This document shows positions 1-64,000 of a stretch of 64,000 bases of DNA, one piece after another. Position numbers and translations under genes: made by a program. Within the stretch, counting starts at the first letter, position 1. Each line of letters starts with the position of its first letter. The notes under the pieces were generated by a model. It did no database searches. It was not told the origin of the DNA and worked only from the letters and a program-made list of their open reading frames with translations. Source of the DNA: Acidobacterium sp. (GTDB lineage Bacteria; Acidobacteriota; Terriglobia; Terriglobales; Acidobacteriaceae); assembly GCA_003166955.1 (NCBI GenBank), contig PMUI01000077.1, forward strand, positions 1 to 64,000, in the 5' to 3' direction.

Positions 1-37
1 ATTACATCAGCCGGGCGTGGGGTCGCTGGTAATAAAG

Positions 38-112
38 CAGGGAATAGGGAACAGGGATTAGGGATTAGAAAACCGGATCGGGGCCAGCGAAAGTTGGGAG
101 ACAGGAGACAAG
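38..112. repeat. Heptameric G-rich tandem repeat array
   Basis: Four GGG tracts at 40-42, 47-49, 54-56 and 61-63 are each followed by a 4-nt spacer (AATA, AACA, ATTA, ATTA), giving an exact 7-bp period. A second 7-bp tandem, GGAGACA twice, lies at about 96-109. The first block fits the G3N1-7 pattern for a G-quadruplex on the plus strand. It lies just upstream of the PAP2 gene. Related heptamers in CCC orientation occur near 1122, 49927, 55863 and 56511. Confidence 0.75.
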
Positions 113-173
113 AGGCAGAAGCAGTGATCCGTTGCCAGTGATCCGTGATCGGTGCGTTTCGTATGATGGGCTC

Positions 174-1100
174 ATGGTGAAGTTCTTCTTTTGTGCGGCG
201 TTGCTGGAGTGCGGCGTCGTTTCGGGTTGGGCGCAGAGTTTGCCTTCGTTACAGAGTTCGAGTTCGGGGCAGAATTTGCCGTCTGCGCCGAGCGCGCCTG
301 CGGGGACGCCGTCGACTTTGCAGCTGCCTCCGGCGCCGCAGAACCGGACGTGCGACCTGAGCAGCCTGATGGTTTGCGTGAAGCACGTGGCGGAGGATGA
401 GAAGGGGATCGTGCTGAGCCCGCTGCATGCGCCGGCGTACGACCTGTTGTGGATCGTGCCGTTTGGGGCGGCGACGGGCGTGGCGATTCATTACGACACG
501 GAGGCGATCCGGGACCTGGGGATTCATACGTCGCGCGAAAACAAATTCAACAAGCTGTCGGATTATGCGGGTTTGTATGGGCCGTTTGCGGCGGCGGGCG
601 TAGGGTACGCGGCGGGCCACGTGAAGCAGGACGATTATCTGAAGGAGACGGCGGTGCTCTCCGCGGAGGCGATGGCGGACGCGGGGATTCTGGACGAGGG
701 GATGAAGTATGCGCTGGACCGGGAGTATCCGATGGCGCACAACGCGAAGGGCGGGTTCTGGCCGGGCGGGCCGAAGAGTTGGCCCAACAATCCGTCGATG
801 CCGTCGGAGCATGCGATGAATGTGTGGGCTTTCGCGCACGTGGTGGCGGGGCAGTATGACGGCATCGCGACGCAGGCGCTGGTGTACGGCGTGGCGGGCA
901 CGGTGTCGGTGTCGCGGGTGCTGGCGCGTCAGCATTTTCCTTCGGATGTGCTGGTGGGGAGCGCGTTTGGATGGCTGATTGGCGGGTATGTGCTGCATCA
1001 CCGGTCGGTGGAGAACGGGAGGCTGGTTGATGTGTCGGCGGTGGAGACTCCGCTGGGGCGGGGGTTTGAGGTGCGGGTGAGTTTATCGCGCGGGGACTGA
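174..1100 (+). CDS. Exported PAP2 family phosphatase
   Basis: This is a 308-residue PAP2 (type 2 phosphatidic acid phosphatase) family protein, probably acting on a phosphorylated lipid or similar substrate outside the cytoplasmic membrane. The ATG at 174 begins a signal peptide (MVKFFFCAALLE, ending near GWAQ); the longer frame from 132 lacks one. A Ser/Pro/Gln-rich linker follows. The PAP2 signature is present as the PSEH block (a variant of PSGH) and the SRVLARQHFPSD block holding the conserved Arg, His and Asp. The substrate cannot be told. It is followed at once by a convergent CcdC-like gene. Confidence 0.85.
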   Translation: MVKFFFCAALLECGVVSGWAQSLPSLQSSSSGQNLPSAPSAPAGTPSTLQLPPAPQNRTCDLSSLMVCVKHVAEDEKGIVLSPLHAPAYDLLWIVPFGAATGVAIHYDTEAIRDLGIHTSRENKFNKLSDYAGLYGPFAAAGVGYAAGHVKQDDYLKETAVLSAEAMADAGILDEGMKYALDREYPMAHNAKGGFWPGGPKSWPNNPSMPSEHAMNVWAFAHVVAGQYDGIATQALVYGVAGTVSVSRVLARQHFPSDVLVGSAFGWLIGGYVLHHRSVENGRLVDVSAVETPLGRGFEVRVSLSRGD

Positions 1101-1121
1101 CGACCCAGTTGCCAGGCTTTC

Positions 1122-1137
1122 TGTTCCCTGTTCCCTG
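1122..1137. repeat. Heptamer repeat, two copies of TGTTCCC
   Basis: Two perfect TGTTCCC units lie between the stop codon of the PAP2 gene and the end of the convergent CcdC-like gene. They are the reverse-complement form of the GGGAACA unit seen at 38-68. Confidence 0.6.
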
Positions 1138-1139
1138 CC

Positions 1140-1631
1140 TCAGGCGGCGGACTGGTCCAGTTCTTCGGGCAGGGCGGTTAGGGCTCGGTATTCGAAGTAC
1201 ATGCTCAGGCGCCAGCGCAGGATCATCCCGAAGGCAAGGATGAAGAAGAGGCCGCCGGTCTGCTCGATGGTCATGATGCGGTTGAAGTAGCTGCGGGCGG
1301 CGAAGCGGACGGCGGCGAGCACGATGATGACGAGGAGGAAGGCGCCGGAACGCTTCATCATGATGACGTCGCCTTCGCGGTGCAGGCGCGATGTGCGGAG
1401 GAGCGGCCAGGCCAGGAGGATGGCGCCGATGAGGAACGCGGCGAGGGCCCACGTCCACGGGAAGCGGAAGGCCGGGACGATGAACATGCAGAAGCCGGTG
1501 GCCATGCCTGCGGGCGGGATGAGGATTTTTTTCAGCGTCACCGGAGTTTGACCTTCGCGCACGCGCCAGATAAGGACAACGACCGCGCCGAAGATGGAGG
1601 TGACCACGGAGGTGAGGGGGGATATATGCAT
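1140..1631 (-). CDS. CcdC-like (DUF1453) integral membrane protein
   Basis: A 163-residue protein with about four to five transmembrane segments. It resembles Bacillus CcdC (DUF1453) along its whole length: the KKILIPP motif after the first helix, GMATGFCMF, the MMKRSGAFL region, and the C-terminal GGLFFILAFGMILRWR block followed by MYFEYRAL. CcdC sits in a cytochrome c maturation locus in Bacillus but its role is not settled, and no cytochrome genes are adjacent here. Its 3' end abuts the PAP2 gene. Family assignment is fairly sure; function is not. Confidence 0.75.
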   Translation of the reverse strand: MHISPLTSVVTSIFGAVVVLIWRVREGQTPVTLKKILIPPAGMATGFCMFIVPAFRFPWTWALAAFLIGAILLAWPLLRTSRLHREGDVIMMKRSGAFLLVIIVLAAVRFAARSYFNRIMTIEQTGGLFFILAFGMILRWRLSMYFEYRALTALPEELDQSAA

Positions 1632-2005
1632 GTCGCTGCTGCGGAGGATGGCTGTCGGGGAAACCTGTAATTAAGGATAGCGCGAAGTTGAACCCGGGGC
1701 TGAAGCCCCGAGGCATGCGGCAAGTTATGGCCCGATCTTCAAAAGGCTTGCGGAAAGGTGCGATGGACGGAGTTGAGACTGTGCATTCCAAAATGGAACG
1801 AGACAGTACTTCGGGGTGAACCGAGAATCGAATCGCGTTGATATTCGGGTAACGGGGGTTTTAGCTTCTTGCTGTGGGGTGAACCTGGCCTTCGCTGCGT
1901 TGGGGGTGTGGTGCTTTTTTCCGGCGTGCTGTGAGGTCGATTCCCACGTTTGCCGAAACCGGGCAACTGTGGGGCGCCCATTGAGTGCACCCGACGAGTT
2001 GGGGT
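1632..2005. other. Intergenic region with a short hairpin, no gene seen
   Basis: No convincing coding frame lies in these 374 bases. A hairpin with a 6-bp stem and TGAA loop sits at 1695-1710 (CGGGGC TGAA GCCCCG). A smaller inverted repeat TTCCA-AAA-TGGAA lies at 1786-1798. It separates the CcdC-like gene from the end of pntB. The stem-loop looks like a dispersed repeat of REP type, but that needs other genome copies to confirm. Confidence 0.5.
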
Positions 2006-3381
<1,376 letters not shown>

Positions 3382-3385
<4 letters not shown>

Positions 3386-3696
3386 TTGGCGGCCTCTTTC
3401 GCTGGAAGCTTGCGCTTGCCGAACATGCGGAGCATGCGGTCGGTTAGGCCGAATCCGCCGACCACGTTGATGGTGGCTGTGGTGACGGCGACGAAGCCGA
3501 GGATGTGCGCGAAGGTGGGATAATGCGCGGCCCCTGCAAGAACCAAAGACCCGATCAGGGAGATGCCGCTGATGGCGTTGGTCGCGGACATGAGCGGTGT
3601 GTGGAGGAGCGGCGGCACGCGGCTGATGACCTGATAGCCGAGGAAGGCGGCCAGCACGAAAACGTAAACCGAAGCGATGAGGACGGCGGGATTCAT
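3382..3696 (-). CDS. pntAB: NAD(P) transhydrogenase subunit alpha part 2 (membrane)
   Basis: A 104-residue membrane subunit corresponding to the C-terminal helices of E. coli PntA. Family features are the first helix (VLIASVYVFVLAAFLGYQVI) and the motif PPLLHTPLMSATNAISGI. The N-terminal NAD domain is a separate gene, as in Rhodospirillum-type split transhydrogenases. Its ATG overlaps the pntAA stop (ATGA, 3693-3696) and its stop overlaps the pntB GTG, so the three genes are translationally coupled. Confidence 0.95.
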
Positions 3697-4949
3697 GGCG
3701 TGCTCCCTGCGTGGGCGATTTCGAGTTCGGTGGCGTGGGCGGCTTCGAGCAGTTTGGCGACGCGCGCATTGACGGGCTGGCCTTCATGCGCGACACAGGC
3801 ACCGGACTGGAGTTCGCCAGCGAGGATTTCGTCGGTTAGGTCGATCGAGAGGGCGCCGTTTTTGAGGATCAGCGCGAGGAAGTTGAGGATGTTGCGCGCG
3901 TAGAGCTGGCTCGCGTGGATGGGGACTTCTGCAGCGAGGTTCAGTGGGGCGAGCAGCGTGACGCCCCCGCCGTTCTGCGTCGCGATGATCTGCGTGACGC
4001 CGGGTTGGGTCAGCTCGCAGTTGCCACCGGCGGGAGCGGCGACGTCGACGATGACGGAGCCGGGGCGCATGGCTTCAACAGCGGCGCGGCGGATGAGCGT
4101 CGGCGCGGGGCGGCCAGGAACCTGCGCGGTGGTGATGATGACGTCGGAGTGCGCGGCCGTTTTGGTGATGAGGTCGCGGCCACGGTCGAGGGCCTCCTCG
4201 GTGAGCTCGGCAGCGTAGCCTCCGCCGCCTTCGGTGTTGATGCCGCCGAGGTCGACGTCGAGGAACTTTGCGCCGAGGGAGCGGACCTGTTCACCGGCGG
4301 CGGCGCGGACATCGTAGGCTTCGACGACAGCGCCGAGACGGCGCGCGGTGGCGATGGCCTGGAGACCGGCGACGCCCGCGCCGATGACAAAGACGCGCGC
4401 GGGGGGAATGGTTCCGGCGGCGGTGATGAGCATGGGGAAGAGGCGCGGGAGGAGGTCGGCGGCGGAGACGACGGCCTTGTAGCCGGCGATGGTGGCCATC
4501 GAAGAGAGGGCGTCCATGGATTGCGCGCGCGTGATTCGCGGAACCAGTTCCATACTGAAAAGGGTCGTGGGGCGATGGATCGCTTCGATGAGCGCGGCGG
4601 GCGCGTCGAGGGGCTTCATGAATCCGACGACGACGGCGCCGGCCTTGAGCCGCGTCTGATCCGCGGCGTTCGGCAAATTAACGACCGGCAGCAGGTCGGC
4701 GTTGGCGAGGATCCAGCGGCGGTCCGCGGTGATGGTTGCGCCCGCTTCGGTGTAGCCTCGGTCCGAGGCTCCAGCGCCTTCACCGGCGCCGGATTCGACC
4801 TGGATGGAAAGGTCCTGCGCGACGAGGGACTTGAGGTTCTCCGGGAGGAGAGAGACGCGGGTTTCGCCGGGGGCAGATTCTTTTAGTATGCCGAGGATCA
4901 AGGGCGCCTCCATGGACAAGCTGGGAACGAGGCGGGCGGCGGTGCTCAT
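3693..4949 (-). CDS. pntAA: NAD(P) transhydrogenase subunit alpha part 1 (NAD-binding)
   Basis: The soluble NAD(H)-binding domain I, related to alanine dehydrogenase. The N-terminal KESAPGETRVSLLPE block and the Rossmann motif VIGAGVAGLQAIATARRLGA followed by EAYDVRAA are clear. The mobile-loop and PGRPAPTLI regions follow. Length is 418 residues from the ATG at 4949; a second ATG at 4913 would remove 12 residues and start closer to the conserved part, but it has no visible ribosome-binding site. First gene of the pntAA-pntAB-pntB operon; the promoter must lie in 4950-5100. Confidence 0.94.
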   Translation of the reverse strand: MSTAARLVPSLSMEAPLILGILKESAPGETRVSLLPENLKSLVAQDLSIQVESGAGEGAGASDRGYTEAGATITADRRWILANADLLPVVNLPNAADQTRLKAGAVVVGFMKPLDAPAALIEAIHRPTTLFSMELVPRITRAQSMDALSSMATIAGYKAVVSAADLLPRLFPMLITAAGTIPPARVFVIGAGVAGLQAIATARRLGAVVEAYDVRAAAGEQVRSLGAKFLDVDLGGINTEGGGGYAAELTEEALDRGRDLITKTAAHSDVIITTAQVPGRPAPTLIRRAAVEAMRPGSVIVDVAAPAGGNCELTQPGVTQIIATQNGGGVTLLAPLNLAAEVPIHASQLYARNILNFLALILKNGALSIDLTDEILAGELQSGACVAHEGQPVNARVAKLLEAAHATELEIAHAGSTP

Positions 4950-5100
4950 TGGGGAACCGCTCCGCGACTCTAAAGCCTTTAACTGCGTAACTGCTCTGAC
5001 TACGTAATAGACATTATTGAGCGGAGGCGCGGGTGCGCCTTGTGATGGCGGTCACTACGACGGGGCGCGGGCTTTTCGGAGTCGGCGTTTGGTGGCGCGC

Positions 5101-6141
5101 TTAGACTATGACGCCGAGAGAGCGCGGGAAGCGTTGGAGTTCGTCGGGGGTGGAGGCGTCGGGGACGGAGCAGCCGGGAGCCGCGATGTATTTTGCTCCG
5201 GCCTGTTGGCGGGCCTCGGTCCACTGCTGGCGCATTTGGTCGACGGTAAGCTGCCGGAAATCGATTTCGTCGACGCCGCCAAGAATGGTCTGGGAGAATT
5301 TCGCGCGGATTTCAGAGATAGGGATACCGCTGGTCTTCACGGAGTGCTGGAGGATGGGCGCGGGGAAATCGGTGAACTGGTCGATGTACGGGCGCTCGAG
5401 GAAATGGAGGTGCAGGATGGTGAGCTTCGTGTCGGCGAGGGCTTCGATGACGCGCTTGTCGTAGGGCCGGGAGTATTGCGCGTAGTCGGCGACGGAGCCA
5501 AATTTGCTTTCGGCGTTGAAGACGCTGACGAGGGTGCCGGATGCCCCGATTTTTTTCGCGTGCTGGATGTGGTTGACGGTGGATTGCGTGATGGCTTCCA
5601 TGGCGCGGTGCCAGCCGTCTGGGTTGGACTTTTGAAAATCGTGGAGGGCGGCGATGGCTTCGTCGCGGACTTCGTCGGAGTCGTTGCGGCCGGCAAACTG
5701 CGGCTGCGCCTGGTAGAGGATCATGGCAGTCATGTAGGGGCCGTAGAGCGTGTCGATGAAATATGCGTCGCCGTTGAGGGCGTCGCGGACGATTTCGAGG
5801 GCTTTGAGCTGATCGGGGTAGGGCGAATCGACGGGGTCGAGTTGCCACCATTTGCCGGTCGTTGATTTTGGGTAGTCGAAATCGTTCATCACTTTCACGA
5901 TGTCGGTCGCGTAAGCGCGATGGAAGTCGAGGTGGTCCTGCGCTTCGAGCTGGGGCGTGGGGCGCTTGTAGTGGTGGTAGAAGGTAAAGGGCGGACGGTC
6001 GAGGTCCTGGCCGCGGAGGGCGCGGTCGACGCGCTCCTTGTGGGTCAACTTGCCGGTCAGCGCTTTTCCGAAGGCGGGTTGGACGAGGGCGAGCCCGGCG
6101 GTGGCGGCGGCAGAGCGGAGAAAATGGCGGCGATCGATCAT
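5101..6141 (-). CDS. Tat-exported uroporphyrinogen decarboxylase (URO-D) family protein
   Basis: A 346-residue member of the URO-D superfamily, which includes heme-pathway HemE and corrinoid/methyl-transferring MtaA-type enzymes. The N-terminus MIDRRHFLRSAAATAGLALV is a typical twin-arginine signal. The family C-terminus GCSVPDASTPDELQRF is present, as is the HKERVDRALRGQDLDRPPF start typical of methyltransferase-like members. HemE itself is cytoplasmic, so this is not a housekeeping heme enzyme; a methyltransferase or binding role is more likely. The Tat-bearing DUF362 gene lies divergently next to it. Confidence 0.82.
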   Translation of the reverse strand: MIDRRHFLRSAAATAGLALVQPAFGKALTGKLTHKERVDRALRGQDLDRPPFTFYHHYKRPTPQLEAQDHLDFHRAYATDIVKVMNDFDYPKSTTGKWWQLDPVDSPYPDQLKALEIVRDALNGDAYFIDTLYGPYMTAMILYQAQPQFAGRNDSDEVRDEAIAALHDFQKSNPDGWHRAMEAITQSTVNHIQHAKKIGASGTLVSVFNAESKFGSVADYAQYSRPYDKRVIEALADTKLTILHLHFLERPYIDQFTDFPAPILQHSVKTSGIPISEIRAKFSQTILGGVDEIDFRQLTVDQMRQQWTEARQQAGAKYIAAPGCSVPDASTPDELQRFPRSLGVIV

Positions 6142-6278
6142 GGTGGCCTCCTTCGGAGGCGGGCGTTTTGCCTCTGAGGGAATAGTGACAGCAGCGCCGC
6201 GTTGACGCCAGCGATTCTTGTGACGGCGGTCACGGCTCGCCGGAGGCCGGAGGCATAGACCATAGGTGAGGTGCGCCT

Positions 6279-7397
6279 ATGAGTCTGTCGCGGAGAGATT
6301 TTGTCCAAATTGCAGGGGCCGGGTTTTTCCTGCAGTCGCAGCTTTTGAAGGCTGAGGATGTGGTTCGCGCGGGCATGCCTGGCGTCGAGCTGCCGGTGAA
6401 GGCGCCTGCGGGAGTTTCGCGGGTCGCGCTGGTGCATGGCGATGATCGGCGGAAGAATGTCCGCGCGGCGCTGGAGACGATCGACGCTGAGATTCGGGCA
6501 GGGCTGCGGGGCAAGAAGTCCGTGGTGATCAAGCCGAACAATGTTTCGACAACGAATCAGCTGGCGGCGACGCATCTGGATGCTCTGGAGGGGATCCTCG
6601 ATTATCTGGAGCCGCGTTTTCACGGGCCGGTGACGATTGCCGAGTCGTCGGCGGGCGACACGCTGGAGGGGTTCGAGCATTTTCGCTACAACCAGCTGGC
6701 GAGCGAGCGGCGCGCGCAGAAGCTGAGCCTGGTGGATCTGAATCGCGAGGCGAAGTTCGGGACGGTGGAAGTGCTGGACGCCGATCTGCACATCACGCCG
6801 GTGCGGCTGGCGGCGCGGGTGCTCGATCCGGAGGCGTTCGTGATTTCGAGCGCCATGCTGAAGACGCATAACACCGTGGTGGCGACGATGTCGGTGAAGA
6901 ACATGGTTCTGGGGTCGCCGCTGCACAGCGTGCCGGGCGAGCTGTTCTGGAGCGACAAGCGCAAGTTCCACGTGGGCGTACGGCAGACGCACTACAACAT
7001 GCTGGTGACCGCGCAGAAGCTGAAGACGAACTGGGGCGTGGCGCTGATCGACGGGTTTGAAGGCATGGAGGGCAACGGACCTGGCAATGGCACGCCGGTG
7101 GAGTCGCATGTAGCGATTGCGTCGACGGATTTTATTGCGGCGGATCGCGTGGGGCTTGAGGTGATGGGGATCAATCCGGAGTGGGTTGGGTATCTGGCGT
7201 ATTGCGGGCAGGCGGGCGTGGGGCAATACGACCTGAAGAAGATTGAAGTTGTGGGCGCGTCGATTCCGTCGGTAGCGAAAAAGTATCAGCTGCATCCGGA
7301 CATCCAGCGCGAGCTGGAGTGGATGGGGCCGCTGAAGACGGGTTCGCCGACGATGGGCGGATTGGTGCAGGGGGAGGATTCGGTTTACGGGTTCTGA
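6279..7397 (+). CDS. DUF362 family protein with Tat-type leader
   Basis: A 372-residue DUF362 protein. The leader MSLSRRDFVQIAGAGFFLQ carries the SRRxFV twin-arginine pattern. The DUF362 core shows VVIKPNNVS, TIAESSAG, VISSAMLKTHNTVVATMSVKNMVLGS and ALIDGFEGMEGNGP. DUF362 is often fused to ferredoxin domains, but none is seen here. Exact function is unknown. It is divergent from the URO-D family gene (137 bp apart), and the shared Tat export suggests a joint periplasmic role. Its 3' end overlaps the convergent DinB gene by 13 nt. Confidence 0.85.
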   Translation: MSLSRRDFVQIAGAGFFLQSQLLKAEDVVRAGMPGVELPVKAPAGVSRVALVHGDDRRKNVRAALETIDAEIRAGLRGKKSVVIKPNNVSTTNQLAATHLDALEGILDYLEPRFHGPVTIAESSAGDTLEGFEHFRYNQLASERRAQKLSLVDLNREAKFGTVEVLDADLHITPVRLAARVLDPEAFVISSAMLKTHNTVVATMSVKNMVLGSPLHSVPGELFWSDKRKFHVGVRQTHYNMLVTAQKLKTNWGVALIDGFEGMEGNGPGNGTPVESHVAIASTDFIAADRVGLEVMGINPEWVGYLAYCGQAGVGQYDLKKIEVVGASIPSVAKKYQLHPDIQRELEWMGPLKTGSPTMGGLVQGEDSVYGF

Positions 7398-7921
7398 GCG
7401 GACTCGAGTATGGGCTGAATGATTTTTGCGGTGGTGACGGCCTGGCCGGTGTGGCGCTGGGTGTGGTCGGCGCAGTGGACGAGCAGCCCGCCGACGGATG
7501 TAGGCAGGCCTTTGCGTCCGATGCTGCGGGGCTCGTTGAGGTCAGCGGCGGAGAAGGTCTGAACGCGCCGGATCGCTTCGTCGATTCCTTTGCGAAATTC
7601 TGAGAATACTTCGGCGTGGGTGGCGCCGAGGTCGAGTTCTGTTTTGAGCGCGGTGAGCTGGGCCGGACTGAGTTGCGCTGGGCCCAGCTGGTTGCATTCG
7701 GCGTAGGTGAGGAGGCGGTCGAGACTGCGCACGATGTGGCGCAGATGGAAGGCGACGGGGGCGATGCCGGCGGGGCGGGCGTTGAGGGCTTCGCCGTTCA
7801 GGGGCGCACACCATTTCTCGATGTCCTCGCGGGCGAGTTCGAGCGCGTGGACGACGGCGCGGAGGACGGCGGGGGTTACTGTGTGCGTGCCGCGAAGCCA
7901 GGGTTCGGGTTGTGTGGCCAT
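7385..7921 (-). CDS. DinB-like (YfiT/DinB_2) family protein
   Basis: A 178-residue four-helix DinB-superfamily protein, possibly a metal-dependent thiol-transferase-like enzyme; its substrate is unknown. The conserved metal-site histidines are in FHLRHIVRSLDRLLTYAE and the C-terminal HCADHTQRHTGQ. The ATG at 7921 is preferred because AAGGAGGAGG lies upstream of it; the ATG at 7948 would put that site inside the coding sequence. No link to its neighbours is evident. Confidence 0.8.
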   Translation of the reverse strand: MATQPEPWLRGTHTVTPAVLRAVVHALELAREDIEKWCAPLNGEALNARPAGIAPVAFHLRHIVRSLDRLLTYAECNQLGPAQLSPAQLTALKTELDLGATHAEVFSEFRKGIDEAIRRVQTFSAADLNEPRSIGRKGLPTSVGGLLVHCADHTQRHTGQAVTTAKIIQPILESAQNP

Positions 7922-8261
7922 GCTTGTTTGGGGTGCCTCCTCCTTCATTATTCATGGCGGGGTGCGCGGCAGAGAATCTGTAGCTGTTCATTCGCGAAAG
8001 CGGCGCGATCGAAGCGACGGGCCATAGGGCTCGGGCTTCGACTCCGTCGGTACTCGCCTCGTGGGGGCGTGAATTCTAACGCAATTCCAAAGCTTCTCTA
8101 AATTTCTGAACCAACCCCAAAACACGCATTGGTGGGCTGGAGCTGCGTATGCGGCGTGCGTGCGTTTTGCAACAATTTATGACTTCCATAAATCCCTCTG
8201 CGCAAAGGAATAATTCGCGGCTGTGGCGGAGTTGTAGCTTGTTGTAACTTCCATCGCCGGC
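7922..8261. other. Intergenic region, no gene recognised
   Basis: About 340 bases upstream of the DinB gene and before a gene relic. No convincing coding frame, RNA gene or terminator was seen. The stretch at about 8100-8220 is noticeably more A/T-rich than the surrounding genes. Confidence 0.4.
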
Positions 8262-8372
8262 CGCAGTGAGGGATTCGAGACACAGTCGGGAGATCTGATC
8301 GCGGTGCAGGACGAGGTTGCCAAGTCAATCGCCGATGCGATTCGGCAGATCGTAGCGCAGTGCGGCAGCTAG
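8262..8372 (+). pseudogene. Relic of a TPR/adenylate-cyclase-like gene (FlgO-like segment)
   Basis: Reading frame 8262-8372 translates as a short open stretch ending QSGDLIAVQDEVAKSIADAI, then a stop at 8370-8372. This is the conserved segment that precedes the TPR region in many CadC-like or cyclase-like TPR proteins. An in-frame stop lies upstream at 8235-8237 and there is no start codon, so only about 36 codons survive. It is on the plus strand, opposite to the intact CadC-like gene next to it, suggesting a decayed duplicate or rearranged fragment. Confidence 0.6.
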
Positions 8373-8402
8373 CCAGCGCGGTCATGCTGCATCCGCCGGC
8401 GG

Positions 8403-10772
8403 TTAGAGCTTCGCGGCTTCGGCTTTGGCGGTCTGGAGGATGGGGAGGCCCGGGTCCGCGTCTTTCCATGAGCTGAGAAAATCCTGGTACGCGGCTTTGG
8501 CCTGGGCGGTCTGGCCCTGGAGCTGGTACGCGCGTGCGAGCTGGAGGCGATTCAGCGCGCCGATGGGCGAGGCCAGAACGATGCCGCGCCAGGCGGCGAT
8601 CTTCTCGAACTCGTACTGGGCGCGATGGCCGTCGCCGGCGGCGAGCCAGGCAACGCCGCGCAGGTACGCGGGGATGAGCGCGGCAGCTTCGCCGGCTTCA
8701 TAGGGAGTGGCGGGCTCGAGGGCGCGGATGGCGCGCGCGGGGTCGTGTTGCGCGAGAGCGACCGCGCCGCGGATGGCAGGCAGGTAGAGGTACTGGACGA
8801 AGGTGTCGTCGGGGAAATCCTTGTTGAGCTGATCGGCGAGGGCGCTGGCCTGAGCAGAAAGTGCGCGAGCAGAAAATCCGCGATCGGCGCGATCGTCGGG
8901 ATCGGCGTCGGCGGCGAGAGCGAGGGCGAGGGCGGCTCCGTATTTCGTGTCGCGATCGTGTGCTAGGGCGAGGGCCGCGTCGGCGAGACGGCGCGCTTCG
9001 GGCAGATTTCCGTAAAGGGCTTCGCGCTGGGCGGCTTCAATCTGATATCCAGCGGCGGCTTCCTTTTCTCCCGCGCGGCGCGCGGCGTCGGTGGCGCGGT
9101 CAGTGTACTCGCGGGCTTTGGCGGCCTGGCCGTTGAACGCGAGCACGCCGGCGTAGCGGTCGAGGAACAGATCCTCAACGCCGGGCTCGCCGGCGGCCCA
9201 GCTCATCTCGTGGTCGATAGCGGCCTGATTGTGCTCAAGGAAGGCGATGTCGAAGACGTAGAGGTGCAGGTCAGAGGATTCGATGTGGTGGGCGAACGCC
9301 GCGTCGAGCAGAGTATGCGCCTGAGCGAGGCGATTCTCCGACATGCTTTCGTTCACGAGGTTAGCGTAGTTCTGGCCATCGTCGGGACCGAGACGCAGCG
9401 CGGCCTGGGCCTGGGGCAGACTGCGCGCGAACTGGCCGAGGTCGCTGTCGATAACGGCGAGGTTAGTGTGGGGCGTCACTTCATCGGGATACGTCGCCGC
9501 CCAGGTTTCATAAGTTGTAGCGGCCTTGGTGAGGTCGCCGGTGACGAACTCGTAGTAGTGGGCTTCGATGTAGAGGCGCTCGCGTTCGCTGACGCGCTGG
9601 CGAAGCTCATAGGCGCGGCGCGTGTTGTCGGCGGCGAGGCCGGTTTCCCCGAGGTTGTTGTAGGCGTTGCCGAGCGCGGCGTAGGCGATGGCGAAGTCGG
9701 GATCGAGGCGGATGGCTCGCTCAAAAAACGGGATGCAGGAGGAAGACTCGCCCTTCTGGATCATGGTGGCGCGGCCGATGCTGTAGGCCTGGAGCGCTTC
9801 GAGCGAAGGCGTGGTGGCTTCTTCGATGGGCGTGTCGAAGCGCTGCACGGTGGCGAGCGATTCGCCGAGTTTGGCGCGGAGTTGGCCGGTGATGTCGCCG
9901 AGCGCGGGGAGAACCTGCTCCTTGCCGGCAGCGGTGGATTGCAGGTCGGCGATGGTGTCGCCGGTGCGGCAGTTGATGGCGCGCACGCCGATAACGTATT
10001 GCGTGCCGAGTTTCGCGATGGAGCCGTCGAGGAACGCTTCGCTCTGATTGCGCTGGCAGAGCTCGCGCGAGACTTCGCCGGTAAGGGGCTCGTCGGCGGG
10101 ACGGCCCATGAGGCGGAGGGTCGTCTGGATGCGCGATTCGGGCACGAGGCGAAGGTAGGGAGACTGCTCGAGCTCGATGGCCATGGCCTGGCGCAGCGTG
10201 GTGTTGAAGACGGGATCGCCGGTGGTGTTGGCAATGTCTGCCAGGACGATGGTGCCAGTGGCGAGGGGCGCGGCGGAGACGGGACCGGGCTTGCGGCGTT
10301 CGTCGATGCGAAGCGCGATGAAAGCGGCGCCGACGCACATGGCGGCGACGGCTGCGATGACGAAGGCCCAGCGCCGGCTGCGCGTTGGCGTTTTATACGA
10401 GGCGGGCGTGGATGGCTGAGGTGGGGTTGAGGCCGGAGGCTCGGTCGGCAGAATTCTCACTTCGCCAACGAAGCGATAGCCACGGCGAGGGATGGTCTCG
10501 ATGCGGCACGCGCCTTCTTCCTCACCGAGGGTTTTGCGGAGCTGCGAGATGTGGACGGCGAGGTTGGACTCCTCGACGAAGGAGTCGGGCCAGACGCGAC
10601 GCATGAGGGAATCTTTTTCGACAAGCTGGCCGTGGTTCTCGACGAGGACCGCGAGGATGTCGACGGCCTTGCGGGAGAGGGGCACGAGTTCGCTGCCGCG
10701 AAAGAGGAGGTGCTGCGAGCCATCCAGGCGGAAGGGATCAAACTCCCAATGGAGATTGCCAGACCGATTCAT
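8403..10772 (-). CDS. CadC-like winged-helix regulator with transmembrane segment and TPR sensor domain
   Basis: A 789-residue membrane transcription factor. Residues about 5-105 form an OmpR/CadC-type winged helix (FRLDGSQHLLFRGSELVPLS, LRKTLGEEE, IETIPRRGYRFVGEV). A Pro/Thr linker and one transmembrane helix (about 135-155) follow. The rest is an extracytoplasmic part with a FlgO-like domain (VLADIANTTGDPVFNTTLRQ) and TPR repeats (IRLDPDFAIAYAALGNAYNN). Such proteins bind DNA while membrane-anchored and sense signals outside; the signal is unknown. It is divergent from the outer-membrane barrel gene at 11067, a plausible target. The related relic at 8262-8372 lies just downstream. Confidence 0.9.
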   Translation of the reverse strand: MNRSGNLHWEFDPFRLDGSQHLLFRGSELVPLSRKAVDILAVLVENHGQLVEKDSLMRRVWPDSFVEESNLAVHISQLRKTLGEEEGACRIETIPRRGYRFVGEVRILPTEPPASTPPQPSTPASYKTPTRSRRWAFVIAAVAAMCVGAAFIALRIDERRKPGPVSAAPLATGTIVLADIANTTGDPVFNTTLRQAMAIELEQSPYLRLVPESRIQTTLRLMGRPADEPLTGEVSRELCQRNQSEAFLDGSIAKLGTQYVIGVRAINCRTGDTIADLQSTAAGKEQVLPALGDITGQLRAKLGESLATVQRFDTPIEEATTPSLEALQAYSIGRATMIQKGESSSCIPFFERAIRLDPDFAIAYAALGNAYNNLGETGLAADNTRRAYELRQRVSERERLYIEAHYYEFVTGDLTKAATTYETWAATYPDEVTPHTNLAVIDSDLGQFARSLPQAQAALRLGPDDGQNYANLVNESMSENRLAQAHTLLDAAFAHHIESSDLHLYVFDIAFLEHNQAAIDHEMSWAAGEPGVEDLFLDRYAGVLAFNGQAAKAREYTDRATDAARRAGEKEAAAGYQIEAAQREALYGNLPEARRLADAALALAHDRDTKYGAALALALAADADPDDRADRGFSARALSAQASALADQLNKDFPDDTFVQYLYLPAIRGAVALAQHDPARAIRALEPATPYEAGEAAALIPAYLRGVAWLAAGDGHRAQYEFEKIAAWRGIVLASPIGALNRLQLARAYQLQGQTAQAKAAYQDFLSSWKDADPGLPILQTAKAEAAKL

Positions 10773-11066
10773 CGGACTAAGCCGCGGATTTAGAGCTTTT
10801 TAAGGCTTTCTTTAGGACATTTGTCGTGGTCAGAGGGCTTTCTATCACGCATAGCAAGCGGGCCAACCGGCGGGGGGTTCCGGCGAGTTCAGGCCAGCGT
10901 GCCGGAGTATAGCACGGTCCTCGGCGTCGAGAACCGGAGGAAATGCAGCGAGAAGAGGGGCAAGAAGCGGGGCAAACAGGGGCATGCGAGGGCGTTACGA
11001 GAATGTGCTGGGCAGGTTACGGAGAGTCATGGCAGACTACGTCAATTTCATCGGCATGAGGGAGCA

Positions 11067-11870
11067 ATGACAGAGGGCACCAGCCTAATGCGCCGGGCGC
11101 GGGTGAGGAGCGCGGCAAGCTGGCCGCGCTTGCACGACGTGGGCCTTCGGCTGGTTGTGGGAATCCTGGTGTTGCTGGTGGTGCTGTTGTTTTCGGCAGC
11201 GGGTTGGGGGCAGGCTCGGGGGTTCGGCGGCGACCAGCCGAACTACCTGGCTCCGAACTACTGGGGGATGGTGGGGCCGGAGGCGGAGGAACTGGCAGCG
11301 GTCGGATTTGCTGGGAGCGGCATGGGAGCGGCGGCGTTTGAGAACAGCAGGATGACGCCGAAGGTGCATGGGCCGATGTGGCACATGGCCGACGTGGAGG
11401 GCGGGTACGCGTCGATCCGGTCGACGTCGTCGCCGCTGAAGTGCGGATGCTTTACGGCGGATGGCGGGAACGGGTCGATGGTCTACCACCTGACGGAATA
11501 TTTCGGCATCGCGGGCGATGGAGCGCGGGTGTGGGCGCCGAGCACGGCGACGAGCCAGGGGTTGAACCTGACGACATATTTGGGAGGGCCGCAGGTTTCG
11601 ACATTGTTGTTCGGGCATTTGGTGCCGTTCGGACATTTTCTGCTGGGTAAGGCGCCGGCGGACGGATTGACGGGCCCGCGCTCGGCTGGATCGGTGAGCA
11701 CGTTTGCGGATGGGTGGGGCGGAGGTGTGGACCTGGTGCTGAATCACGACACGTCGGTGCGGCTGGCGGAGATCGATGAGGACATCACGCACTTTCGCGG
11801 AGCGATGGGGCCGCAGCAGAGCAATCTGCGCATGGTGTTTGGGGTGGTCTTTCATTTCAAGACGCCATGA
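11067..11870 (+). CDS. Exported outer-membrane beta-barrel protein
   Basis: A 267-residue protein with an N-terminal hydrophobic export segment (VVGILVLLVVLLFSAAGWGQ) and a C-terminal half of alternating strands ending in MVFGVVFHFKTP, typical of the last strand of OmpA-like barrels. The ATG at 11067 is chosen because GGGAG lies just upstream; the frame is open from 10821 but that part does not look coding. The motif DVEGGYASIRS resembles the start of small acidobacterial barrels. Function unknown. The divergent CadC-like gene may regulate it. Confidence 0.7.
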   Translation: MTEGTSLMRRARVRSAASWPRLHDVGLRLVVGILVLLVVLLFSAAGWGQARGFGGDQPNYLAPNYWGMVGPEAEELAAVGFAGSGMGAAAFENSRMTPKVHGPMWHMADVEGGYASIRSTSSPLKCGCFTADGGNGSMVYHLTEYFGIAGDGARVWAPSTATSQGLNLTTYLGGPQVSTLLFGHLVPFGHFLLGKAPADGLTGPRSAGSVSTFADGWGGGVDLVLNHDTSVRLAEIDEDITHFRGAMGPQQSNLRMVFGVVFHFKTP

Positions 11871-11900
11871 GTGGCGGGGTGAGTTGTGGAGGGCGGGGTG

Positions 11901-12002
11901 ATGGGCGGCAGAACGAGGTTATCGAGACGCACGCGGCTGATGCTGGCGGTTGCGCTGACGATGTGCTTCTGGGTAGTGGTGATCCCGATGTGCTGGCCGT
12001 GA
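11901..12002 (+). CDS. Possible 33-residue single-span membrane protein
   Basis: ATG at 11901 with GGAGGGCGGGG just upstream opens a 33-codon frame ending TGA at 12000-12002. The product has a basic N-terminus (GGRTRLSRRTR) and one hydrophobic stretch (LMLAVALTMCFWVVVIPMCW), the usual design of a small membrane protein. It lies between the beta-barrel gene and the next gene in the same direction. No homologue is known to me, so coding status is a guess. Confidence 0.35.
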   Translation: MGGRTRLSRRTRLMLAVALTMCFWVVVIPMCWP

Positions 12003-12048
12003 ATATGTTGGGCGGCCGCGAGGTTCGACGATGGATGGAGGAGCTGGG

Positions 12049-13125
12049 ATGAAACACGAAGCGAAGGCGCTTGATTTCTGGGCGCTGATTGCGGTGCTGG
12101 TGCTGGGCATGATCTTCGGCACCTGCGTGCTGTCGGCGTTCGGAATGAAAACCGTGGGCGGGCAGCCATCGGCAAACGTGAGCTGGATCCAGTTTCAGGA
12201 TCCGATGGAGCACGCTTTCGGCGTCGAGGTGCCGCAGGGCTGGACGGTGCGGGGCGGCCTGTTTCGGCTGGGGTATTCCGACGAGCGGCCGATGGTGGAT
12301 CTGCGCTCGCCGGATGGGTTGATCGAGATTCGCCTGGGCGATGTGGCGATTCCGTCGTACACGCTGCCGAACCAGTACCACGCGTATGAGGGCGAAGTGT
12401 ACGACCTGGGCGCGCAGGCGCGGCTGATCGTGGCGCGCTACCGCAGCGGCCCGGAGTTCGCGGTCCTGTATTCGCACGCGCGGTTCGGCAGCAACTGCCG
12501 GAACCCGCAGCCGGGTCCGGCGGACGCGGGGTTCGCGGTGCCCGATTATCTCCCGCAGGAGCAGAGCGCGTCGCAGTCGTCGGCGGGCCAGATCGCGTAT
12601 CGCTGTGAGACGCAGAGTGGGAAGCGTGTGGCGTTTGCGTATACGAAGACGGCGCTGTATCAGGGCATCTGGCAGGTTCCGACGATTGTGAGTTTCGTTG
12701 CGCCGCCGGAGAAGGCGGCGATGGCGCGGACTCTGCTGCTGCACTGTGTGCACTCGCTCGCGATCGCGCCGGCGTGGCTCGAGTATCAGAAACACATGGA
12801 CGCCGAGGGGCTGCAGTATCAGCGCCTGCGCCAGCAGGGACGGCTGCGGGACTTGCAGGCGCAGGTGCAGCAGTTTGAGACGCGCATGCAGGCCATACAA
12901 AACCAGGTGAATGCCTTTGAGCAACACCAGGCCGCACAGGCCGCGCAGGTGGAGAGCTTCACGAACGTCCTGACGGGCGTCACGCCGACTATCGATCCGC
13001 TGACCGGCGAGGCGCGCAATGTGTGGACGGGGCCGAACGCGAATTACTGGGTGAACGGGCTGGGCGAGGTGGTGAACGCCAACTCCGCGCCGTCGGCGGG
13101 CTGGAGACAGTTACAGCCGAATTAA
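12049..13125 (+). CDS. Membrane-anchored protein of unknown function with coiled coil
   Basis: Not recognised by name. From ATG 12049 (GAGGAG upstream) the 358-residue product has an N-terminal membrane anchor (ALIAVLVLGMIFGTCVLSAF). A domain of about 200 residues starting WIQFQDPMEHAFGVEVPQGW follows; this resembles periplasmic domains of the kind found in secreted lipoprotein-like proteins. Then comes a Gln-rich coiled coil (about residues 255-310) and a short C-terminal tail with VWTGPNANYWVNGLGEVV. Four cysteines in the middle could form disulfides. It is colinear with the upstream barrel gene. Confidence 0.7.
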   Translation: MKHEAKALDFWALIAVLVLGMIFGTCVLSAFGMKTVGGQPSANVSWIQFQDPMEHAFGVEVPQGWTVRGGLFRLGYSDERPMVDLRSPDGLIEIRLGDVAIPSYTLPNQYHAYEGEVYDLGAQARLIVARYRSGPEFAVLYSHARFGSNCRNPQPGPADAGFAVPDYLPQEQSASQSSAGQIAYRCETQSGKRVAFAYTKTALYQGIWQVPTIVSFVAPPEKAAMARTLLLHCVHSLAIAPAWLEYQKHMDAEGLQYQRLRQQGRLRDLQAQVQQFETRMQAIQNQVNAFEQHQAAQAAQVESFTNVLTGVTPTIDPLTGEARNVWTGPNANYWVNGLGEVVNANSAPSAGWRQLQPN

Positions 13126-13228
13126 TTTTTCCCGCGAGCCGCTGCAAACCACGCCGATTCGTAGCTTGTTGACGCCGTGCGCTGCTAAGACGCGAACCGC
13201 TGGGGACGCGCAAACGTAAATTGTCCGC

Positions 13229-14146
13229 ATGAGACCTTGGTTTCGCGCGGGTATGCGTCTTACCGGGATCGTCGCGGGCGTCTACCTGATCGCGTCCGCA
13301 ACTGCCGCGTACGAGCTGGCGCAGGTGGCGCTGCGTCCGGAGCGCAGGGCGCTGCCCCCGGCTGCTCCTGCATGGCTGCACGCGCCGGCCGACGACGTGA
13401 GCCTGCGCGCCGGAGACGGCGCGCTGCTGCAGGCGTGGTACCTCGGCGCAGCACATCCGAACGGCGATGTGGTGATCCTGCTCCACGGCCAGGCCGACAC
13501 GCGCGAGGGCGTGGCGGGCTACGCGTTTACGTTCCTGCAGCATGGATACGCGGTGCTGTTGCCGGACTCGCGCGCGCACGGCGCCAGCGGCGGGAACGTG
13601 GCCACCTACGGCGTGCTGGAGCGCGACGACGTTCGGCGCTGGGCATTGTGGCTGCGTGGGAAAACGCCGGGCTGCGAGTATCTCTTCGGCGAATCGATGG
13701 GCGCGGCGATTGCGATTCAGGCGAGTGCCATCGCGCCGGGCGTTTGCGCGGTAGCCGCGGAGTCCTCCTTCGCGACATTCCGCGAGATCGCCAACGACCG
13801 CATCTCGCAGATCACCGGCCTGGGTCTGTGGTTCCCGCACACCGTGGCCGCGCCCGCGCGCGAGCTGGCGCTGCTCTATGGCGCGGTGCGCTTTCACGTC
13901 AATCTCGCCGACGCGAGCCCTCTGCGCGCCATCCGCGCGTCCCGCGTGCCTACCCTGCTGATCTGCGGGACGGCCGACACGAATATTCCCATGAGGCATT
14001 CGGTGGAATTGTTCGACGCGGGCGCTTCTCATTCGCAGCTTTGGATCGTCGAAGGAGCAGCGCACACCGGCGCGGCGGACGTGAATCCCGCGGAATTTGA
14101 GCGCCGCGTAGTGGGCTGGTTCCAGCAGCACGATCAGCCGCGCTGA
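13229..14146 (+). CDS. Alpha/beta hydrolase
   Basis: A 305-residue alpha/beta-hydrolase of the serine aminopeptidase/BEM46 type. The nucleophile elbow is FGESMGAA (Ser in GESMG), the acid lies in CGTADTNIP and the catalytic His in VEGAAHTGA. The oxyanion segment is ILLHGQADTREGVAGYA. An N-terminal hydrophobic segment (LTGIVAGVYLIASATAA) suggests a membrane anchor facing the periplasm. The substrate cannot be predicted. Its TGA overlaps the ATG that opens the next frame by one base. Confidence 0.88.
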   Translation: MRPWFRAGMRLTGIVAGVYLIASATAAYELAQVALRPERRALPPAAPAWLHAPADDVSLRAGDGALLQAWYLGAAHPNGDVVILLHGQADTREGVAGYAFTFLQHGYAVLLPDSRAHGASGGNVATYGVLERDDVRRWALWLRGKTPGCEYLFGESMGAAIAIQASAIAPGVCAVAAESSFATFREIANDRISQITGLGLWFPHTVAAPARELALLYGAVRFHVNLADASPLRAIRASRVPTLLICGTADTNIPMRHSVELFDAGASHSQLWIVEGAAHTGAADVNPAEFERRVVGWFQQHDQPR

Positions 14147-14229
14147 TGGCGGCCCGCCCGGGCAAGCGCCGCGAACGCACGCGCGGACGGCTCGTCCCAT
14201 TACTATGGAACTGGAGGTTCTCCGCTCGA

Positions 14230-14838
14230 ATGGTTTCCCGAAGGGTATTGCAGTTCTTTTCGGCTCCTTTCCTCGCTTTTCTTTTTTGTTCCGCGACACA
14301 GGCGCAGAAGGCACTCAGGAACGACGAGGTTTCTGTCGGCGGATTTTATCAGTTCACGTCCAACGCGAGCGGGAACGGCATCACCGACACCACCACCACT
14401 TCCGTCGGCGGAGAGGCGAGCTTTCGGCACAGCTTTCACTGGTATCTCGGCTATGAAGCCTCGTATGACTACTCCCGGTTCACCGAGTACTACACCGGCC
14501 AGACCTTCGGCTACCAGCACAACCTGCACGTCTTTAATGGCTCGTACTACGTGCACGGCCCGAAGGCGCTCGGCCTCCAACCCTTCGCGGTAGCGGGCAT
14601 CAGCGCGGTGGTCTTTTCGCCCTCGCTGAACGGAGGACAGAATGTGCCGTATCAGATTCGGCCGGGAGTGAACTTCGGAGCGGGCGTGGACTATCCGCTG
14701 CTGACCAGCAATTTCGGACTGCGGTTCCAGTATCGCGGGCTCTTTTATGAAGCGCCGGATTTTGGGGTGACGAAGCTGACCACCGGCAGCTATCGGCTGA
14801 CGTCGGAGCCCCTGGCCGGCCTGTATGTTCGTTTCTGA
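14230..14838 (+). CDS. Exported outer-membrane beta-barrel protein
   Basis: A 202-residue protein from the ATG at 14230, chosen because it begins a signal peptide (FFSAPFLAFLFCSATQAQ) and has GGAGG upstream; the frame itself opens at 14146. The mature part has alternating aromatic strands (VSVGGFYQFTSNASG, WYLGYEASYDYSRF, NFGLRFQYRGLFYEAP) and ends LAGLYVRF, the terminal-aromatic sign of Bam-inserted barrels. Probably an eight-stranded barrel of unknown role. It runs into the HIT gene 22 nt later. Confidence 0.75.
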   Translation: MVSRRVLQFFSAPFLAFLFCSATQAQKALRNDEVSVGGFYQFTSNASGNGITDTTTTSVGGEASFRHSFHWYLGYEASYDYSRFTEYYTGQTFGYQHNLHVFNGSYYVHGPKALGLQPFAVAGISAVVFSPSLNGGQNVPYQIRPGVNFGAGVDYPLLTSNFGLRFQYRGLFYEAPDFGVTKLTTGSYRLTSEPLAGLYVRF

Positions 14839-14860
14839 TCCGATCGCTAGCGAGGCTATC

Positions 14861-15199
14861 GTGGATTGCATTTTCTGCAAAATTGCCGCCGGCAGCATTC
14901 CCGCGAAGAAGGTGCGCGAAGACGATGCGGTACTGGCGTTTCACGACATCGATCCGAAAGCGCCGACGCACATTCTGGTGATCCCGAAGAAGCACATCGC
15001 GTCGCTCGCAGAGGCGAAGGCAGACGACGCGGCGCTGCTGGGCCGCCTGCTGCTGGCCGTCGCGGAGATCGCGCAGGAGCAGGGCCTGGGCAAAGGCTAT
15101 CGCGTGGTGATCAGCACCGGAGCCGAAGGCGGGCAGACGGTCGACCATCTTCATCTGCATGTTCTGGGTGGGCGGCAGATGCACTGGCCTCCGGGCTAA
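14861..15199 (+). CDS. HIT family nucleotide hydrolase/transferase (HINT-like)
   Basis: A 112-residue histidine-triad protein starting at GTG 14861 (family N-terminus DCIFCKIAAGSIPA). The active site is HLHLHVLGG, and an ILVIPKKHI block matches the HINT branch. HINT-type enzymes hydrolyse AMP-lysine or similar phosphoramidates. A zinc-type CxxC is present in CIFC. The frame is open from an ATG at 14825, which would overlap the upstream barrel gene and add 12 untypical residues. The metallophosphoesterase starts 4 nt after the stop, so they form an operon. Confidence 0.93.
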   Translation: MDCIFCKIAAGSIPAKKVREDDAVLAFHDIDPKAPTHILVIPKKHIASLAEAKADDAALLGRLLLAVAEIAQEQGLGKGYRVVISTGAEGGQTVDHLHLHVLGGRQMHWPPG

Positions 15200-15203
15200 C
15201 GCC

Positions 15204-15935
15204 GTGCGCGTTGCCGTCGTATCGGACATTCATGGGAACCGGACTGCGCTCGAGGCAGTGATCGCCGATCTGCGCGAGGCTGCGCCCGATCTGGTGCTGC
15301 TGGGCGGCGATGTGGCGGATAGTGGATCGAGTCCGGTAGAGGTGCTGGACCGTGTTCGCGCGCTGGGATGGCCGGGCGTGATGGGCAATACCGACGAGAT
15401 GCTGGTACGGCCCGAGACGCTTGAGTCGTTTGCGGCTGCGTCAGAAGCTCTGGCGAGCTTGTGGGATGCAGTGCGTGAGATTGCAGCGGCGACGCGGTCG
15501 GCGCTGGGCGAGCAGCGGCTGGCTTGGTTGCGAGCCCTGCCCATCGAGTTGGTGCGAGAGGATGCGGGGCTGGCGCTGGTCCACGCGCTGCCGGGAGATT
15601 GCTGGCGCGCTCCGGTAGCCGATGCGAGCGAAGCGTATCTTGAGGCGATGTATGGGGTGCTGGGTCAGCCGACGGTGGTGTTCGGGCATACGCATTTGCC
15701 TGGCATTCGCAGATTGAGTGGGACGGTGCGGACGCTGATCAATACGGGGAGCGTGGGCCTGCCGTTCGATGGCGATGCGCGGGCTTCGTACTTGCTGATC
15801 GAGAACCGGGTGGCGGCAATTCGGCGCGTGGCGTACGACGTCGAGGCGGAGCTGGCGTTGTTGGCGCAGTGCGCATTGCCGGGCGCGGCGTGGACGGCGA
15901 AGATGCTGCGGGCGCGTGGGCCTGCGATGCCGTGA
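15204..15935 (+). CDS. YfcE-like metallophosphoesterase
   Basis: A 243-residue calcineurin-like phosphoesterase from GTG 15204. The dinuclear metal motifs are all present: VSDIHGN, LGGDVADSG, GVMGNTDEM, and GHTHLP near the C-terminus. It belongs to the phosphodiesterase group (PF12850). Substrate is unknown. Start choice follows the family, whose N-terminus runs straight into the SDIHGN strand. Coupled to the HIT gene by a 4-nt gap. Confidence 0.92.
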   Translation: MRVAVVSDIHGNRTALEAVIADLREAAPDLVLLGGDVADSGSSPVEVLDRVRALGWPGVMGNTDEMLVRPETLESFAAASEALASLWDAVREIAAATRSALGEQRLAWLRALPIELVREDAGLALVHALPGDCWRAPVADASEAYLEAMYGVLGQPTVVFGHTHLPGIRRLSGTVRTLINTGSVGLPFDGDARASYLLIENRVAAIRRVAYDVEAELALLAQCALPGAAWTAKMLRARGPAMP

Positions 15936-15980
15936 GCGGCGGGAAGGCGGGGTATCATAAAAGGGGGGAGTAAAGCAGCC

Positions 15981-16187
15981 ATGGCTCGTTCTGCGATTCT
16001 GACCAATCCGATCCCGACCCTCGAAGAGTTCGGGGACAGCCTCGGCCTGAGCAAGTCGCGGCAGCGGTCATTGATCGACATTGTGCGGAACGGCGCGAAT
16101 GGACGCCCCGCCGGCCGGACTTCCGCCCGGAAAACCGTGAAGCGCGAGACGCCGCGTCGGAAGACTGCGCGTGCAAAAGCCTCATAA
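15981..16187 (+). CDS. Small basic protein, partner of TIR-like gene
   Basis: A 68-residue protein with a strong ribosome-binding site (GGGGGGAG) before ATG 15981. Residues 13-37 (TLEEFGDSLGLSKSRQRSLI) look like a helix-turn-helix, and the C-terminal 30 residues are Arg/Lys-rich (RKTVKRETPRRKTARAKAS). It could bind DNA or RNA. Its last 17 nt overlap the start of the TIR-like gene, so the two are translationally coupled and probably act together. Function is unknown; an antitoxin-like or regulatory role is an inference only. Confidence 0.7.
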   Translation: MARSAILTNPIPTLEEFGDSLGLSKSRQRSLIDIVRNGANGRPAGRTSARKTVKRETPRRKTARAKAS

Positions 16188-16791
16188 GCCTGCCGCCGTA
16201 TTCCTGAACATCCCCTACGACGATCGATTCCGGCGCCTCTACCTGGCCTACATCACAGGGCTGACGCAACTGGGACTGGAGCCGCGCGCAACGCTGGGAA
16301 TTCCCGGCGGCGAACGGCGGCTGGACCGCATCCAGGCGCTGATTGAGAGCTGCCCATATTCCATTCATGATCTGTCGCGGGTCCAGCTGGACAGGAACCC
16401 GCCGCCGACGCCGCGATTCAATATGCCGTTTGAGCTGGGCCTGACTGTGGCCCTGGCGCGAAGAAACGCGGCGAGACACCTGTGGTTCGTTTTCGAAGCC
16501 GAGGAACGGCGCCTCATGAAATCGCTGAGCGATCTGAACGGCAGCGACGTGTACATCCACGACGGGACCGTGGAGGGGGTGATGCGTCAGCTGTGCAATG
16601 CTTTTGTGCGGCGGCGGGGCCCGCAGCCGACGGTCCCGGAGATGATGAAGACATACAGGCTCGTGTCGCGCCGCGTGGACGCAATCATGGCGAACGCCGG
16701 TGCTCGCAGCATTTTTGAGGCGCGTGTGTTCGCCGATCTGTCATTCGCGGCGCAGACCACGGTGAAGCTCCTGCGACGGGAACTGGTTTGA
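16171..16791 (+). CDS. TIR / nucleoside-deoxyribosyltransferase-like protein
   Basis: A 206-residue protein from GTG 16171. The first 100 residues look like a Rossmannoid fold: strand AAVFLNIPYDD, then RRLDRIQALIESCPYSIHDL, then RFNMPFELGLTVALA. The SxxDLS strand followed by N-x-x-FELG parallels TIR-like and nucleoside 2-deoxyribosyltransferase-like proteins, where the Glu of F/YELG is catalytic (here Glu88). The remaining 100 residues are a helical domain. Such proteins often cleave NAD+ or nucleotides in defence, but this family has no name that I know. Same operon as the 68-residue protein. Confidence 0.65.
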   Translation: MQKPHKPAAVFLNIPYDDRFRRLYLAYITGLTQLGLEPRATLGIPGGERRLDRIQALIESCPYSIHDLSRVQLDRNPPPTPRFNMPFELGLTVALARRNAARHLWFVFEAEERRLMKSLSDLNGSDVYIHDGTVEGVMRQLCNAFVRRRGPQPTVPEMMKTYRLVSRRVDAIMANAGARSIFEARVFADLSFAAQTTVKLLRRELV

Positions 16792-16829
16792 GTCTTCAGC
16801 AGTAGCCGAGGTGGGAGAGAATCTCGGAA

Positions 16830-17378
16830 TCATGGGTGAGAGGGCGTAGGGTTGGGCGGGGTCGCGAGGCAGGCTTCGATAGCCTGTTGCCAGTGCGGGC
16901 CGCTGTCGCGGTCGCTGCTCCCCATCGCGGTCACATCGTCGTTAGCGGTGGCTGCGAGCGCGGTGCGGGCGTAGGTCACTTCGACGGCGGTATGCGATGC
17001 GTTGGCCGGCGTGAGGCGCACATCGATGACGCTGATCACCACGTCGGGGATGATGGAGACGTATTGCATGCGGGCCGCGTCGAGGTCAAAGACCGTGTTG
17101 ACCCAGATGCTGGTGTGCGGGCCGTGCTGGACGGTGAAGACTGCGCCCTGGGTATCACGGGCTGGCTGTGGGTAGAGGAAGTGCGGATCCCAGTGTTTGC
17201 CGGCCCAGCAACGTTCGCCTTCCGGACCGAAGAGCGGCGCGGCGTGGGCGAGCAGGACGGCGAGCTGGAAGTGGAAGGTGTTGACCACGTGGGCGAGGGG
17301 CGGGGTTGGAGGCATGGGAGTCTCTGGTTGCTGGGCGGTGAGGAGCGGGAAGACGAGGGCGAACAGGATCGGGATCAT
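16830..17378 (-). CDS. Exported SRPBCC-like protein
   Basis: A 182-residue protein with a signal peptide (MIPILFALVFPLLTAQQP). The body matches the START/SRPBCC pattern: the helix PLAHVVNTFHFQLAVLLAHAAPLF, a CWAGKHWDPHFLYPQ segment, GAVFTVQHG, the strand SIWVNTVFD, and the C-terminal TAVEVTYARTALAATANDDV. It may bind a hydrophobic ligand. Its ATG overlaps the stop of the upstream ribbon-helix-helix gene by 4 nt (ATGA, 17375-17378), so that regulator probably controls it. Confidence 0.7.
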   Translation of the reverse strand: MIPILFALVFPLLTAQQPETPMPPTPPLAHVVNTFHFQLAVLLAHAAPLFGPEGERCWAGKHWDPHFLYPQPARDTQGAVFTVQHGPHTSIWVNTVFDLDAARMQYVSIIPDVVISVIDVRLTPANASHTAVEVTYARTALAATANDDVTAMGSSDRDSGPHWQQAIEACLATPPNPTPSHP

Positions 17379-17686
17379 CGGTGTCCCTTCGATGCGGATC
17401 TCGATGGCCGCTCGCGCAGCTGGTGGCTGTCGGTGGCGCCCAGGGTGAGTCCGTAGAGTTTCTTGAACTGCTCGATTTCTTTGAGGGTTTGCGGGGAGAA
17501 CGGGGCTTTGCCTTCGAAGGCGTGGAGGACGATGCCTTCGAGAAGATCGCCGAGGGTGAGGTCCCTTTGCTCGGCGACGGCTTTGAGGACCTTGAGGAGG
17601 CGCTTTTCGATGCGGACGCCGGTCTGGACGCGTTCGACTTCGACGGGCGCGGGGCCGGGGTGGACCTGTTTTGGGTTCTGTGACAT
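17375..17686 (-). CDS. Ribbon-helix-helix type DNA-binding protein
   Basis: A 103-residue protein whose central part (VQTGVRIEKRLLKVLKAVAE followed by DLTLGDLLEGIVLHAFEGKA) fits a ribbon-helix-helix fold: one strand and two helices, as in CopG/Arc-like regulators. The C-terminal part is charged. The start ATG at 17686-17684 lies inside a perfect 14-bp palindrome, expected for an autoregulated repressor. It is the first gene of an operon with the SRPBCC-like gene (4-nt overlap). Confidence 0.7.
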   Translation of the reverse strand: MSQNPKQVHPGPAPVEVERVQTGVRIEKRLLKVLKAVAEQRDLTLGDLLEGIVLHAFEGKAPFSPQTLKEIEQFKKLYGLTLGATDSHQLRERPSRSASKGHR

Positions 17687-17712
17687 TGGTACCAATGTAC
17701 CAAAATACATTG
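17684..17712. promoter_or_regulatory. Putative operator of the ribbon-helix-helix gene
   Basis: CATTGGTACCAATG at 17684-17697 is a perfect 14-bp palindrome covering the start codon of the gene on the minus strand. It overlaps a second inverted repeat, CAATGTA (17693-17699) and TACATTG (17706-17712) with a 6-nt spacer. Thus three CATTG/CAATG half-sites are arrayed over the start and the leader. This is direct sequence; binding by the encoded protein is inference. Confidence 0.65.
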
Positions 17713-17747
17713 TTATGTCAAGCGGACTGATGGGCGGACAGTGCGAA

Positions 17748-18776
17748 TCAGGGGAGTTTGGCGGCTTCGGCGACGGGGTTCCATTGGTCGGGTCCGGCAA
17801 GGAAGGTTTCCGGACGGAATTGCCTGGCTTCTTTCTCTGTGAGCTGGCGGGACCACGGTACGCGGGCAGAGAGATTGGTGCTCGACACAGCGCCAGGGCC
17901 GGTGTTGCGGAACTCTGCGAACCACGCGGTCTTTTCGTTGGCGGGGTTATTCCAGTTGTTCCAGCCCTCGGGACGGATCGCGGCGGGGAGTTCGGTGTTG
18001 AGGAAGACGGCACGCGCAAACGGGCGCCAGGGGCGGCCGAGGTAGATACCGGAACGATGCGAGTCCGAGGGCGGATTCGCGTCACCGGCAGTGACTCTGC
18101 TGTTGAGGATGACGTAGCCCGTGCGCTGATCGGCGGAGGTGCGGGACTGCGCGGTAACGTAGCCGGGGCCGTTGGCGTGAATCTCAGAATGATCGAAGAC
18201 GGCGGCGGCGTTACCGAAGATGAAGTCGATGGCGCCCTCGATGTACGAGTCGACATAGTACTGGCGGCCGTAGTCGGCGAAGAGCGTGTCCTGGTAACCG
18301 AGGAAGCGGCAGTTTTTGAAGATAGCGCGGTCAGCGCGGACTGCGATGGCGACGGCCTGCCCGGTGTTGCCGGCGGAATTTTCGAAGGTGACGTTGTCGG
18401 CCTCGAATCCGGCGCCGTTGACTTCGACAGTCTCGGTGAAGAAGGTGCCGCCTGCTTGTTTGGCGTTCAGGCTGTTCGTGATGACGACGTCCTCGGGCGC
18501 GTGGCCCATGCCGAGCAGCGTGATGTTGGGGTGGTTCTGCGTGATGTTGAGGCGCTCTTGATAGGTGCCGGGAGCGATTTCGATGAAGACGCGGCCGCCC
18601 GGTGCGGGGAAAGGGTGGTGGTCAAGGGCTATCTGGATGGTGGGAAACTCGGTGGTGCCTTCGACGCCGGTCTTCACGTCGGGCGAGACGCGGACGTGGA
18701 CGTCGTGGTTTGGAGCTTGTTGGGCGGGGAGGCTGAGGGCAAAGAGGAGGACAGTTACCGCAGCGAAGAAACGCAT
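17748..18776 (-). CDS. Secreted pectinesterase (carbohydrate esterase family 8)
   Basis: A 342-residue pectin methylesterase that removes methyl esters from homogalacturonan. Signal peptide MRFFAAVTVLLFALSLPAQ is followed by the right-handed beta-helix. Family motifs are IQIALDHHP, GYQDTLFADYGRQYYVDSYI, the nucleophile region GAIDFIFGNAAAVF, and YLGRPWRPFARAVF with the substrate-binding Arg. Length is normal for bacterial CE8. It is divergent from the GH8 gene (about 86 bp between starts), pointing to joint plant-cell-wall use. Confidence 0.95.
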   Translation of the reverse strand: MRFFAAVTVLLFALSLPAQQAPNHDVHVRVSPDVKTGVEGTTEFPTIQIALDHHPFPAPGGRVFIEIAPGTYQERLNITQNHPNITLLGMGHAPEDVVITNSLNAKQAGGTFFTETVEVNGAGFEADNVTFENSAGNTGQAVAIAVRADRAIFKNCRFLGYQDTLFADYGRQYYVDSYIEGAIDFIFGNAAAVFDHSEIHANGPGYVTAQSRTSADQRTGYVILNSRVTAGDANPPSDSHRSGIYLGRPWRPFARAVFLNTELPAAIRPEGWNNWNNPANEKTAWFAEFRNTGPGAVSSTNLSARVPWSRQLTEKEARQFRPETFLAGPDQWNPVAEAAKLP

Positions 18777-18862
18777 GCCGACCAGTGTGCAGCGAACGGC
18801 GGCGAAAGGCTACTCTGGGAACTGGCTGGGAACTGGAGCTCAAAAAAACGGAGGAGAGGACA

Positions 18863-20158
18863 TTGCTGAGGAAGTTGGTAGCTGTCGCTGGTTTGGCGAT
18901 GGGGTTGGCTGCGTGGGCTGCGCCGGCGCAGACGCTGAGCGATGGAAGTGGGGCGTACGCGACGGGGAAATATCGGAACCTGTTTAAGGATGACGGGCAT
19001 TCGGAGAAGGAGATTCGGGCGAAGATTGACGCGGCGTACCAGCAGCTCTTCCACGGCGATCCGCAGACGCAGTCGGTAGTGTTCGCGGCGGGCAGCAACG
19101 CGAACGGGCCGCTGATGTACCTGACCGACTGGAACAACAAGGACGTGCGGACCGAGGGCATGTCGTACGGGATGATGATCACGGTCGAGCTGAACAAGAA
19201 GGCGGAGTTCGACGCGCTGTGGAACTGGGCGATGACCTATATGTACGTGAGCGATCCGAAGGCGCCGAGCTACGAGTATTTCGCGTGGTCCTGCAAGCCG
19301 GATGGGACGCACAACTCGGAGGGCGCTGCGCCGGATGGCGAGTCGTACTTCGCGATGGCGCTGCTGTTTGCGGCGAACCGGTGGCCCGGGGGGGCGGGCA
19401 TCTACGACTATCGGGCGCAGGCGGAGAAGCTGCTGCACGCGATGGTGCATCGGGAACCGATCACGGCGCCGGGGCCGCGCGGGCCGCACACGGTGGGACC
19501 GGAGGTGAACCTCGATCCGCCGATGATCCTGTTTGTGCCGGAGGTGATGCCGCATCCGTTCACCGATCCGTCGTATCATTTGCCCGCGTTTTACGAGCTG
19601 TGGGCGCGCTGGGGTCCGGCGGAGGATCGGGATTTCTGGGCGCGCGCGGCGGAGGCGAGCCGCGCATTTTTTCCGAAGGCGGCGAATCCGGATACGGGTC
19701 TGGCGCCCGACTTTGTGAACTTCGATGGAACTCCGATGGAGGGGCCGTTTTCGCGCAGAGCCGTGTTTGGGTATGACGCGTGGCGGGTGGCCAGCAACTG
19801 GAGCGTGGACTGGTCGTGGTGGCGCAAGGCTCCAGCGGAGCAAGTGCTGAGCGATCACATCCAGAAATTCTTCGAGTCGCAGGGCATGGACACGTATGGG
19901 CCGATGTTCACTCTCGACGGTAAGCCGCAGGCGCCGAGTCCGCGGGTCACGCATGAGGAGCACCCGGAGGGCCTGGTGGGGACGAACGCGGTGGCGGGAC
20001 TGGCGGCGACCGATCGGGAGCGCGCGCGGCGGTTCACCGAAGCGCTGTGGAACACGAAGATTCCGTCAGGGCAAAGCCGGTATTACGACGGCATGCTGTA
20101 TTTGATGAGCCTGATGCACCTGAGCGGGGAGTTTCGGATCATCGAGCCGAAGAAATAG
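18863..20158 (+). CDS. Glycoside hydrolase family 8, reducing-end xylanase-like
   Basis: A 431-residue GH8 enzyme, closest in motif to reducing-end xylose-releasing exo-oligoxylanases. TTG at 18863 is chosen as start: GGAGAGGAC precedes it and it opens directly on a signal peptide (LRKLVAVAGLAMGLAAWAAPAQ). A GTG at 18785 would add 26 residues without export character. The general acid lies in RTEGMSYGMMI and the base region in FGYDAWRVASNWSVDWSWW; the (alpha/alpha)6 barrel spans nearly all of the protein. It is divergent from pectinesterase. Confidence 0.9.
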   Translation: MLRKLVAVAGLAMGLAAWAAPAQTLSDGSGAYATGKYRNLFKDDGHSEKEIRAKIDAAYQQLFHGDPQTQSVVFAAGSNANGPLMYLTDWNNKDVRTEGMSYGMMITVELNKKAEFDALWNWAMTYMYVSDPKAPSYEYFAWSCKPDGTHNSEGAAPDGESYFAMALLFAANRWPGGAGIYDYRAQAEKLLHAMVHREPITAPGPRGPHTVGPEVNLDPPMILFVPEVMPHPFTDPSYHLPAFYELWARWGPAEDRDFWARAAEASRAFFPKAANPDTGLAPDFVNFDGTPMEGPFSRRAVFGYDAWRVASNWSVDWSWWRKAPAEQVLSDHIQKFFESQGMDTYGPMFTLDGKPQAPSPRVTHEEHPEGLVGTNAVAGLAATDRERARRFTEALWNTKIPSGQSRYYDGMLYLMSLMHLSGEFRIIEPKK

Positions 20159-20186
20159 CGGAACAGAGTTCAGCGGACAGAATTGC

Positions 20187-21661
<1,475 letters not shown>

Positions 21662-21665
<4 letters not shown>

Positions 21666-22579
21666 CGCGCAGCCTCCGGGCGGAGGTCAACGGCGCCGGC
21701 AACCGCCGCTAACCAGCGATCGAGAAACGCCAGCAGTTCGTCGGGCGGCGCGAGCCAGAGGTCGGCGGCCGAGGGGCGCGGCTGTGGACGCACGAGCACG
21801 CGCAGGCTGAGGCTGCCGGGGCCTCGCGCGTCGAGTGCCGCGAAGGCGTCCTCGTCGGTCTGGTCGTCGCCCAGATACGCGGCTGGCGTGCGGGACGGTT
21901 CCTCACGAAGAATGGTTTCGACCGCGGTGGCTTTGCTGCAGCCGGTGCCGCGCAGCTCGACGCCGCCGTCGAAGGGGAGCATCTCGAGGCCGGGATTTGT
22001 TCCACTGGCGGAGAGCGCGCCGTAGAAATCCTGGGCAAGTTCCGTGATGCGCTCCGCATCGGACCCGGCGAGTCCGCGCGTGTGCATGGCGAGGCTGCCG
22101 ACCTTTTTCTCGATCACGGACGCAAATCCGTGACGCAGCAGTTCGGCTTCGAGCTGGGCGAGAGGTCGTTGCTGGGCGGCGTTGACCGGAGCGGCGCTGT
22201 AGTGGCCGTCCGGGGTGATGCGTTCGCGGCCGTGACTTCCCCAGACTTCGAGGTGCAGCTCCGCGGGCAGGAGCGAGGCGAAATCGCGGGCAGGGCGGCC
22301 GGAAACAAGAACTAGCCGCGTTCGCGGGGCGAAGGCGAGGCGGAAGAGCCGCTCGGCAACGCCCGAGTACATCCTGGCCTGCATGCGGTCGCGCACGAAG
22401 GGCGAGAGGGTGCCGTCGAAGTCGAGCATGAGGACGGAGCGCGGCGCGCGCTCGAGCATCGTCCACCAGCTGGAGGAAGCGACGGCGGAATTGCCAGCGG
22501 ACACGGATGGGGGTCCGGGATGCTGGCTGAGGGATCCCGAGGCAGCCGCCGCTCTAATGCCGTTGTCCATTGCTTGCAT
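21662..22579 (-). CDS. otsB: Trehalose-6-phosphate phosphatase
   Basis: A HAD-superfamily phosphatase, 305 residues if it starts at the ATG at 22579 (ATG 22570 or a TTG at 22657 are alternatives; none has a strong ribosome-binding site). The nucleophile motif is MLDFDGTLSPF, motif II VSGRPARDF, and the metal motif GDDQTDEDAF. The N-terminal about 50 residues are low-complexity and variable. Upstream partner of otsA in a two-gene operon (4-nt overlap). Confidence 0.92.
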
Positions 22580-22658
22580 TGGATGCCGAGAGTGAAGGCA
22601 AAGGGGACCGCCGTTTGAGCGATCCCCTCGCAAAGTTTGCGCCAGGTTCGGACGCAAA

Positions 22659-22696
22659 GGTGAAGAATCTACTGTTTGGTGAAGAATCTACTGTTT
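22659..22696. repeat. 19-bp perfect tandem duplication over the sedolisin stop codon
   Basis: GGTGAAGAATCTACTGTTT occurs at 22659-22677 and again at 22678-22696, head to tail. The second copy contains the last codons and stop of the sedolisin gene on the minus strand. Probably a slippage duplication; the protein sequence is not altered. Confidence 0.85.
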
Positions 22697-24358
22697 TAGG
22701 TCCATGTAGAGCTGGTTGACCCACAGAGAGCCGAGGCCGGTGGTGTAATCCCAGCCAGGCAGAGCGGTATAGAGGCCGTCGGCGCCGGTGATGATGTCGT
22801 GGAAGCCGCCGTTGGGATAGCTGCCCACGGGGCCGGTGCCATCATAAAGGCCGTAGTAGGCGATGGGGGCGAAGCCCAGGTTCGAGTTAGCCGAGAGCAT
22901 GCGCGCCCAAACGCCGACTGCGAGCGGGGAAGAGAGGCTGGTGCCACCCACGCCTTCCCACGCGCCGTTGACATAGACGTTGGCGCCGGATTCGGGATCG
23001 GCGTCCATCGCGATGTCGGGAATCCCGCGGGCCGAGTCCGCGGAGCTGGGGACGCCCGCCGCTGTTTGCCAGTAAGGGGAATACTCGAACTGGCTGATGC
23101 CGCCGCCCCCCGCATTCCAGGCGGTCTCGATGTCGTAGTTGCCATCGGCGTTGGTGATCAGGGTGGTTCCGCCCACTGCGGTAACGTATTGCGAGGCGGC
23201 CGGATAGTTGACCAGCGGAACGCCGGCCGGGACGCCGTTCGTTCCGACGCCGACAGGGCAGAACGAGCCGGTGTCGCCGGTGGAGGAGAACAGGGTCTGG
23301 CCCTGCGCCGCGCCCTCGGCAAACAGCTCATCATCCACCAGCATGGAACCGTCGATGTAGGGGAAGGCCTCGCACTCGCCGAAGGAGGCATTGGCAACCT
23401 GCGCGACGTCGTCGGTGACCCAGCGGCTGAAGGCCAGCGCGAGGTCGGAGTCGGTCAGCGAGGTAGCGTCATAGAGGTAGAGACCCTTCACCAGACCGCC
23501 GGCCATGCCGGTGGAGTACTGCGTGTCGAGGTCCCATTCATCGGCGCCGGAAGTATCGGTGCTGGCCAAGCCAACCTGAACGACGTTAACGGGGAAGGTC
23601 GGGAAGCGGAACGTCGCCTCGGCGACTCTGAAATCGCTCAGAACGCCGGTCAGATCGCCTTCCGCCATGATGGCGATGGTCGTGTTCGCCGCTGCGGGAA
23701 CGCCGTTGGCGGAATAAATCTGCCAGAAGTTCTGCGGCTCGTAGCTGACTGCGTACTGCGGCGCGCTGGGTGTGGCCTGCGTCACGATCGAGGGCTTCAT
23801 CTGGCCGATGGTGTTGAGCCCAAGCACTGCGCCGACGATGTTGCCGAGAGCAGCGGGCACCTGCGCCGGTGAAATGTTGCCGTAAACGATGTTGCCGAAC
23901 TGCGCGAACTGCTCAACGGAGGTGTTGAAAGCAGCGGAAGCCTGAGCGACGGTGGCGTTCGCGCTGACGAGAAGATGGTTGGGCTCGACGGCGATGTTCT
24001 CGAAGCCCTGGCTCTGGAGATAGCTGACAACCTGCTGCACCTGCGCGCTGGTGGGAGCATAAGCCGCGGTGAACTGCCCTGGAGTGAGCCGCTGGCCGTA
24101 GAGAGCGTTGCCTTTGGTATTGATGTTTTTGATGTAGGTGGCGAGCGCCGACTGGTTCTGCAGCTTGAGGCCGACGCGAACAGTGATGGCCTGGCCAGGA
24201 TCGGCCGGGCCGTAATCGGATGCGGAAGCGAGTTGGGCAAGGGAAATGCCCTGGGTTGCAGTGTTGGTCCAGCCGGTCTGGGCGCTGGCGGATATGTGGA
24301 AGGTGGAGGCGAGCGTCGCGGCAAAAAGCGCGGCCGCAAAGGTCTTTAGGTGTGTCAT
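22688..24358 (-). CDS. Secreted sedolisin (S53) serine-carboxyl peptidase with pro-domain
   Basis: A 556-residue acid protease precursor. The ATG at 24358 has GAGGAG upstream and begins a signal peptide (LKTFAAALFAATLASTFHIS, then ASAQ). The pro-kumamolisin domain covers about residues 40-190 (LYGQRLTPGQFTAAYAP). The catalytic domain shows EWDLDTQYS (Glu and Asp of the triad), ASFGECEAF (oxyanion Asp/Glu position), and GGTSLSSPLAVGVWA with the nucleophile Ser. The calcium-site region near GLYTALPGWDYTTGLGS is present. Common in acid-living acidobacteria for extracellular protein degradation. Confidence 0.93.
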   Translation of the reverse strand: MTHLKTFAAALFAATLASTFHISASAQTGWTNTATQGISLAQLASASDYGPADPGQAITVRVGLKLQNQSALATYIKNINTKGNALYGQRLTPGQFTAAYAPTSAQVQQVVSYLQSQGFENIAVEPNHLLVSANATVAQASAAFNTSVEQFAQFGNIVYGNISPAQVPAALGNIVGAVLGLNTIGQMKPSIVTQATPSAPQYAVSYEPQNFWQIYSANGVPAAANTTIAIMAEGDLTGVLSDFRVAEATFRFPTFPVNVVQVGLASTDTSGADEWDLDTQYSTGMAGGLVKGLYLYDATSLTDSDLALAFSRWVTDDVAQVANASFGECEAFPYIDGSMLVDDELFAEGAAQGQTLFSSTGDTGSFCPVGVGTNGVPAGVPLVNYPAASQYVTAVGGTTLITNADGNYDIETAWNAGGGGISQFEYSPYWQTAAGVPSSADSARGIPDIAMDADPESGANVYVNGAWEGVGGTSLSSPLAVGVWARMLSANSNLGFAPIAYYGLYDGTGPVGSYPNGGFHDIITGADGLYTALPGWDYTTGLGSLWVNQLYMDLKQ

Positions 24359-24610
24359 GCGTTTGGTCTCCTCAGGGGTATTCGAACTACGTTGGCCGAA
24401 CATATGCAAAATGCGCAAAGTGGATAAGTTGGTTGTCATGGCAGAGAGTAAAAAACCAAATATTTTTGGCTTTCAGCACCGATTTGGCGGGAACAAGCAA
24501 ATTCGTCACAGTGGCGATGGCAGAAATTGCTCGAATTCGGGAAAACTTGCTTCAGTGTCTAAATTCGCGAAGAAAACAAAAACCGATGGTATTGTCGCGG
24601 TGAAGAGACG

Positions 24611-25999
24611 ATGACGTACTCGATTACCCAGAACGGCCGCACCCACAGCTTTGCCGGCCTGAAGACGCTGCTGGCGAAGGCGACGCCGGCGCGCTCGGGC
24701 GATGCACTGGCCGGGATCGCGGCCGAAAACGAGGAAGAGCGCGCGCTGGCGCGGATGGCGCTGGCCCAGGTTCCGCTGGCCAGGTTTCTGGAAGAGATCC
24801 TGATCCCGTATGAAGAGGACGAGATCACGCGGCTCATCGTGGACACTCACGACGCGAAGGCGTTTGCGCCGATCAGCGGGATGACGGTGGGGGAGTTTCG
24901 CGAGTGGCTGCTCGACCCGGCAACGGACATTGAGACGCTGGAGCGGGGGGCACCGGGAATCACTCCGGAGATGGCTGCGGCGGTGTCAAAGCTGATGCGG
25001 AATCAGGATCTGATTCTCGCTTCGCAGAAATGCCGCGTCGTGACGCGGTTCCGGAACACGCTGGGGCTCCCCGGTCGCCTGTCGGTGCGGCTGCAGCCGA
25101 ATCATCCGACGGACGATGTGCGCGGCATTGCGGCGTCGATGCTGGAGGGATTGCTGTACGGGTGCGGCGATGCGGTGATCGGGGTGAATCCCGCGTCGGA
25201 CAGCATGCAGGGGGTGACGCGGCTGCTGGAGATGATGAACGCGTTCCGCGAGCGCTACGAGGTTCCGACGCAAACATGTGTGCTCGCGCATGTTACAAAT
25301 ACGCTGCGCGCGATGGAGCGCGGCGCGCCAGTGGACCTGGTGTTCCAGTCGATTGGCGGGACGGAGCAGACGAACCGGAGTTTTGGAGTTTCGCTGGCGC
25401 TGCTTGAAGAGGCGCGGGCAGGGGCGCTCGAACTGAAGCGCGGAACCGTCGGCGACAACGTGATGTATTTCGAGACGGGGCAGGGGAGCGCGCTGTCAGC
25501 GGGGGCTCATGCGGGGGTCGATCAGCAGACGTGCGAGGCGCGGGCGTATGCTGTGGCGCGGCATTTCAAGCCGCTGTTGGTGAACACCGTCGTGGGATTC
25601 ATCGGTCCGGAATATCTTCTGGACGGCAAGCAGATCATCCGCGCGGGGCTGGAGGATCATTTCTGCGGCAAGCTGCTGGGGCTGCCGATGGGCTGCGACG
25701 TGTGCTACACGAATCACGCCGAGGCCGACCAGGACGATATGGATACGCTGCTGACGCTGCTGGCGGTGGCGGGCGTGAACTTCGTGATGGGCGTGCCGGG
25801 CGCCGACGATGTGATGCTGAATTACCAGAGCACGTCATTCCACGACGCGCTTTACGCGCGCAGCGCGCTGGGGCTGCGGCGCGCGCCGGAATTTGAGGTT
25901 TGGCTGGAGCGCATGGGAATTTGTAACGAGCGCGGTGACTTGTTGGGCGCGAGTGCGGAGCGCAGACTGCTGCCGGGAGCGAGCGAGTGGCTGGGATAG
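24611..25999 (+). CDS. eutB: Ethanolamine ammonia-lyase large subunit
   Basis: A 462-residue subunit of the adenosylcobalamin enzyme that converts ethanolamine to acetaldehyde and ammonia. The family pattern is intact: GMTVGEFREWLLDP, KLMRNQDLILASQKC, RLQPNHPTDD, the substrate-site stretch VIGVNPASDSMQGVTRLLEM, MYFETGQGSALSAGAH and GLPMGCDVCYTNHAEADQDD. GTG of eutC overlaps its 3' end. No other eut genes or microcompartment shell genes are nearby, so the acetaldehyde must be dealt with elsewhere. Confidence 0.96.
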   Translation: MTYSITQNGRTHSFAGLKTLLAKATPARSGDALAGIAAENEEERALARMALAQVPLARFLEEILIPYEEDEITRLIVDTHDAKAFAPISGMTVGEFREWLLDPATDIETLERGAPGITPEMAAAVSKLMRNQDLILASQKCRVVTRFRNTLGLPGRLSVRLQPNHPTDDVRGIAASMLEGLLYGCGDAVIGVNPASDSMQGVTRLLEMMNAFRERYEVPTQTCVLAHVTNTLRAMERGAPVDLVFQSIGGTEQTNRSFGVSLALLEEARAGALELKRGTVGDNVMYFETGQGSALSAGAHAGVDQQTCEARAYAVARHFKPLLVNTVVGFIGPEYLLDGKQIIRAGLEDHFCGKLLGLPMGCDVCYTNHAEADQDDMDTLLTLLAVAGVNFVMGVPGADDVMLNYQSTSFHDALYARSALGLRRAPEFEVWLERMGICNERGDLLGASAERRLLPGASEWLG

Positions 26000-26802
26000 A
26001 GGAATCGCATCATGGAAAAGGCCAGGGCGTAGAGCGCGGGTCCGATGTGTGGGCACGGCTGCGGCGATTCACTCCGGCGCGGATCGGGCTGGGGCGCGTC
26101 GGCGGCAGCCTTCCGACGCAGGCGCTGCTGGATTTTGAGCTGGCGCACGCGCGGGCGCGGGACGCCGTCCATGCGGTGTTCGACGCGGACCTGCTGGCGC
26201 GGGATTTGCGGGACAGCGGGTTTGGAGAATCTCTGGTGGTTGCGAGCCAGGCTCGGGATCGGATGGAGTATTTGTTGCGCCCGGATCTGGGGCGGGCGCT
26301 CGATGAGGAGAGCCGAGAACAATTGAAGGACTTGCGCAAAGGCGGGTGTGATTTGACGGTGGTGATTGCGGATGGGCTGTCGGCGGTGGCTCCGGCGCGG
26401 CATGCTGTGCCCTTGTTGCGGGAAGTGCTGCCGGAGCTGCGGGAAAACGTCACCGTCGTGGTTGCAAATTATGGGCGCGTCGCGCTGGGGGACGAAATTG
26501 GCGAGATTCTGGGCGCGCCGGCGGTTGTAGTGCTGATTGGGGAGCGTCCAGGACTCAGTTCACCGGACAGCCTCGGGATTTACCTGACCTGGGCGCCGCG
26601 TGTGGGACGGACAGATGCGGAGCGGAACTGCATCTCGAACGTCCGGCCCGAGGGGCTGGCGTATCCCGAAGCGGCGAAGCGGCTGGTGTATCTGCTGGGT
26701 GAGGCGAGGCGGCTGCAAATGAGCGGCGTAGCACTAAAAGACGACAGCGAGGGATCGTCGAACCCACGTCTCAAAAGCGAGACGTGGGGCACCCAATCAT
26801 GA
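25987..26802 (+). CDS. eutC: Ethanolamine ammonia-lyase small subunit
   Basis: EutC, 271 residues from GTG 25987 (overlapping eutB by 13 nt), contributes the cobalamin-binding side of the EutBC enzyme. Motifs are TPARIGLGRVGGSLPTQALL, DLTVVIADGLSAVA, VVANYGRVALGDEIGE, VLIGERPGLSS and RTDAERNCISNVRPEGL. The last about 20 residues (from GSSNPRLKSETWG to the stop) are encoded by a perfect 26-bp stem-loop and do not belong to the family, so the natural end was probably replaced by a repeat. Confidence 0.94.
   Translation: MAGIEESHHGKGQGVERGSDVWARLRRFTPARIGLGRVGGSLPTQALLDFELAHARARDAVHAVFDADLLARDLRDSGFGESLVVASQARDRMEYLLRPDLGRALDEESREQLKDLRKGGCDLTVVIADGLSAVAPARHAVPLLREVLPELRENVTVVVANYGRVALGDEIGEILGAPAVVVLIGERPGLSSPDSLGIYLTWAPRVGRTDAERNCISNVRPEGLAYPEAAKRLVYLLGEARRLQMSGVALKDDSEGSSNPRLKSETWGTQS
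26763..26788. repeat. Inverted repeat within the 3' end of eutC
   Basis: CCCACGTCTC (26763-26772), a 6-nt loop AAAAGC, and GAGACGTGGG (26779-26788) form a perfect 10-bp stem. It is read as coding in eutC. No T-run follows, so it is not a classical terminator; it looks like a dispersed REP-type palindrome that landed at the gene end. Confidence 0.75.
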
Positions 26803-26964
26803 CTCATGACTCAGGACGACGAGCGAAAGAGCGGTCTGCACAGTCTCTGCGGTAATGCAACCTTTCCGTAAACAGCCTTTTAACCGAAGGCGCGTCTGCA
26901 AATCGGCATGTGGAAGCTTTCGCGCCGTTTTTCAGGCCGGTTGCAGCCTAAAATAGTAACTGAT

Positions 26965-29691
26965 ATGGCAATCCCTTGGTTTCGTCCTTTCCTGGCAGTG
27001 GCGGTGTCTCTGGCGTCTGCAGCATTTGCGTGGGCCGATCCGGCTCCCTTTGATTTGGCTGGTCCGAAGCTCGAGGTGAAGGTGACGCGCGCGGGCAAGA
27101 CGCTGCCCATTTCGGAGGTGCCGAACCTCGCGGTGGGCGATCGCGTGTGGATCAAGGCCGATCTTCCGGAGGGCCAGGCGGCGCACTATTTAATGGTCGC
27201 CGCGTTTCTGCGCGGATCGACGAATCCGCCGCCGGAGAACTGGTTCTTTCGCCAGGAGACGTGGAACCGCAAGAGCGAAGACGCGGGGCTGACGGTGACG
27301 GTGCCCGAGGGAGCGCAGCAGGTGGTGGTGTTTCTTGCGCCCGAGACCGGCGGGGATTATCGGACGCTTCTGGGAGCGGTGCGCGGCAAGCCAGGGTCGT
27401 TTGTGCGCGCGTCGCAGGATCTGAATCAGGCGATGCTGGACCGCTCGCGGCTTGACACCTACCTGGCGGCGGTGCGCGAAACGAACGCGAGCGATCCCGC
27501 GAAGCTGAATGACGCAGCGCCGCTGCTGGCGCGCAGCCTGGGCATGAAGATCGACGATAAGTGCCTCGACCGGATGCAGGATCTGCAGGCCGCGTGCCTG
27601 ACTCAGGGGCAGGAGGCGATGATCCTGAACGATGGGCACAGCATGTCCATTGTCGAAGCGTTGACCGCGGGACCGGCGGGCGATCTGGCGATGCAGCTGA
27701 GCTTCACGCCGCAGGCGAGTTACGGCTTCTACAGCCCGTACATCGGCTCGGTGATGGACATCGCGCGCATCCTCGACACCTTCCACACCGCGCAGTATCA
27801 ATACATTCCCGCGCTGGCGACGCAGCAGGGCGAGCACATCGCGCTGATGCTGAACACGGCGCCATCGTTTCACAATCCCAAGTCGGTGCTGGTGACGGCG
27901 CTGCCGGCGGTCGAGGGTGCGCAGCCTCCGCCGCTGCATCCGGTGGATTCGAAGCAGAATTACTGCGCGGAGAAGAATTCGCTGGTGCTGGCGGTGGACG
28001 GGGCGCCGCTGGTCTTTTCGACCGGCTACACGCACGAGATGACCCTGCGGCTGAAGAAGAAGGACGGCAGCACCATTGACGAAGTGGTGAAGCCGGACGC
28101 GGAGAGGGGCGGGCTGGAACTCGAAGCCAAGGACCTGAGCGCGAACGATTTCCCCAACGCAATCGACGCATCGCTGCACGGCTACTGGGGATTTGAGAAG
28201 TATGATGGACCGGCGTTTCGCCTGGAGAACACGCACGCGCAGCACTGGGAGCTGGCGGCGGCCGATCGCGAAGCGCTGATTGTGGGGCGCGAGGACACCA
28301 TCCATCTCTCCACGGACGACGCGAGCTGCGTGGACACGATTCTGGTGAAGGATTCGGCGGGCAAGGAGCTGAAGGCGGACTGGAAGGCGACGAGTCCGGA
28401 TCAACTCGAAGTGAAGCTGCCGCTGAAGGAGGCGAATCCTGGCGCGCTGCAGCTGGAAGTGAAGCAGTACGGCACGGTGACGGCTCAGACGATTCCGCTG
28501 CGCGCATATGCCGAGGCCGGGCATTTGGAGAGCTTCATGCTGCACGCGGGCGATGCGCAGGGCATGCTGAAGGGCAGCTCGCTCGAGGACGTGGCGAACC
28601 TGACGCTGAACGGGGTGACCTTCACGCCTGGCAAAATCACTTCGACGACGGGCAGCGACGAGTTGCCGATGATCGCGAAGGACGCGAAAGCCGCGGCGAA
28701 GCTGAAGCAGGGCGAGAGCGGCAAGGCACAGGTGACGCTGAGCGATGGCCGCACGATGGCGGTGGAGGTGGCCGTGGGCGCGCCGCGTCCTGGCGTAGAG
28801 CTGATCGGCAAGAGCGTGCAGGCGTCGGCATCGAGCGCGGGCAGCAATATTCAGCTGGCCAACCAGGACGAGTTGCCGCAGGATGCGAAGTTGACGTTCA
28901 GCGTGCGCGCGCAGTCGCCGGCGTCGTTCCGGCGCGGCGAACAGATTGAAGTCGCCACCGAAGACGAGGCGTTTTCGACGACGCTGGGTCTGGACAACGG
29001 CGGCATCACGCTGGAGAACACGAAGGTGGCGCTGGCCACGCTCGATCCGGCGAAGGCGTTCGGCGGATCGGCGTTCGGACCGTTGAAGTTTCGCGTCGTC
29101 GATAACGGCACGGCCGGCGACTGGCAGGCGCTGGCGACGCTGGTGCGGTTGCCGGAGCTGCACGATTTGAAATGCCCGGCGGGCGCGGACCAGGAATGCA
29201 GGCTGAGCGGATCGAATCTGTTCCTGGTGGATTCGGTGGCGAGCGATCCCGCGTTTGCGCATCCGGTAGAAGTGCCGGATGGATTCCCCGGTTACGTGCT
29301 GCCGGTGCCGCATCCTGAGGGCGGGCAGTTGTATCTGAAGCTGCGCGACGATCCTTCGGTGGTGAACCAGGTGACGCTGGCCGCGGAGAAGCTGCCGCCT
29401 CCACCGGGCGAGACGGCGCATCATGCGCGCGCAGCGTATCGCGGAGGCGAGCCAGCGCCTGCGCCGGGAGCCGCGGGGCAGGCGGGTGATGCGCAGAATT
29501 CGTCCGCGCCGGGGTCAACGAGTGAGACTCAACCGGCAACGCAGCCGTCCACTCCACAGCAGCCGGCGACCCAGCAGACGCCGCCGCAAAGCGGAACGGG
29601 ACAGCCGCCGCAGGCGCAGGGCGCAACGGCACCCAATTCTCAGCACTCGCAGCCGGCGCAGGGTGGCCCGAGTTCCAGCCAACAGCCGTAG
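26965..29691 (+). CDS. Large exported protein of unknown function
   Basis: Not recognised as a named family. The 908-residue product starts at ATG 26965 with a signal peptide (FLAVAVSLASAAFAWADPAP). The body is rich in beta-type stretches, with Ig-like or quinoprotein-unlike modules: a domain of about 120 residues (LEVKVTRAGKTLPISEVPNL), an alpha-rich stretch around 130-230, and several repeat-like segments such as LQLEVKQYGTVTAQTIPLRA. Residues after about 820 are a Pro/Gln/Gly/Ser-rich tail. Seven or so cysteines suggest a periplasmic or surface location. It precedes the VWFA gene in the same direction (70-nt gap), possibly an operon. Confidence 0.75.
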   Translation: MAIPWFRPFLAVAVSLASAAFAWADPAPFDLAGPKLEVKVTRAGKTLPISEVPNLAVGDRVWIKADLPEGQAAHYLMVAAFLRGSTNPPPENWFFRQETWNRKSEDAGLTVTVPEGAQQVVVFLAPETGGDYRTLLGAVRGKPGSFVRASQDLNQAMLDRSRLDTYLAAVRETNASDPAKLNDAAPLLARSLGMKIDDKCLDRMQDLQAACLTQGQEAMILNDGHSMSIVEALTAGPAGDLAMQLSFTPQASYGFYSPYIGSVMDIARILDTFHTAQYQYIPALATQQGEHIALMLNTAPSFHNPKSVLVTALPAVEGAQPPPLHPVDSKQNYCAEKNSLVLAVDGAPLVFSTGYTHEMTLRLKKKDGSTIDEVVKPDAERGGLELEAKDLSANDFPNAIDASLHGYWGFEKYDGPAFRLENTHAQHWELAAADREALIVGREDTIHLSTDDASCVDTILVKDSAGKELKADWKATSPDQLEVKLPLKEANPGALQLEVKQYGTVTAQTIPLRAYAEAGHLESFMLHAGDAQGMLKGSSLEDVANLTLNGVTFTPGKITSTTGSDELPMIAKDAKAAAKLKQGESGKAQVTLSDGRTMAVEVAVGAPRPGVELIGKSVQASASSAGSNIQLANQDELPQDAKLTFSVRAQSPASFRRGEQIEVATEDEAFSTTLGLDNGGITLENTKVALATLDPAKAFGGSAFGPLKFRVVDNGTAGDWQALATLVRLPELHDLKCPAGADQECRLSGSNLFLVDSVASDPAFAHPVEVPDGFPGYVLPVPHPEGGQLYLKLRDDPSVVNQVTLAAEKLPPPPGETAHHARAAYRGGEPAPAPGAAGQAGDAQNSSAPGSTSETQPATQPSTPQQPATQQTPPQSGTGQPPQAQGATAPNSQHSQPAQGGPSSSQQP

Positions 29692-29761
29692 ACCGGCGAG
29701 CCGGGCGCGACGCCTGTCACGTCTGACATAATGAGTCGCGGCTGCAGTCAAAGGGGGCGGA

Positions 29762-30832
29762 ATGCTAAAGCAGTGGCGTAGTTTGTTTGCGGTTCTGGCG
29801 TGTTGCGGAGCGAGCGCGCTGGCGCAGAAGCCGCTCGATGTTCCTCCGGTGAGCACCGCGCCGCCGGCGTCGACGGCGGGTCCCATCATGCTGGATGTGG
29901 TGGTGACGGACAAGGCGGGGAATCCGATTCGCGGGCTGAAGCAGGAAGACTTCACTCTGCTCGACGACAAGCAGCCGGCGGTGATCCGTTCTTTCGCGGC
30001 GCACGAGATCGAGACGGAGAAGGCCGATTCTCAGGGCCTGTTTCTGGTCATCGACGATGTCAACGCAAATTTCAGCACCGTCGGCGTAGTGCGCACGCAG
30101 ATTGAGAATTTCCTGCACAGCAACGGCGGGCATCTGCCGATGCCGACAGCGATCTTCATGCTGACCGATCGCGGGCTGGACCAGATCACGAAGGTGTCGG
30201 ACGAAGGAAACGAGCTGGCCAGCGTGCTGCACGACAAAGAGGGGCAACTGCACGATATTTCGCGGGCGGCCGGGTTCTATGGCGCCGAGGAGCGTTTGCA
30301 GATTTCGCTCCGTGCGCTGTCCACGCTGGGGACGTATCTGGCAAAAGCGGACGGCAGGAAGCTGGTGGTGTGGATCGGGCCGGGCTGGCCGATCTTCGAC
30401 AATCCCAACGTGATTATTAGTCCGCAGCAACAGCGGGGTTTGTTCGGGGAGATCGTGAGCCTCTCGAGCATGCTGCGCCAGGCAGGCGTGACCATCTATT
30501 CGGTGGATCCGCTGGGCCCGGTGGACGCCGCGAGCACACGCAACTTCCTGTGGGAGAGCTTCACGAAGCCGGTCGCTAAGCCGACCAAAGCTGACCCCGG
30601 CGATCTGGCACTGCAGGTATTCGCGGTGCACAGCGGGGGAACGGTGCATTCGGGCAGCAACGATATCGCAGGCGAGATTGCGAAGTGCGCGGGCGATGCT
30701 GCGGCGTGGTACTCAATCACTTTCCAGGGGCAGAAGCCCGATTCGCCGGATACGTGGCACGATGTCGATGTGAAGGTGGACAAGCCTGGCGTGAAGGTGC
30801 GCACGGACAATGGATATTATGCGCAACCGTGA
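29762..30832 (+). CDS. Secreted VWFA-related Acidobacterial domain protein
   Basis: A 356-residue protein of the TIGR03436 type (VWFA-related, seen mainly in Acidobacteria). Signal peptide WRSLFAVLACCGASALAQ is followed by the entry motif PIMLDVVVTDKAGNPIRGLK and EDFTLLDDKQPAVIRSF. The A-domain core strand is GLFLVIDDVNANFS; the canonical MIDAS DxSxS is replaced here by DDVNA, so metal binding may be lost. The C-terminal AWYSITFQGQKPDSPDTWHD is typical of the family. Two more paralogues lie at 49957 and 51246. Function is unknown. Confidence 0.88.
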   Translation: MLKQWRSLFAVLACCGASALAQKPLDVPPVSTAPPASTAGPIMLDVVVTDKAGNPIRGLKQEDFTLLDDKQPAVIRSFAAHEIETEKADSQGLFLVIDDVNANFSTVGVVRTQIENFLHSNGGHLPMPTAIFMLTDRGLDQITKVSDEGNELASVLHDKEGQLHDISRAAGFYGAEERLQISLRALSTLGTYLAKADGRKLVVWIGPGWPIFDNPNVIISPQQQRGLFGEIVSLSSMLRQAGVTIYSVDPLGPVDAASTRNFLWESFTKPVAKPTKADPGDLALQVFAVHSGGTVHSGSNDIAGEIAKCAGDAAAWYSITFQGQKPDSPDTWHDVDVKVDKPGVKVRTDNGYYAQP

Positions 30833-30853
30833 TCGGGCCTGCACACTGAACGC

Positions 30854-31696
30854 ATGATTGAAGGGCGCCGCAGCGGGACCGCGGAGCGGGTGGCAATGCG
30901 GCGCGCGGCGCATCAGCTCTACGATCGGCCACCGATCTTCGAGGATTCGCTGGCGCTGAAGATCCTGAGCGACGAGGCAGCGGCGCGGGTTCGCGGCGAT
31001 GCGGAGGAGGAAAACCGCAATCCCTGGGGGCGGGGGCTGCGGATATTCCTGGCGGTGCGGAGCCGCTTCGCGGAAGATGAGCTGGCGCTCGCGGTGAAGC
31101 AGGGGGTTGGGCAGTACGTCGTGCTGGGCGCGGGGCTCGACACCTTCGCGTATCGCAATCCGTTTCCGGGGCTGCAGGTGTTTGAAGTGGATTATCCGGA
31201 CACACAGGCGTGGAAGCGCCAGCGGCTGCATCATGCCGGCATTGCGATTCCGGAGTCGATGCGCTTTGCTCCGGTCGATTTCGAGCACGACACGCTGGAG
31301 CACGGCCTGGAAGCTGCGGGATTCCGGCGCGAGGAATCAGCGTTCTTTTCCTGGCTGGGGGTGGTGCCGTATCTCACGCGCAATGCGGCGTTCGCAACGC
31401 TGCGCTTTATTGCCGGGCTTCCGAGGGAGAGCGGCGTGGTCTTCGATTACGTGATTCCGCGCGAGCTGATGGGTGAGACGGAGCGGCGGGCCTTCGATTT
31501 TCTGGCAGAACGCGTGGCGCGGGCGGGCGAACCGTTCCGGTTATTTTTCGAGCCGGAGAAGCTGGCGGCCGGTCTGCGAGAGCTCGGATTCAATGAGGTC
31601 GAGGATCAAAGCGCCGCGGAGATTCGAGCACGCTGGCTTGGCGAGGATGGGCATCTGACGGGGAGATCGGGGCGGTTGTTGTGCGCGCGTGTCTAG
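30854..31696 (+). CDS. Class I SAM-dependent methyltransferase (PPM1/LCMT, TIGR00027 type)
   Basis: A 280-residue O-methyltransferase. Family signs are the N-terminal region GTAERVAMRRAAHQLYDRPP, VRSRFAEDELALAV, the SAM motif YVVLGAGLDTFAYRN, FEVDYPDTQAWKRQRL and the SFFSWLGVVPYLT block. Such enzymes methylate polyketide or carboxylate groups in actinobacteria; the substrate here is unknown. Starts 21 nt after the VWFA gene. Confidence 0.9.
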   Translation: MIEGRRSGTAERVAMRRAAHQLYDRPPIFEDSLALKILSDEAAARVRGDAEEENRNPWGRGLRIFLAVRSRFAEDELALAVKQGVGQYVVLGAGLDTFAYRNPFPGLQVFEVDYPDTQAWKRQRLHHAGIAIPESMRFAPVDFEHDTLEHGLEAAGFRREESAFFSWLGVVPYLTRNAAFATLRFIAGLPRESGVVFDYVIPRELMGETERRAFDFLAERVARAGEPFRLFFEPEKLAAGLRELGFNEVEDQSAAEIRARWLGEDGHLTGRSGRLLCARV

Positions 31697-31779
31697 AACC
31701 TCGATGTGTCAGTGACGACGGTGACGGGTGGACTTCCGCCGCAACCGGAGATTCCCAATAAAGTGAGGCGCGCAACCGC

Positions 31780-32712
31780 CTACATATTGGTGTGGCCCGC
31801 GCGCATCTCCTCGTTGAAGGTGGGACGCGTGACGGCGAGCGCTGCGTGGAGCTTCGCGTGATACTCCTCGGCGCGCTCGAGCAGCGCAGGTGTGGCGGAG
31901 GCGTATTCGCTTTCCAGCGTGACGAGGCCCTGGCGGGCGAGATCCGCGGCCATGTGCGCGAGTTCAGCGGCGGTGGTGTTGAGATACTGCGCGTCGCGCG
32001 GGTCGGCGATCCACACCGGCTGATTGCTGCCGAGGACGCCGGAGAGCCAGTAGGTCTTGAGCGCGAGGAAGTCCATACGGCTTTGGTCGTCGGTATCGGT
32101 GAAGAAGAATTTTTTCTGCCAGCGGCTGTAGTAGCGCGTGGTGACGGGGACGGGCTGGCGGTTGCCGCTCTTGAGCAGCTCGAGCTGGCCGCGGTCGAGT
32201 GTCTTGCGCACCGCGTTGTAGATGAAGGTCTCGGCGTACGGCTGCTCGGGTGCAGGGACGATCTCGGCGAAGGTGACGGTCATGCTCGCCGAGACCAAAG
32301 TGTGCAGCGGCGACTGTGTGCCGTCTTCCAGATGCAGCGTGCCGTGGACGATGAAGGTATCCGCGCCGGAGGTGGAGCGATGGAACGGCCACCCGAAGTG
32401 GCTGAAGCTGACCGGCAGGCCCGCGAGGGTGACGGACGCGTCGGGCCGAGGGTTGCGCAGGCGGTTGGCGGACTCGCGCAGGTGAGTGGTCATCTCCGGC
32501 AGCAGCTCGGGTTTGTTGAAATCGAAAGCCTCGCTCAGTTCCAGCAGCAGCGTGCGCTCCGCGGGCGCATCGGCGGCAGTGGCCAGTCGAAAGCGAGTCG
32601 TGGGATGCCCGTTGAAGTCGGAGCCCGTATCGATAGAGAGGACGGCGAGTCCCGCCTGCTGAGCGGCGGTCTGGAGATTGGCAACGAGGGTGGAGTCCAG
32701 ATGTGCGGTCAT
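31780..32712 (-). CDS. Conserved-looking protein of unknown function
   Basis: A 310-residue protein without signal peptide or transmembrane segment. It has an N-terminal alpha/beta part (TLVANLQTAAQQAGLAVLSI), a middle beta-rich part (ASVTLAGLPVSFSHFGWPFH, DTFIVHGTLHLEDG), and a C-terminal helical part. Nothing in it is recognised. The start at 32712 is the first in-frame ATG. It converges with the methyltransferase gene (83 bp between stops). Confidence 0.7.
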   Translation of the reverse strand: MTAHLDSTLVANLQTAAQQAGLAVLSIDTGSDFNGHPTTRFRLATAADAPAERTLLLELSEAFDFNKPELLPEMTTHLRESANRLRNPRPDASVTLAGLPVSFSHFGWPFHRSTSGADTFIVHGTLHLEDGTQSPLHTLVSASMTVTFAEIVPAPEQPYAETFIYNAVRKTLDRGQLELLKSGNRQPVPVTTRYYSRWQKKFFFTDTDDQSRMDFLALKTYWLSGVLGSNQPVWIADPRDAQYLNTTAAELAHMAADLARQGLVTLESEYASATPALLERAEEYHAKLHAALAVTRPTFNEEMRAGHTNM

Positions 32713-32967
32713 TGTCTGGGGAATTCATCTGCAATTGTAACGGCTGAGGCGCGGGAGATGAAACCGCGGTCCCCGGTGACGCTGTGGACACGGGTTATGC
32801 AATATGCCCCCAGAGTGGGAGCGACCGGTGCAGGCAGGCTAAGTACCATCCTGGAATCGTTGGGTACCAGCGTGTAGGGTCCGCCGGATCACCGCAACTT
32901 TTTGGGCCACTGGCCGTCTAGTGTGAGATACGGCAGTTTTGTAGACCAGGGAGGCAGGGTTTTCTCT

Positions 32968-33222
32968 GTGCATAGAGTTCGACGCACCGCCCTCGCGGCA
33001 CTCGCAACGGTCGAATTGGTGGTACTGCTCGCGGCATTAGCCAAACCGGCATATGGCTATGTGGATCCGGGTTCGGGTCTGCTGGCGGTTCAGCTGGGTG
33101 GATCGATGCTGGCCGGAGGGCTGTTCGTCCTGCGCTCCAAAATCCGACGTTTCTTCCGCACCACCCCGACCGACGAGAAAATCGAAACCGAAACGAGCGC
33201 ACGCCCAGAAACGAGCGAGTAA
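32968..33222 (+). CDS. Small membrane protein with YVDPGSG motif
   Basis: An 84-residue protein from GTG 32968, the likely start because a hydrophobic segment (RTALAALATVELVVLLAALA) follows at once. The family mark is AYGYVDPGSGLLAVQL, then a second hydrophobic segment (GGSMLAGGLFVLRSKIRRFF), with a charged tail. Proteins with a Y-(V/I)-DPGSG motif of this size often precede a methyltransferase and a sulfatase-like protein, as here. The TAA overlaps the next ATG by one base (TAATG). Confidence 0.7.
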   Translation: MHRVRRTALAALATVELVVLLAALAKPAYGYVDPGSGLLAVQLGGSMLAGGLFVLRSKIRRFFRTTPTDEKIETETSARPETSE

Positions 33223-34610
33223 TGGCGTTGGCCGAGCTTACGCTCGAGACCTTTCGCGATCCCGCCGGCTCGGTGCGCATCGAGGGGAATCGTGTCGTGC
33301 GCGAGGTTCGTCGCGACCACGCTGACGCCGCGCTGGAGTTCCTGCGGTCACTCAGGGCGCAGGAGTGGGTTGCGGAGCGACGCCTGATCGAGACCCGCTT
33401 CGTCACAGAAACCGATGATGCGGTAACGCTCGAACATCCTCGGGTCTTTTTTCCTTCCTATCCATGGGAGTGGACGCCGAGCGCGTGGATTGCGGCAGCG
33501 GACCTCACCCTGGATCTGTGCGGGGAATTGTTGGGGCAGGGCCTGACGCTGAAAGACGCGACGCCGCTGAATGTGCTGTTCCGCGGAGCATGCCCGGTGT
33601 TCGTGGACGTGCTTTCGATTGAGGGGCGCGATCCGGCGAGCCCGCTGTGGCTGGCCTACGGGCAATTCGTACGGGCATTTTTACTGCCGATGGCGGCCTA
33701 TGCGTGGCTGGGCTGGCCGCTGGCCGCGTCGATACAGAAGCGCGACGGATACGAGCCGGCCGATCTGGCCCCGCACCTGAATCTCTGGCAGCGATGGCGC
33801 GAGCCTTTCCGCTCGCTGGTGACGGTGCCGCTGATGCTGGAGACGAGCGGCGGCAAGAGCGCGCAAAACACAAAAGTGCAGCAGAACCCCGATGTCGCGT
33901 TGGCGGTGCTGCGACGCAATCTGGGCGGACTGCGGCGGCATCTGCGGCACATCGAGCGCCAGGTGCAGTCGCAGCGGGCGACGTCGCGGTGGAGCGCCTA
34001 CGCCACCTCGGCAGATCACTACAGTGGCGAAGATCAGGAGCTGAAGCGGCGGTTTGTGCGCGACGCGCTGACGGCCGCGCAGCCGCGCCATGTGCTGGAC
34101 CTGGGCGCGAACAGCGGTGTGTATTCGCGCATCGCGGCCGGCTGCGGCGCGAGCGTCGTGGCCTGGGATACGGATTTGCAGGCCACGGAGCAGAACTGGC
34201 GCGAGGCGCAGGAACAAAAGCTGGAGATCACGCCGCTGCTCGCCAATCCGGCGCGGCCCACTCCGGCTGCTGGATGGCGCAATGCGGAGAGCCTGGCGCT
34301 GCTGGACCGCGCGCGGGGACGCTTCGACTGCGTGCTGATGCTCGGACTGATCCATCATCTGCTGCTGTCCGAGCAGATTCCTCTGTCCGAAATTGCGGCG
34401 CAGTTGCGCGAGCTGACGAACAGCTGGGCGATTGTGGAGTGGGTGCCGGCGACGGATCCGCGCTTTGTGGATCTGCTGCGCGGACGCGACGCGCTGTACG
34501 GGCATCTGGATGAAGCGGCCTTCACGCGCGCCGCGGAAGTTCATTTCACGGTGGTGCTACGCGAAGCGCTGCCCAATGGCCGTATTCTGTTTCTGCTGCA
34601 GGCGAGATAG
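33222..34610 (+). CDS. SAM-dependent methyltransferase with kinase-like N-terminal segment
   Basis: A 462-residue, probably two-part protein. The C-terminal half is a class I methyltransferase (motif I VLDLGANSGVYS at about 291-302; the acidic VVAWDTDLQATEQNW; FDCVLMLGLIHHLL). The N-terminal part holds TLKDATPLNVLF (about 109-120) followed by VFVDVLS (about 126-132), laid out like the catalytic loop (D-x(4)-N) and DFG-like Asp of aminoglycoside-type kinases, though the usual His is absent. It resembles the NoeA group of nodulation-related methyltransferases, from memory. Middle gene of a three-gene cluster. Confidence 0.75.
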   Translation: MALAELTLETFRDPAGSVRIEGNRVVREVRRDHADAALEFLRSLRAQEWVAERRLIETRFVTETDDAVTLEHPRVFFPSYPWEWTPSAWIAAADLTLDLCGELLGQGLTLKDATPLNVLFRGACPVFVDVLSIEGRDPASPLWLAYGQFVRAFLLPMAAYAWLGWPLAASIQKRDGYEPADLAPHLNLWQRWREPFRSLVTVPLMLETSGGKSAQNTKVQQNPDVALAVLRRNLGGLRRHLRHIERQVQSQRATSRWSAYATSADHYSGEDQELKRRFVRDALTAAQPRHVLDLGANSGVYSRIAAGCGASVVAWDTDLQATEQNWREAQEQKLEITPLLANPARPTPAAGWRNAESLALLDRARGRFDCVLMLGLIHHLLLSEQIPLSEIAAQLRELTNSWAIVEWVPATDPRFVDLLRGRDALYGHLDEAAFTRAAEVHFTVVLREALPNGRILFLLQAR

Positions 34611-34622
34611 ACGGCGAGGCGG

Positions 34623-36206
34623 GTGCGCGCGGAATCGACAACGGCAGGCCGGAGTTCTTGGGCGCGCATCTCGATAGAAGGCGCGGGCGCGGCGCTGCTG
34701 CTGACGCCAGGCCTGATCTGGAACCAGCTCTCCGGGACCCATCTGGATTTGTATCACCGTCTGTTACCGATTACATCGGTGGTTCGGGCGCTGTCTCTCG
34801 ATGTGATTGTTCTGTGGGTCGCCGCGGCGCTGGTGTTGCGGGCGCTGGAGTGGGCTGCGGGACGCGGCGGCACGAGACCGGCGGCGCGTCGCGATTTGCG
34901 GATTCTGGTCTGGTCGCTGTGGTTTGGATTGCTGGCGGCGCGGGCCATTGCGGGGTTGATCCTCGCGCAGGTGCTCTCGTGGCAGCAGCTTTCCTCAGGG
35001 CGCGCCTTTGCTGTGATGGCGGGGGTACTGCTCGCGATCTTGCTGATTGCGCCGCTGGCGTATGAGTTCGCGATTCGCGGGCTGCGCTTCTTGATCCTGC
35101 TGTTCGGGTTCAGCATTCTGTGGGCGCTGCCCGCGCTGGTGATTGCCGGATTTGCTCATCAGCCCCACGATCAGGTTGCGTTTCAGAAGCCCATAGCGCC
35201 GCCGGCCCATCCGCACCGGCGCATCGTCTGGCTGCTGTTCGACGAGCTGTCGTACGACCAGGCGTTCGATCATCGCTGGCCTGGGCTGGCGTTGCCGAAT
35301 CTCGATCGGCTGCGCGCGCAGAGCGTGACGTTTTCCGACATGCAGCCGGACGGCTACTTCACCGAGCGCATCATTCCCTCGCTGCTCATGGGCAAGCCCA
35401 TCGTCGACGCGCGCAGCACCGAGGCGGGTGCGCTTCTCTACAAGACGGCTGACGGCGGGCCATGGACCGCGTTCGACGGGAACGCGACGCTCTTCGCGGA
35501 CGCGCGGCGCGATGGATGGACGACGGGGATTTCCGGCGATTACAACCCCTACTGCCGGATGCTCGAGAACCAGCTCGACTCGTGCTCAATGCGGCTGATC
35601 GTATTTGGAGAGCATTTGTCACAGGATAAATCGACGTGGGGAAATTTCAACGCGCCGATGCAGGCGGGCTGGGCGCGCGCGATGCGTGAGCCCTTCGAGC
35701 CGGCCCCCAGTGAAGCGGAGATTTTCGCGGGCATGATGACATCGGTGCGGGACCTGGTGACGGATGACCGCATCGACTTCGCCTTCGCGCATCTGTACCT
35801 GCCGCATCCGCCGGGCTTCTACGACCGGAGGACGGGAAAAGTAGTGATTGGCGGCAGCTACATCGACAATCTCGCGCTGGCCGACCGCTCGCTGGGCGAT
35901 CTGCTGCAGGCGCTCGCGCAGACACCCTCGGCGAGCGAGACGACGCTGATCATCTCTTCCGACCACGGCTGGCGCGTAGGCATCTGGCGCAACGGTTTTG
36001 GGTGGACGCGCGAAGATGAGCTGGCGTCAGGGTCCGGGCACTTCGACCCGCGGCCGGTGTTGATGGTGCGCTTCCCTGGAGAAACCGCTCCGGCGGAGAT
36101 CGCGCGGCCGGTGCCGCTGCTGGCCATGCACGAGATGATCGAGCGCCTGATGGCCGGCCAGATCGGCGATGCGCAGCAACTGCAGGTGTGGGCCGCGCAG
36201 CAGTAG
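34623..36206 (+). CDS. Membrane-anchored sulfatase / phosphotransferase-like protein
   Basis: A 527-residue protein from GTG 34623, 12 nt after the methyltransferase. About four to five membrane helices occupy residues 20-180. The large C-terminal domain has alkaline-phosphatase-superfamily signs: RRIVWLLFDELSYDQAFD with the metal-binding Asp, LPNLDRLRAQSVTF, and ISSDHGWRVG with the Asp-His metal pair. No sulfatase C/S-x-P-S-R motif is seen, so it is not a classical sulfatase; a phosphoethanolamine/phosphoglycerol-transferase role is possible. Its 3' end abuts the convergent gene at 36207. Confidence 0.82.
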   Translation: MRAESTTAGRSSWARISIEGAGAALLLTPGLIWNQLSGTHLDLYHRLLPITSVVRALSLDVIVLWVAAALVLRALEWAAGRGGTRPAARRDLRILVWSLWFGLLAARAIAGLILAQVLSWQQLSSGRAFAVMAGVLLAILLIAPLAYEFAIRGLRFLILLFGFSILWALPALVIAGFAHQPHDQVAFQKPIAPPAHPHRRIVWLLFDELSYDQAFDHRWPGLALPNLDRLRAQSVTFSDMQPDGYFTERIIPSLLMGKPIVDARSTEAGALLYKTADGGPWTAFDGNATLFADARRDGWTTGISGDYNPYCRMLENQLDSCSMRLIVFGEHLSQDKSTWGNFNAPMQAGWARAMREPFEPAPSEAEIFAGMMTSVRDLVTDDRIDFAFAHLYLPHPPGFYDRRTGKVVIGGSYIDNLALADRSLGDLLQALAQTPSASETTLIISSDHGWRVGIWRNGFGWTREDELASGSGHFDPRPVLMVRFPGETAPAEIARPVPLLAMHEMIERLMAGQIGDAQQLQVWAAQQ

Positions 36207-36620
36207 CTACGAAGGTCGCAGAAAGAAGTCGCGCACCTTCGTGCGGAACAGCAGGACCAACAGCAGCACGTCGATCAGGATTCCGGCTAGACTGTGGGGC
36301 CAGTCCTTCGTGATCAGCAGGCTCACAGTATCGCCGAGCGCGTTCATCGCGAAGATGGCGATGGAGAGCAGCCAGGCCCAAATGCGTCTGCGAAGCAGGC
36401 CCACACCGGCGACAACCGCGAGTCCACCTACCAGCAGCAGGAGCGTGGCGACAGGCCGGGCCTGGGTCGCGAAGACCTCGTGGACGGCCGGATTGAGGTT
36501 CCACATGCGGTCAAGCGGTGTGCCGGGAACGAACAGCGAGAAGCCGACGGCCGCCGCGATGGCGGCCGCAGCAATGAGCAGGATCGCGAGGATCGTGACT
36601 TCTGCTGGACGTTTCGTCAT
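36207..36620 (-). CDS. Small integral membrane protein of unknown function
   Basis: 137 residues with four predicted membrane helices (ILAILLIAAAAIAAAVGFSL, TLLLLVGGLAVVAGVGLL, LLSIAIFAMNALGDTVSLL, GILIDVLLLVLLF). Not assigned to a family with certainty. The stop of the sulfatase-like gene lies one base away and the two converge. Confidence 0.7.
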   Translation of the reverse strand: MTKRPAEVTILAILLIAAAAIAAAVGFSLFVPGTPLDRMWNLNPAVHEVFATQARPVATLLLLVGGLAVVAGVGLLRRRIWAWLLSIAIFAMNALGDTVSLLITKDWPHSLAGILIDVLLLVLLFRTKVRDFFLRPS

Positions 36621-36634
36621 CGCAGGGTCGCAAC

Positions 36635-38233
36635 TCAGGGATGCAGGATCGCCGGCGGGCCGCCATCGGGGCGTTTCCAGTGCGCCGCGGGCCGGGCGAC
36701 GGCATACATCTGCTCCGCGATTTCATCCATCATCGCCAGACGATCGCCGTTCTCTTCGTACAGGTCGAAATGGGTGCGGTTGTCGCGATACGTAAAGTGC
36801 GGATCGCCGCCGACCTTGTTCAGCACCGCTTCAAACCTGTGCGCCGCGCCATCGAGGTAAAACGTGTCGGCGGTGCCGACGACGAGGTGAATCCTGCCTT
36901 TCAGGTCGCGGCCGCGCGTGGCCCAGTTGGCCTCGGTGAGGTGCGCGAGGTCGTAGTGGTCGTGCCAGTAGGCGACTACATCCGGGTTCACGTCGCCGGT
37001 CACGCGATCGAACATCGGCAGCGGGCGGCCGTCCTGACCGCGCGGCGAGAAGACCCACTCGAAGGACGCCACCTGGCCTCCGTACGGACCCAGCACCGCT
37101 TCCTGTTGGCCGAATTCCTCGAAGGTCGCGAGCACCTCCTGGTGGTCGCGCACAATCGGCCACGGCGTTCCATCGGGGCGACGATAGACGTTGGCGTGCG
37201 GCGCGTAGAGGTCGATCTGGCTGAAGTCATGGAAGTCGCTGGGGTCGGGCGAAGTGGACCAGGTGCCCCCGAAAATCTTCGGGTAATTCACCTGGAGCTG
37301 CAGGGTGGCCCATCCGCCAGAGGAGTGGCCCTCGAGAAAGCGGCCGCTCGGCTTGGCGTCCATGCGGTATTTCGCTTCGATCCAGGGAATGAATTCCGCG
37401 GTCAGCGCCTGGCCCCACGGGCCGTTGTTCAGCGAATCGGCGAATTCATGCGTGCCGGTAGCGAGCGACTCGTCGAGAAAGATCCAGATCATCGGCGGCA
37501 TTTTTCCGGCGGCCATGCGGCTCGCAATCATGATGGCATAGGGACGAATCGTGTCGAGCCTCGCGCCGAAGCCGTGAGTCCAGTAGACAGTGGGGTAGTG
37601 CTCGCGCGGATGCTCTGCGTAGCCCGGCGGCACGACGATCCAGCCGCGGATGTGGGTGTCGCGTCCGGAAAACGCAGTCAGGGCGGGGCTGGTGAAGTCG
37701 ATGGGCGACGTGGCCTTCTCGGCCGCGGCAACGACATCGGGGGCGAGGGGCAGCGGGCGCGGTGTTGGCGCCTCATCGACGTGATTCAGGACGAGAGCCG
37801 GTTCGGCGCCGGCGCCAGGCGTCCAGTCTGTGAGCGGAACCACGGCGCTTTCGATATCGCCCGGCGCGGGACCGGCGTAGGTGTAGCTATGCGCGACGTC
37901 GAGGACCGCATGCGCCTGATACGTCCCCGGCTTCAGCGACGAGAAAGGCGCGGGAAAGGCGAGGTCGTCGACGTCGACGTCGACCGATGCGCCGGGCTGA
38001 AGTCCTTCGACCTCTTTCGCGGCGACCGACGTTGCCGAGGGCCGGAATTGGCTCATCGGGCCCTGCGATCCTGCAGCGCCCGGTTCGAGAAAGATCAGCA
38101 GGCGGCCGGAGGCGGGCTTCATGCCTGGGTCAAGGGTCACGCGGAAGAAAAGATGCTGCGGTGTGTTTTGGGCGCAGGCGAGAGAGACGAGCAGCGCCAG
38201 TGGAAACAGGCGAAGGACTTTCCTGGAGATCAT
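36635..38233 (-). CDS. Exported esterase D-like hydrolase
   Basis: A 532-residue exported alpha/beta hydrolase of the putative-esterase (PF00756) group. Signal peptide LRLFPLALLVSLACAQN is followed by a beta-rich N-terminal part of about 170 residues, perhaps a carbohydrate-binding-like module. The hydrolase core has VPPGYAEHPREHYPTVYWTH, the nucleophile elbow EGHSSGGWATLQL, a Asp-containing loop and the catalytic His near the C-terminus (YRDNRTHFDLYE). Possible feruloyl or acyl esterase; substrate unknown. A second PF00756 member is at 61276. Confidence 0.85.
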   Translation of the reverse strand: MISRKVLRLFPLALLVSLACAQNTPQHLFFRVTLDPGMKPASGRLLIFLEPGAAGSQGPMSQFRPSATSVAAKEVEGLQPGASVDVDVDDLAFPAPFSSLKPGTYQAHAVLDVAHSYTYAGPAPGDIESAVVPLTDWTPGAGAEPALVLNHVDEAPTPRPLPLAPDVVAAAEKATSPIDFTSPALTAFSGRDTHIRGWIVVPPGYAEHPREHYPTVYWTHGFGARLDTIRPYAIMIASRMAAGKMPPMIWIFLDESLATGTHEFADSLNNGPWGQALTAEFIPWIEAKYRMDAKPSGRFLEGHSSGGWATLQLQVNYPKIFGGTWSTSPDPSDFHDFSQIDLYAPHANVYRRPDGTPWPIVRDHQEVLATFEEFGQQEAVLGPYGGQVASFEWVFSPRGQDGRPLPMFDRVTGDVNPDVVAYWHDHYDLAHLTEANWATRGRDLKGRIHLVVGTADTFYLDGAAHRFEAVLNKVGGDPHFTYRDNRTHFDLYEENGDRLAMMDEIAEQMYAVARPAAHWKRPDGGPPAILHP

Positions 38234-38287
38234 TCCCGCGAGTGTAGCAGCGGAGCGCGCCGCGCGGGAACCAGCCGAAAGATGGAA

Positions 38288-39178
38288 TTAAGGGTGGAGT
38301 ACGCGCGCAGGGCCGCCGGTAGCGTTTTGCACCTTGATCTTTTTCGCCAGCCCCACAAAACCAAGCAGCCGAATGCCCCAGTAGTTGAAGTCCAGCTCGT
38401 ACCACGCCATGCCGTGGCTGGCGGAGACCGGATGCGCGTGATGATTGTTGTGCCAGCCTTCGCCACCGGTAATGAGCGCGACCCACCAGTTGTTGCGCGA
38501 GTCGTCGCGCGTCTGGAAGCGGCGCGCGCCCCACATGTGCGTGGCGGAGTTCACGAGCCAGGTGGCGTGCAGGCCGAGGGTGATGCGCAGGAAGATGCCC
38601 CACAGGAGCCAGGACCATCCTCCGATGAAGAACAGCGCGATGCCAACCGCCGTGATGGGCACCCAGTGCCAGCGGCTCAGCCACACGTAGAAGGGATCGT
38701 TGGCGAGGTCAGGGACGTAGCGCGTGAGCAGCGGATTTCTGTTCCTCAAAGACCCGTGCAGGATCCAGCCCATGTGCGACCACCAGGCGCCGTCGCGCGG
38801 TGAGTGCGGATCGCCCGGGCGATCGGTGAGCTGATGATGCATGCGGTGCACGGCCACCCAGTAGATTGGCCCGCCCTGCAGCGCCAGGGTGGCGCACAGC
38901 GCCATGGCGTATTCGACCCACTTGGGCGTGATGTAGCCGCGATGCGTGAGCAGGCGGTGATAGCTCATTGCAATGCCGACATTCTGTGCGAGGACCCAGA
39001 GCACGAGGAAGACGGCGAGCGCGCTCCAGCTGAAAAAGAAGAATGCCGCAATAGCGCCCAGATGAAAAATCGTCAGCGTGACGGCGAAGATCATATTGAG
39101 CTTCGCGGAGCGCGTTTGTGCCAGCGACTCGGAGTCAGCGCGAACGGTTTCGGCGGGGATCTCAACGAGGGTAGACAT
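38288..39178 (-). CDS. Acyl-CoA desaturase (fatty-acid delta-9 type)
   Basis: A 296-residue membrane desaturase. The three His boxes are HRLLTHRG, HRMHHQLTDRPGDPHSP and HNNHHAHP, matching the acyl-CoA/stearoyl desaturase family with a di-iron site; four membrane helices lie around them. The ATG at 39178 follows GGAGAATTG-type spacing and is preferred to a TTG at 39187. It would make unsaturated membrane lipids. Confidence 0.93.
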   Translation of the reverse strand: MSTLVEIPAETVRADSESLAQTRSAKLNMIFAVTLTIFHLGAIAAFFFFSWSALAVFLVLWVLAQNVGIAMSYHRLLTHRGYITPKWVEYAMALCATLALQGGPIYWVAVHRMHHQLTDRPGDPHSPRDGAWWSHMGWILHGSLRNRNPLLTRYVPDLANDPFYVWLSRWHWVPITAVGIALFFIGGWSWLLWGIFLRITLGLHATWLVNSATHMWGARRFQTRDDSRNNWWVALITGGEGWHNNHHAHPVSASHGMAWYELDFNYWGIRLLGFVGLAKKIKVQNATGGPARVLHP

Positions 39179-39272
39179 TTGCAACAATTCTCCAACTTTA
39201 CCTTAAAGGCAACAGCCATCCGGTCAATGTAAGACTTGCGTAATGTCGTCGAAGGGGCCGCGGTGCGCGGCT

Positions 39273-40304
39273 TCAGGCGTTCGAAGCCTCCGCGGTGGCG
39301 CGAACGGCTTCCGGGCGCGAGCCATCGTCGAGGCGGCCGAAGATCATCTTGCCCGACGTGGTCTGCAGCACCGAGGTCACGCAGATCTCCACCGAGCGGC
39401 CGATGAGCCGGCGCGCGTGATCGACGACGACCATGGTGCCGTCGTCGAGGTAGCCGACACCCTGGTCGAATTCCTTGCCTTCCTTCATGATTACGACGCG
39501 CATCTTCTCGCCGGGCAGAACCACAGGGCGCAGCGAGTTGGCCAGGTCGTTGATGTTGAGTACGGGCACGCCGCGCACCTGCGCGACCTTGTTGAGGTTG
39601 AAATCGTTGGTGATGATTTTGGCCTCGATCTGCCTGGCCAGCTCGATGAGCTTCAGGTCGACTTCTTTGATGTGCGGATAGTCTTCCTCCGCGATCTGCA
39701 CGGTGATATGCGCGTTGCCGCGCATGCGCTGCAGGACGTCGAGTCCGCGGCGGCCGCGCTGACGCTTCGAGGAGTCGGACGAGTCGGCGACCATCTGCAA
39801 CTCGCGCAGCACGAACTCCGGAAGGATGAGCACGCCCTCGAGGAAGCCCGTCTCTGCGATGTCGGCGATGCGTCCATCGATGATGGCGCTGGTGTCCAGC
39901 ACCTTGGTGTTGCGCTTGCCGGGGCGCTCCCCGGCGAAGAGCCCGCCGAGCGCGGCGAGATTGAGCAGGTCGCCTTTGCTCGCGCCGACTACCAGGCCGA
40001 TATAGGTCATCAGCAGCAGGACGGAGAGTTGGAGAAGGCTGCGGATGCGGCCATCCGGCAGGCTGTTGCGCAGAACCAGCGAGAACAGGAATGCGCCGGT
40101 GATGCCGAGCAGGCTGCCGATCACTGCGCCGAAGAGGCGGCGGAGGCTGAGCGCACGAACGCGCAGCTCAAAAAAGATGATGAGCGCGGACAAGACCGCG
40201 CCGATGCCGCCCGCAGTCCACTGATTGATTCCGAAAGGGCGAAAGAACCAGCAGGCAACGGTAAAAATAAGGACGAAGAGCAAACGCAGAGCAAGTAAAT
40301 CCAT
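39273..40304 (-). CDS. PIN/TRAM domain protein (YacL-like)
   Basis: A 343-residue protein from ATG 40304. Four membrane helices (about residues 5-110, e.g. LLVFVLIFTVACWFF-like start and LLLMTYIGLVVGASKG) are followed by a PIN nuclease domain (KVLDTSAIIDGRIADIAETG, IITNDFNLNKVAQVRGVPVL) and a TRAM-like C-terminal (GVGYLDDGTMVVVDHARRLIG). YacL-type proteins are membrane-anchored putative RNases of unclear substrate. The frame is open further upstream but that part is not of the family. Confidence 0.92.
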   Translation of the reverse strand: MDLLALRLLFVLIFTVACWFFRPFGINQWTAGGIGAVLSALIIFFELRVRALSLRRLFGAVIGSLLGITGAFLFSLVLRNSLPDGRIRSLLQLSVLLLMTYIGLVVGASKGDLLNLAALGGLFAGERPGKRNTKVLDTSAIIDGRIADIAETGFLEGVLILPEFVLRELQMVADSSDSSKRQRGRRGLDVLQRMRGNAHITVQIAEEDYPHIKEVDLKLIELARQIEAKIITNDFNLNKVAQVRGVPVLNINDLANSLRPVVLPGEKMRVVIMKEGKEFDQGVGYLDDGTMVVVDHARRLIGRSVEICVTSVLQTTSGKMIFGRLDDGSRPEAVRATAEASNA

Positions 40305-40557
40305 CGAGGCCCCCGACGACTTACGCCGGCGACGCGGAACAGCTAAGCAGGGGAAATGACGAAATCGATCAGCATTGCCGGGCAAACGGAGTATACGCAG
40401 GGGGCCGGGGGCAGGCCAAGGCCCCAATTTTCACAAGGAAGCGAACGAAAAGAGTATTGACAGAGGCACGGTGCCAGGTGTGAGCTGTCGCGGTCGACAA
40501 AACGAATCCGTCGCCGTTCGCGATGAAGCCTGGGCGTGGTCCGCAGGCGCGGCCCCG

Positions 40558-41745
40558 TCAGTACTTCGGCACCTTCGGGTCGATCTCGTTCGACCACGCC
40601 GTGATGCCCCCGGCGAGGTTGTGCAGCTTCGCGAAGCCGTTCTTCGCCAGGAATTCCGCCGCCCTCTGACTGCGTCCGCCGGACTTGCACTGGACCACGA
40701 TTTCCCGTGCCGTGTCGAGCTCGTTCATGCGCTTCGGCAGATCGCCGAGCGGGATCAGATGCCCGCCGACCCGACCCTCAATTCGAGCGATCTGATACTC
40801 GAAGGGCTCGCGAACGTCGAGGATGAAGAGGTCGTCGCCTGCGTCGAGCCGCTGCTTTAGCTCCTTCACGCTCATTTGTGGAATGCCATTCTGTACAGGT
40901 GCCAATTTTTCCTCCGGGACAATGCCGCAGAACCGCTCGTAGTCGATGAGCTGCGTCACCGTCGGGTGCGTACCGCAGACAGGGCAGTCGGGGTTTTTGC
41001 GCAGCTTCAGCTCGCGGAACTTCATGTCGAGCGCGTTCACCAGCAGCAGCCGGCCGATGAGCGGCTCGCCCTTGCCGAGGATGAGCTTGATGACCTCGGT
41101 CGCCTGGATGACGCCGACGAGTCCCGGCAGGATGCCAAGCACGCCGCCCTCGGCGCACGAAGGCACCAGGCCTGGTGGCGGGGGTTCCGGATAGAGGCAG
41201 CGGTAGCAGGGGCCCTGTTCGGTGGCGAAGACGCTGGCCTGGCCCTCGAAGCGGAAGATGGAGCCGTAGGCGTTCGGCTTGCCAGTGAGCACGCAGGCGT
41301 CGTTGACGAGGTAGCGCGTGGGGAAATTGTCGGTGCCGTCGGCCACCACGTCGTAGTCGCGGATGATCTCCAGCGCGTTCTTGCTGGTGAGCATCGTCTC
41401 GTGCTTCACGACGTTCAGGAACGGATTGAGCGCCTCGAGCTTTTCGGTAGCGGAGTCGATCTTCGGGCGGCCGACGTCCTTCGTGCTGTGGATGATCTGT
41501 CGCTGCAGGTTGCTGGAGTCGACGACGTCGAAGTCGACCAGCCCCAGCGTTCCAATCCCAGCCGCAGCCAGATACAGCGCCAGCGGCGAGCCGAGCCCGC
41601 CTGTCCCAACGCACAGGACCTTCGCGGCCTTCAGCTTCTGCTGGCCTTCCATGCCCACTTCGGGCAGGATGAGGTGCCGCGAGTAGCGGGCGATTTCGTC
41701 GTTGGAAAGCTGCGGCAGGGTGATGGGTTCGGTGATGGCGGCCAT
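40558..41745 (-). CDS. moeZ: Adenylyltransferase/sulfurtransferase MoeZ (E1-like plus rhodanese)
   Basis: A 395-residue fusion. The ThiF/MoeB domain has CVGTGGLGSPLALYLAAAGI, DVVDSSNLQRQIIHS, the zinc pair CPVCG and the adenylation and catalytic region VADGTDNFPTRYL. The C-terminal rhodanese has VQCKSGGRSQRAAEFL with the persulfide Cys. It would adenylate the C-terminus of a ubiquitin-like carrier and transfer sulfur to it. Last gene of the minus-strand set cysM-mec-cysO-moeZ, so CysO is its probable partner. SD AGAGGAAGA precedes ATG 41745. Confidence 0.95.
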   Translation of the reverse strand: MAAITEPITLPQLSNDEIARYSRHLILPEVGMEGQQKLKAAKVLCVGTGGLGSPLALYLAAAGIGTLGLVDFDVVDSSNLQRQIIHSTKDVGRPKIDSATEKLEALNPFLNVVKHETMLTSKNALEIIRDYDVVADGTDNFPTRYLVNDACVLTGKPNAYGSIFRFEGQASVFATEQGPCYRCLYPEPPPPGLVPSCAEGGVLGILPGLVGVIQATEVIKLILGKGEPLIGRLLLVNALDMKFRELKLRKNPDCPVCGTHPTVTQLIDYERFCGIVPEEKLAPVQNGIPQMSVKELKQRLDAGDDLFILDVREPFEYQIARIEGRVGGHLIPLGDLPKRMNELDTAREIVVQCKSGGRSQRAAEFLAKNGFAKLHNLAGGITAWSNEIDPKVPKY

Positions 41746-41796
41746 GAGTCTTCTTCCTCTAAGGATGCGGTGCGAGGGCTGTCGGGTGCAAGGGGC

Positions 41797-42150
41797 TTAG
41801 TCGTTGCGCGAAGGCGCGGGAGCCTGCCCTGAGCAAGGTCGCCCCTGCGACCGAGGCGAACAAGCCCGGACGGCTAGTCCCCCGCCCGCAATCGAGGGGA
41901 TAATCGAGAGTGTGTCAGAGCTCTTCACCGCCGTGCCTTCGCGCTCGGGCAGGTAGCGGACGTCTTCGTCGTTGAGGTAGAGGTTGACGAAGGAGCGCAG
42001 CTTACCGTCGGGCGTGTAGAGGTGCTTCTTGAATTCCGGATAGCGCTTAAGCAGTGAAGAAACCGCATCGGAGACGGTTTCTCCGTCCACGGTGACGGCG
42101 GACTGGTTGCCGGTATAGACGCGCAGAGGCGTGGGGATTTCGATGGTCAT
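41797..42150 (-). CDS. cysO: Ubiquitin-like sulfur carrier CysO/MoaD family, with C-terminal extension
   Basis: A 117-residue beta-grasp protein (IPTPLRVYTGN, SDAVSSLLKRYPEFKKHL, SFVNLYLNDEDVRYL, DTLSIIPSIAGG). Family members end right after Gly-Gly; here GG is residues 89-90 and 27 further residues follow. Removing one G from the G5 run (41879-41883 on the plus strand as C5) would end the frame after AGGD, so an indel is possible. If the tail is real, it must be trimmed, perhaps by the neighbouring JAMM protease. SD AAGGAACG lies before ATG 42150. Spaced 51 bp from moeZ. Confidence 0.9.
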   Translation of the reverse strand: MTIEIPTPLRVYTGNQSAVTVDGETVSDAVSSLLKRYPEFKKHLYTPDGKLRSFVNLYLNDEDVRYLPEREGTAVKSSDTLSIIPSIAGGGLAVRACSPRSQGRPCSGQAPAPSRND

Positions 42151-42212
42151 AGTTTTTCGTTCCTTGGGCAGGCTTCGGAAGTTCGGATCAGCGGGGACGA
42201 AGCGGCGCTATC

Positions 42213-42232
42213 GGCACGACGGGCGTCGTGCC
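42213..42232. promoter_or_regulatory. Hairpin in the leader upstream of cysO
   Basis: GGCACGAC-GGGC-GTCGTGCC, a perfect 8-bp stem with a 4-nt loop, lies in the 180-bp gap between mec and cysO. It could be a rho-independent or rho-assisted end of the mec transcript, though it lacks a T run in either direction, or part of the cysO leader. Its role is unknown. Confidence 0.5.
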
Positions 42233-42330
42233 ATGGTACACAGTGCGGTACAGAGCGCGTGCTGCTGAACGGCCTGGTTTACGTGATCGGATGCGTTCAT
42301 CATCTTCACCATCTATTGTGCAACAAAACC

Positions 42331-42819
42331 CTACGCGATGTCCTTCAGTTCTGGCTCAAGACCAGGATCCAGTTGCCCGGTGACTTCGATCGTCTCATTG
42401 GTAAATTGCTTGTCGTCTTCGGTCGTGCCGGTCAGCAGGAACGAATTCGTTTGCCGAGCCGCGCCCTTCTCGACGGCGGTGATGACGTAGCTGCAGCCGA
42501 GCCAGTGGGCTTCCGCGAAATCCGTGGGCGACCACTGGGCCGGGTGGTCGGGATGCGAATGGTAGAAGCCGACGATGTCGAGCCCGCGCTCGCGGCCGGT
42601 GCGCTGGATCTTCACCAACTCCTGCGGAGCGATGTGGTAGCGATTGTGCGCCGAGTCCGTCCGCGTATTGCCGGTACGAATCGCGTCCTCGACTTCGTTG
42701 ACGGGGCCACCGTCTTCCGCTGCGAACCGGCCCAGCAGCACACCGCAGCACTCGTGCGGCCAGGTCGCTTCGCCGTGCTCACGAATTGCGTCGTAGAGTT
42801 GTTGGCTCAGGCGCAGCAA
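42331..42819 (-). CDS. mec: JAMM/MPN metalloprotease (Mec-like, CysO-cysteine peptidase)
   Basis: A 162-residue MPN+ zinc peptidase. The metal site is HSHPDHPAQWSPTD (H-x-H-x(10)-D) with the Glu in HECCGVLLG. In Mycobacterium, Mec releases cysteine from the CysO-cysteine adduct; the gene order here supports the same. TTG at 42819 is the likely start: GGGAGGAG lies inside the last codons of cysM and the TTG comes one base after the cysM stop, so the two are coupled. An upstream TTG at 42882 would overlap cysM and add 21 residues. Confidence 0.85.
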   Translation of the reverse strand: MLRLSQQLYDAIREHGEATWPHECCGVLLGRFAAEDGGPVNEVEDAIRTGNTRTDSAHNRYHIAPQELVKIQRTGRERGLDIVGFYHSHPDHPAQWSPTDFAEAHWLGCSYVITAVEKGAARQTNSFLLTGTTEDDKQFTNETIEVTGQLDPGLEPELKDIA

Positions 42820-42820
42820 C

Positions 42821-43789
42821 TCACTCCTCCCAGAAACGTTCGCTGAGGTATTTGTCCGCCGCGTCGGGCAAAATTGTAACAATCACCGCTTCTTTGCCCT
42901 TGGCCGCCTGCTCTTCCGCAATACGCAGCGCCGCGGCAACGGCAGCGGCGGCCGAAATCCCAACCAGCAGGCCCTCCGTGCGGGCCAGGCGCTTGGCCAT
43001 GGCGTAGGCCGTTTCGGTTTCCACTTCGACGTTGCGGTCGGCGAGCTGCGAGTCGTAGATCCCCGGCACAATGGCCGTCGCCATGTGCTTCAGTCCTTCG
43101 AGCCCGTGAAATGGCGAGTCCGGCTGCATCGCAATGCATTCGATCTTCGGGTTCACTTCCTTCAGCCGCCGCGTGACGCCCATAAACGTCCCGCTGGTGC
43201 CCAGCCCCGCGACGAAGTGCGTGATGTGCCCCTCGGTCTGTTCCAGAATCTCGTTCGCTGTGCCCTTGTAGTGTGCGCGCCAATTGGCGTCGTTGCTGTA
43301 CTGGTCGGCGTAGAAATACTGCGGGTCGGCGGCGAGTTCGCGCGCCTTGCGAATCGCGCCGTCGGAGCCTTCCGCGGGGTCGGTCCAGAGAACCTCGGCC
43401 CCGTAGGCGTTCAGGATGCGCTTGCGTTCCGGCGACACGTTGGATGGCATGCACAGCGTGACCGGGAAAGCCAGAGCCGCGCCCAGCATGGCGTATGCGA
43501 TGCCGGTGTTGCCGCTGGTCGCGTCGAGCAGACGGATGCCCGGGCAAAGCTTCTCGCGGTGCATCGCGTCGAGCACGATCGCTGCCGCGGCGCGGTCCTT
43601 CACCGAGCCGCCGGGGTTGGTCCACTCGGCCTTGCCGAGAATCTGCACGCCAGCCAGCTCGGCCGCGATGCGCTCCATACGCACCAGCGGCGTGTTGCCG
43701 ATGCGGTCGAGCAGCCCGTGACCGAGTGTGTCTCGAGGCTGACGGGTTTTCTTTGCGGCCAGTGTCGCCATCGCAGATGCTGTGCCCAT
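42821..43789 (-). CDS. cysM: Cysteine synthase family protein (CysM-type)
   Basis: A 322-residue PLP enzyme. Lysine for the PLP Schiff base is in NPGGSVKDRAA; the substrate loop DATSGNTGIAYAM and phosphate-binding GLGTSGTFMG are intact. Located directly upstream of mec and cysO, it fits the CysO-dependent route, in which the sulfur comes from CysO thiocarboxylate and the acceptor is O-phosphoserine. Specificity for phosphoserine over acetylserine cannot be read from the sequence here. First gene of the operon. Confidence 0.94.
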   Translation of the reverse strand: MGTASAMATLAAKKTRQPRDTLGHGLLDRIGNTPLVRMERIAAELAGVQILGKAEWTNPGGSVKDRAAAAIVLDAMHREKLCPGIRLLDATSGNTGIAYAMLGAALAFPVTLCMPSNVSPERKRILNAYGAEVLWTDPAEGSDGAIRKARELAADPQYFYADQYSNDANWRAHYKGTANEILEQTEGHITHFVAGLGTSGTFMGVTRRLKEVNPKIECIAMQPDSPFHGLEGLKHMATAIVPGIYDSQLADRNVEVETETAYAMAKRLARTEGLLVGISAAAAVAAALRIAEEQAAKGKEAVIVTILPDAADKYLSERFWEE

Positions 43790-43906
43790 TACCAGCGGAT
43801 CCAGCGGTCAATTGCAGCGCGCGCGTGCATGTGCGACCCTGAACAGGGAAGGCCGCGGCTACTGTTCAGTGTAACGGCTGGCCTGTTTCCCGGGGAAATA
43901 GCAGCT

Positions 43907-44359
43907 ATGCTCAAAAAGCCACGACCGCGCACGTGGGACGAGGTTCTCAGCGAACTTCGGCGCCGGCAGTTCGATGTTCAGGACGTTGCCGGAGACTCAA
44001 ACCAGCGGCGCATCGGGAAGAACGGCTGTGCCATCGTGCTTGAAAAAGCGCAAAACGAGGCCGGTTTGCGGATGGTGGTACGGCCCGGCCTGGTGATCAA
44101 CGGCGAAATCGCGCATCTGGTCGATCGCGGCTACCAGAAGTTCTTCCGCACCAGCAAGGCCGAGTTTCCCGCGACGGCCGACCGGCTGACGACGCTGCAC
44201 AATTTCGTCGAGGAGTTGAAAGAAGTCACCGGCTCGGTGACGCTCTACAACGAAGCGCTCGGAACGGTGAGCGACGCGTATCTCTACGACCGCGTGAAGG
44301 GCCGCGATCTGCCGGTCAGCGAGCGCCCGATCCCCGCGTGGGAGCAGCCGGAACACTAA
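43907..44359 (+). CDS. Conserved protein of unknown function
   Basis: A 150-residue soluble protein from ATG 43907. Visible features are an N-terminal helix with basic residues (KKPRPRTWDEVLSELRRRQF), a beta-strand pair near CAIVLEKAQNEAGLRMVVRP, and helix EFPATADRLTTLHNFVEELK. It is divergent from cysM. Nothing in it suggests a catalytic site. The coding frame further upstream is open but is antisense to cysM. Confidence 0.75.
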   Translation: MLKKPRPRTWDEVLSELRRRQFDVQDVAGDSNQRRIGKNGCAIVLEKAQNEAGLRMVVRPGLVINGEIAHLVDRGYQKFFRTSKAEFPATADRLTTLHNFVEELKEVTGSVTLYNEALGTVSDAYLYDRVKGRDLPVSERPIPAWEQPEH

Positions 44360-44370
44360 GGAACATCCCC

Positions 44371-44414
44371 AAAAAACACCAGCGGCCACCCAAAGTTGGC
44401 CGCCGGTGCATTTT
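44371..44414. terminator. Bidirectional rho-independent terminator
   Basis: A stem-loop at 44377-44408 (CACC-a-GCGGCCA, loop CCCAAAGT, TGGCCGC-c-GGTG) has an A6 run on its left (44371-44376) and CATTTT on its right. It sits between two convergent genes, so it can end transcripts from both sides. Confidence 0.8.
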
Positions 44415-44453
44415 AGTTCTTGCGCGAAGCGCGTCCGCCTGGACGGCCAGTCC

Positions 44454-45017
44454 TCAGGCAGCGATCTTCTGCGCCCGTTGCTCCGCCATCTTCCGCACCA
44501 GCACCGGCGCGCCAAACGCCACCGCGGTGATCAGCGTGGTCGAGAGCAGGTCGTTGCGATAGAACGGCAGCGCCGCGATGTAGCACGCGCCCAACCCGAC
44601 GGCCGTGTGCGGATAGAGTGTGCTACCCGCCCAAACCGAGTAGTTGCTGATCACGAAGAACGAGGTCGACGCGATCACCGGTCCGCCCACCACGCGTGTC
44701 ACCGTCACGCGCCGGAGCATGATCCGCCCCAGAATCACGACGGCGGCGTACCAGGCCCAGCTGATCAGATAGCCGCTCGTGTGCCACGGGTAGTGGTACG
44801 CGAAAACCGTCAGGTAGTAGTCGGTGCACATCAGGGCCAGCACCGGCAGCGCCATCTCGCGCAGAGGGCGGCGCGCTCCGAAATACAGCAGCCCCGCGCC
44901 CACGGCGGTGAAATTCATCCCCGGAAACGGCACCACCCGGCTCAAAACCGCCAGCACCAGCAGCAAATATGCGGCCATCATCCCCTCAATCCAGTCAAAG
45001 TCGAAACCTGTTTCCAT
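44454..45017 (-). CDS. DUF6580-like integral membrane protein
   Basis: A membrane protein of 187 residues from ATG 45017, with about six helices. Typical family features are RVVPFPGMNFTAVGAGLLYF, LMCTDYYLTVFAYHYPWHTS, and a C-terminal FFVISNYSVWAG with the NxxVW motif. The group is thought to be transport-like, but that is not proven. It ends near the bidirectional terminator. Confidence 0.78.
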   Translation of the reverse strand: METGFDFDWIEGMMAAYLLLVLAVLSRVVPFPGMNFTAVGAGLLYFGARRPLREMALPVLALMCTDYYLTVFAYHYPWHTSGYLISWAWYAAVVILGRIMLRRVTVTRVVGGPVIASTSFFVISNYSVWAGSTLYPHTAVGLGACYIAALPFYRNDLLSTTLITAVAFGAPVLVRKMAEQRAQKIAA

Positions 45018-45127
45018 TCTGCGGACCAGGTCGCGCGCGGTCAAGGCAAAGTTGCAGTCTCATCAAGCAGCCGCTTCACCCCACCAACAATCACGCCCTA
45101 ACCTGCTCCCGGCTTCCAGCTGTCTCC

Positions 45128-46186
45128 TTACTTCTGCTCGTGCCCCTGCATGTACATTCCCTCGATCTCGCCGCTGCTCCCGACGTACACCCATCCACTC
45201 AGCGGCGCAGGCCGGCTTTCGCCCAGCGGCCAGTAGCCGAATCGCAAATCCTGGAACTGGACGGTGTGCCATCCCGGTTGCGGCGCGTCCGCGCCCGGTA
45301 CGACAACCCCGGTCCCGTGATCCTCTGTCACCGGCCAGCGCGCCCAGTCCAGATAAACGCGCCCCAGATACGACTGCTTCGCCGCTGCGACGGCCGGAGT
45401 CACCGGCGTCTTGTAGATCACGTTGGCGTAGTCGTCGGTCTCCACCAGATCGCCGATCGTGTTGACCTCAGCGGTCTGAAAATAGTCTTCGGTTTCGAGA
45501 ATCATGTGCCAGCGGAAGGGATCCAGGATGTGGGGCTCGGCGGCGGAACGAATCAGCGGCTCGCGCGTGTAGGTACCGGTTCGCACCAGCGCGAGCGCAT
45601 GCCCGCGCTCGGCATTGCGCAGGCCCCACCACAACGCTATGAAGACCAGGCCCGCGATGGCCCAGGCTCGTCCGCGAAAGGGCTTCCTGCGCGCGCCAAT
45701 CTCGCGATCCGCGAGGCCAAGGATGGCCGGCACTACCAGCGCCAGAAACAGCGCCAGCAGAATCCACGGGTCCACGATAAAGACGATGCTCCACGCATAC
45801 CACTTTGGGTTGAAGGGAAAGAAGGGCCGCACCCCGTAGTTCACCGTGTAGTCGAGCAGGATGTGGCTCAGTGCCGCGATCCACGCAAACACAAAAATCA
45901 ATCCCCATCTTGGCGGAATCACCGGGGCCCGATCCTTCCGTCGCCATCGGTCCAGGAGCCACACCAACGCCAGCGTCGCCAGAGCCACCACCGGCGCGCC
46001 GATCAGCGAATGCGTCCAGCCGCGATGGTGCTCGAGCCCCGCGACCGGCCCGCGAAAACCCCACAGAATGTCCAGATCCGGCGCCTCGGCGGCCAGCGTC
46101 ATGGCCAGCGTCGCGTAGGCCGTTTTGCGATTGAATCCGGAGCGCCCAAGGCACGCCCCGGTCAGGAAATGGGTTACAGGTTCCAT
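45128..46186 (-). CDS. YdjM-like membrane metal-dependent hydrolase (PF04307)
   Basis: A 352-residue multi-span membrane protein. The putative metal-site pattern HHRGWTHSLIG and SHILLDYTVNYG fits the YdjM/LexA-regulated membrane hydrolase group. ATG 46186 starts the conserved MEPVTHFLTGACLG, with AGAGGGC upstream; an ATG at 46231 is less likely. The C-terminal part has a charged lumenal region. Substrate and role are unknown. Confidence 0.85.
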   Translation of the reverse strand: MEPVTHFLTGACLGRSGFNRKTAYATLAMTLAAEAPDLDILWGFRGPVAGLEHHRGWTHSLIGAPVVALATLALVWLLDRWRRKDRAPVIPPRWGLIFVFAWIAALSHILLDYTVNYGVRPFFPFNPKWYAWSIVFIVDPWILLALFLALVVPAILGLADREIGARRKPFRGRAWAIAGLVFIALWWGLRNAERGHALALVRTGTYTREPLIRSAAEPHILDPFRWHMILETEDYFQTAEVNTIGDLVETDDYANVIYKTPVTPAVAAAKQSYLGRVYLDWARWPVTEDHGTGVVVPGADAPQPGWHTVQFQDLRFGYWPLGESRPAPLSGWVYVGSSGEIEGMYMQGHEQK

Positions 46187-46276
46187 GCCCTCTTTCTGGA
46201 ACTCAAACGTTGTGCCTTTGCCAAACATCAAGCGCCGCGGCGAACCGTGGCGCTTGCAGCTTCTCTCTCTTGTGCC

Positions 46277-46705
46277 CTACACCAGCTTTGCGTCCAGTGT
46301 GATCTGCGTATTTCCCTTGAAGAGCCGCGAGATGGGGCAGCCGTTCTTCGCGTTCGTGGCCGCGGTTTCAAAGCTCGCGGCATTCGCGCCTGGCACCTTC
46401 GCCCGCGTGGTCAGATGAATCGCCGTGATCGCGAAGCCGTCGTCGGTCTTCTCGAACTTCACCTCGGCCGTCGTCTCCAGCGACTCGGGCGTCAGATTCA
46501 CATTGCCCAGTTGTGCGCTCAGCGCCATGGTGAAGCAGCCGGCGTGCGCCGCGGCAATCAGCTCCTCGGGATTGGTCCCGATGCCGTTCTCGAAGCGTGT
46601 CGAAAATGAATACTGCGTATCCTTCAATACGCCGCTTTGGCTGGAAATAGTGCCTTTGCCATCCTTCAGGCCCCCGCGCCAGACGGCGCTCGCAGTGCGT
46701 TGCAT
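46277..46705 (-). CDS. OsmC/Ohr family peroxiredoxin
   Basis: A 142-residue OsmC-type organic hydroperoxide reductase. The two redox cysteines are in [15 protein letters not shown] and NGCPISRLF; the [13 protein letters not shown] block is typical of the OsmC branch. It reduces organic peroxides using a thiol donor in the cytoplasm. The ribosome-binding site AAGGAGA precedes ATG 46705. Confidence 0.95.
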
Positions 46706-46917
46706 ACATCTCTCCTTCTGTTATGGCTGAGTTTCCCCGGACCGGATAAAAACTGGGATGCCAGGGAGCGCGTACGCTTCTGTCCGCACGCCGCCGGACA
46801 TCGCCCGCACCATGATATGCGATTTTCCCGCGCTGCGGCCTCCGCGCCCCGGAGGCTGCATTTCCGGGTCCCGCGATGCGCCGAGGCGGGCGCGTATCAT
46901 GAAGATTGCCGCCATCC

Positions 46918-47925
46918 ATGACATCCTTCTCCATCGGAGTGGACCTCGGAGGCACCAACCTCCGCGTCGCCGCAGTCACTCCGGCCGGCGAACTACTGGA
47001 GACCATTCACTTGCCGACGCGTCTGAGCGCCGGGCCCCACGCCGTTCTCGACGACATGGCTGGAGCCATCGCGCAGCTCATCGGTCGACAAAGCGGAGAG
47101 TTTCTCGGCATCGGTGTCGGCAGCCCCGGTCCCATCGAACTACCCCTCGGCGTTTTGCATCACCCGCCCAACCTTACTGGATTCGACGGGCTCAATCTCC
47201 GCACCGAACTCGAGCGCCGCCTCGGTCGCACGGTCCACGTCGACCACGATGCCGGGCTCGCCGCCTACGGTGAATGCCTGTTTGGAGCCGGCCGTGCCCA
47301 CGCGGTCGACTCTCTGCTCATGTACACGCTTGGCACCGGCGTTGGCTGCGGCGTCATCCTCGATGGCCGCATCTGGCACGGCATGCAGGGAGCAGCCGGG
47401 GAATCGGGCCACGGGCCCATCATTCCCGACGGCCCCAGGTGCCCGTGCGGCGCGCGCGGCTGCCTCGAGATGTATGCCTCGGCGACGTCCATCGTGCGGC
47501 GCGCGCAAGAACTCGGCCTGGCTCCCGCAGCTCACGAAGGATCGGCCGCGCAGACCGGCAACGGCGCGACGCCCCCCACCGCATCGGCGATCGCGCAACT
47601 GGCCACCAGCGGCGATAAGCGCGCGCTACAAATCTTCGACGAAGTCGGCTACGCCCTCGGCCTCTCGCTGGCCCACCTCGTCAATGCTCTCGACCTGCCG
47701 CTCTACGTCATCGGCGGAGGCGCGGCTGCCGCGTGGCCGCTGTTCGCGCCGCGCATGTTCTCGACCCTGCGTGAAGGCAGCTACGTCTACCGGCTTTCCA
47801 TGCCGCGCGATCCCAATATCTTCGAACCCGGCAAAACGCACGTCGCCCCGGCCCAGCTCAGCGATGCCGGCATTCTCGGTGCGGCTCTGTTGCCGACGGC
47901 CGCGCACGCCACAGCGACCGCCTGA
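46918..47925 (+). CDS. ROK family kinase (glucokinase-like)
   Basis: A 335-residue ROK protein. The ATP-site motif is GVDLGGTNLRVAA, the phosphate motif GVGSPGPIEL, the catalytic Asp in VHVDHDAGLAAYG, and the ROK zinc motif CPCGARGCLEMYA. There is no winged-helix domain, so it is a sugar kinase and not a regulator. Glucose is the commonest substrate. ATG 46918 is preferred to the TTG at 46906. The pentapeptide gene starts 10 nt later. Confidence 0.93.
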   Translation: MTSFSIGVDLGGTNLRVAAVTPAGELLETIHLPTRLSAGPHAVLDDMAGAIAQLIGRQSGEFLGIGVGSPGPIELPLGVLHHPPNLTGFDGLNLRTELERRLGRTVHVDHDAGLAAYGECLFGAGRAHAVDSLLMYTLGTGVGCGVILDGRIWHGMQGAAGESGHGPIIPDGPRCPCGARGCLEMYASATSIVRRAQELGLAPAAHEGSAAQTGNGATPPTASAIAQLATSGDKRALQIFDEVGYALGLSLAHLVNALDLPLYVIGGGAAAAWPLFAPRMFSTLREGSYVYRLSMPRDPNIFEPGKTHVAPAQLSDAGILGAALLPTAAHATATA

Positions 47926-47935
47926 ACGAAAGCCG

Positions 47936-48679
47936 ATGATCCTCCACAACCCACGCACTCGCCCCGTTCCCTGGTCGGAGCGCCGCGCACGCACTCGCTA
48001 TCGCTGGCTGATCCCACTGGTTGCCATCGACTGGGCCTGGGAGTGGCTCGCCTTCCTGCTCAGCAACTGGAGCTTCCTCGAAGTTCTCGAATACCTCGGC
48101 AGCTTCTCCATCCTCATCGGCGTCATTTTCTGGTTCAGCGAATCCGGCGCCCGCATCCAGCAGCGGCATTATCAGGCGTGGCAGGTCATCAACACCGCGC
48201 AGGGCAAGGGCGGCAACGGCGGCCGCATCGAGGCCCTCGAGGAACTCAACGCCGACCGCATTACCCTCACCGGCGTCGACGTGTCCTCGGCGTTTCTGCA
48301 GGGGCTGCGCCTCCCGCGCGCGAAGCTCATTCGCGCCAACCTCAGCGCCGCCGACCTGCGCGACAGCGATCTCGACCGCGGCGATCTCACCTGGGCTAAT
48401 CTCGACGGCGCGAATTTCCGGAATGCCGATTTGCAAAACGCCGTCTTCGATCACGCCAGCCTGCGCGACTGCGATCTTTCCGGCGCTGACCTGGCGGGGG
48501 CTCGCTTCGACGGCGCCGATCTGAGCAACGCCGATCTCCACGGCGCCGATCTGCGCGGCATTGCGTGGCAGCACCTGGCAGCAGTGCTCAACGCGAACAT
48601 CGCGGGGGTGAAGAATGCGCCGGGAGGCTTTGTTGCGTGGGCTTTGAGGAACGGCGCCGAGAGTGCAGCCGATCCGTAG
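47936..48679 (+). CDS. Membrane pentapeptide-repeat protein
   Basis: A 247-residue protein. Two membrane helices (residues about 23-65: LIPLVAIDWAWEWLAFLL and VLEYLGSFSILIGVIFWF) are followed by pentapeptide repeats A(D/N)Lxx from about residue 110 to 215 (RANLSAADLRDSDLDRGDLT, ADLSNADLHGADLRG), forming a right-handed quadrilateral beta-helix. Possible scaffold or interaction module. 10 nt downstream of the ROK kinase gene. Confidence 0.88.
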   Translation: MILHNPRTRPVPWSERRARTRYRWLIPLVAIDWAWEWLAFLLSNWSFLEVLEYLGSFSILIGVIFWFSESGARIQQRHYQAWQVINTAQGKGGNGGRIEALEELNADRITLTGVDVSSAFLQGLRLPRAKLIRANLSAADLRDSDLDRGDLTWANLDGANFRNADLQNAVFDHASLRDCDLSGADLAGARFDGADLSNADLHGADLRGIAWQHLAAVLNANIAGVKNAPGGFVAWALRNGAESAADP

Positions 48680-48806
48680 CGGATCTGTCTCGAACCGCCT
48701 TGCTCACCGTCACCGCTTCCTCTTTGCGCCCGCCTGTCTGTTGGCCACTCCCGCCCCCCTCGTGCTATAACGCCCTCACCCGGAATCTCGCCACGAGGAA
48801 TCCACC

Positions 48807-49313
48807 ATGATGCTCCGCCTCACCTCCCTCGCATCGCTCCCGCTGTTGCTCTGCTGCGCCGCCGTTGCCGCCGCGCAGGTCCCAAACATTGCGCCGCCTC
48901 CCATCAAAATGGGACTCTGGCAGTCCAGCGTCACCCTTAACTCCACGGGCATGCGGCCTGCAGGCGGCCACCCTATCACCAACCAGTCCTGCTACACGCC
49001 CGACAGCTGGAAACAATCCATGCAGCGAATGCAATCCCGCCAGCCGAACGCGAACTGTACGACTTCCAACATGCAGCAGGACAGCCACAAATTGTCCTTC
49101 GATGGCCAGTGTTCCGCAGATCAGGGCATGAGCGTCACCTATCACGTCGAGATGTTCCTCGACAGCGACGAGGCCATGCATGGCTCATCGAGCGCGAAGA
49201 TGGCCGGCTCCCAGTTCCCCCAGGGCATGACCGTGACCACCGTCATCAGTTCGAAGTTCATCAGTTCCGACTGCGGCGATATCAAGCCAGGCGAAAGCAA
49301 GCCCGTCCACTGA
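48807..49313 (+). CDS. Exported DUF3617-like protein
   Basis: A 168-residue protein with signal peptide (RLTSLASLPLLLCCAAVAAA). The mature part fits DUF3617: PPIKMGLWQSSVTLNSTGM, NQSCYTPDSWKQSMQRM, CSADQGMSVTYHVEMFLDSD and the C-terminal SSDCGDIKPG. Function unknown; the four cysteines suggest disulfides in the periplasm. Confidence 0.85.
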   Translation: MMLRLTSLASLPLLLCCAAVAAAQVPNIAPPPIKMGLWQSSVTLNSTGMRPAGGHPITNQSCYTPDSWKQSMQRMQSRQPNANCTTSNMQQDSHKLSFDGQCSADQGMSVTYHVEMFLDSDEAMHGSSSAKMAGSQFPQGMTVTTVISSKFISSDCGDIKPGESKPVH

Positions 49314-49349
49314 TCGCCCCCCGGCACCGCGCGCTACGATGGTGGCGTC

Positions 49350-49925
49350 ATGCCACCTGCGCTCGAAACCGAACGCCTGCTGCTGCGCCCGCTGGAGCTG
49401 GCCGATGCTGAGCAGGTGCAGCGGATCTTTCCGCAGTGGCAGATCGTGAAGTACCTCAACGCCATCGTTCCGTGGCCGTATCCGGACGATGGCGCGCTCA
49501 CCTACTACCGCGATCGCGCGCTTCCGGCGATGGCTCGCGGCGAAGAGTGGCACTGGACGCTGCGCCTGAAAGAAAAAGCGGGGCAAATCATCGGCGCCAT
49601 CGGACTCATCCGCGGCGCAACCGACAACCGCGGCTTCTGGATTGCGCCTCCATGGCAGGGCAAAGGCCTGATGACCGAGGCCGTCATTGCCGTGAATGAC
49701 TACTGGTTCGACGTTCTCGGCTTCCCGGTTCTGCGCGCGCCCAAAGCCATCGCCAACGCCGCCTCGCGCCGTATCTCAGAGAAAACCGGCATGCACATAA
49801 TCGGCACCGGAGAGAGAAATCTCGTCTCCGGCCGCTATCTCAGCGAAGTCTGGGAAATCACCGCAGAAGAATGGCGCAAGTTCCGGGCCTCGCACCCGCG
49901 CCCCGGGCTGGGCTCTGCCTCCTGA
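49350..49925 (+). CDS. GNAT family N-acetyltransferase (RimJ/RimL type)
   Basis: A 191-residue acetyltransferase. The RimJ/L start LETERLLLRPLELADAEQVQ is clear, with the acetyl-CoA region NRGFWIAPPWQGKGLMTEAV and the later ANAASRRISEKTGMHIIGTG. It probably acetylates a protein N-terminus or small amine; substrate unknown. Confidence 0.9.
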   Translation: MPPALETERLLLRPLELADAEQVQRIFPQWQIVKYLNAIVPWPYPDDGALTYYRDRALPAMARGEEWHWTLRLKEKAGQIIGAIGLIRGATDNRGFWIAPPWQGKGLMTEAVIAVNDYWFDVLGFPVLRAPKAIANAASRRISEKTGMHIIGTGERNLVSGRYLSEVWEITAEEWRKFRASHPRPGLGSAS

Positions 49926-49926
49926 C

Positions 49927-49952
49927 CCCTATTCCCTACTGCCTATTCCCTG
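49927..49952. repeat. Heptamer repeat CCCTATT-type
   Basis: CCCTATT CCCTACT GCCTATT CCCTG runs right after the stop of the GNAT gene. It is the reverse-complement family of the GGGAATA unit at 38-68 and lies between two genes that converge here. Confidence 0.65.
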
Positions 49953-49956
49953 CTCT

Positions 49957-51027
49957 TCAGTCCTCGTCGCCAACCGCAAAGTAGCCCTTGCGCGCCTGCA
50001 CCTTCAAATCGCCGTCTGTATCCTTGCAAAAGATGTCCACCTTGCGAAACTTCCCATCCATCGACTTGTTGACCGGAACATACTGCGCCACATACTGCGT
50101 CCGCAGCTCCTGCTCGATCTGATCGAAGGCGTCTTCGAGCTTCTTGCCGTTGTTCCCGACGTTGATCACGCGCCCGCCGGTCGCTTCGGTCAGCGTGCGC
50201 ATCTGATAGTCGCCCGAATAGCCCATGGAAAAGCCGCCGTAGAACCCGCGATCCGCAATCAAAATTACATAAATAATCGCGTTCGCATTCTGCGCGGCCT
50301 CAATCGCCGCCTTGGGCTTGGTCACGCTGCCTTCATCCTCGCCGTCCGTCAGCAGGATGAGCGCCTTCCGCCCCGACTCCGAGTGAATCTTGTGGTCCGA
50401 GACCTCATACACCGCGTCGTACAGCAGCGTCCCCTTCGGCGCGCCCTGGGTCGGCACCGGTCCTTGTCCGATGCCTGGCACGCCGGCCGATCCGCCGCCG
50501 GCTGCTGTGTTGATCTGCACTTTACTAATGGCGCGGTCCAGCTCGCGCACGTTGTTCGTGTAGTCCTGTTCCAGATTCACGCCTACGTCGAAGCTCACCA
50601 GAAATGCCTGGTCCTTCTCGCGCAAAATCCGCTTCAGAAAAGCGGACGCCGACTGCTGCTCGAGCGGCAGAACATTATATTGACTCCCGCTCGTGTCGAT
50701 CAGGATCCCCAGCGTCAGCGGCTGATTCGCCTCCGCCACAAAACTCGTCAGCTTCTGCGGCTCCTTGTCCTCGAAAACATTGCAGTCGTTCTTCGTCAGA
50801 AACGGGATCAGCGCATTCTTCTTGTCCCGCACCGTGAAGTACTCGCTCACCAGGTTCGACGTCACCTTTAGCGTCTCTCTGGGCGTCTCCTCGGTGGCAG
50901 AGTTATCGACCGGGACGTTGCTCACCGGCGGAGCGTCAGGTGACGGAGCCGACTGCCCCCACGTCAGAGGGATAGCAGCCGCCGCAAGCAGGGCAGGGAT
51001 TACAAAACGCAGCCAGCGCACACGCAT
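49957..51027 (-). CDS. Secreted VWFA-related Acidobacterial domain protein
   Basis: A 356-residue TIGR03436-type protein. Signal peptide RFVIPALLAAAAIPLTWGQS is followed by a Pro/Asp-rich linker, then SEYFTVRDKKNALIPFLTKN. The A-domain has GILIDTSGSQ (a good MIDAS DxSGS) and ALILLTDGEDEGSV; the C-terminal KVDIFCKDTDGDLKVQARKG is the usual family ending. SD AAGGAGAC precedes ATG 51027. It is divergent from the paralogue at 51246. Confidence 0.92.
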   Translation of the reverse strand: MRVRWLRFVIPALLAAAAIPLTWGQSAPSPDAPPVSNVPVDNSATEETPRETLKVTSNLVSEYFTVRDKKNALIPFLTKNDCNVFEDKEPQKLTSFVAEANQPLTLGILIDTSGSQYNVLPLEQQSASAFLKRILREKDQAFLVSFDVGVNLEQDYTNNVRELDRAISKVQINTAAGGGSAGVPGIGQGPVPTQGAPKGTLLYDAVYEVSDHKIHSESGRKALILLTDGEDEGSVTKPKAAIEAAQNANAIIYVILIADRGFYGGFSMGYSGDYQMRTLTEATGGRVINVGNNGKKLEDAFDQIEQELRTQYVAQYVPVNKSMDGKFRKVDIFCKDTDGDLKVQARKGYFAVGDED

Positions 51028-51245
51028 GTCTCCTTAGACGGAAGGTCTCTGAGATGGGTTATTCGAAACAGCGCGCCTCTCGCTCTGTTAATCTTGAGCA
51101 TACGCCCGAGAAGTCCACCGCTTCGACGGCGCATCTCAACACGGTGGAGAGGGCGCGCATCGTTTTGGGGCGAACGGACCCACATTATCGGATCAGGACG
51201 GGCGCGATTCAAGGATTTTTGCAGGTGTCAGGGGGTTTCAGCGTG

Positions 51246-52619
51246 ATGCGGGCTGTTCGGCTCAGCGCTTTTTCGTTGCTCTTGCCGGCGGTCTTTGCCG
51301 GTTCAGCCTTCAGCCAACAGCCGCAGAATGTGCCCGATGCGCCCGCCCCGCAGGCCCCCGCATCCCAGAACCAGTCCGCTCCACCCAACGCGCCCATCCC
51401 GCAAAACCAGCCGCTCCCCGACCTGAAAAACCAGGTCGCGCCCGGCAAGGCCACCACGTCGGATCAGGATGGCGCTGCCGCCGCCGGCCAGCCCGCTCCC
51501 AACATCGGCTCCGGAGCGGTCGGCGCACCACAACAGGCGCCGCCTCCGGATGCCATCCAGCCAGCGCCTCCGGCAACGGGCGCTCCAGGTCAGGAGCCCG
51601 TCGTTCCTCCGGAAGATGGATCCCGGACCCCGACCATCGGCGTCACCGTCACCTACGTCGACGTCCCCGTCACCGTCAAGGACAAGCACGGCAAGGAAGT
51701 CCCGGGCCTGCCCTGGTGGCGGTTCCGCATTTATGAAGACGGCGTCCGCCAGCGCATCGCCTGGTTCACCACTGATGCCTTCCCGCTCTCCATCGCCTTC
51801 GTCGTCGATGCCACGCTTCCCTCCGACATCATGTACAAGGTGAACAAGAGCTTCTCCGAGGTGAACAACGCGCTCACCCCGGCCGACACCGTGGCCATCG
51901 TCAGCTACGGCGGCACGGGGCCCCAGCTCATCACCACCTTCACCGCTGCCCAGGCCAATCGCCTTCCCGCCGCGTTTGAAATGGCCAAGAGGCCGGGCGA
52001 GCAACCAGGCGTTCCCCTCACCGACGGGCCCTTCGCCACCGGCCCCACGGTCAACGGCCTTCCTGCTGACCCAACCCTAACCCCCCAGCGCGGCAACGCC
52101 AGCGGCATCCTCAACCTGCCCAAAGAGGTCCACCCGCTCAACGACGCCATCCTCTACGCCGCCGAGCAGCTCGCCAGCCAGCCGCGCGGCCGCCGCCGCA
52201 TCATCTACGTCGTCACCGATGGCAAGAACTCCCGCAGCAAGGCCAGCTACAAGGAAGTCGTCCAGTACCTGCTCTCCAATAACATCTCCGTCTTCGGCAC
52301 CAACGTCGGCGATTCGGCGCTGTGGGGCATTGGCTACCTTGATCGCACCAAGCTGCCCTTCCTCCAGCCCGAAGATCTTCTGCCGCGCTACGCTATCGCC
52401 ACCGGCGGAGACGTCGATCACGAGGTTTCCGAGAACGGCATCCAGAACGCCTTCGTCAAGATCGCCGACTCGGTGCGCACCGCCTACACCCTCGGCTACT
52501 ACAGCCATCAGCCGACCATCAGCGGCAAGTACCATGTGATCGACGTTCACCTTGAAGGCCTGCCCGGCTATCAGATCGACGCCAAGCAGGGCTACTATCC
52601 GTCGGTCTCCGAGCAATAG
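51246..52619 (+). CDS. Secreted VWFA-related Acidobacterial domain protein with Pro-rich linker
   Basis: A 457-residue paralogue from ATG 51246 with signal peptide (VRLSAFSLLLPAVFAGSAFS). Residues about 25-130 are a Pro/Gln/Ala linker (PQNVPDAPAPQAPASQNQSA), then the family core TIGVTVTYVDVPVTVKDKHG, SIAFVVDATLPSDIMYKVNK, RRIIYVVTDGKNSRSKASYK, and the terminal GKYHVIDVHLEGLPGYQIDA. The MIDAS is weak (DATLPS). It shares the 218-bp divergent region with the 49957 gene, so they may be co-regulated. Confidence 0.9.
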   Translation: MRAVRLSAFSLLLPAVFAGSAFSQQPQNVPDAPAPQAPASQNQSAPPNAPIPQNQPLPDLKNQVAPGKATTSDQDGAAAAGQPAPNIGSGAVGAPQQAPPPDAIQPAPPATGAPGQEPVVPPEDGSRTPTIGVTVTYVDVPVTVKDKHGKEVPGLPWWRFRIYEDGVRQRIAWFTTDAFPLSIAFVVDATLPSDIMYKVNKSFSEVNNALTPADTVAIVSYGGTGPQLITTFTAAQANRLPAAFEMAKRPGEQPGVPLTDGPFATGPTVNGLPADPTLTPQRGNASGILNLPKEVHPLNDAILYAAEQLASQPRGRRRIIYVVTDGKNSRSKASYKEVVQYLLSNNISVFGTNVGDSALWGIGYLDRTKLPFLQPEDLLPRYAIATGGDVDHEVSENGIQNAFVKIADSVRTAYTLGYYSHQPTISGKYHVIDVHLEGLPGYQIDAKQGYYPSVSEQ

Positions 52620-52779
52620 CCGGCTTCGCAGCGCCCGCCCGAGCCTCATCGCTCCCCGCATTCGCTGTTATCCTGTCCTTTGCTCTGAGTAACTGAATTC
52701 CACCCCTGCCCACACCCGCCCAACAGCCTGCCTGAGCGACGAGAGCGGAATGGCATCTTACCCCGGGCACTAAATCCAA

Positions 52780-54438
52780 ATGGCCGACGCAAAATTACAA
52801 ATCATTCCCTTAGGCGGACTCGGCGAGTTCGGCATGAACTGCCTCGCACTCCGCTACAAAAACGACATCGTCGTCATCGACGCCGGCCTCATGTTTCCCG
52901 AGTCGGAACTGCTCGGTGTCGACATCGTCGTCCCCGACATCACTTACCTCGTCGAGAACAAGCAGCACGTCCGCGCCATCATCCTCACCCACGGCCACGA
53001 AGACCACATCGGCGGACTCCCGTGGATCCTCTCCGAGCTCAACGTCCCCGTCTACGGCACCGAATTCACCCTCGCCTACGTTGACGGCAAGCTCGAAGAG
53101 CACGCCCTCGACGACGCTGAGCTGATCGAAATCGTCCCCGGCGAAAAAATCACCCTCGGCGCCTTCACCATCGAGCCCATCCGCGTCACCCACTCCCTCG
53201 TCGACTGCGTCGCCCTCGCCATTGAAACTCCCGTCGGCGTCATCGTGCACACCGGCGACTTCAAAATCGACCTTTCCCCCCCGGACGGTAAAGCCTTCGA
53301 CCTCCACCGCTTCGCCGAATACGGCAAGCGCGGCGTGCTCGCGCTCCTGCAGGACTCCACCAACGTCGACCGCCCCGGCTACACGCCCAGCGAATGGGCC
53401 GTCAAACCGCGCCTCGACGAGATCTTCGGCCGCACAAAAAAGAAGCTCTTCTTCAGCTGCTTCTCCTCATCGATCTACCGCATCCGTATCGCCACCGAAC
53501 TCGCCCGCCTCCACAACCGCAAAGTCGCCATCGTTGGCCGCTCCATGCTCGAGTCGTCCGAGATCGCCGAGGATCTCGGCTACCTCGAGCTCCCGCCCTC
53601 GCTCATCATCCATCCTGGCCAGATCAACGACTTTCCGCCCGAACAGATCATGGTCCTCATCAGCGGGACGCAGGGCGAACCGATGAGCGCCCTCAGCCGC
53701 GCCGCCGTTGACAACCACAAGCACGCCCGCATCGCGGCGGGCGACACCGTCGTGCTCAGCTCGCGCGTCATTCCCGGCAATGAGAAGAGCATCTTTCGCG
53801 TCATCGACCACCTCTGCCGCCGCGATGCCGAGGTCATCTACGACGACGGGGCCAATGGCCTCATCCACGTCAGCGGCCACGCCAGCCAGGAAGAACAGCG
53901 GCTCATGATCAACCTGCTCAGGCCGAAATTCTTCATCCCCATCCACGGCGACTACCGCCATCTGAAGAAGCATGCCGAGATCGCCCAGAGCCTCGGCGTC
54001 GTCGACCTCGCCATGGTCCTGGAAAACGGCGAGGTCCTCGAGCTCGACCGCGACAACGCCGTCAAGAACGGCAAAGTCACCGCGGGCCGCGTCTGCATCG
54101 ACTCCGGCTCCGCCACCGATGTCGTCGAAGACCTCGTCATTCGCGACCGCCGCCATCTTTCAGAGGATGGTTTTGTCCTGCCCATTCTCACCATCAATAA
54201 GCTGAGCGGAAAAGTGGAGCGCCAGCCCGAGCTCGTCTCGCGGGGCTTCGTCGGCGCCGAGCCTGGGCTCATGGAAGGCGCGCGCGCCGTCGTCACGCAG
54301 ACCCTCGACAACTCCAGCGCTGAAGAAAAAGCCGACTACGGCGTCATCAAAGAAAAAATCCGCATTGATCTGAAACGCTACATCCAGAAAACCACTTCGC
54401 GCCGTCCGCTGATCATGCCTGTGATTCTGGAGATTTGA
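52780..54438 (+). CDS. rnj: Ribonuclease J
   Basis: A 552-residue metallo-beta-lactamase/beta-CASP ribonuclease acting in RNA decay and maturation with 5'-to-3' exo activity. The zinc motif is THGHEDHIGGLPW, with HTGDFKIDLSP, FFSCFSSSIYRIRIATELA, the beta-CASP region LISGTQGEPMSALSRAA, HVSGHASQEE and IPIHGDYRHLKKHAEIA. The C-terminal domain is present, so the gene is complete. Confidence 0.97.
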   Translation: MADAKLQIIPLGGLGEFGMNCLALRYKNDIVVIDAGLMFPESELLGVDIVVPDITYLVENKQHVRAIILTHGHEDHIGGLPWILSELNVPVYGTEFTLAYVDGKLEEHALDDAELIEIVPGEKITLGAFTIEPIRVTHSLVDCVALAIETPVGVIVHTGDFKIDLSPPDGKAFDLHRFAEYGKRGVLALLQDSTNVDRPGYTPSEWAVKPRLDEIFGRTKKKLFFSCFSSSIYRIRIATELARLHNRKVAIVGRSMLESSEIAEDLGYLELPPSLIIHPGQINDFPPEQIMVLISGTQGEPMSALSRAAVDNHKHARIAAGDTVVLSSRVIPGNEKSIFRVIDHLCRRDAEVIYDDGANGLIHVSGHASQEEQRLMINLLRPKFFIPIHGDYRHLKKHAEIAQSLGVVDLAMVLENGEVLELDRDNAVKNGKVTAGRVCIDSGSATDVVEDLVIRDRRHLSEDGFVLPILTINKLSGKVERQPELVSRGFVGAEPGLMEGARAVVTQTLDNSSAEEKADYGVIKEKIRIDLKRYIQKTTSRRPLIMPVILEI

Positions 54439-54458
54439 TTCTCGAGAGCTAAAGCAAA

Positions 54459-54490
54459 AGCGGCGGCGATCGACGTGGATCGCCACCGCT
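54459..54490 (+). terminator. Likely terminator of the RNase J transcript
   Basis: AGCGGCGGCGATC (54459-54471), a loop of 6 nt, and GATCGCCACCGCT (54478-54490) pair over 13 bp with one mismatch, 20 bp after the stop of rnj. There is only a weak T-rich stretch after it, so termination may need Rho. Confidence 0.6.
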
Positions 54491-54620
54491 GTCTGCTTGC
54501 TGTTGAGCCCCGCGCTCGCTGTGCCAGGCCCCAATCACAACGAGTCACGTCCCCGTCATCGGCGGATTTCGCGAATCGGGCAGTTAGTGCTCGGTTATCG
54601 GACGGTTGGCCCCCACCCCG

Positions 54621-55781
54621 CTACGCTGTCACTAGCTCTGCCGCCGACGGCTGCCGAACGCCTGCCAGCCCCGACTTCTTCCGCGCCCACACATACCAGA
54701 TCAAACACGCCGTTCCGCTCCATGCATACAACGGCGAGCTCAGTGGAGTCATCATCAGCAGCAACAGCACCGCGGCCCCGTTCACCACCGCCAGCACCGG
54801 CATCGTCTTCGACCGCATTCGAGTTGAGCTGACGTGAATGATCGCCGGCAGCAGCAGGAGCTGGTCGAACGGCCAGGAATACGGCGAGACCATGGTCGAG
54901 ATCAGCAGCAGCGCGGCGCCATCCTCTGACCAGTTCCACACCTCCCTCCGCCGCCAGTAGTACCGGCTGCACAGCGCAAGGCCAAGCACCGATGGCACAG
55001 CCTGCACCCACACCGGATGCCCTGGCACCATGAACCGCAGCAGGAACGACAAATTCGCCAGGTACTGCCCCTCAATATGCTCGGCGCGAATCGCCGCCAG
55101 GTAGTGTGACCAGATGTGCGCGTCGAAGAAGAGAGGGAAAATCGCCGCCGCCGCCAGCCCCGCGCCAAACGCGCCCAGCAGCCGCCAGTTCCTCTTCCTC
55201 ACGCACTCGATCAGAATCACCGGCCACAGCAGCAGAAACAGATGCGGCTTTATCGCCGGCATCAGCAGCGCCAGCCCTGACCAGTACGGGCGCCGCTCAT
55301 GGTACTTGAAGAAGAACGCAATGCCCGCCAGCAGGAAGATCGACGTCTGCCCGGCCATTGCACAGCCCACAATCGGCGCAAACAGATACACCACCAGCGG
55401 TGGCGGCTTCGAGCCCATGCGCAGGCACTTGACCGAGAGCAGCGCCAGCGCGATCAGCGCCAGCAGCCACCCGAATGCCCCAACCGGCGCGCTCAAATAC
55501 CCGAGCGGCGCGACCACGCACAACGCCCACGGCGGATTGCGCATGATGAACGGCTCGCGGTAGCCCGCCCCGGCCGCGTTCTCGATCCGTAGAATCTCCT
55601 GCCCGGAGTAGGGGTTCTGATGCGCCTGCAGCAGCTTCGCGGAGCTCCAGTAGCAGATAAAGTCCCGGTCCGCCGCGTTCCGGTAGAGCGCCGTGCTCAG
55701 CAGCGCCAGCGAAACCAGCAGCAGAAGAACTGCCACCACAGTCTGGATTGGCTTTGAAACACTCCCGTGCCGGGATTCCAA
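54621..55781 (-). CDS. GT87-like polyprenyl-linked sugar transferase (DUF2029)
   Basis: A 386-residue membrane protein with about ten helices. The N-terminal loop has the DFICYWSSAKLLQAHQNPYS block typical of DUF2029/GT87 mannosyltransferases with the catalytic Asp near the first helix. TTG at 55781 is the likely start, with AAGGTGGGG upstream and a short basic N-terminus; a GTG at 55847 would add 22 residues. Sugar and lipid donors are unknown. Confidence 0.85.
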   Translation of the reverse strand: MESRHGSVSKPIQTVVAVLLLLVSLALLSTALYRNAADRDFICYWSSAKLLQAHQNPYSGQEILRIENAAGAGYREPFIMRNPPWALCVVAPLGYLSAPVGAFGWLLALIALALLSVKCLRMGSKPPPLVVYLFAPIVGCAMAGQTSIFLLAGIAFFFKYHERRPYWSGLALLMPAIKPHLFLLLWPVILIECVRKRNWRLLGAFGAGLAAAAIFPLFFDAHIWSHYLAAIRAEHIEGQYLANLSFLLRFMVPGHPVWVQAVPSVLGLALCSRYYWRRREVWNWSEDGAALLLISTMVSPYSWPFDQLLLLPAIIHVSSTRMRSKTMPVLAVVNGAAVLLLLMMTPLSSPLYAWSGTACLIWYVWARKKSGLAGVRQPSAAELVTA

Positions 55782-55862
55782 CGTTCCCCACCTTTTTCCA
55801 GGAAGTGCGCTCAGTGTATTGCGCCAATAAACCCCGCCACATAGCACTTTTGTGCGTGACGT

Positions 55863-55894
55863 CCCTGTTCCCAGCTTCCTGCTTCCTGCTTCCT
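55863..55894. repeat. Heptamer repeats CCCTGTTCCC and GCTTCCT x3
   Basis: CCCTGTTCCC at 55863-55872 is followed by GCTTCCT three times in tandem at 55874-55894. The block sits between the divergent GT87 gene and the gene at 55928. Confidence 0.6.
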
Positions 55895-55927
55895 GCTTTT
55901 GGGCATCTCACAACTGAGGTTTCCATC

Positions 55928-56398
55928 ATGCGCAAATCCGTTCTCGCCCACGCCGCCCCTGCTGAGCCGCGGCCGCCGCTCGATACCTGGCTCGATCTCG
56001 AACACCTCGCCTCGCTCGAAATCTCTTCCGAAGATCCGGCGCATTCGTTTGAGCACGCGCTTGTGGGTGGGGAGAGCGAGGGCTGGCACGCTGCCGATCC
56101 TGGCCCGCAAACCATCCGCATCAAGTTCGATGAGCCCCTCGCCATCCGCCGCATCCGCCTCGAATTTCGCGAACCCCACGCCGAGCGCTCGCAGGAATTC
56201 GCTCTCTCCGCCGTCACCAACGGCGAAAAGCGCGAAGTCGTCCGCCAGCAATGGAGCTTCAGCCCCAACGGCTCCACGACCGAAGTCGAGGATTACACCG
56301 TCAACCTCACCGCCGTCTCCGCTCTGGAACTAGTCATCGATCCCGGCCGCCACGACAAGAACGCCCACGCCTCCCTGCAATCCATCGCGCTCGCATAG
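55928..56398 (+). CDS. Discoidin-like (F5/8 type C) small protein
   Basis: A 156-residue protein starting at ATG 55928. The sequence fits a beta-sandwich carbohydrate-binding or discoidin-like fold: GWHAADPGPQTIRIKFDEPL, RRIRLEFREPHAERSQEFAL, the strand QQWSFSPNGSTTEVEDY, and LELVIDPGRHDKNAHASLQS. No signal peptide is obvious from this start. Function unknown; a sugar-binding role is inferred from the fold only. Confidence 0.65.
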   Translation: MRKSVLAHAAPAEPRPPLDTWLDLEHLASLEISSEDPAHSFEHALVGGESEGWHAADPGPQTIRIKFDEPLAIRRIRLEFREPHAERSQEFALSAVTNGEKREVVRQQWSFSPNGSTTEVEDYTVNLTAVSALELVIDPGRHDKNAHASLQSIALA

Positions 56399-56510
56399 CC
56401 GTCGAACGCCTATCGCTGAACGTCGAACGCGGGTCGCTTCGACAACCGCCCACCCCCACTCCGCTTCCAAACCAAATGAGGACGGCCGAACCGGGCGCAG
56501 TGCCGTTCTC

Positions 56511-56533
56511 TGTTCCCTATTCCCTGTTCCCTG
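56511..56533. repeat. Heptamer repeat TGTTCCC-type upstream of poxB-like gene
   Basis: TGTTCCC TATTCCC TGTTCCC TGG, a 7-bp period, ends 9 nt before the ATG of the pyruvate-oxidase-like gene at 56542. It overlaps the position where a ribosome-binding site is expected. Confidence 0.65.
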
Positions 56534-56541
56534 GAGTCCTT

Positions 56542-58284
56542 ATGAATGCATCCGACATACTCGTCGAACGCCTCATCGCCTGGGGTGTCGACACCGTCTT
56601 CGGCCTCCCCGGCGACGGCATCAACGGCGTCTTCGAAGCCCTGCGCCAGAACAAAGACCGCATCCGCTTCATCCACGTCCGCCACGAAGAATCCGCCGCC
56701 TTCATGGCCTGTGCCTACGCCAAATTCACCGGCCGCATCGGCGTCTGCATCGCCACCTCCGGCCCCGGCGGCATTCATCTGCTCAACGGCCTCTACGACG
56801 CCAAAATGGACCACGCTCCCGTGCTCGCCATCACCGGCATGCAGCATTCCGACCTCATCGGCACCTTCATCCAGCAGGACGTTGCCCTCGACAAGCTCTT
56901 CATCGACGTCACCACTTATAACGAGCGCGTCATGAACGGCGCGCACATGGAATCCATCGCCGACCTCGCCATCCGCACTGCCATCGAAACCCGCGGTGTC
57001 GCACACCTCACCATCCCCGCCGACGTCCAGGTGCAGTCCGTCAAGAAGGATCGCTCCCCGCGCAACCCCGCGCACCACACCTCTGCCATACCAGCGTTCG
57101 CCGAGCATCTGCCCTGCCCCGTCGACTGCGAACACGCCGCCGACATTCTCAACCGCGGCAAGAAGATCGCCATCCTCGCCGGTCAGGGAGCGCTCCACGC
57201 CACCGATGAATTAGAGAAAGTTGCCGAGATGCTCGGCGCGCCCATCGTCAAAGCTCTGCTCGGCAAGGCCGCCGTCCCCGACGACAGCGCGTACACCACC
57301 GGCGGCATCGGCCTGCTCGGCACCGAGCCCTCCCAGGACGTCCTCGAAGACTGCGACACCCTCTTCATCGTTGGCTCGTCGTTCCCCTACATCGAATTCC
57401 TCCCCGAGCCAGGCTCCGTCAAGTGCGTCCAGATTGACCTGGACCCGCAGCGCATCTCGCTCCGCTACCCCGCCGACGTCGCGCTGGTCGGCAGCGCCAA
57501 AGCCTGCCTCCGCGCCCTCATGCCGCGCCTCAAGCCGCACGACAAAGGCTTCCTCAAAAAAGCGCAGCGCGGCAAAAAAGACTGGCAGCAGCTCCTCGAG
57601 AAGCGCGGCACCGACCCTGCCAAGCCCATGAAACCCCAGGTCGTCGGCTGGGAACTCGGCAAACGCATTCCGCCCAACGCGATCGTCACCTCCGACTCCG
57701 GCACCATCACCACCTGGTGGGCGCGCTACGTCCCCGCGCTCCGCGGCCAGATGCACAGCTGCTCCGGCAATCTCGCCTCCATGGCCTGCGGCCTGCCCTA
57801 CGCCATCGCCGCAGCCGTCGCGTATCCCGACCGCCCCGTCTACTGCATCATCGGCGATGGCGGCCTCAGCATGCTCATGGGCGAGCTCATCACCATCGCC
57901 GCCTACAAACTCAACATCAAAATCATCGTCATCAAAAACAACACCCTCGGCCAAATCAAGTGGGAGCAGATGATCTTCCTCGGCAATCCCGAGTACGCCT
58001 GCGACCTCTACCCCGCCGACTTCGTCGCCATCGCGCGCGGCTGCGGCATCTCCGCCATGCAGATCACCGAGCCCGCCGCCTGCGGCCAGCAACTCGACGC
58101 TGCCATCGCCAACCAAGGCCCCATGCTCGTCGAAGCCGTCGTCGACGAATTCACCGCACCCATGCCGCCAAAGGTGAAGGCATCGCAGGCCATCAAGTTT
58201 GCCGAGTCGCTGGTCCGCGGCGAACCCAACCGCACGAAAATCGCGCTCACACAGATGCACGAACGCGTCCGCGAACTCGTCTGA
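56542..58284 (+). CDS. poxB: Thiamine-diphosphate pyruvate oxidase / dehydrogenase (PoxB-like)
   Basis: A 580-residue ThDP enzyme of the pyruvate oxidase/acetolactate-synthase family. The N-terminal ThDP-Glu region is FIHVRHEESAAFMACAYAKF, the middle FAD-like domain has ALLGKAAVPDDSAYTTGGIG, and the ThDP/Mg motif is CIIGDGGLSMLMGELITIAA with NNTLGQ. Length and layout match E. coli PoxB (572), which makes acetate from pyruvate and passes electrons to ubiquinone. Acetolactate synthase or sulfoacetaldehyde-type relatives are less likely. The start ATG 56542 follows the repeat block. Confidence 0.85.
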   Translation: MNASDILVERLIAWGVDTVFGLPGDGINGVFEALRQNKDRIRFIHVRHEESAAFMACAYAKFTGRIGVCIATSGPGGIHLLNGLYDAKMDHAPVLAITGMQHSDLIGTFIQQDVALDKLFIDVTTYNERVMNGAHMESIADLAIRTAIETRGVAHLTIPADVQVQSVKKDRSPRNPAHHTSAIPAFAEHLPCPVDCEHAADILNRGKKIAILAGQGALHATDELEKVAEMLGAPIVKALLGKAAVPDDSAYTTGGIGLLGTEPSQDVLEDCDTLFIVGSSFPYIEFLPEPGSVKCVQIDLDPQRISLRYPADVALVGSAKACLRALMPRLKPHDKGFLKKAQRGKKDWQQLLEKRGTDPAKPMKPQVVGWELGKRIPPNAIVTSDSGTITTWWARYVPALRGQMHSCSGNLASMACGLPYAIAAAVAYPDRPVYCIIGDGGLSMLMGELITIAAYKLNIKIIVIKNNTLGQIKWEQMIFLGNPEYACDLYPADFVAIARGCGISAMQITEPAACGQQLDAAIANQGPMLVEAVVDEFTAPMPPKVKASQAIKFAESLVRGEPNRTKIALTQMHERVRELV

Positions 58285-58390
58285 GATTCAATTTCACCGC
58301 GGCGACCTGATCGACGCGTCGTCGGGCAACGCCCAAAGTGGCCGGAGCACAACTCCGGCCGCGCGTGGCCTGGAATCGCGGACTCCCCAC

Positions 58391-58813
58391 TCATTCCGGC
58401 ATCGTGTCATCTTCCCCTGTCACCACAGTCCCCTGGTGATACAGAATCCGCCACCCCTCACCCGTCTTCTGCCACACCGTCGCGCGCCGCGTAATCCGCC
58501 CCGCCTGATCCAGCGTGTACGTCAGCAAGTACGTCTCCGAACCCATTCGCCGCAATCCAAAATCGGAGCACACCCAACCGGCTTCCGCCGCATTCACCGG
58601 CGGCCTCTCCTCAAGACCGCGCAGGATGAACTCCCGGCTGTAGCGCCGCCCGGAAGCCCCCACCTCCCAATACTCCGGCGCGACCACGCGCTCCCGCTCC
58701 GCCGCGGTCAACCCAAACACAGCAGTGTGAAAAATCGGCTCCCTCTCGCGCAATTCCGCGAGCACTCCTTCCAGCCCCGCCTCCACCTGCGCAAATCCAG
58801 CAGCCTCTGTCAT
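58391..58813 (-). CDS. DUF4440-like NTF2-fold protein
   Basis: A 140-residue protein from ATG 58813 (GAAGGA upstream). It has the NTF2-like pattern with an N-terminal helix (QVEAGLEGVLAELREREPIF), APEYWEVGASGRRYSREFIL, and the end YLLTYTLDQAGRITRRATVW plus EGWRILYHQGTVV. Such domains often serve as small-molecule pockets or immunity-like proteins. An ATG-less extension to 58876 is unlikely. Confidence 0.85.
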   Translation of the reverse strand: MTEAAGFAQVEAGLEGVLAELREREPIFHTAVFGLTAAERERVVAPEYWEVGASGRRYSREFILRGLEERPPVNAAEAGWVCSDFGLRRMGSETYLLTYTLDQAGRITRRATVWQKTGEGWRILYHQGTVVTGEDDTMPE

Positions 58814-59049
58814 CGCCTGTTTTCCTTCAATGAACCGAACATAGTCGCACCCGGCCTCGAATTCCCTAAACTCCAAACTCTAAACTCTTGACTCCAATCC
58901 CACCCACCCCTTACCTTGATCCAAGCGCGAAGGGCGCATCCAGTCCGCGGAAAGGGCCGTGCCCACCTTAGCTTCTCCACAATTCAGCGAATCTTCTTTC
59001 AGCCTGATTGCATGCGGACTCCCCAGGCGCCACATGAAAGGAGCTTCGT

Positions 59050-60702
59050 ATGCCCGACGCGCAAATCCCCGACCGCCCCAACCCCCGCCGTTCGAATTTG
59101 GCCCAATATAAAAAGCAAGCCAAAGAACTCCTCCGCGCGTGCGCCGCGCGCCATCCCGCCGCCCTCGAGCGCATGCACCGCCATCCGCGCTTCCGCCACC
59201 TCACGCCAAACCAACTCCCCGACCAGCTCCCCACCATCCTCCTCGCTGACGCGCAGCTCGTCCTCGCGCGCGAACACGGCTTTCCCTCCTGGCCGCAGTT
59301 CGCCGCGCATCTTGAAACCCTCCGCATCATCCGCTCGGTCGAAGAAATTCGCGATCCCCTCAACACCTTCATCGAGGTCGCCAGCGTCCCCCGCCACGGC
59401 TGGCACGCCTCCGGCACCCTCGAGCATGCGCAGCTTATCCTCGCCCGCTACCCGCAAGTCGCCACTGCCAACATCTACTCGGCTGCGGTCCTTGCCGATG
59501 AGCCTACCGTCCGAAAATTCCTCGCCCAAAATCCCACCCTCGCCACGGCCCCCGGCGGCCCTTATCAATGGGACGCCCTCACCTACCTCGCCTTCTCTCG
59601 CTACCTCCGTCTCGACCCGTCGCGCTCCGACGATTTCGTCTCGACGGCGCGTGCCCTCTTCGACGCGGGAGCCAGCCCCAACACCGGCTGGACCGAGTAC
59701 ATCGACGAGCCGCCGCACCCCATCCAGGAAACCGTCATCTACGCCGCCGCCGGACTCGCGCAGCATCCCGGCCTCACCCGCCTCCTCCTCGAATACGGCG
59801 CCGACCCCAACGACGAAGAGACTCCGTATCACGTCCCCGAAACCTACGACAACACCGTGATGCAGATCATCCTCGAGTCGGGGCGCTTCAACGAGCGCTC
59901 GCTCGCCTGGCTCGCCGCCCGCAAAGCCGACTGGCACGACGAGAAGGGCCTCCTCCTCGCCCTCGACCACGACGCCAATCCCAACTACCTCACCCACTGG
60001 AAGTACACCCCCTTCCAGCACTCCATCCGCCGCGACAATGGCCTCATCATGATCGAAATGTTCCTCGACCACGGCGCCGACCCCTCCCTCCGCAACACCG
60101 AAAACGGCCGCAACGCCTTCCAGATGGCCGCGTACCACGGACGCGGCGACATCCTCGCCTCGCTCGAATCCCGCGGCTTCGCCTTCAACCTTGAGGGCCC
60201 CACTCCTGAACTCGACGGCCTCGTCGCCGCCTGTGCCCGCGCGCAACTCGACCGCGCAAAGTCCCTCATCGCCGCCAACCCTGATCTGCAACCGCGTCTG
60301 TTACAACTAGGCGGTTCTCTCCTCGCAAGATTCTCCGGCGCCGCCAACCTCGAAGGCGTTCGCACCCTCCTCGACCTCGGCATCCCACCCGACGCCCTCT
60401 GGCCCGAAGGCGACCCCTATTTTGACACGACAAAAAATTCCACCGCCCTCCATTACGCCGCATGGCGCGCCCATCACGACGTCGTCCGCGAACTCATCGC
60501 CCGCGGCACCCCCATCAATGCCACCGACCTACGCGGCCGCACCGCCCTCCAACTAGCCGTCAAAGCCTGCGTGGATTCCTACTGGATCCGCCGCCGCAAA
60601 CCCGACTCCGTCGCCGCCCTCCTTCAGGCCGGCGCAACCACCCAAGGCATCGAACTTCCCACCGGCTACGACGCCATTGACGAACTATTGACGTCATCCT
60701 GA
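59050..60702 (+). CDS. Ankyrin-repeat protein
   Basis: A 550-residue protein with ankyrin repeats from about residue 140 to the C-terminus. Clear repeat signs are LFDAGASPNTGWTEYIDEPP, HPGLTRLLLEYGADPNDEET, EMFLDHGADPSLRNTENGRN and RTALQLAVKACVDSYWIRRR, with VRELIARGTPINATDLRG. The first about 100 residues form a helical lead (LAQYKKQAKELLRACAARHP). Ankyrins mediate protein binding; partner unknown. Its stop codon lies in a dispersed repeat sequence (GTCATCCTGAGCG). Confidence 0.85.
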   Translation: MPDAQIPDRPNPRRSNLAQYKKQAKELLRACAARHPAALERMHRHPRFRHLTPNQLPDQLPTILLADAQLVLAREHGFPSWPQFAAHLETLRIIRSVEEIRDPLNTFIEVASVPRHGWHASGTLEHAQLILARYPQVATANIYSAAVLADEPTVRKFLAQNPTLATAPGGPYQWDALTYLAFSRYLRLDPSRSDDFVSTARALFDAGASPNTGWTEYIDEPPHPIQETVIYAAAGLAQHPGLTRLLLEYGADPNDEETPYHVPETYDNTVMQIILESGRFNERSLAWLAARKADWHDEKGLLLALDHDANPNYLTHWKYTPFQHSIRRDNGLIMIEMFLDHGADPSLRNTENGRNAFQMAAYHGRGDILASLESRGFAFNLEGPTPELDGLVAACARAQLDRAKSLIAANPDLQPRLLQLGGSLLARFSGAANLEGVRTLLDLGIPPDALWPEGDPYFDTTKNSTALHYAAWRAHHDVVRELIARGTPINATDLRGRTALQLAVKACVDSYWIRRRKPDSVAALLQAGATTQGIELPTGYDAIDELLTSS

Positions 60703-60705
60703 GCG
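60693..60705. repeat. Dispersed repeat GTCATCCTGAGCG
   Basis: The 13-mer GTCATCCTGAGCG occurs here, over the ankyrin stop codon, and again at 63567-63579. I would expect many more copies in the genome; only these two are visible in the window. Confidence 0.55.
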
Positions 60706-60749
60706 TTGCAGCCTCACCCGCTCTCAAACCGCCCGGATAAACTGACTTC

Positions 60750-61228
60750 GTGGCCCCAACCCCAGCGCCGACCCAATCCTCTTCGTCCGCCCCATCGCAC
60801 CCGACGACTACGACCGCTGGCTTCCCCTATGGGACGCCTATAACGCTTTCTACGGCCGCTCTGGCCCCACTGCGCTAGCGCCCGAAATCACCCGCACTAC
60901 CTGGGCCCGCTTCATCGACGCCGTCGAACCCGTCCACGCCCTCGTCGCCGAATGCCGCGGCCAACTCCTCGGCCTCGCCCACTACCTCTATCACCGCAGC
61001 ACCACCGCCATAGCGCCCATCTGCTATCTTCAGGATCTCTTCACCGCCGAATCCGCCCGCAGACGCGGCGTCGCCCGCGCCCTCATCGACGAAGTCTATG
61101 CCCAGGCAAAACGCGCCGGCTCCTCGCGCGTCTACTGGCAGACCCACGAAACCAACCAAACCGCGCAGCTGCTCTACGACAAGATCGCCGAGCGTTCCGG
61201 CTTTATCGTCTACCGCAAGCTCCTGTGA
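60750..61228 (+). pseudogene. Frameshifted GNAT acetyltransferase gene
   Basis: The frame ending in TGA at 61226-61228 encodes an acetyltransferase: DPILFVRPIAPDDYDRWLPL, YNAFYGRSGP, CYLQDLFTAESARRRGVARA, LIDEVYAQAKRAGSSRVYWQ and ETNQTAQLLYDKIAERSGFI. No ATG, GTG or TTG exists in this frame before the next stop upstream (60743-60745). A GTG at 60750 lies in another frame, and one extra C in the C4 run at 60754-60757 would join them into a gene of about 160 residues. The gene is therefore either broken by a 1-bp loss or misread there. Confidence 0.7.
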
Positions 61229-61275
61229 TATTCCTATGCCGCCTCACGGAATCTGAACCCGGAGAAAAGTCCCGA

Positions 61276-62382
61276 ATGACCGCTCGCCGCACATCCGCCC
61301 TGCGCCTCGCCGCCTCCCTCGCTCTCCTCACCGTAGCCGCCGGAGCCCAGCAACGCACCTACCCCACGCGCGATCCACACACGCCTGGCTACGTCGCAGC
61401 CACGGAGCTCCCCGACGGAACCCTCCCCCCCACGAAGAAAGACGGTAACTTCATCCTTGGGCCGACGCACCCCGCCGCGCCCGAAATGACTGCGAACCCC
61501 AACGTCCCCCAGGGCACCATCACCGAAATCACCATGTCCTCGGCCGACAGCAAGCTCTACCCCGGCATCGCGCGCGACCCCGGCACCCACGGCACGCCCG
61601 ACCCGGATCACCCCGAGCGCCTCATCCTCACCACCAGCCACCCCCATCCCTGGACCCGCACCGTCGCCGTCTACGTCCCGAAGCAATACATCGCCGGCGC
61701 CGCCGCCCCCTTCGTCGTTGGAGCCGACGGACCCGATCGCAGCCTCTTCACTGCCCTCGATAACTTGATCGCGGAGCACAAAGTCCCCATCATGATCGCC
61801 ATTTCCATCCAGAACGGCGGCGGCGACGCCCAGGGCTCCGAGCGCGGCCTCGAGTACGACACTATGTCCGGCCTCTACGCCGAGTGGGTCGAGACCGAAG
61901 TCCTCCCGCTAGTCGAATCGAAATGCGGCGTCAAGCTCACCCACAATCCCAACGGCCGCGCAGCCATGGGCGGCTCCTCCGGCGGAGCGGTTTCGCTCAT
62001 CATGGCCTGGTATCATCCGGAGCTCTACCACCGCGTTTTGGCCTACTCCGGCACGTGGATCAACCAGCAGTGGCCCTGGAATCCCGACACTCCGCACGGC
62101 GCCTGGGGCCTCCACGAAACCCTCATCCCCAACTCCCCGCGCAAACCCATCCGCATCTGGATGGAAGTCGGCGACCGCGACCTCTACAACCCCAACGCCA
62201 TGCGCGACGACATGCACGACTGGGTTCTCGCCAACGAAAAGATGGCCGCAGCTCTCGCCGCGAAGCACTACCACTATCAATTCCTCTTCGCGAAGAACGC
62301 AGGCCACGTCGACTACGCGACCAAACTGCAAACCCTCCCCGAAGCCCTCGAATACCTTTGGCAAGGCTACAAGATCAAATAG
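61276..62382 (+). CDS. Exported esterase (PF00756, enterochelin-esterase-like)
   Basis: A 368-residue exported hydrolase. Signal peptide LRLAASLALLTVAAGAQQ, then a beta-rich region (residues 30-120), and the hydrolase core with AVYVPKQYIAGAAAPFVVGA, nucleophile elbow MGGSSGGAVSLIMAWYHP, Asp region WMEVGDRDLYNPNAMRDDMH, and His in FLFAKNAGHVDYATK. The usual length for the family. Possible cell-wall-polymer acyl esterase. ATG 61276 is preferred because the signal begins there and GGAGAAAAG precedes it. Confidence 0.88.
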   Translation: MTARRTSALRLAASLALLTVAAGAQQRTYPTRDPHTPGYVAATELPDGTLPPTKKDGNFILGPTHPAAPEMTANPNVPQGTITEITMSSADSKLYPGIARDPGTHGTPDPDHPERLILTTSHPHPWTRTVAVYVPKQYIAGAAAPFVVGADGPDRSLFTALDNLIAEHKVPIMIAISIQNGGGDAQGSERGLEYDTMSGLYAEWVETEVLPLVESKCGVKLTHNPNGRAAMGGSSGGAVSLIMAWYHPELYHRVLAYSGTWINQQWPWNPDTPHGAWGLHETLIPNSPRKPIRIWMEVGDRDLYNPNAMRDDMHDWVLANEKMAAALAAKHYHYQFLFAKNAGHVDYATKLQTLPEALEYLWQGYKIK

Positions 62383-62466
62383 CCCGTAACTTCGAACCAG
62401 GCTAGAATCTCGGGTACTTGCTGGAGCCGTCGCGGGCACCTTCGCTAAGGTCGAAAGAGAAGGCCA

Positions 62467-63030
62467 ATGAACAACAGCTATGCCGTCTCTGCGCCTGTTT
62501 ATCCTGACTTGGTGAGAATGCTGGGAATGACATCTTCCTATAATGCCGCTCTATTTGCCGACCAGATCATTCCCTATTTGCTTGAGACATGGCTGAACCA
62601 CTACGACCTCGCGGGCTCGGGCGGTGAGGTCGCGCACGTGCATGTGAATGAGCTTTCCTATTTCTTCGATATAGGTCCGGATCGCCTTATTGCCGCCTGG
62701 GGAATCAGTGAAGGACGCTTCGCGGGAGACCGGGATAAGAGCCGCATGCAGGGATATCCCGTTACGAACCGTCCGGTTTACCATGCTGGTCACGCTATCC
62801 CGCACCGTTTCGGCGGTGGCACCGACATCAATCTGACCGCGCAATTGGGTAAGGTGAATATCGGACCTTTCAGAGAGATTGAAACTCGCGCCGTAAGGAC
62901 ACCGGGTTCACTGTATTTCACTTACTGGATGTACGGTCGGGACTCCACGGCCCAGTTGGCGCAACGCGTTCAGCAGGGCTTATTGATTCCGGGTTCTCAT
63001 CCCGAAATCCGAATATTCAAAAACCGATGA
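62467..63030 (+). CDS. His-Me finger nuclease toxin-like protein
   Basis: A 187-residue protein with no signal or membrane segment. The second half has HAGHAIPHRFGGGTDINLTA and the later VNIGPFREIE: a His (109), FGG, Asn, Gln and Glu pattern typical of DNA/RNA non-specific endonuclease toxins of the His-Me finger type. The first half (about 100 residues) matches nothing I know. DNA at 62521-62580 has 27 G+C of 60, well below the neighbouring genes. It could be a transferred toxin-type gene; no immunity gene is certain, though the following gene is close. Confidence 0.65.
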   Translation: MNNSYAVSAPVYPDLVRMLGMTSSYNAALFADQIIPYLLETWLNHYDLAGSGGEVAHVHVNELSYFFDIGPDRLIAAWGISEGRFAGDRDKSRMQGYPVTNRPVYHAGHAIPHRFGGGTDINLTAQLGKVNIGPFREIETRAVRTPGSLYFTYWMYGRDSTAQLAQRVQQGLLIPGSHPEIRIFKNR

Positions 63031-63061
63031 CTGGCTTATAGACCCAACTGAGCCTTCCCGC

Positions 63062-63526
63062 ATGAAGAAATACACCTTCACCACGAAGATCGAACCCGGT
63101 CCCGGCGGTGGCGCCTTCGTCATCTTCCCTTACAACGTCGAAGAAGAATTCGGGACCAAAGGGCGGGTCCCCGTTAAAGCTACGTTCGAAGGCATTCCGT
63201 ATGCCGGCTCGCTCATGCGCTGCGGCGCGCAGCAGCACATGCTCGGCATCCTCAAGTCGCTCCGCGAGCAACTCGGCAAACAACCCGGCGACAAAGTCAA
63301 AGTCGAAGTCTGGAAGGACGAAGAAGTCCGCACCGTCGAAATCCCCTCCGAGTTCGCCGCCCTCATGAAGAAGCACGGCGTCCGCGATTTCTTTGACGCC
63401 CTCAGTTACACCAACCGCAAGGAATACGTCCGCTGGGTCACGGGAGCCAAAAAAGGAGAAACCCGCGCCGCCCGCCTCACCAAATCCATTGACATGCTCC
63501 GCAAAGGCGTGAAAACCCCCGGCTAG
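63062..63526 (+). CDS. YdeI/OmdA-type protein with DUF1905 domain
   Basis: A 154-residue protein. Residues 1-95 are DUF1905 (KYTFTTKIEPGPGGGAFVIF, NVEEEFGTKGRVPVKATFEG, ILKSLREQLGKQPGDKVKVE) and the C-terminal 50 are the bacteriocin-protection/YdeI type (FFDALSYTNRKEYVRWVTGA, TKSIDMLRKG). Some relatives protect against bacteriocins. It starts 32 nt after the nuclease-like gene in the same direction. Confidence 0.9.
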   Translation: MKKYTFTTKIEPGPGGGAFVIFPYNVEEEFGTKGRVPVKATFEGIPYAGSLMRCGAQQHMLGILKSLREQLGKQPGDKVKVEVWKDEEVRTVEIPSEFAALMKKHGVRDFFDALSYTNRKEYVRWVTGAKKGETRAARLTKSIDMLRKGVKTPG

Positions 63527-63566
63527 CCCAGCGCCGGCCCGAAATCTCAAGGGAAACGAAAACTCT

Positions 63567-63579
63567 GTCATCCTGAGCG
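63567..63579. repeat. Dispersed repeat GTCATCCTGAGCG (second copy)
   Basis: Identical to 60693-60705. Here it lies in the intergenic stretch, followed about 70 bases later by GTCGAAGGACCTGCGG, which looks like the other edge of the same kind of element. Confidence 0.55.
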
Positions 63580-63733
63580 AATCTGCCGAAAATGTTGCGC
63601 CGGCTTTTGGGCGCAACCAACAACTCAGGCGCGAGTCGAAGGACCTGCGGTTCCCGCGTTATGCGCGGGTCGAGGGGAGTTTCCGCCGCCGATGCCAACC
63701 AGGCTCCCCGCTGTATCCTGTCCTCTACCCGCC

Positions 63734-64000
63734 ATGAAGATCCGAGCGCTCTCGATCGCCCTGCTTCTCGCCTGCGTCGTCCCCACGCCAGCCCAAACCC
63801 CCGACCTCGAAACCCGCCGCAAACTCCTCAACGACCTCTTCGCGCAAATCTGGGAAGACCGCCTTAGCCACTCTCCCGAATTCGCCTCCACCATCGGCGA
63901 CGACCGCTTCAACGACCAGCTCACCGACTACTCCGTCGACGCCTACAACCAGCAGCTCGCCCGCGGCCGCAACTACCTCAGCCGCCTCGGCGAAATCGAC
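63734..64000 (+). CDS. DUF885 family protein, N-terminal part (runs off the window)
   Basis: An ATG at 63734 opens a frame that is still open at the window end (89 codons seen). Signal peptide LSIALLLACVVPTPAQ is followed by LLNDLFAQIWEDRLSHSPEF and STIGDDRFNDQLTDYSVDAY, the start of DUF885 (a metal-dependent peptidase-like family). The full protein should be around 600 residues, so most is missing. Confidence 0.85.
   Translation, partial: MKIRALSIALLLACVVPTPAQTPDLETRRKLLNDLFAQIWEDRLSHSPEFASTIGDDRFNDQLTDYSVDAYNQQLARGRNYLSRLGEID

Follow-up and report, generated by a model that had tools for sequence, protein, structure and literature searches.

The window analysed here, a 64,000-nucleotide stretch of DNA from an Acidobacterium sp. 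(contig PMUI01000077.1), contains two short, overlapping genes on the forward strand, referred to as P1 and P2. The overlap of a 68-residue and a 206-residue protein by 17 nt, proposed in an earlier, sequence-only reading, is confirmed to the nucleotide. P1 is preceded by a purine-rich stretch, and the sequence GGAAG lies immediately 5' of the P2 start codon. Because high GC content by itself tends to make spurious open reading frames rich in arginine, the net charge of P1 alone is left out as evidence; the case for both genes rests on their homologous families. Over the first 36 codons of P1, comparisons with five relatives give 21–25 differences at third positions and 4–9 at second positions, a bias indicating that this frame has been evolving as a protein-coding one. 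The features of the locus are collected in Table 1.

Table 1. Coordinates and predicted features of the P1/P2 locus (positions in the window).
Feature	Position	Strand	Basis
Shine-Dalgarno-like purine-rich stretch before P1	about 15963..15969	+	read from sequence
P1, small basic partner of type A (68 aa), predicted minimal HTH and basic tail	15981..16187	+	ATG at 15981 to stop at 16187; homologous ORF upstream of P2 homologues
P1 residues 13-38, predicted helix-turn-helix core, TLEEFGDSLGLSKSRQRSLIDIVRNG	16017..16094	+	AlphaFold2 helices and sigma-70 region 4 profile
P1 basic C-terminal tail, predicted disordered	16095..16184	+	pLDDT 55-59 after residue 40
P1/P2 reading-frame overlap, 17 nt	16171..16187	+	read from sequence
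P2, 206 aa, predicted TIR/NDT-fold effector	16171..16791	+	GTG at 16171 to stop at 16791; homologues, AlphaFold2 model, structural and profile comparison
P2 motif H66-D67-L68-S69-R70, core-strand end	16366..16380	+	75 homologues; AlphaFold2 strand 63-67
P2 motif P81-R82-F83-N84-M85-P86-F87-E88-L89-G90	16411..16440	+	aligns with RxNxxFExG of CAP12/Pycsar TIRs
P2 Glu88 codon, putative catalytic residue	16432-16434	+	invariant in 75 homologues
P2 motif S120-D121-L122-N123-G124	16528..16542	+	corresponds to SDLxG of CAP12/Pycsar TIRs
P2 residues 155-206, C-terminal extension of three helices beyond the TIR core	16633..16788	+	AlphaFold2 helices 155-166, 169-176, 184-205

P2 has no family match in Pfam, NCBIfam or PHROGs. 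Searches with HMMER against all Pfam TIR models, and against PF05014 and DUF4062, likewise return no match, and no PF05014 protein is found in the genome of the window. In PADLOC, the best model for P2 is PDC-M02B (E 0.03), which is not significant, and the best value among 62 of its homologues (E 0.002) is also counted as no significant match. Four of these 62 homologues touch PF10137 below its cut-off (best E 0.016); the effector of locus L110 scores 15.5 bits against a cut-off of 24.7. A search of PDB sequences with the P2 profile yields chance-level matches only. A scan of genome contigs gave 339 candidate stretches, 308 of which are relatives. The homologues at the best 79 loci share 41–72% identity with P2, are collinear with it over nearly the full length, and come mainly from Acidobacteriota, with further members in Rokubacteria, Tectomicrobia, Nitrospirota, and delta- and betaproteobacteria.

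An AlphaFold2 model of P2, built from the 62-sequence alignment (mean pLDDT 92.4, pTM 0.89), comprises a TIR-like core extending to about residue 150, followed by three helices. Structural comparisons give Z scores of about 10–11.6 to DNPH1, the SPARTA TIR-APAZ protein, AbTir, plant TIRs and nucleoside deoxyribosyltransferases (NDTs), with DNPH1 highest at 11.6 and the NDTs at about 10. The top Foldseek rows, flavodoxin-fusion GPCR structures with an rmsd near 21 Å, are set aside as flavodoxin-like look-alikes. In profile comparisons, P2 scores 41.2 (E 6.7e-6) against a CAP12/Pycsar TIR profile built from proteins of related genomes, with 40 decoys at or below 19.9, and 32.8 against an NDT/DNPH1-type profile, with decoys at or below 20.0. 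The alignment with the CAP12 profile spans about 135 columns and is collinear through the RxNxxFExG and SDLxG motifs. By profile, P2 is thus nearest to the CAP12/Pycsar TIR family, and its modelled fold has a flavodoxin-like TIR/deoxyribosyltransferase core with a conserved Glu.

The sequence-only reading had drawn attention to an SxxDLS strand and an N-x-x-FELG layout, both of which are present as S64-I-H-D-L-S69 and N84-M-P-F-E88-L-G90, and the likeness to TIR and deoxyribosyltransferase enzymes that it drew from them agrees with the fold predicted by AlphaFold2, Foldseek and structural comparison. Among 75 homologues, Phe11, Asn13, Arg50, Arg82, Asn84, Met85, Pro86, Glu88, Gly90 and Asp121 are 100% conserved; His66, Asp67 and Ser69 are each kept in 98%, Arg70 in 92%, Ser120 in 96% and Gly124 in 98%. 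Glu88 aligns by profile with the conserved Glu of both CAP12-type TIRs and DNPH1/NDT-type enzymes and, because the active-site motifs are invariant across these homologues, is likely to be the catalytic Glu of P2. An equivalence of Asp67 with the helix Asp of DNPH1 (Asp80) was dropped, since in the profile alignment Asp67 terminates the core strand and does not coincide with that residue. By analogy with the CAP12/Pycsar TIR family, NAD is probably the substrate.

The HTH-like character proposed earlier for P1 is supported by a profile match to sigma-70 region 4 and by a two-helix model. In the AlphaFold2 model (mean pLDDT 75.5), helices span residues 14–21 and 25–38, and the blocks past residue 40 are without secondary structure. 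The P1 family profile matches SigA in the PDB with a whole-sequence E of 5.8e-8; this value combines two weaker stretches, of which one falls in region 4. Matches to Pfam Sigma70_r4 are seen for 11 of the 58 family members, at a best E of 0.0011. As modelled, P1 is a minimal HTH closest to sigma-70 region 4, which makes DNA binding by P1 likely.

The two genes are tightly coupled. By iterative search, 87 of 102 loci have an upstream ORF of the P1 type. As a control, all 16,528 stop-to-stop ORFs from 914 kb of related loci were scanned: 79 of 80 P1-profile matches lie directly before an effector, and at the sole other match (L021) the effector is at a contig end. These figures uphold the earlier expectation that the pair would co-occur and, together with the collinearity of the P2 homologues, argue that the pairing is more than chance. 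The five loci missed by the control scan have divergent small genes, four weakly P1-like (L044, L075, L077 and L078) and one encoding a SWIB-domain protein (L072). In a census of 297 Acidobacteriota genomes, only P1 matches with E < 1e-6 were counted because weaker thresholds yield many likely chance HTH matches; 10 of the 11 strong matches abut an effector, the exception being an orphan P1 (L116). In genome G073, a P1-type gene persists next to an effector that is truncated about 30 residues in. Among the loci examined, none of the full-length P1-clade effectors was seen to lack a small partner. Overall, the coupling is very strong and near-obligate.

The identity of the partner varies over an effector core that stays the same. 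When 112 distinct effectors are sorted by partner profile, 78 have a P1-type partner, 14 a DUF2188 protein (Pfam E values reaching 7.4e-26) and 8 a lysine-rich protein. Among the 12 left unassigned, several have a small basic ORF of another kind in the partner slot, one is cut by a contig end (L095) and one adjoins a TIR-TPR gene (L091). The stop codons of the three partner types sit at the effector start, with median offsets of 0, -2 and -2.5 nt. The P1-type domain is also found fused to HU (L013 and L061; Pfam E 3.9e-22 and 1.2e-11), to an Xre HTH (L055; 6.4e-14) and to DUF2188 (L070), and within the P1 clade, the partner slot of L072 (about 7691-7949) is occupied by a small SWIB/MDM2-domain gene (1e-28). 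A helix common to P1 and the lysine-rich type is unsupported (hhalign P 0.27). The effector tree has two supported clades: P1-type partners go with the first, DUF2188 and lysine-rich partners with the second. The partner labels require 10 changes against a possible minimum of 5, so that partner swaps, in uncertain number, are likely inside the second clade. A single genome, G254 (L087, L099-L102 and L116), holds six effector-family matches with differing partner types, together with an orphan P1.

The distribution of the module is that of an accessory element, patchy and variable in site. The effector is present in 17 of the 297 Acidobacteriota genomes and in 3 of 12 genomes of the same genus. 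In the window, the pair follows a metallophosphoesterase gene, and it was not found beside that gene in the six genomes of the genus that hold it. There, the gene is followed directly by the pectinesterase-like gene (G406) or by GH8 (G397), or else the slot holds another gene, of 361 aa (G400 and G401), or unrelated sequence (G405); in G404, the contig ends too near the gene to settle the presence of the pair. G401 and G397 hold related pairs at other sites. The slot itself (15936-16830 in the window; L287-L292 in relatives) is variable within the genus, and in G405 the metallophosphoesterase gene has its final 19 codons repeated 192 bp downstream.

Beyond these genomes, the wider family occurs on alphaproteobacterial plasmids and on viral contigs or prophages; the phage records searched gave no match. 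As read from the sequence, a DUF2188 partner and effector are inserted in a prophage, with apparent tail genes to one side and a tape-measure-like gene to the other (L224, 6524-10674), and another such pair on a viral contig is flanked by two TIR-like genes (L223, 7006-10364). A membrane protein gene also flanks the latter pair, and the cluster resembles a defence cluster. In L091 (361-2103), a divergent effector without a small partner is immediately preceded by the gene of a TIR_2-TPR protein. Presence near defence genes, a check proposed in the earlier reading, is not the rule: the 66 genes that flank type-A loci at up to about 2.5 kb, taken without a control set, are mostly housekeeping genes with few matches to defence models, and placement in defence islands is unsupported for these sampled loci.

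Taken together, these observations suggest, at a rough probability of 0.55, that the pair is an immune module of the abortive-infection or toxin-antitoxin-like kind, in which a TIR effector is controlled by a DNA-binding partner. P2 would be an effector of the TIR superfamily, in which Glu88 probably serves an NAD(P)+ glycohydrolase activity or that of a nucleotide N-glycosidase closely related to it, and P1 its small DNA-binding partner, produced together with it from the overlapping frames. P1 would restrain P2, either keeping it inactive or holding it on DNA, and would probably repress the operon; infection or another insult would break this hold, allowing P2 to oligomerise and deplete NAD. 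A defence or toxin-antitoxin role of the pair is reasonably probable in itself, and restraint by P1 is slightly favoured over activation because a partner without a full-length effector is seen, in two cases only (L116 and G073). The strongly basic character of the partner, unlike many antitoxins, counts against this reading, as do the mainly housekeeping neighbours of type-A loci and the absence of a HMMER match of P2 to any Pfam TIR model. A TIR-type effector restrained by its DNA-binding partner is the most economical model.

The main rival, activation by nucleic acid, keeps the same components and reverses the sign: P1 and the other basic partners would detect nucleic acid that is foreign or damaged, and would turn on a P2 that is inactive by itself. 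Diverse partners of nucleic-acid-binding type (HU, SWIB, Xre, sigma4-like HTH) over a constant effector core are what swapped sensors would look like, and in TIR-like effectors such as Swarozyc, the sensing of a phage ligand and oligomerisation are what turn on activity (PMC13174449). Such a sensor should at times leave lone effectors, yet what is found is the reverse, the two partners that lack a full-length effector and no solitary full-length effector in the P1 clade, and activation is possible though rather unlikely. A role in nucleotide housekeeping instead of immunity, with P2 acting as a hydrolase or base-exchange enzyme of the DNPH1/NDT-like kind and P1 as a local regulator, is improbable. 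Although DNPH1 heads the structural comparison and the NDT/DNPH1-type profile also exceeds its decoys, the CAP12/Pycsar TIR family is the closer profile match; moreover, the module occurs in about 6% of genomes, is carried on plasmids and prophages, was not found at this site in relatives, and has TIR genes nearby in L223 and L091. That P2 is a non-enzymatic TIR-fold nucleotide sensor or scaffold, akin to the inactive TIR-DrHyd-SLOG class members that bind nucleotides as sensors (PMC9503650), is very improbable, given that Glu88, Arg82, Asn84 and Asp121 are kept without exception across 75 divergent homologues, as expected for an enzyme.

If the immune-module reading is correct, the pair would constitute a compact TIR-effector system in which neither gene has a curated family in Pfam or NCBIfam. 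The swapping of unrelated basic, often DNA-binding partners over one core would let the holding-off and triggering of TIR enzymes in two-gene modules be tested directly. The reading would also suggest a role for DUF2188 as an effector partner, a link that is not evident in the open-access papers found to name DUF2188. In a more far-reaching and doubtful version, the TIR effectors of both clades would as a rule be paired with an interchangeable nucleoid-type protein (the sigma4-like HTH, HU, SWIB, Xre, DUF2188 or lysine-rich type) and, tethered to DNA, would guard the state of the nucleoid or DNA, the NADase being freed or triggered when a phage damages the nucleoid of the host or when foreign DNA is present.

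No description of the pair was found in the libraries or the open-access papers searched, in keeping with the earlier remark that it has no known name, and its parts resemble those of several known systems. Similar to P2, members of the CAP12/Pycsar TIR family (PF10137; TIR-STING, PycTIR and TIR-SAVED) have a TIR fold with RxNxxFExG and SDLxG in the same order, and they become active NADases by oligomerisation (PMC13142454); P2 has the look of a functional TIR. Unlike these proteins, P2 fails the Pfam gathering score, carries a three-helix extension with no STING or SAVED domain in its chain, and adjoins the gene of a 68-aa HTH protein in place of a cyclase gene. The Swarozyc/DUF4062 proteins are TIR-like NADases outside the standard Pfam TIR models, distant kin of NDTs, with a conserved Glu (PMC13174449). 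P2 shares the position outside those models and the conserved Glu; the auxiliary domains of DUF4062 proteins lie within the same chain, whereas the partner of P2 is encoded by a separate upstream gene and P2 lacks a DUF4062 match. DNPH1 and the NDTs (PF05014) have the same core fold and a conserved Glu aligned to Glu88, but P2 has no PF05014 match, scores lower against their profile than against CAP12 TIRs, and has PRFNMPFELG in place of the NDT-type pattern. The NAD-depleting toxin-antitoxin module NatR-NatT (PMC11535050) has a similar two-gene layout, and the Xre-type HTH fused to the P1 domain in L055 offers a further parallel. NatT, its NAD-depleting toxin, is an NAD+/NADP+ phosphorylase, and P1 differs in being a predicted minimal sigma4-like HTH with a basic tail. 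Type II toxin-antitoxin systems share with P1/P2 the arrangement of a small gene of DNA-binding type upstream of, and overlapping, the effector gene.
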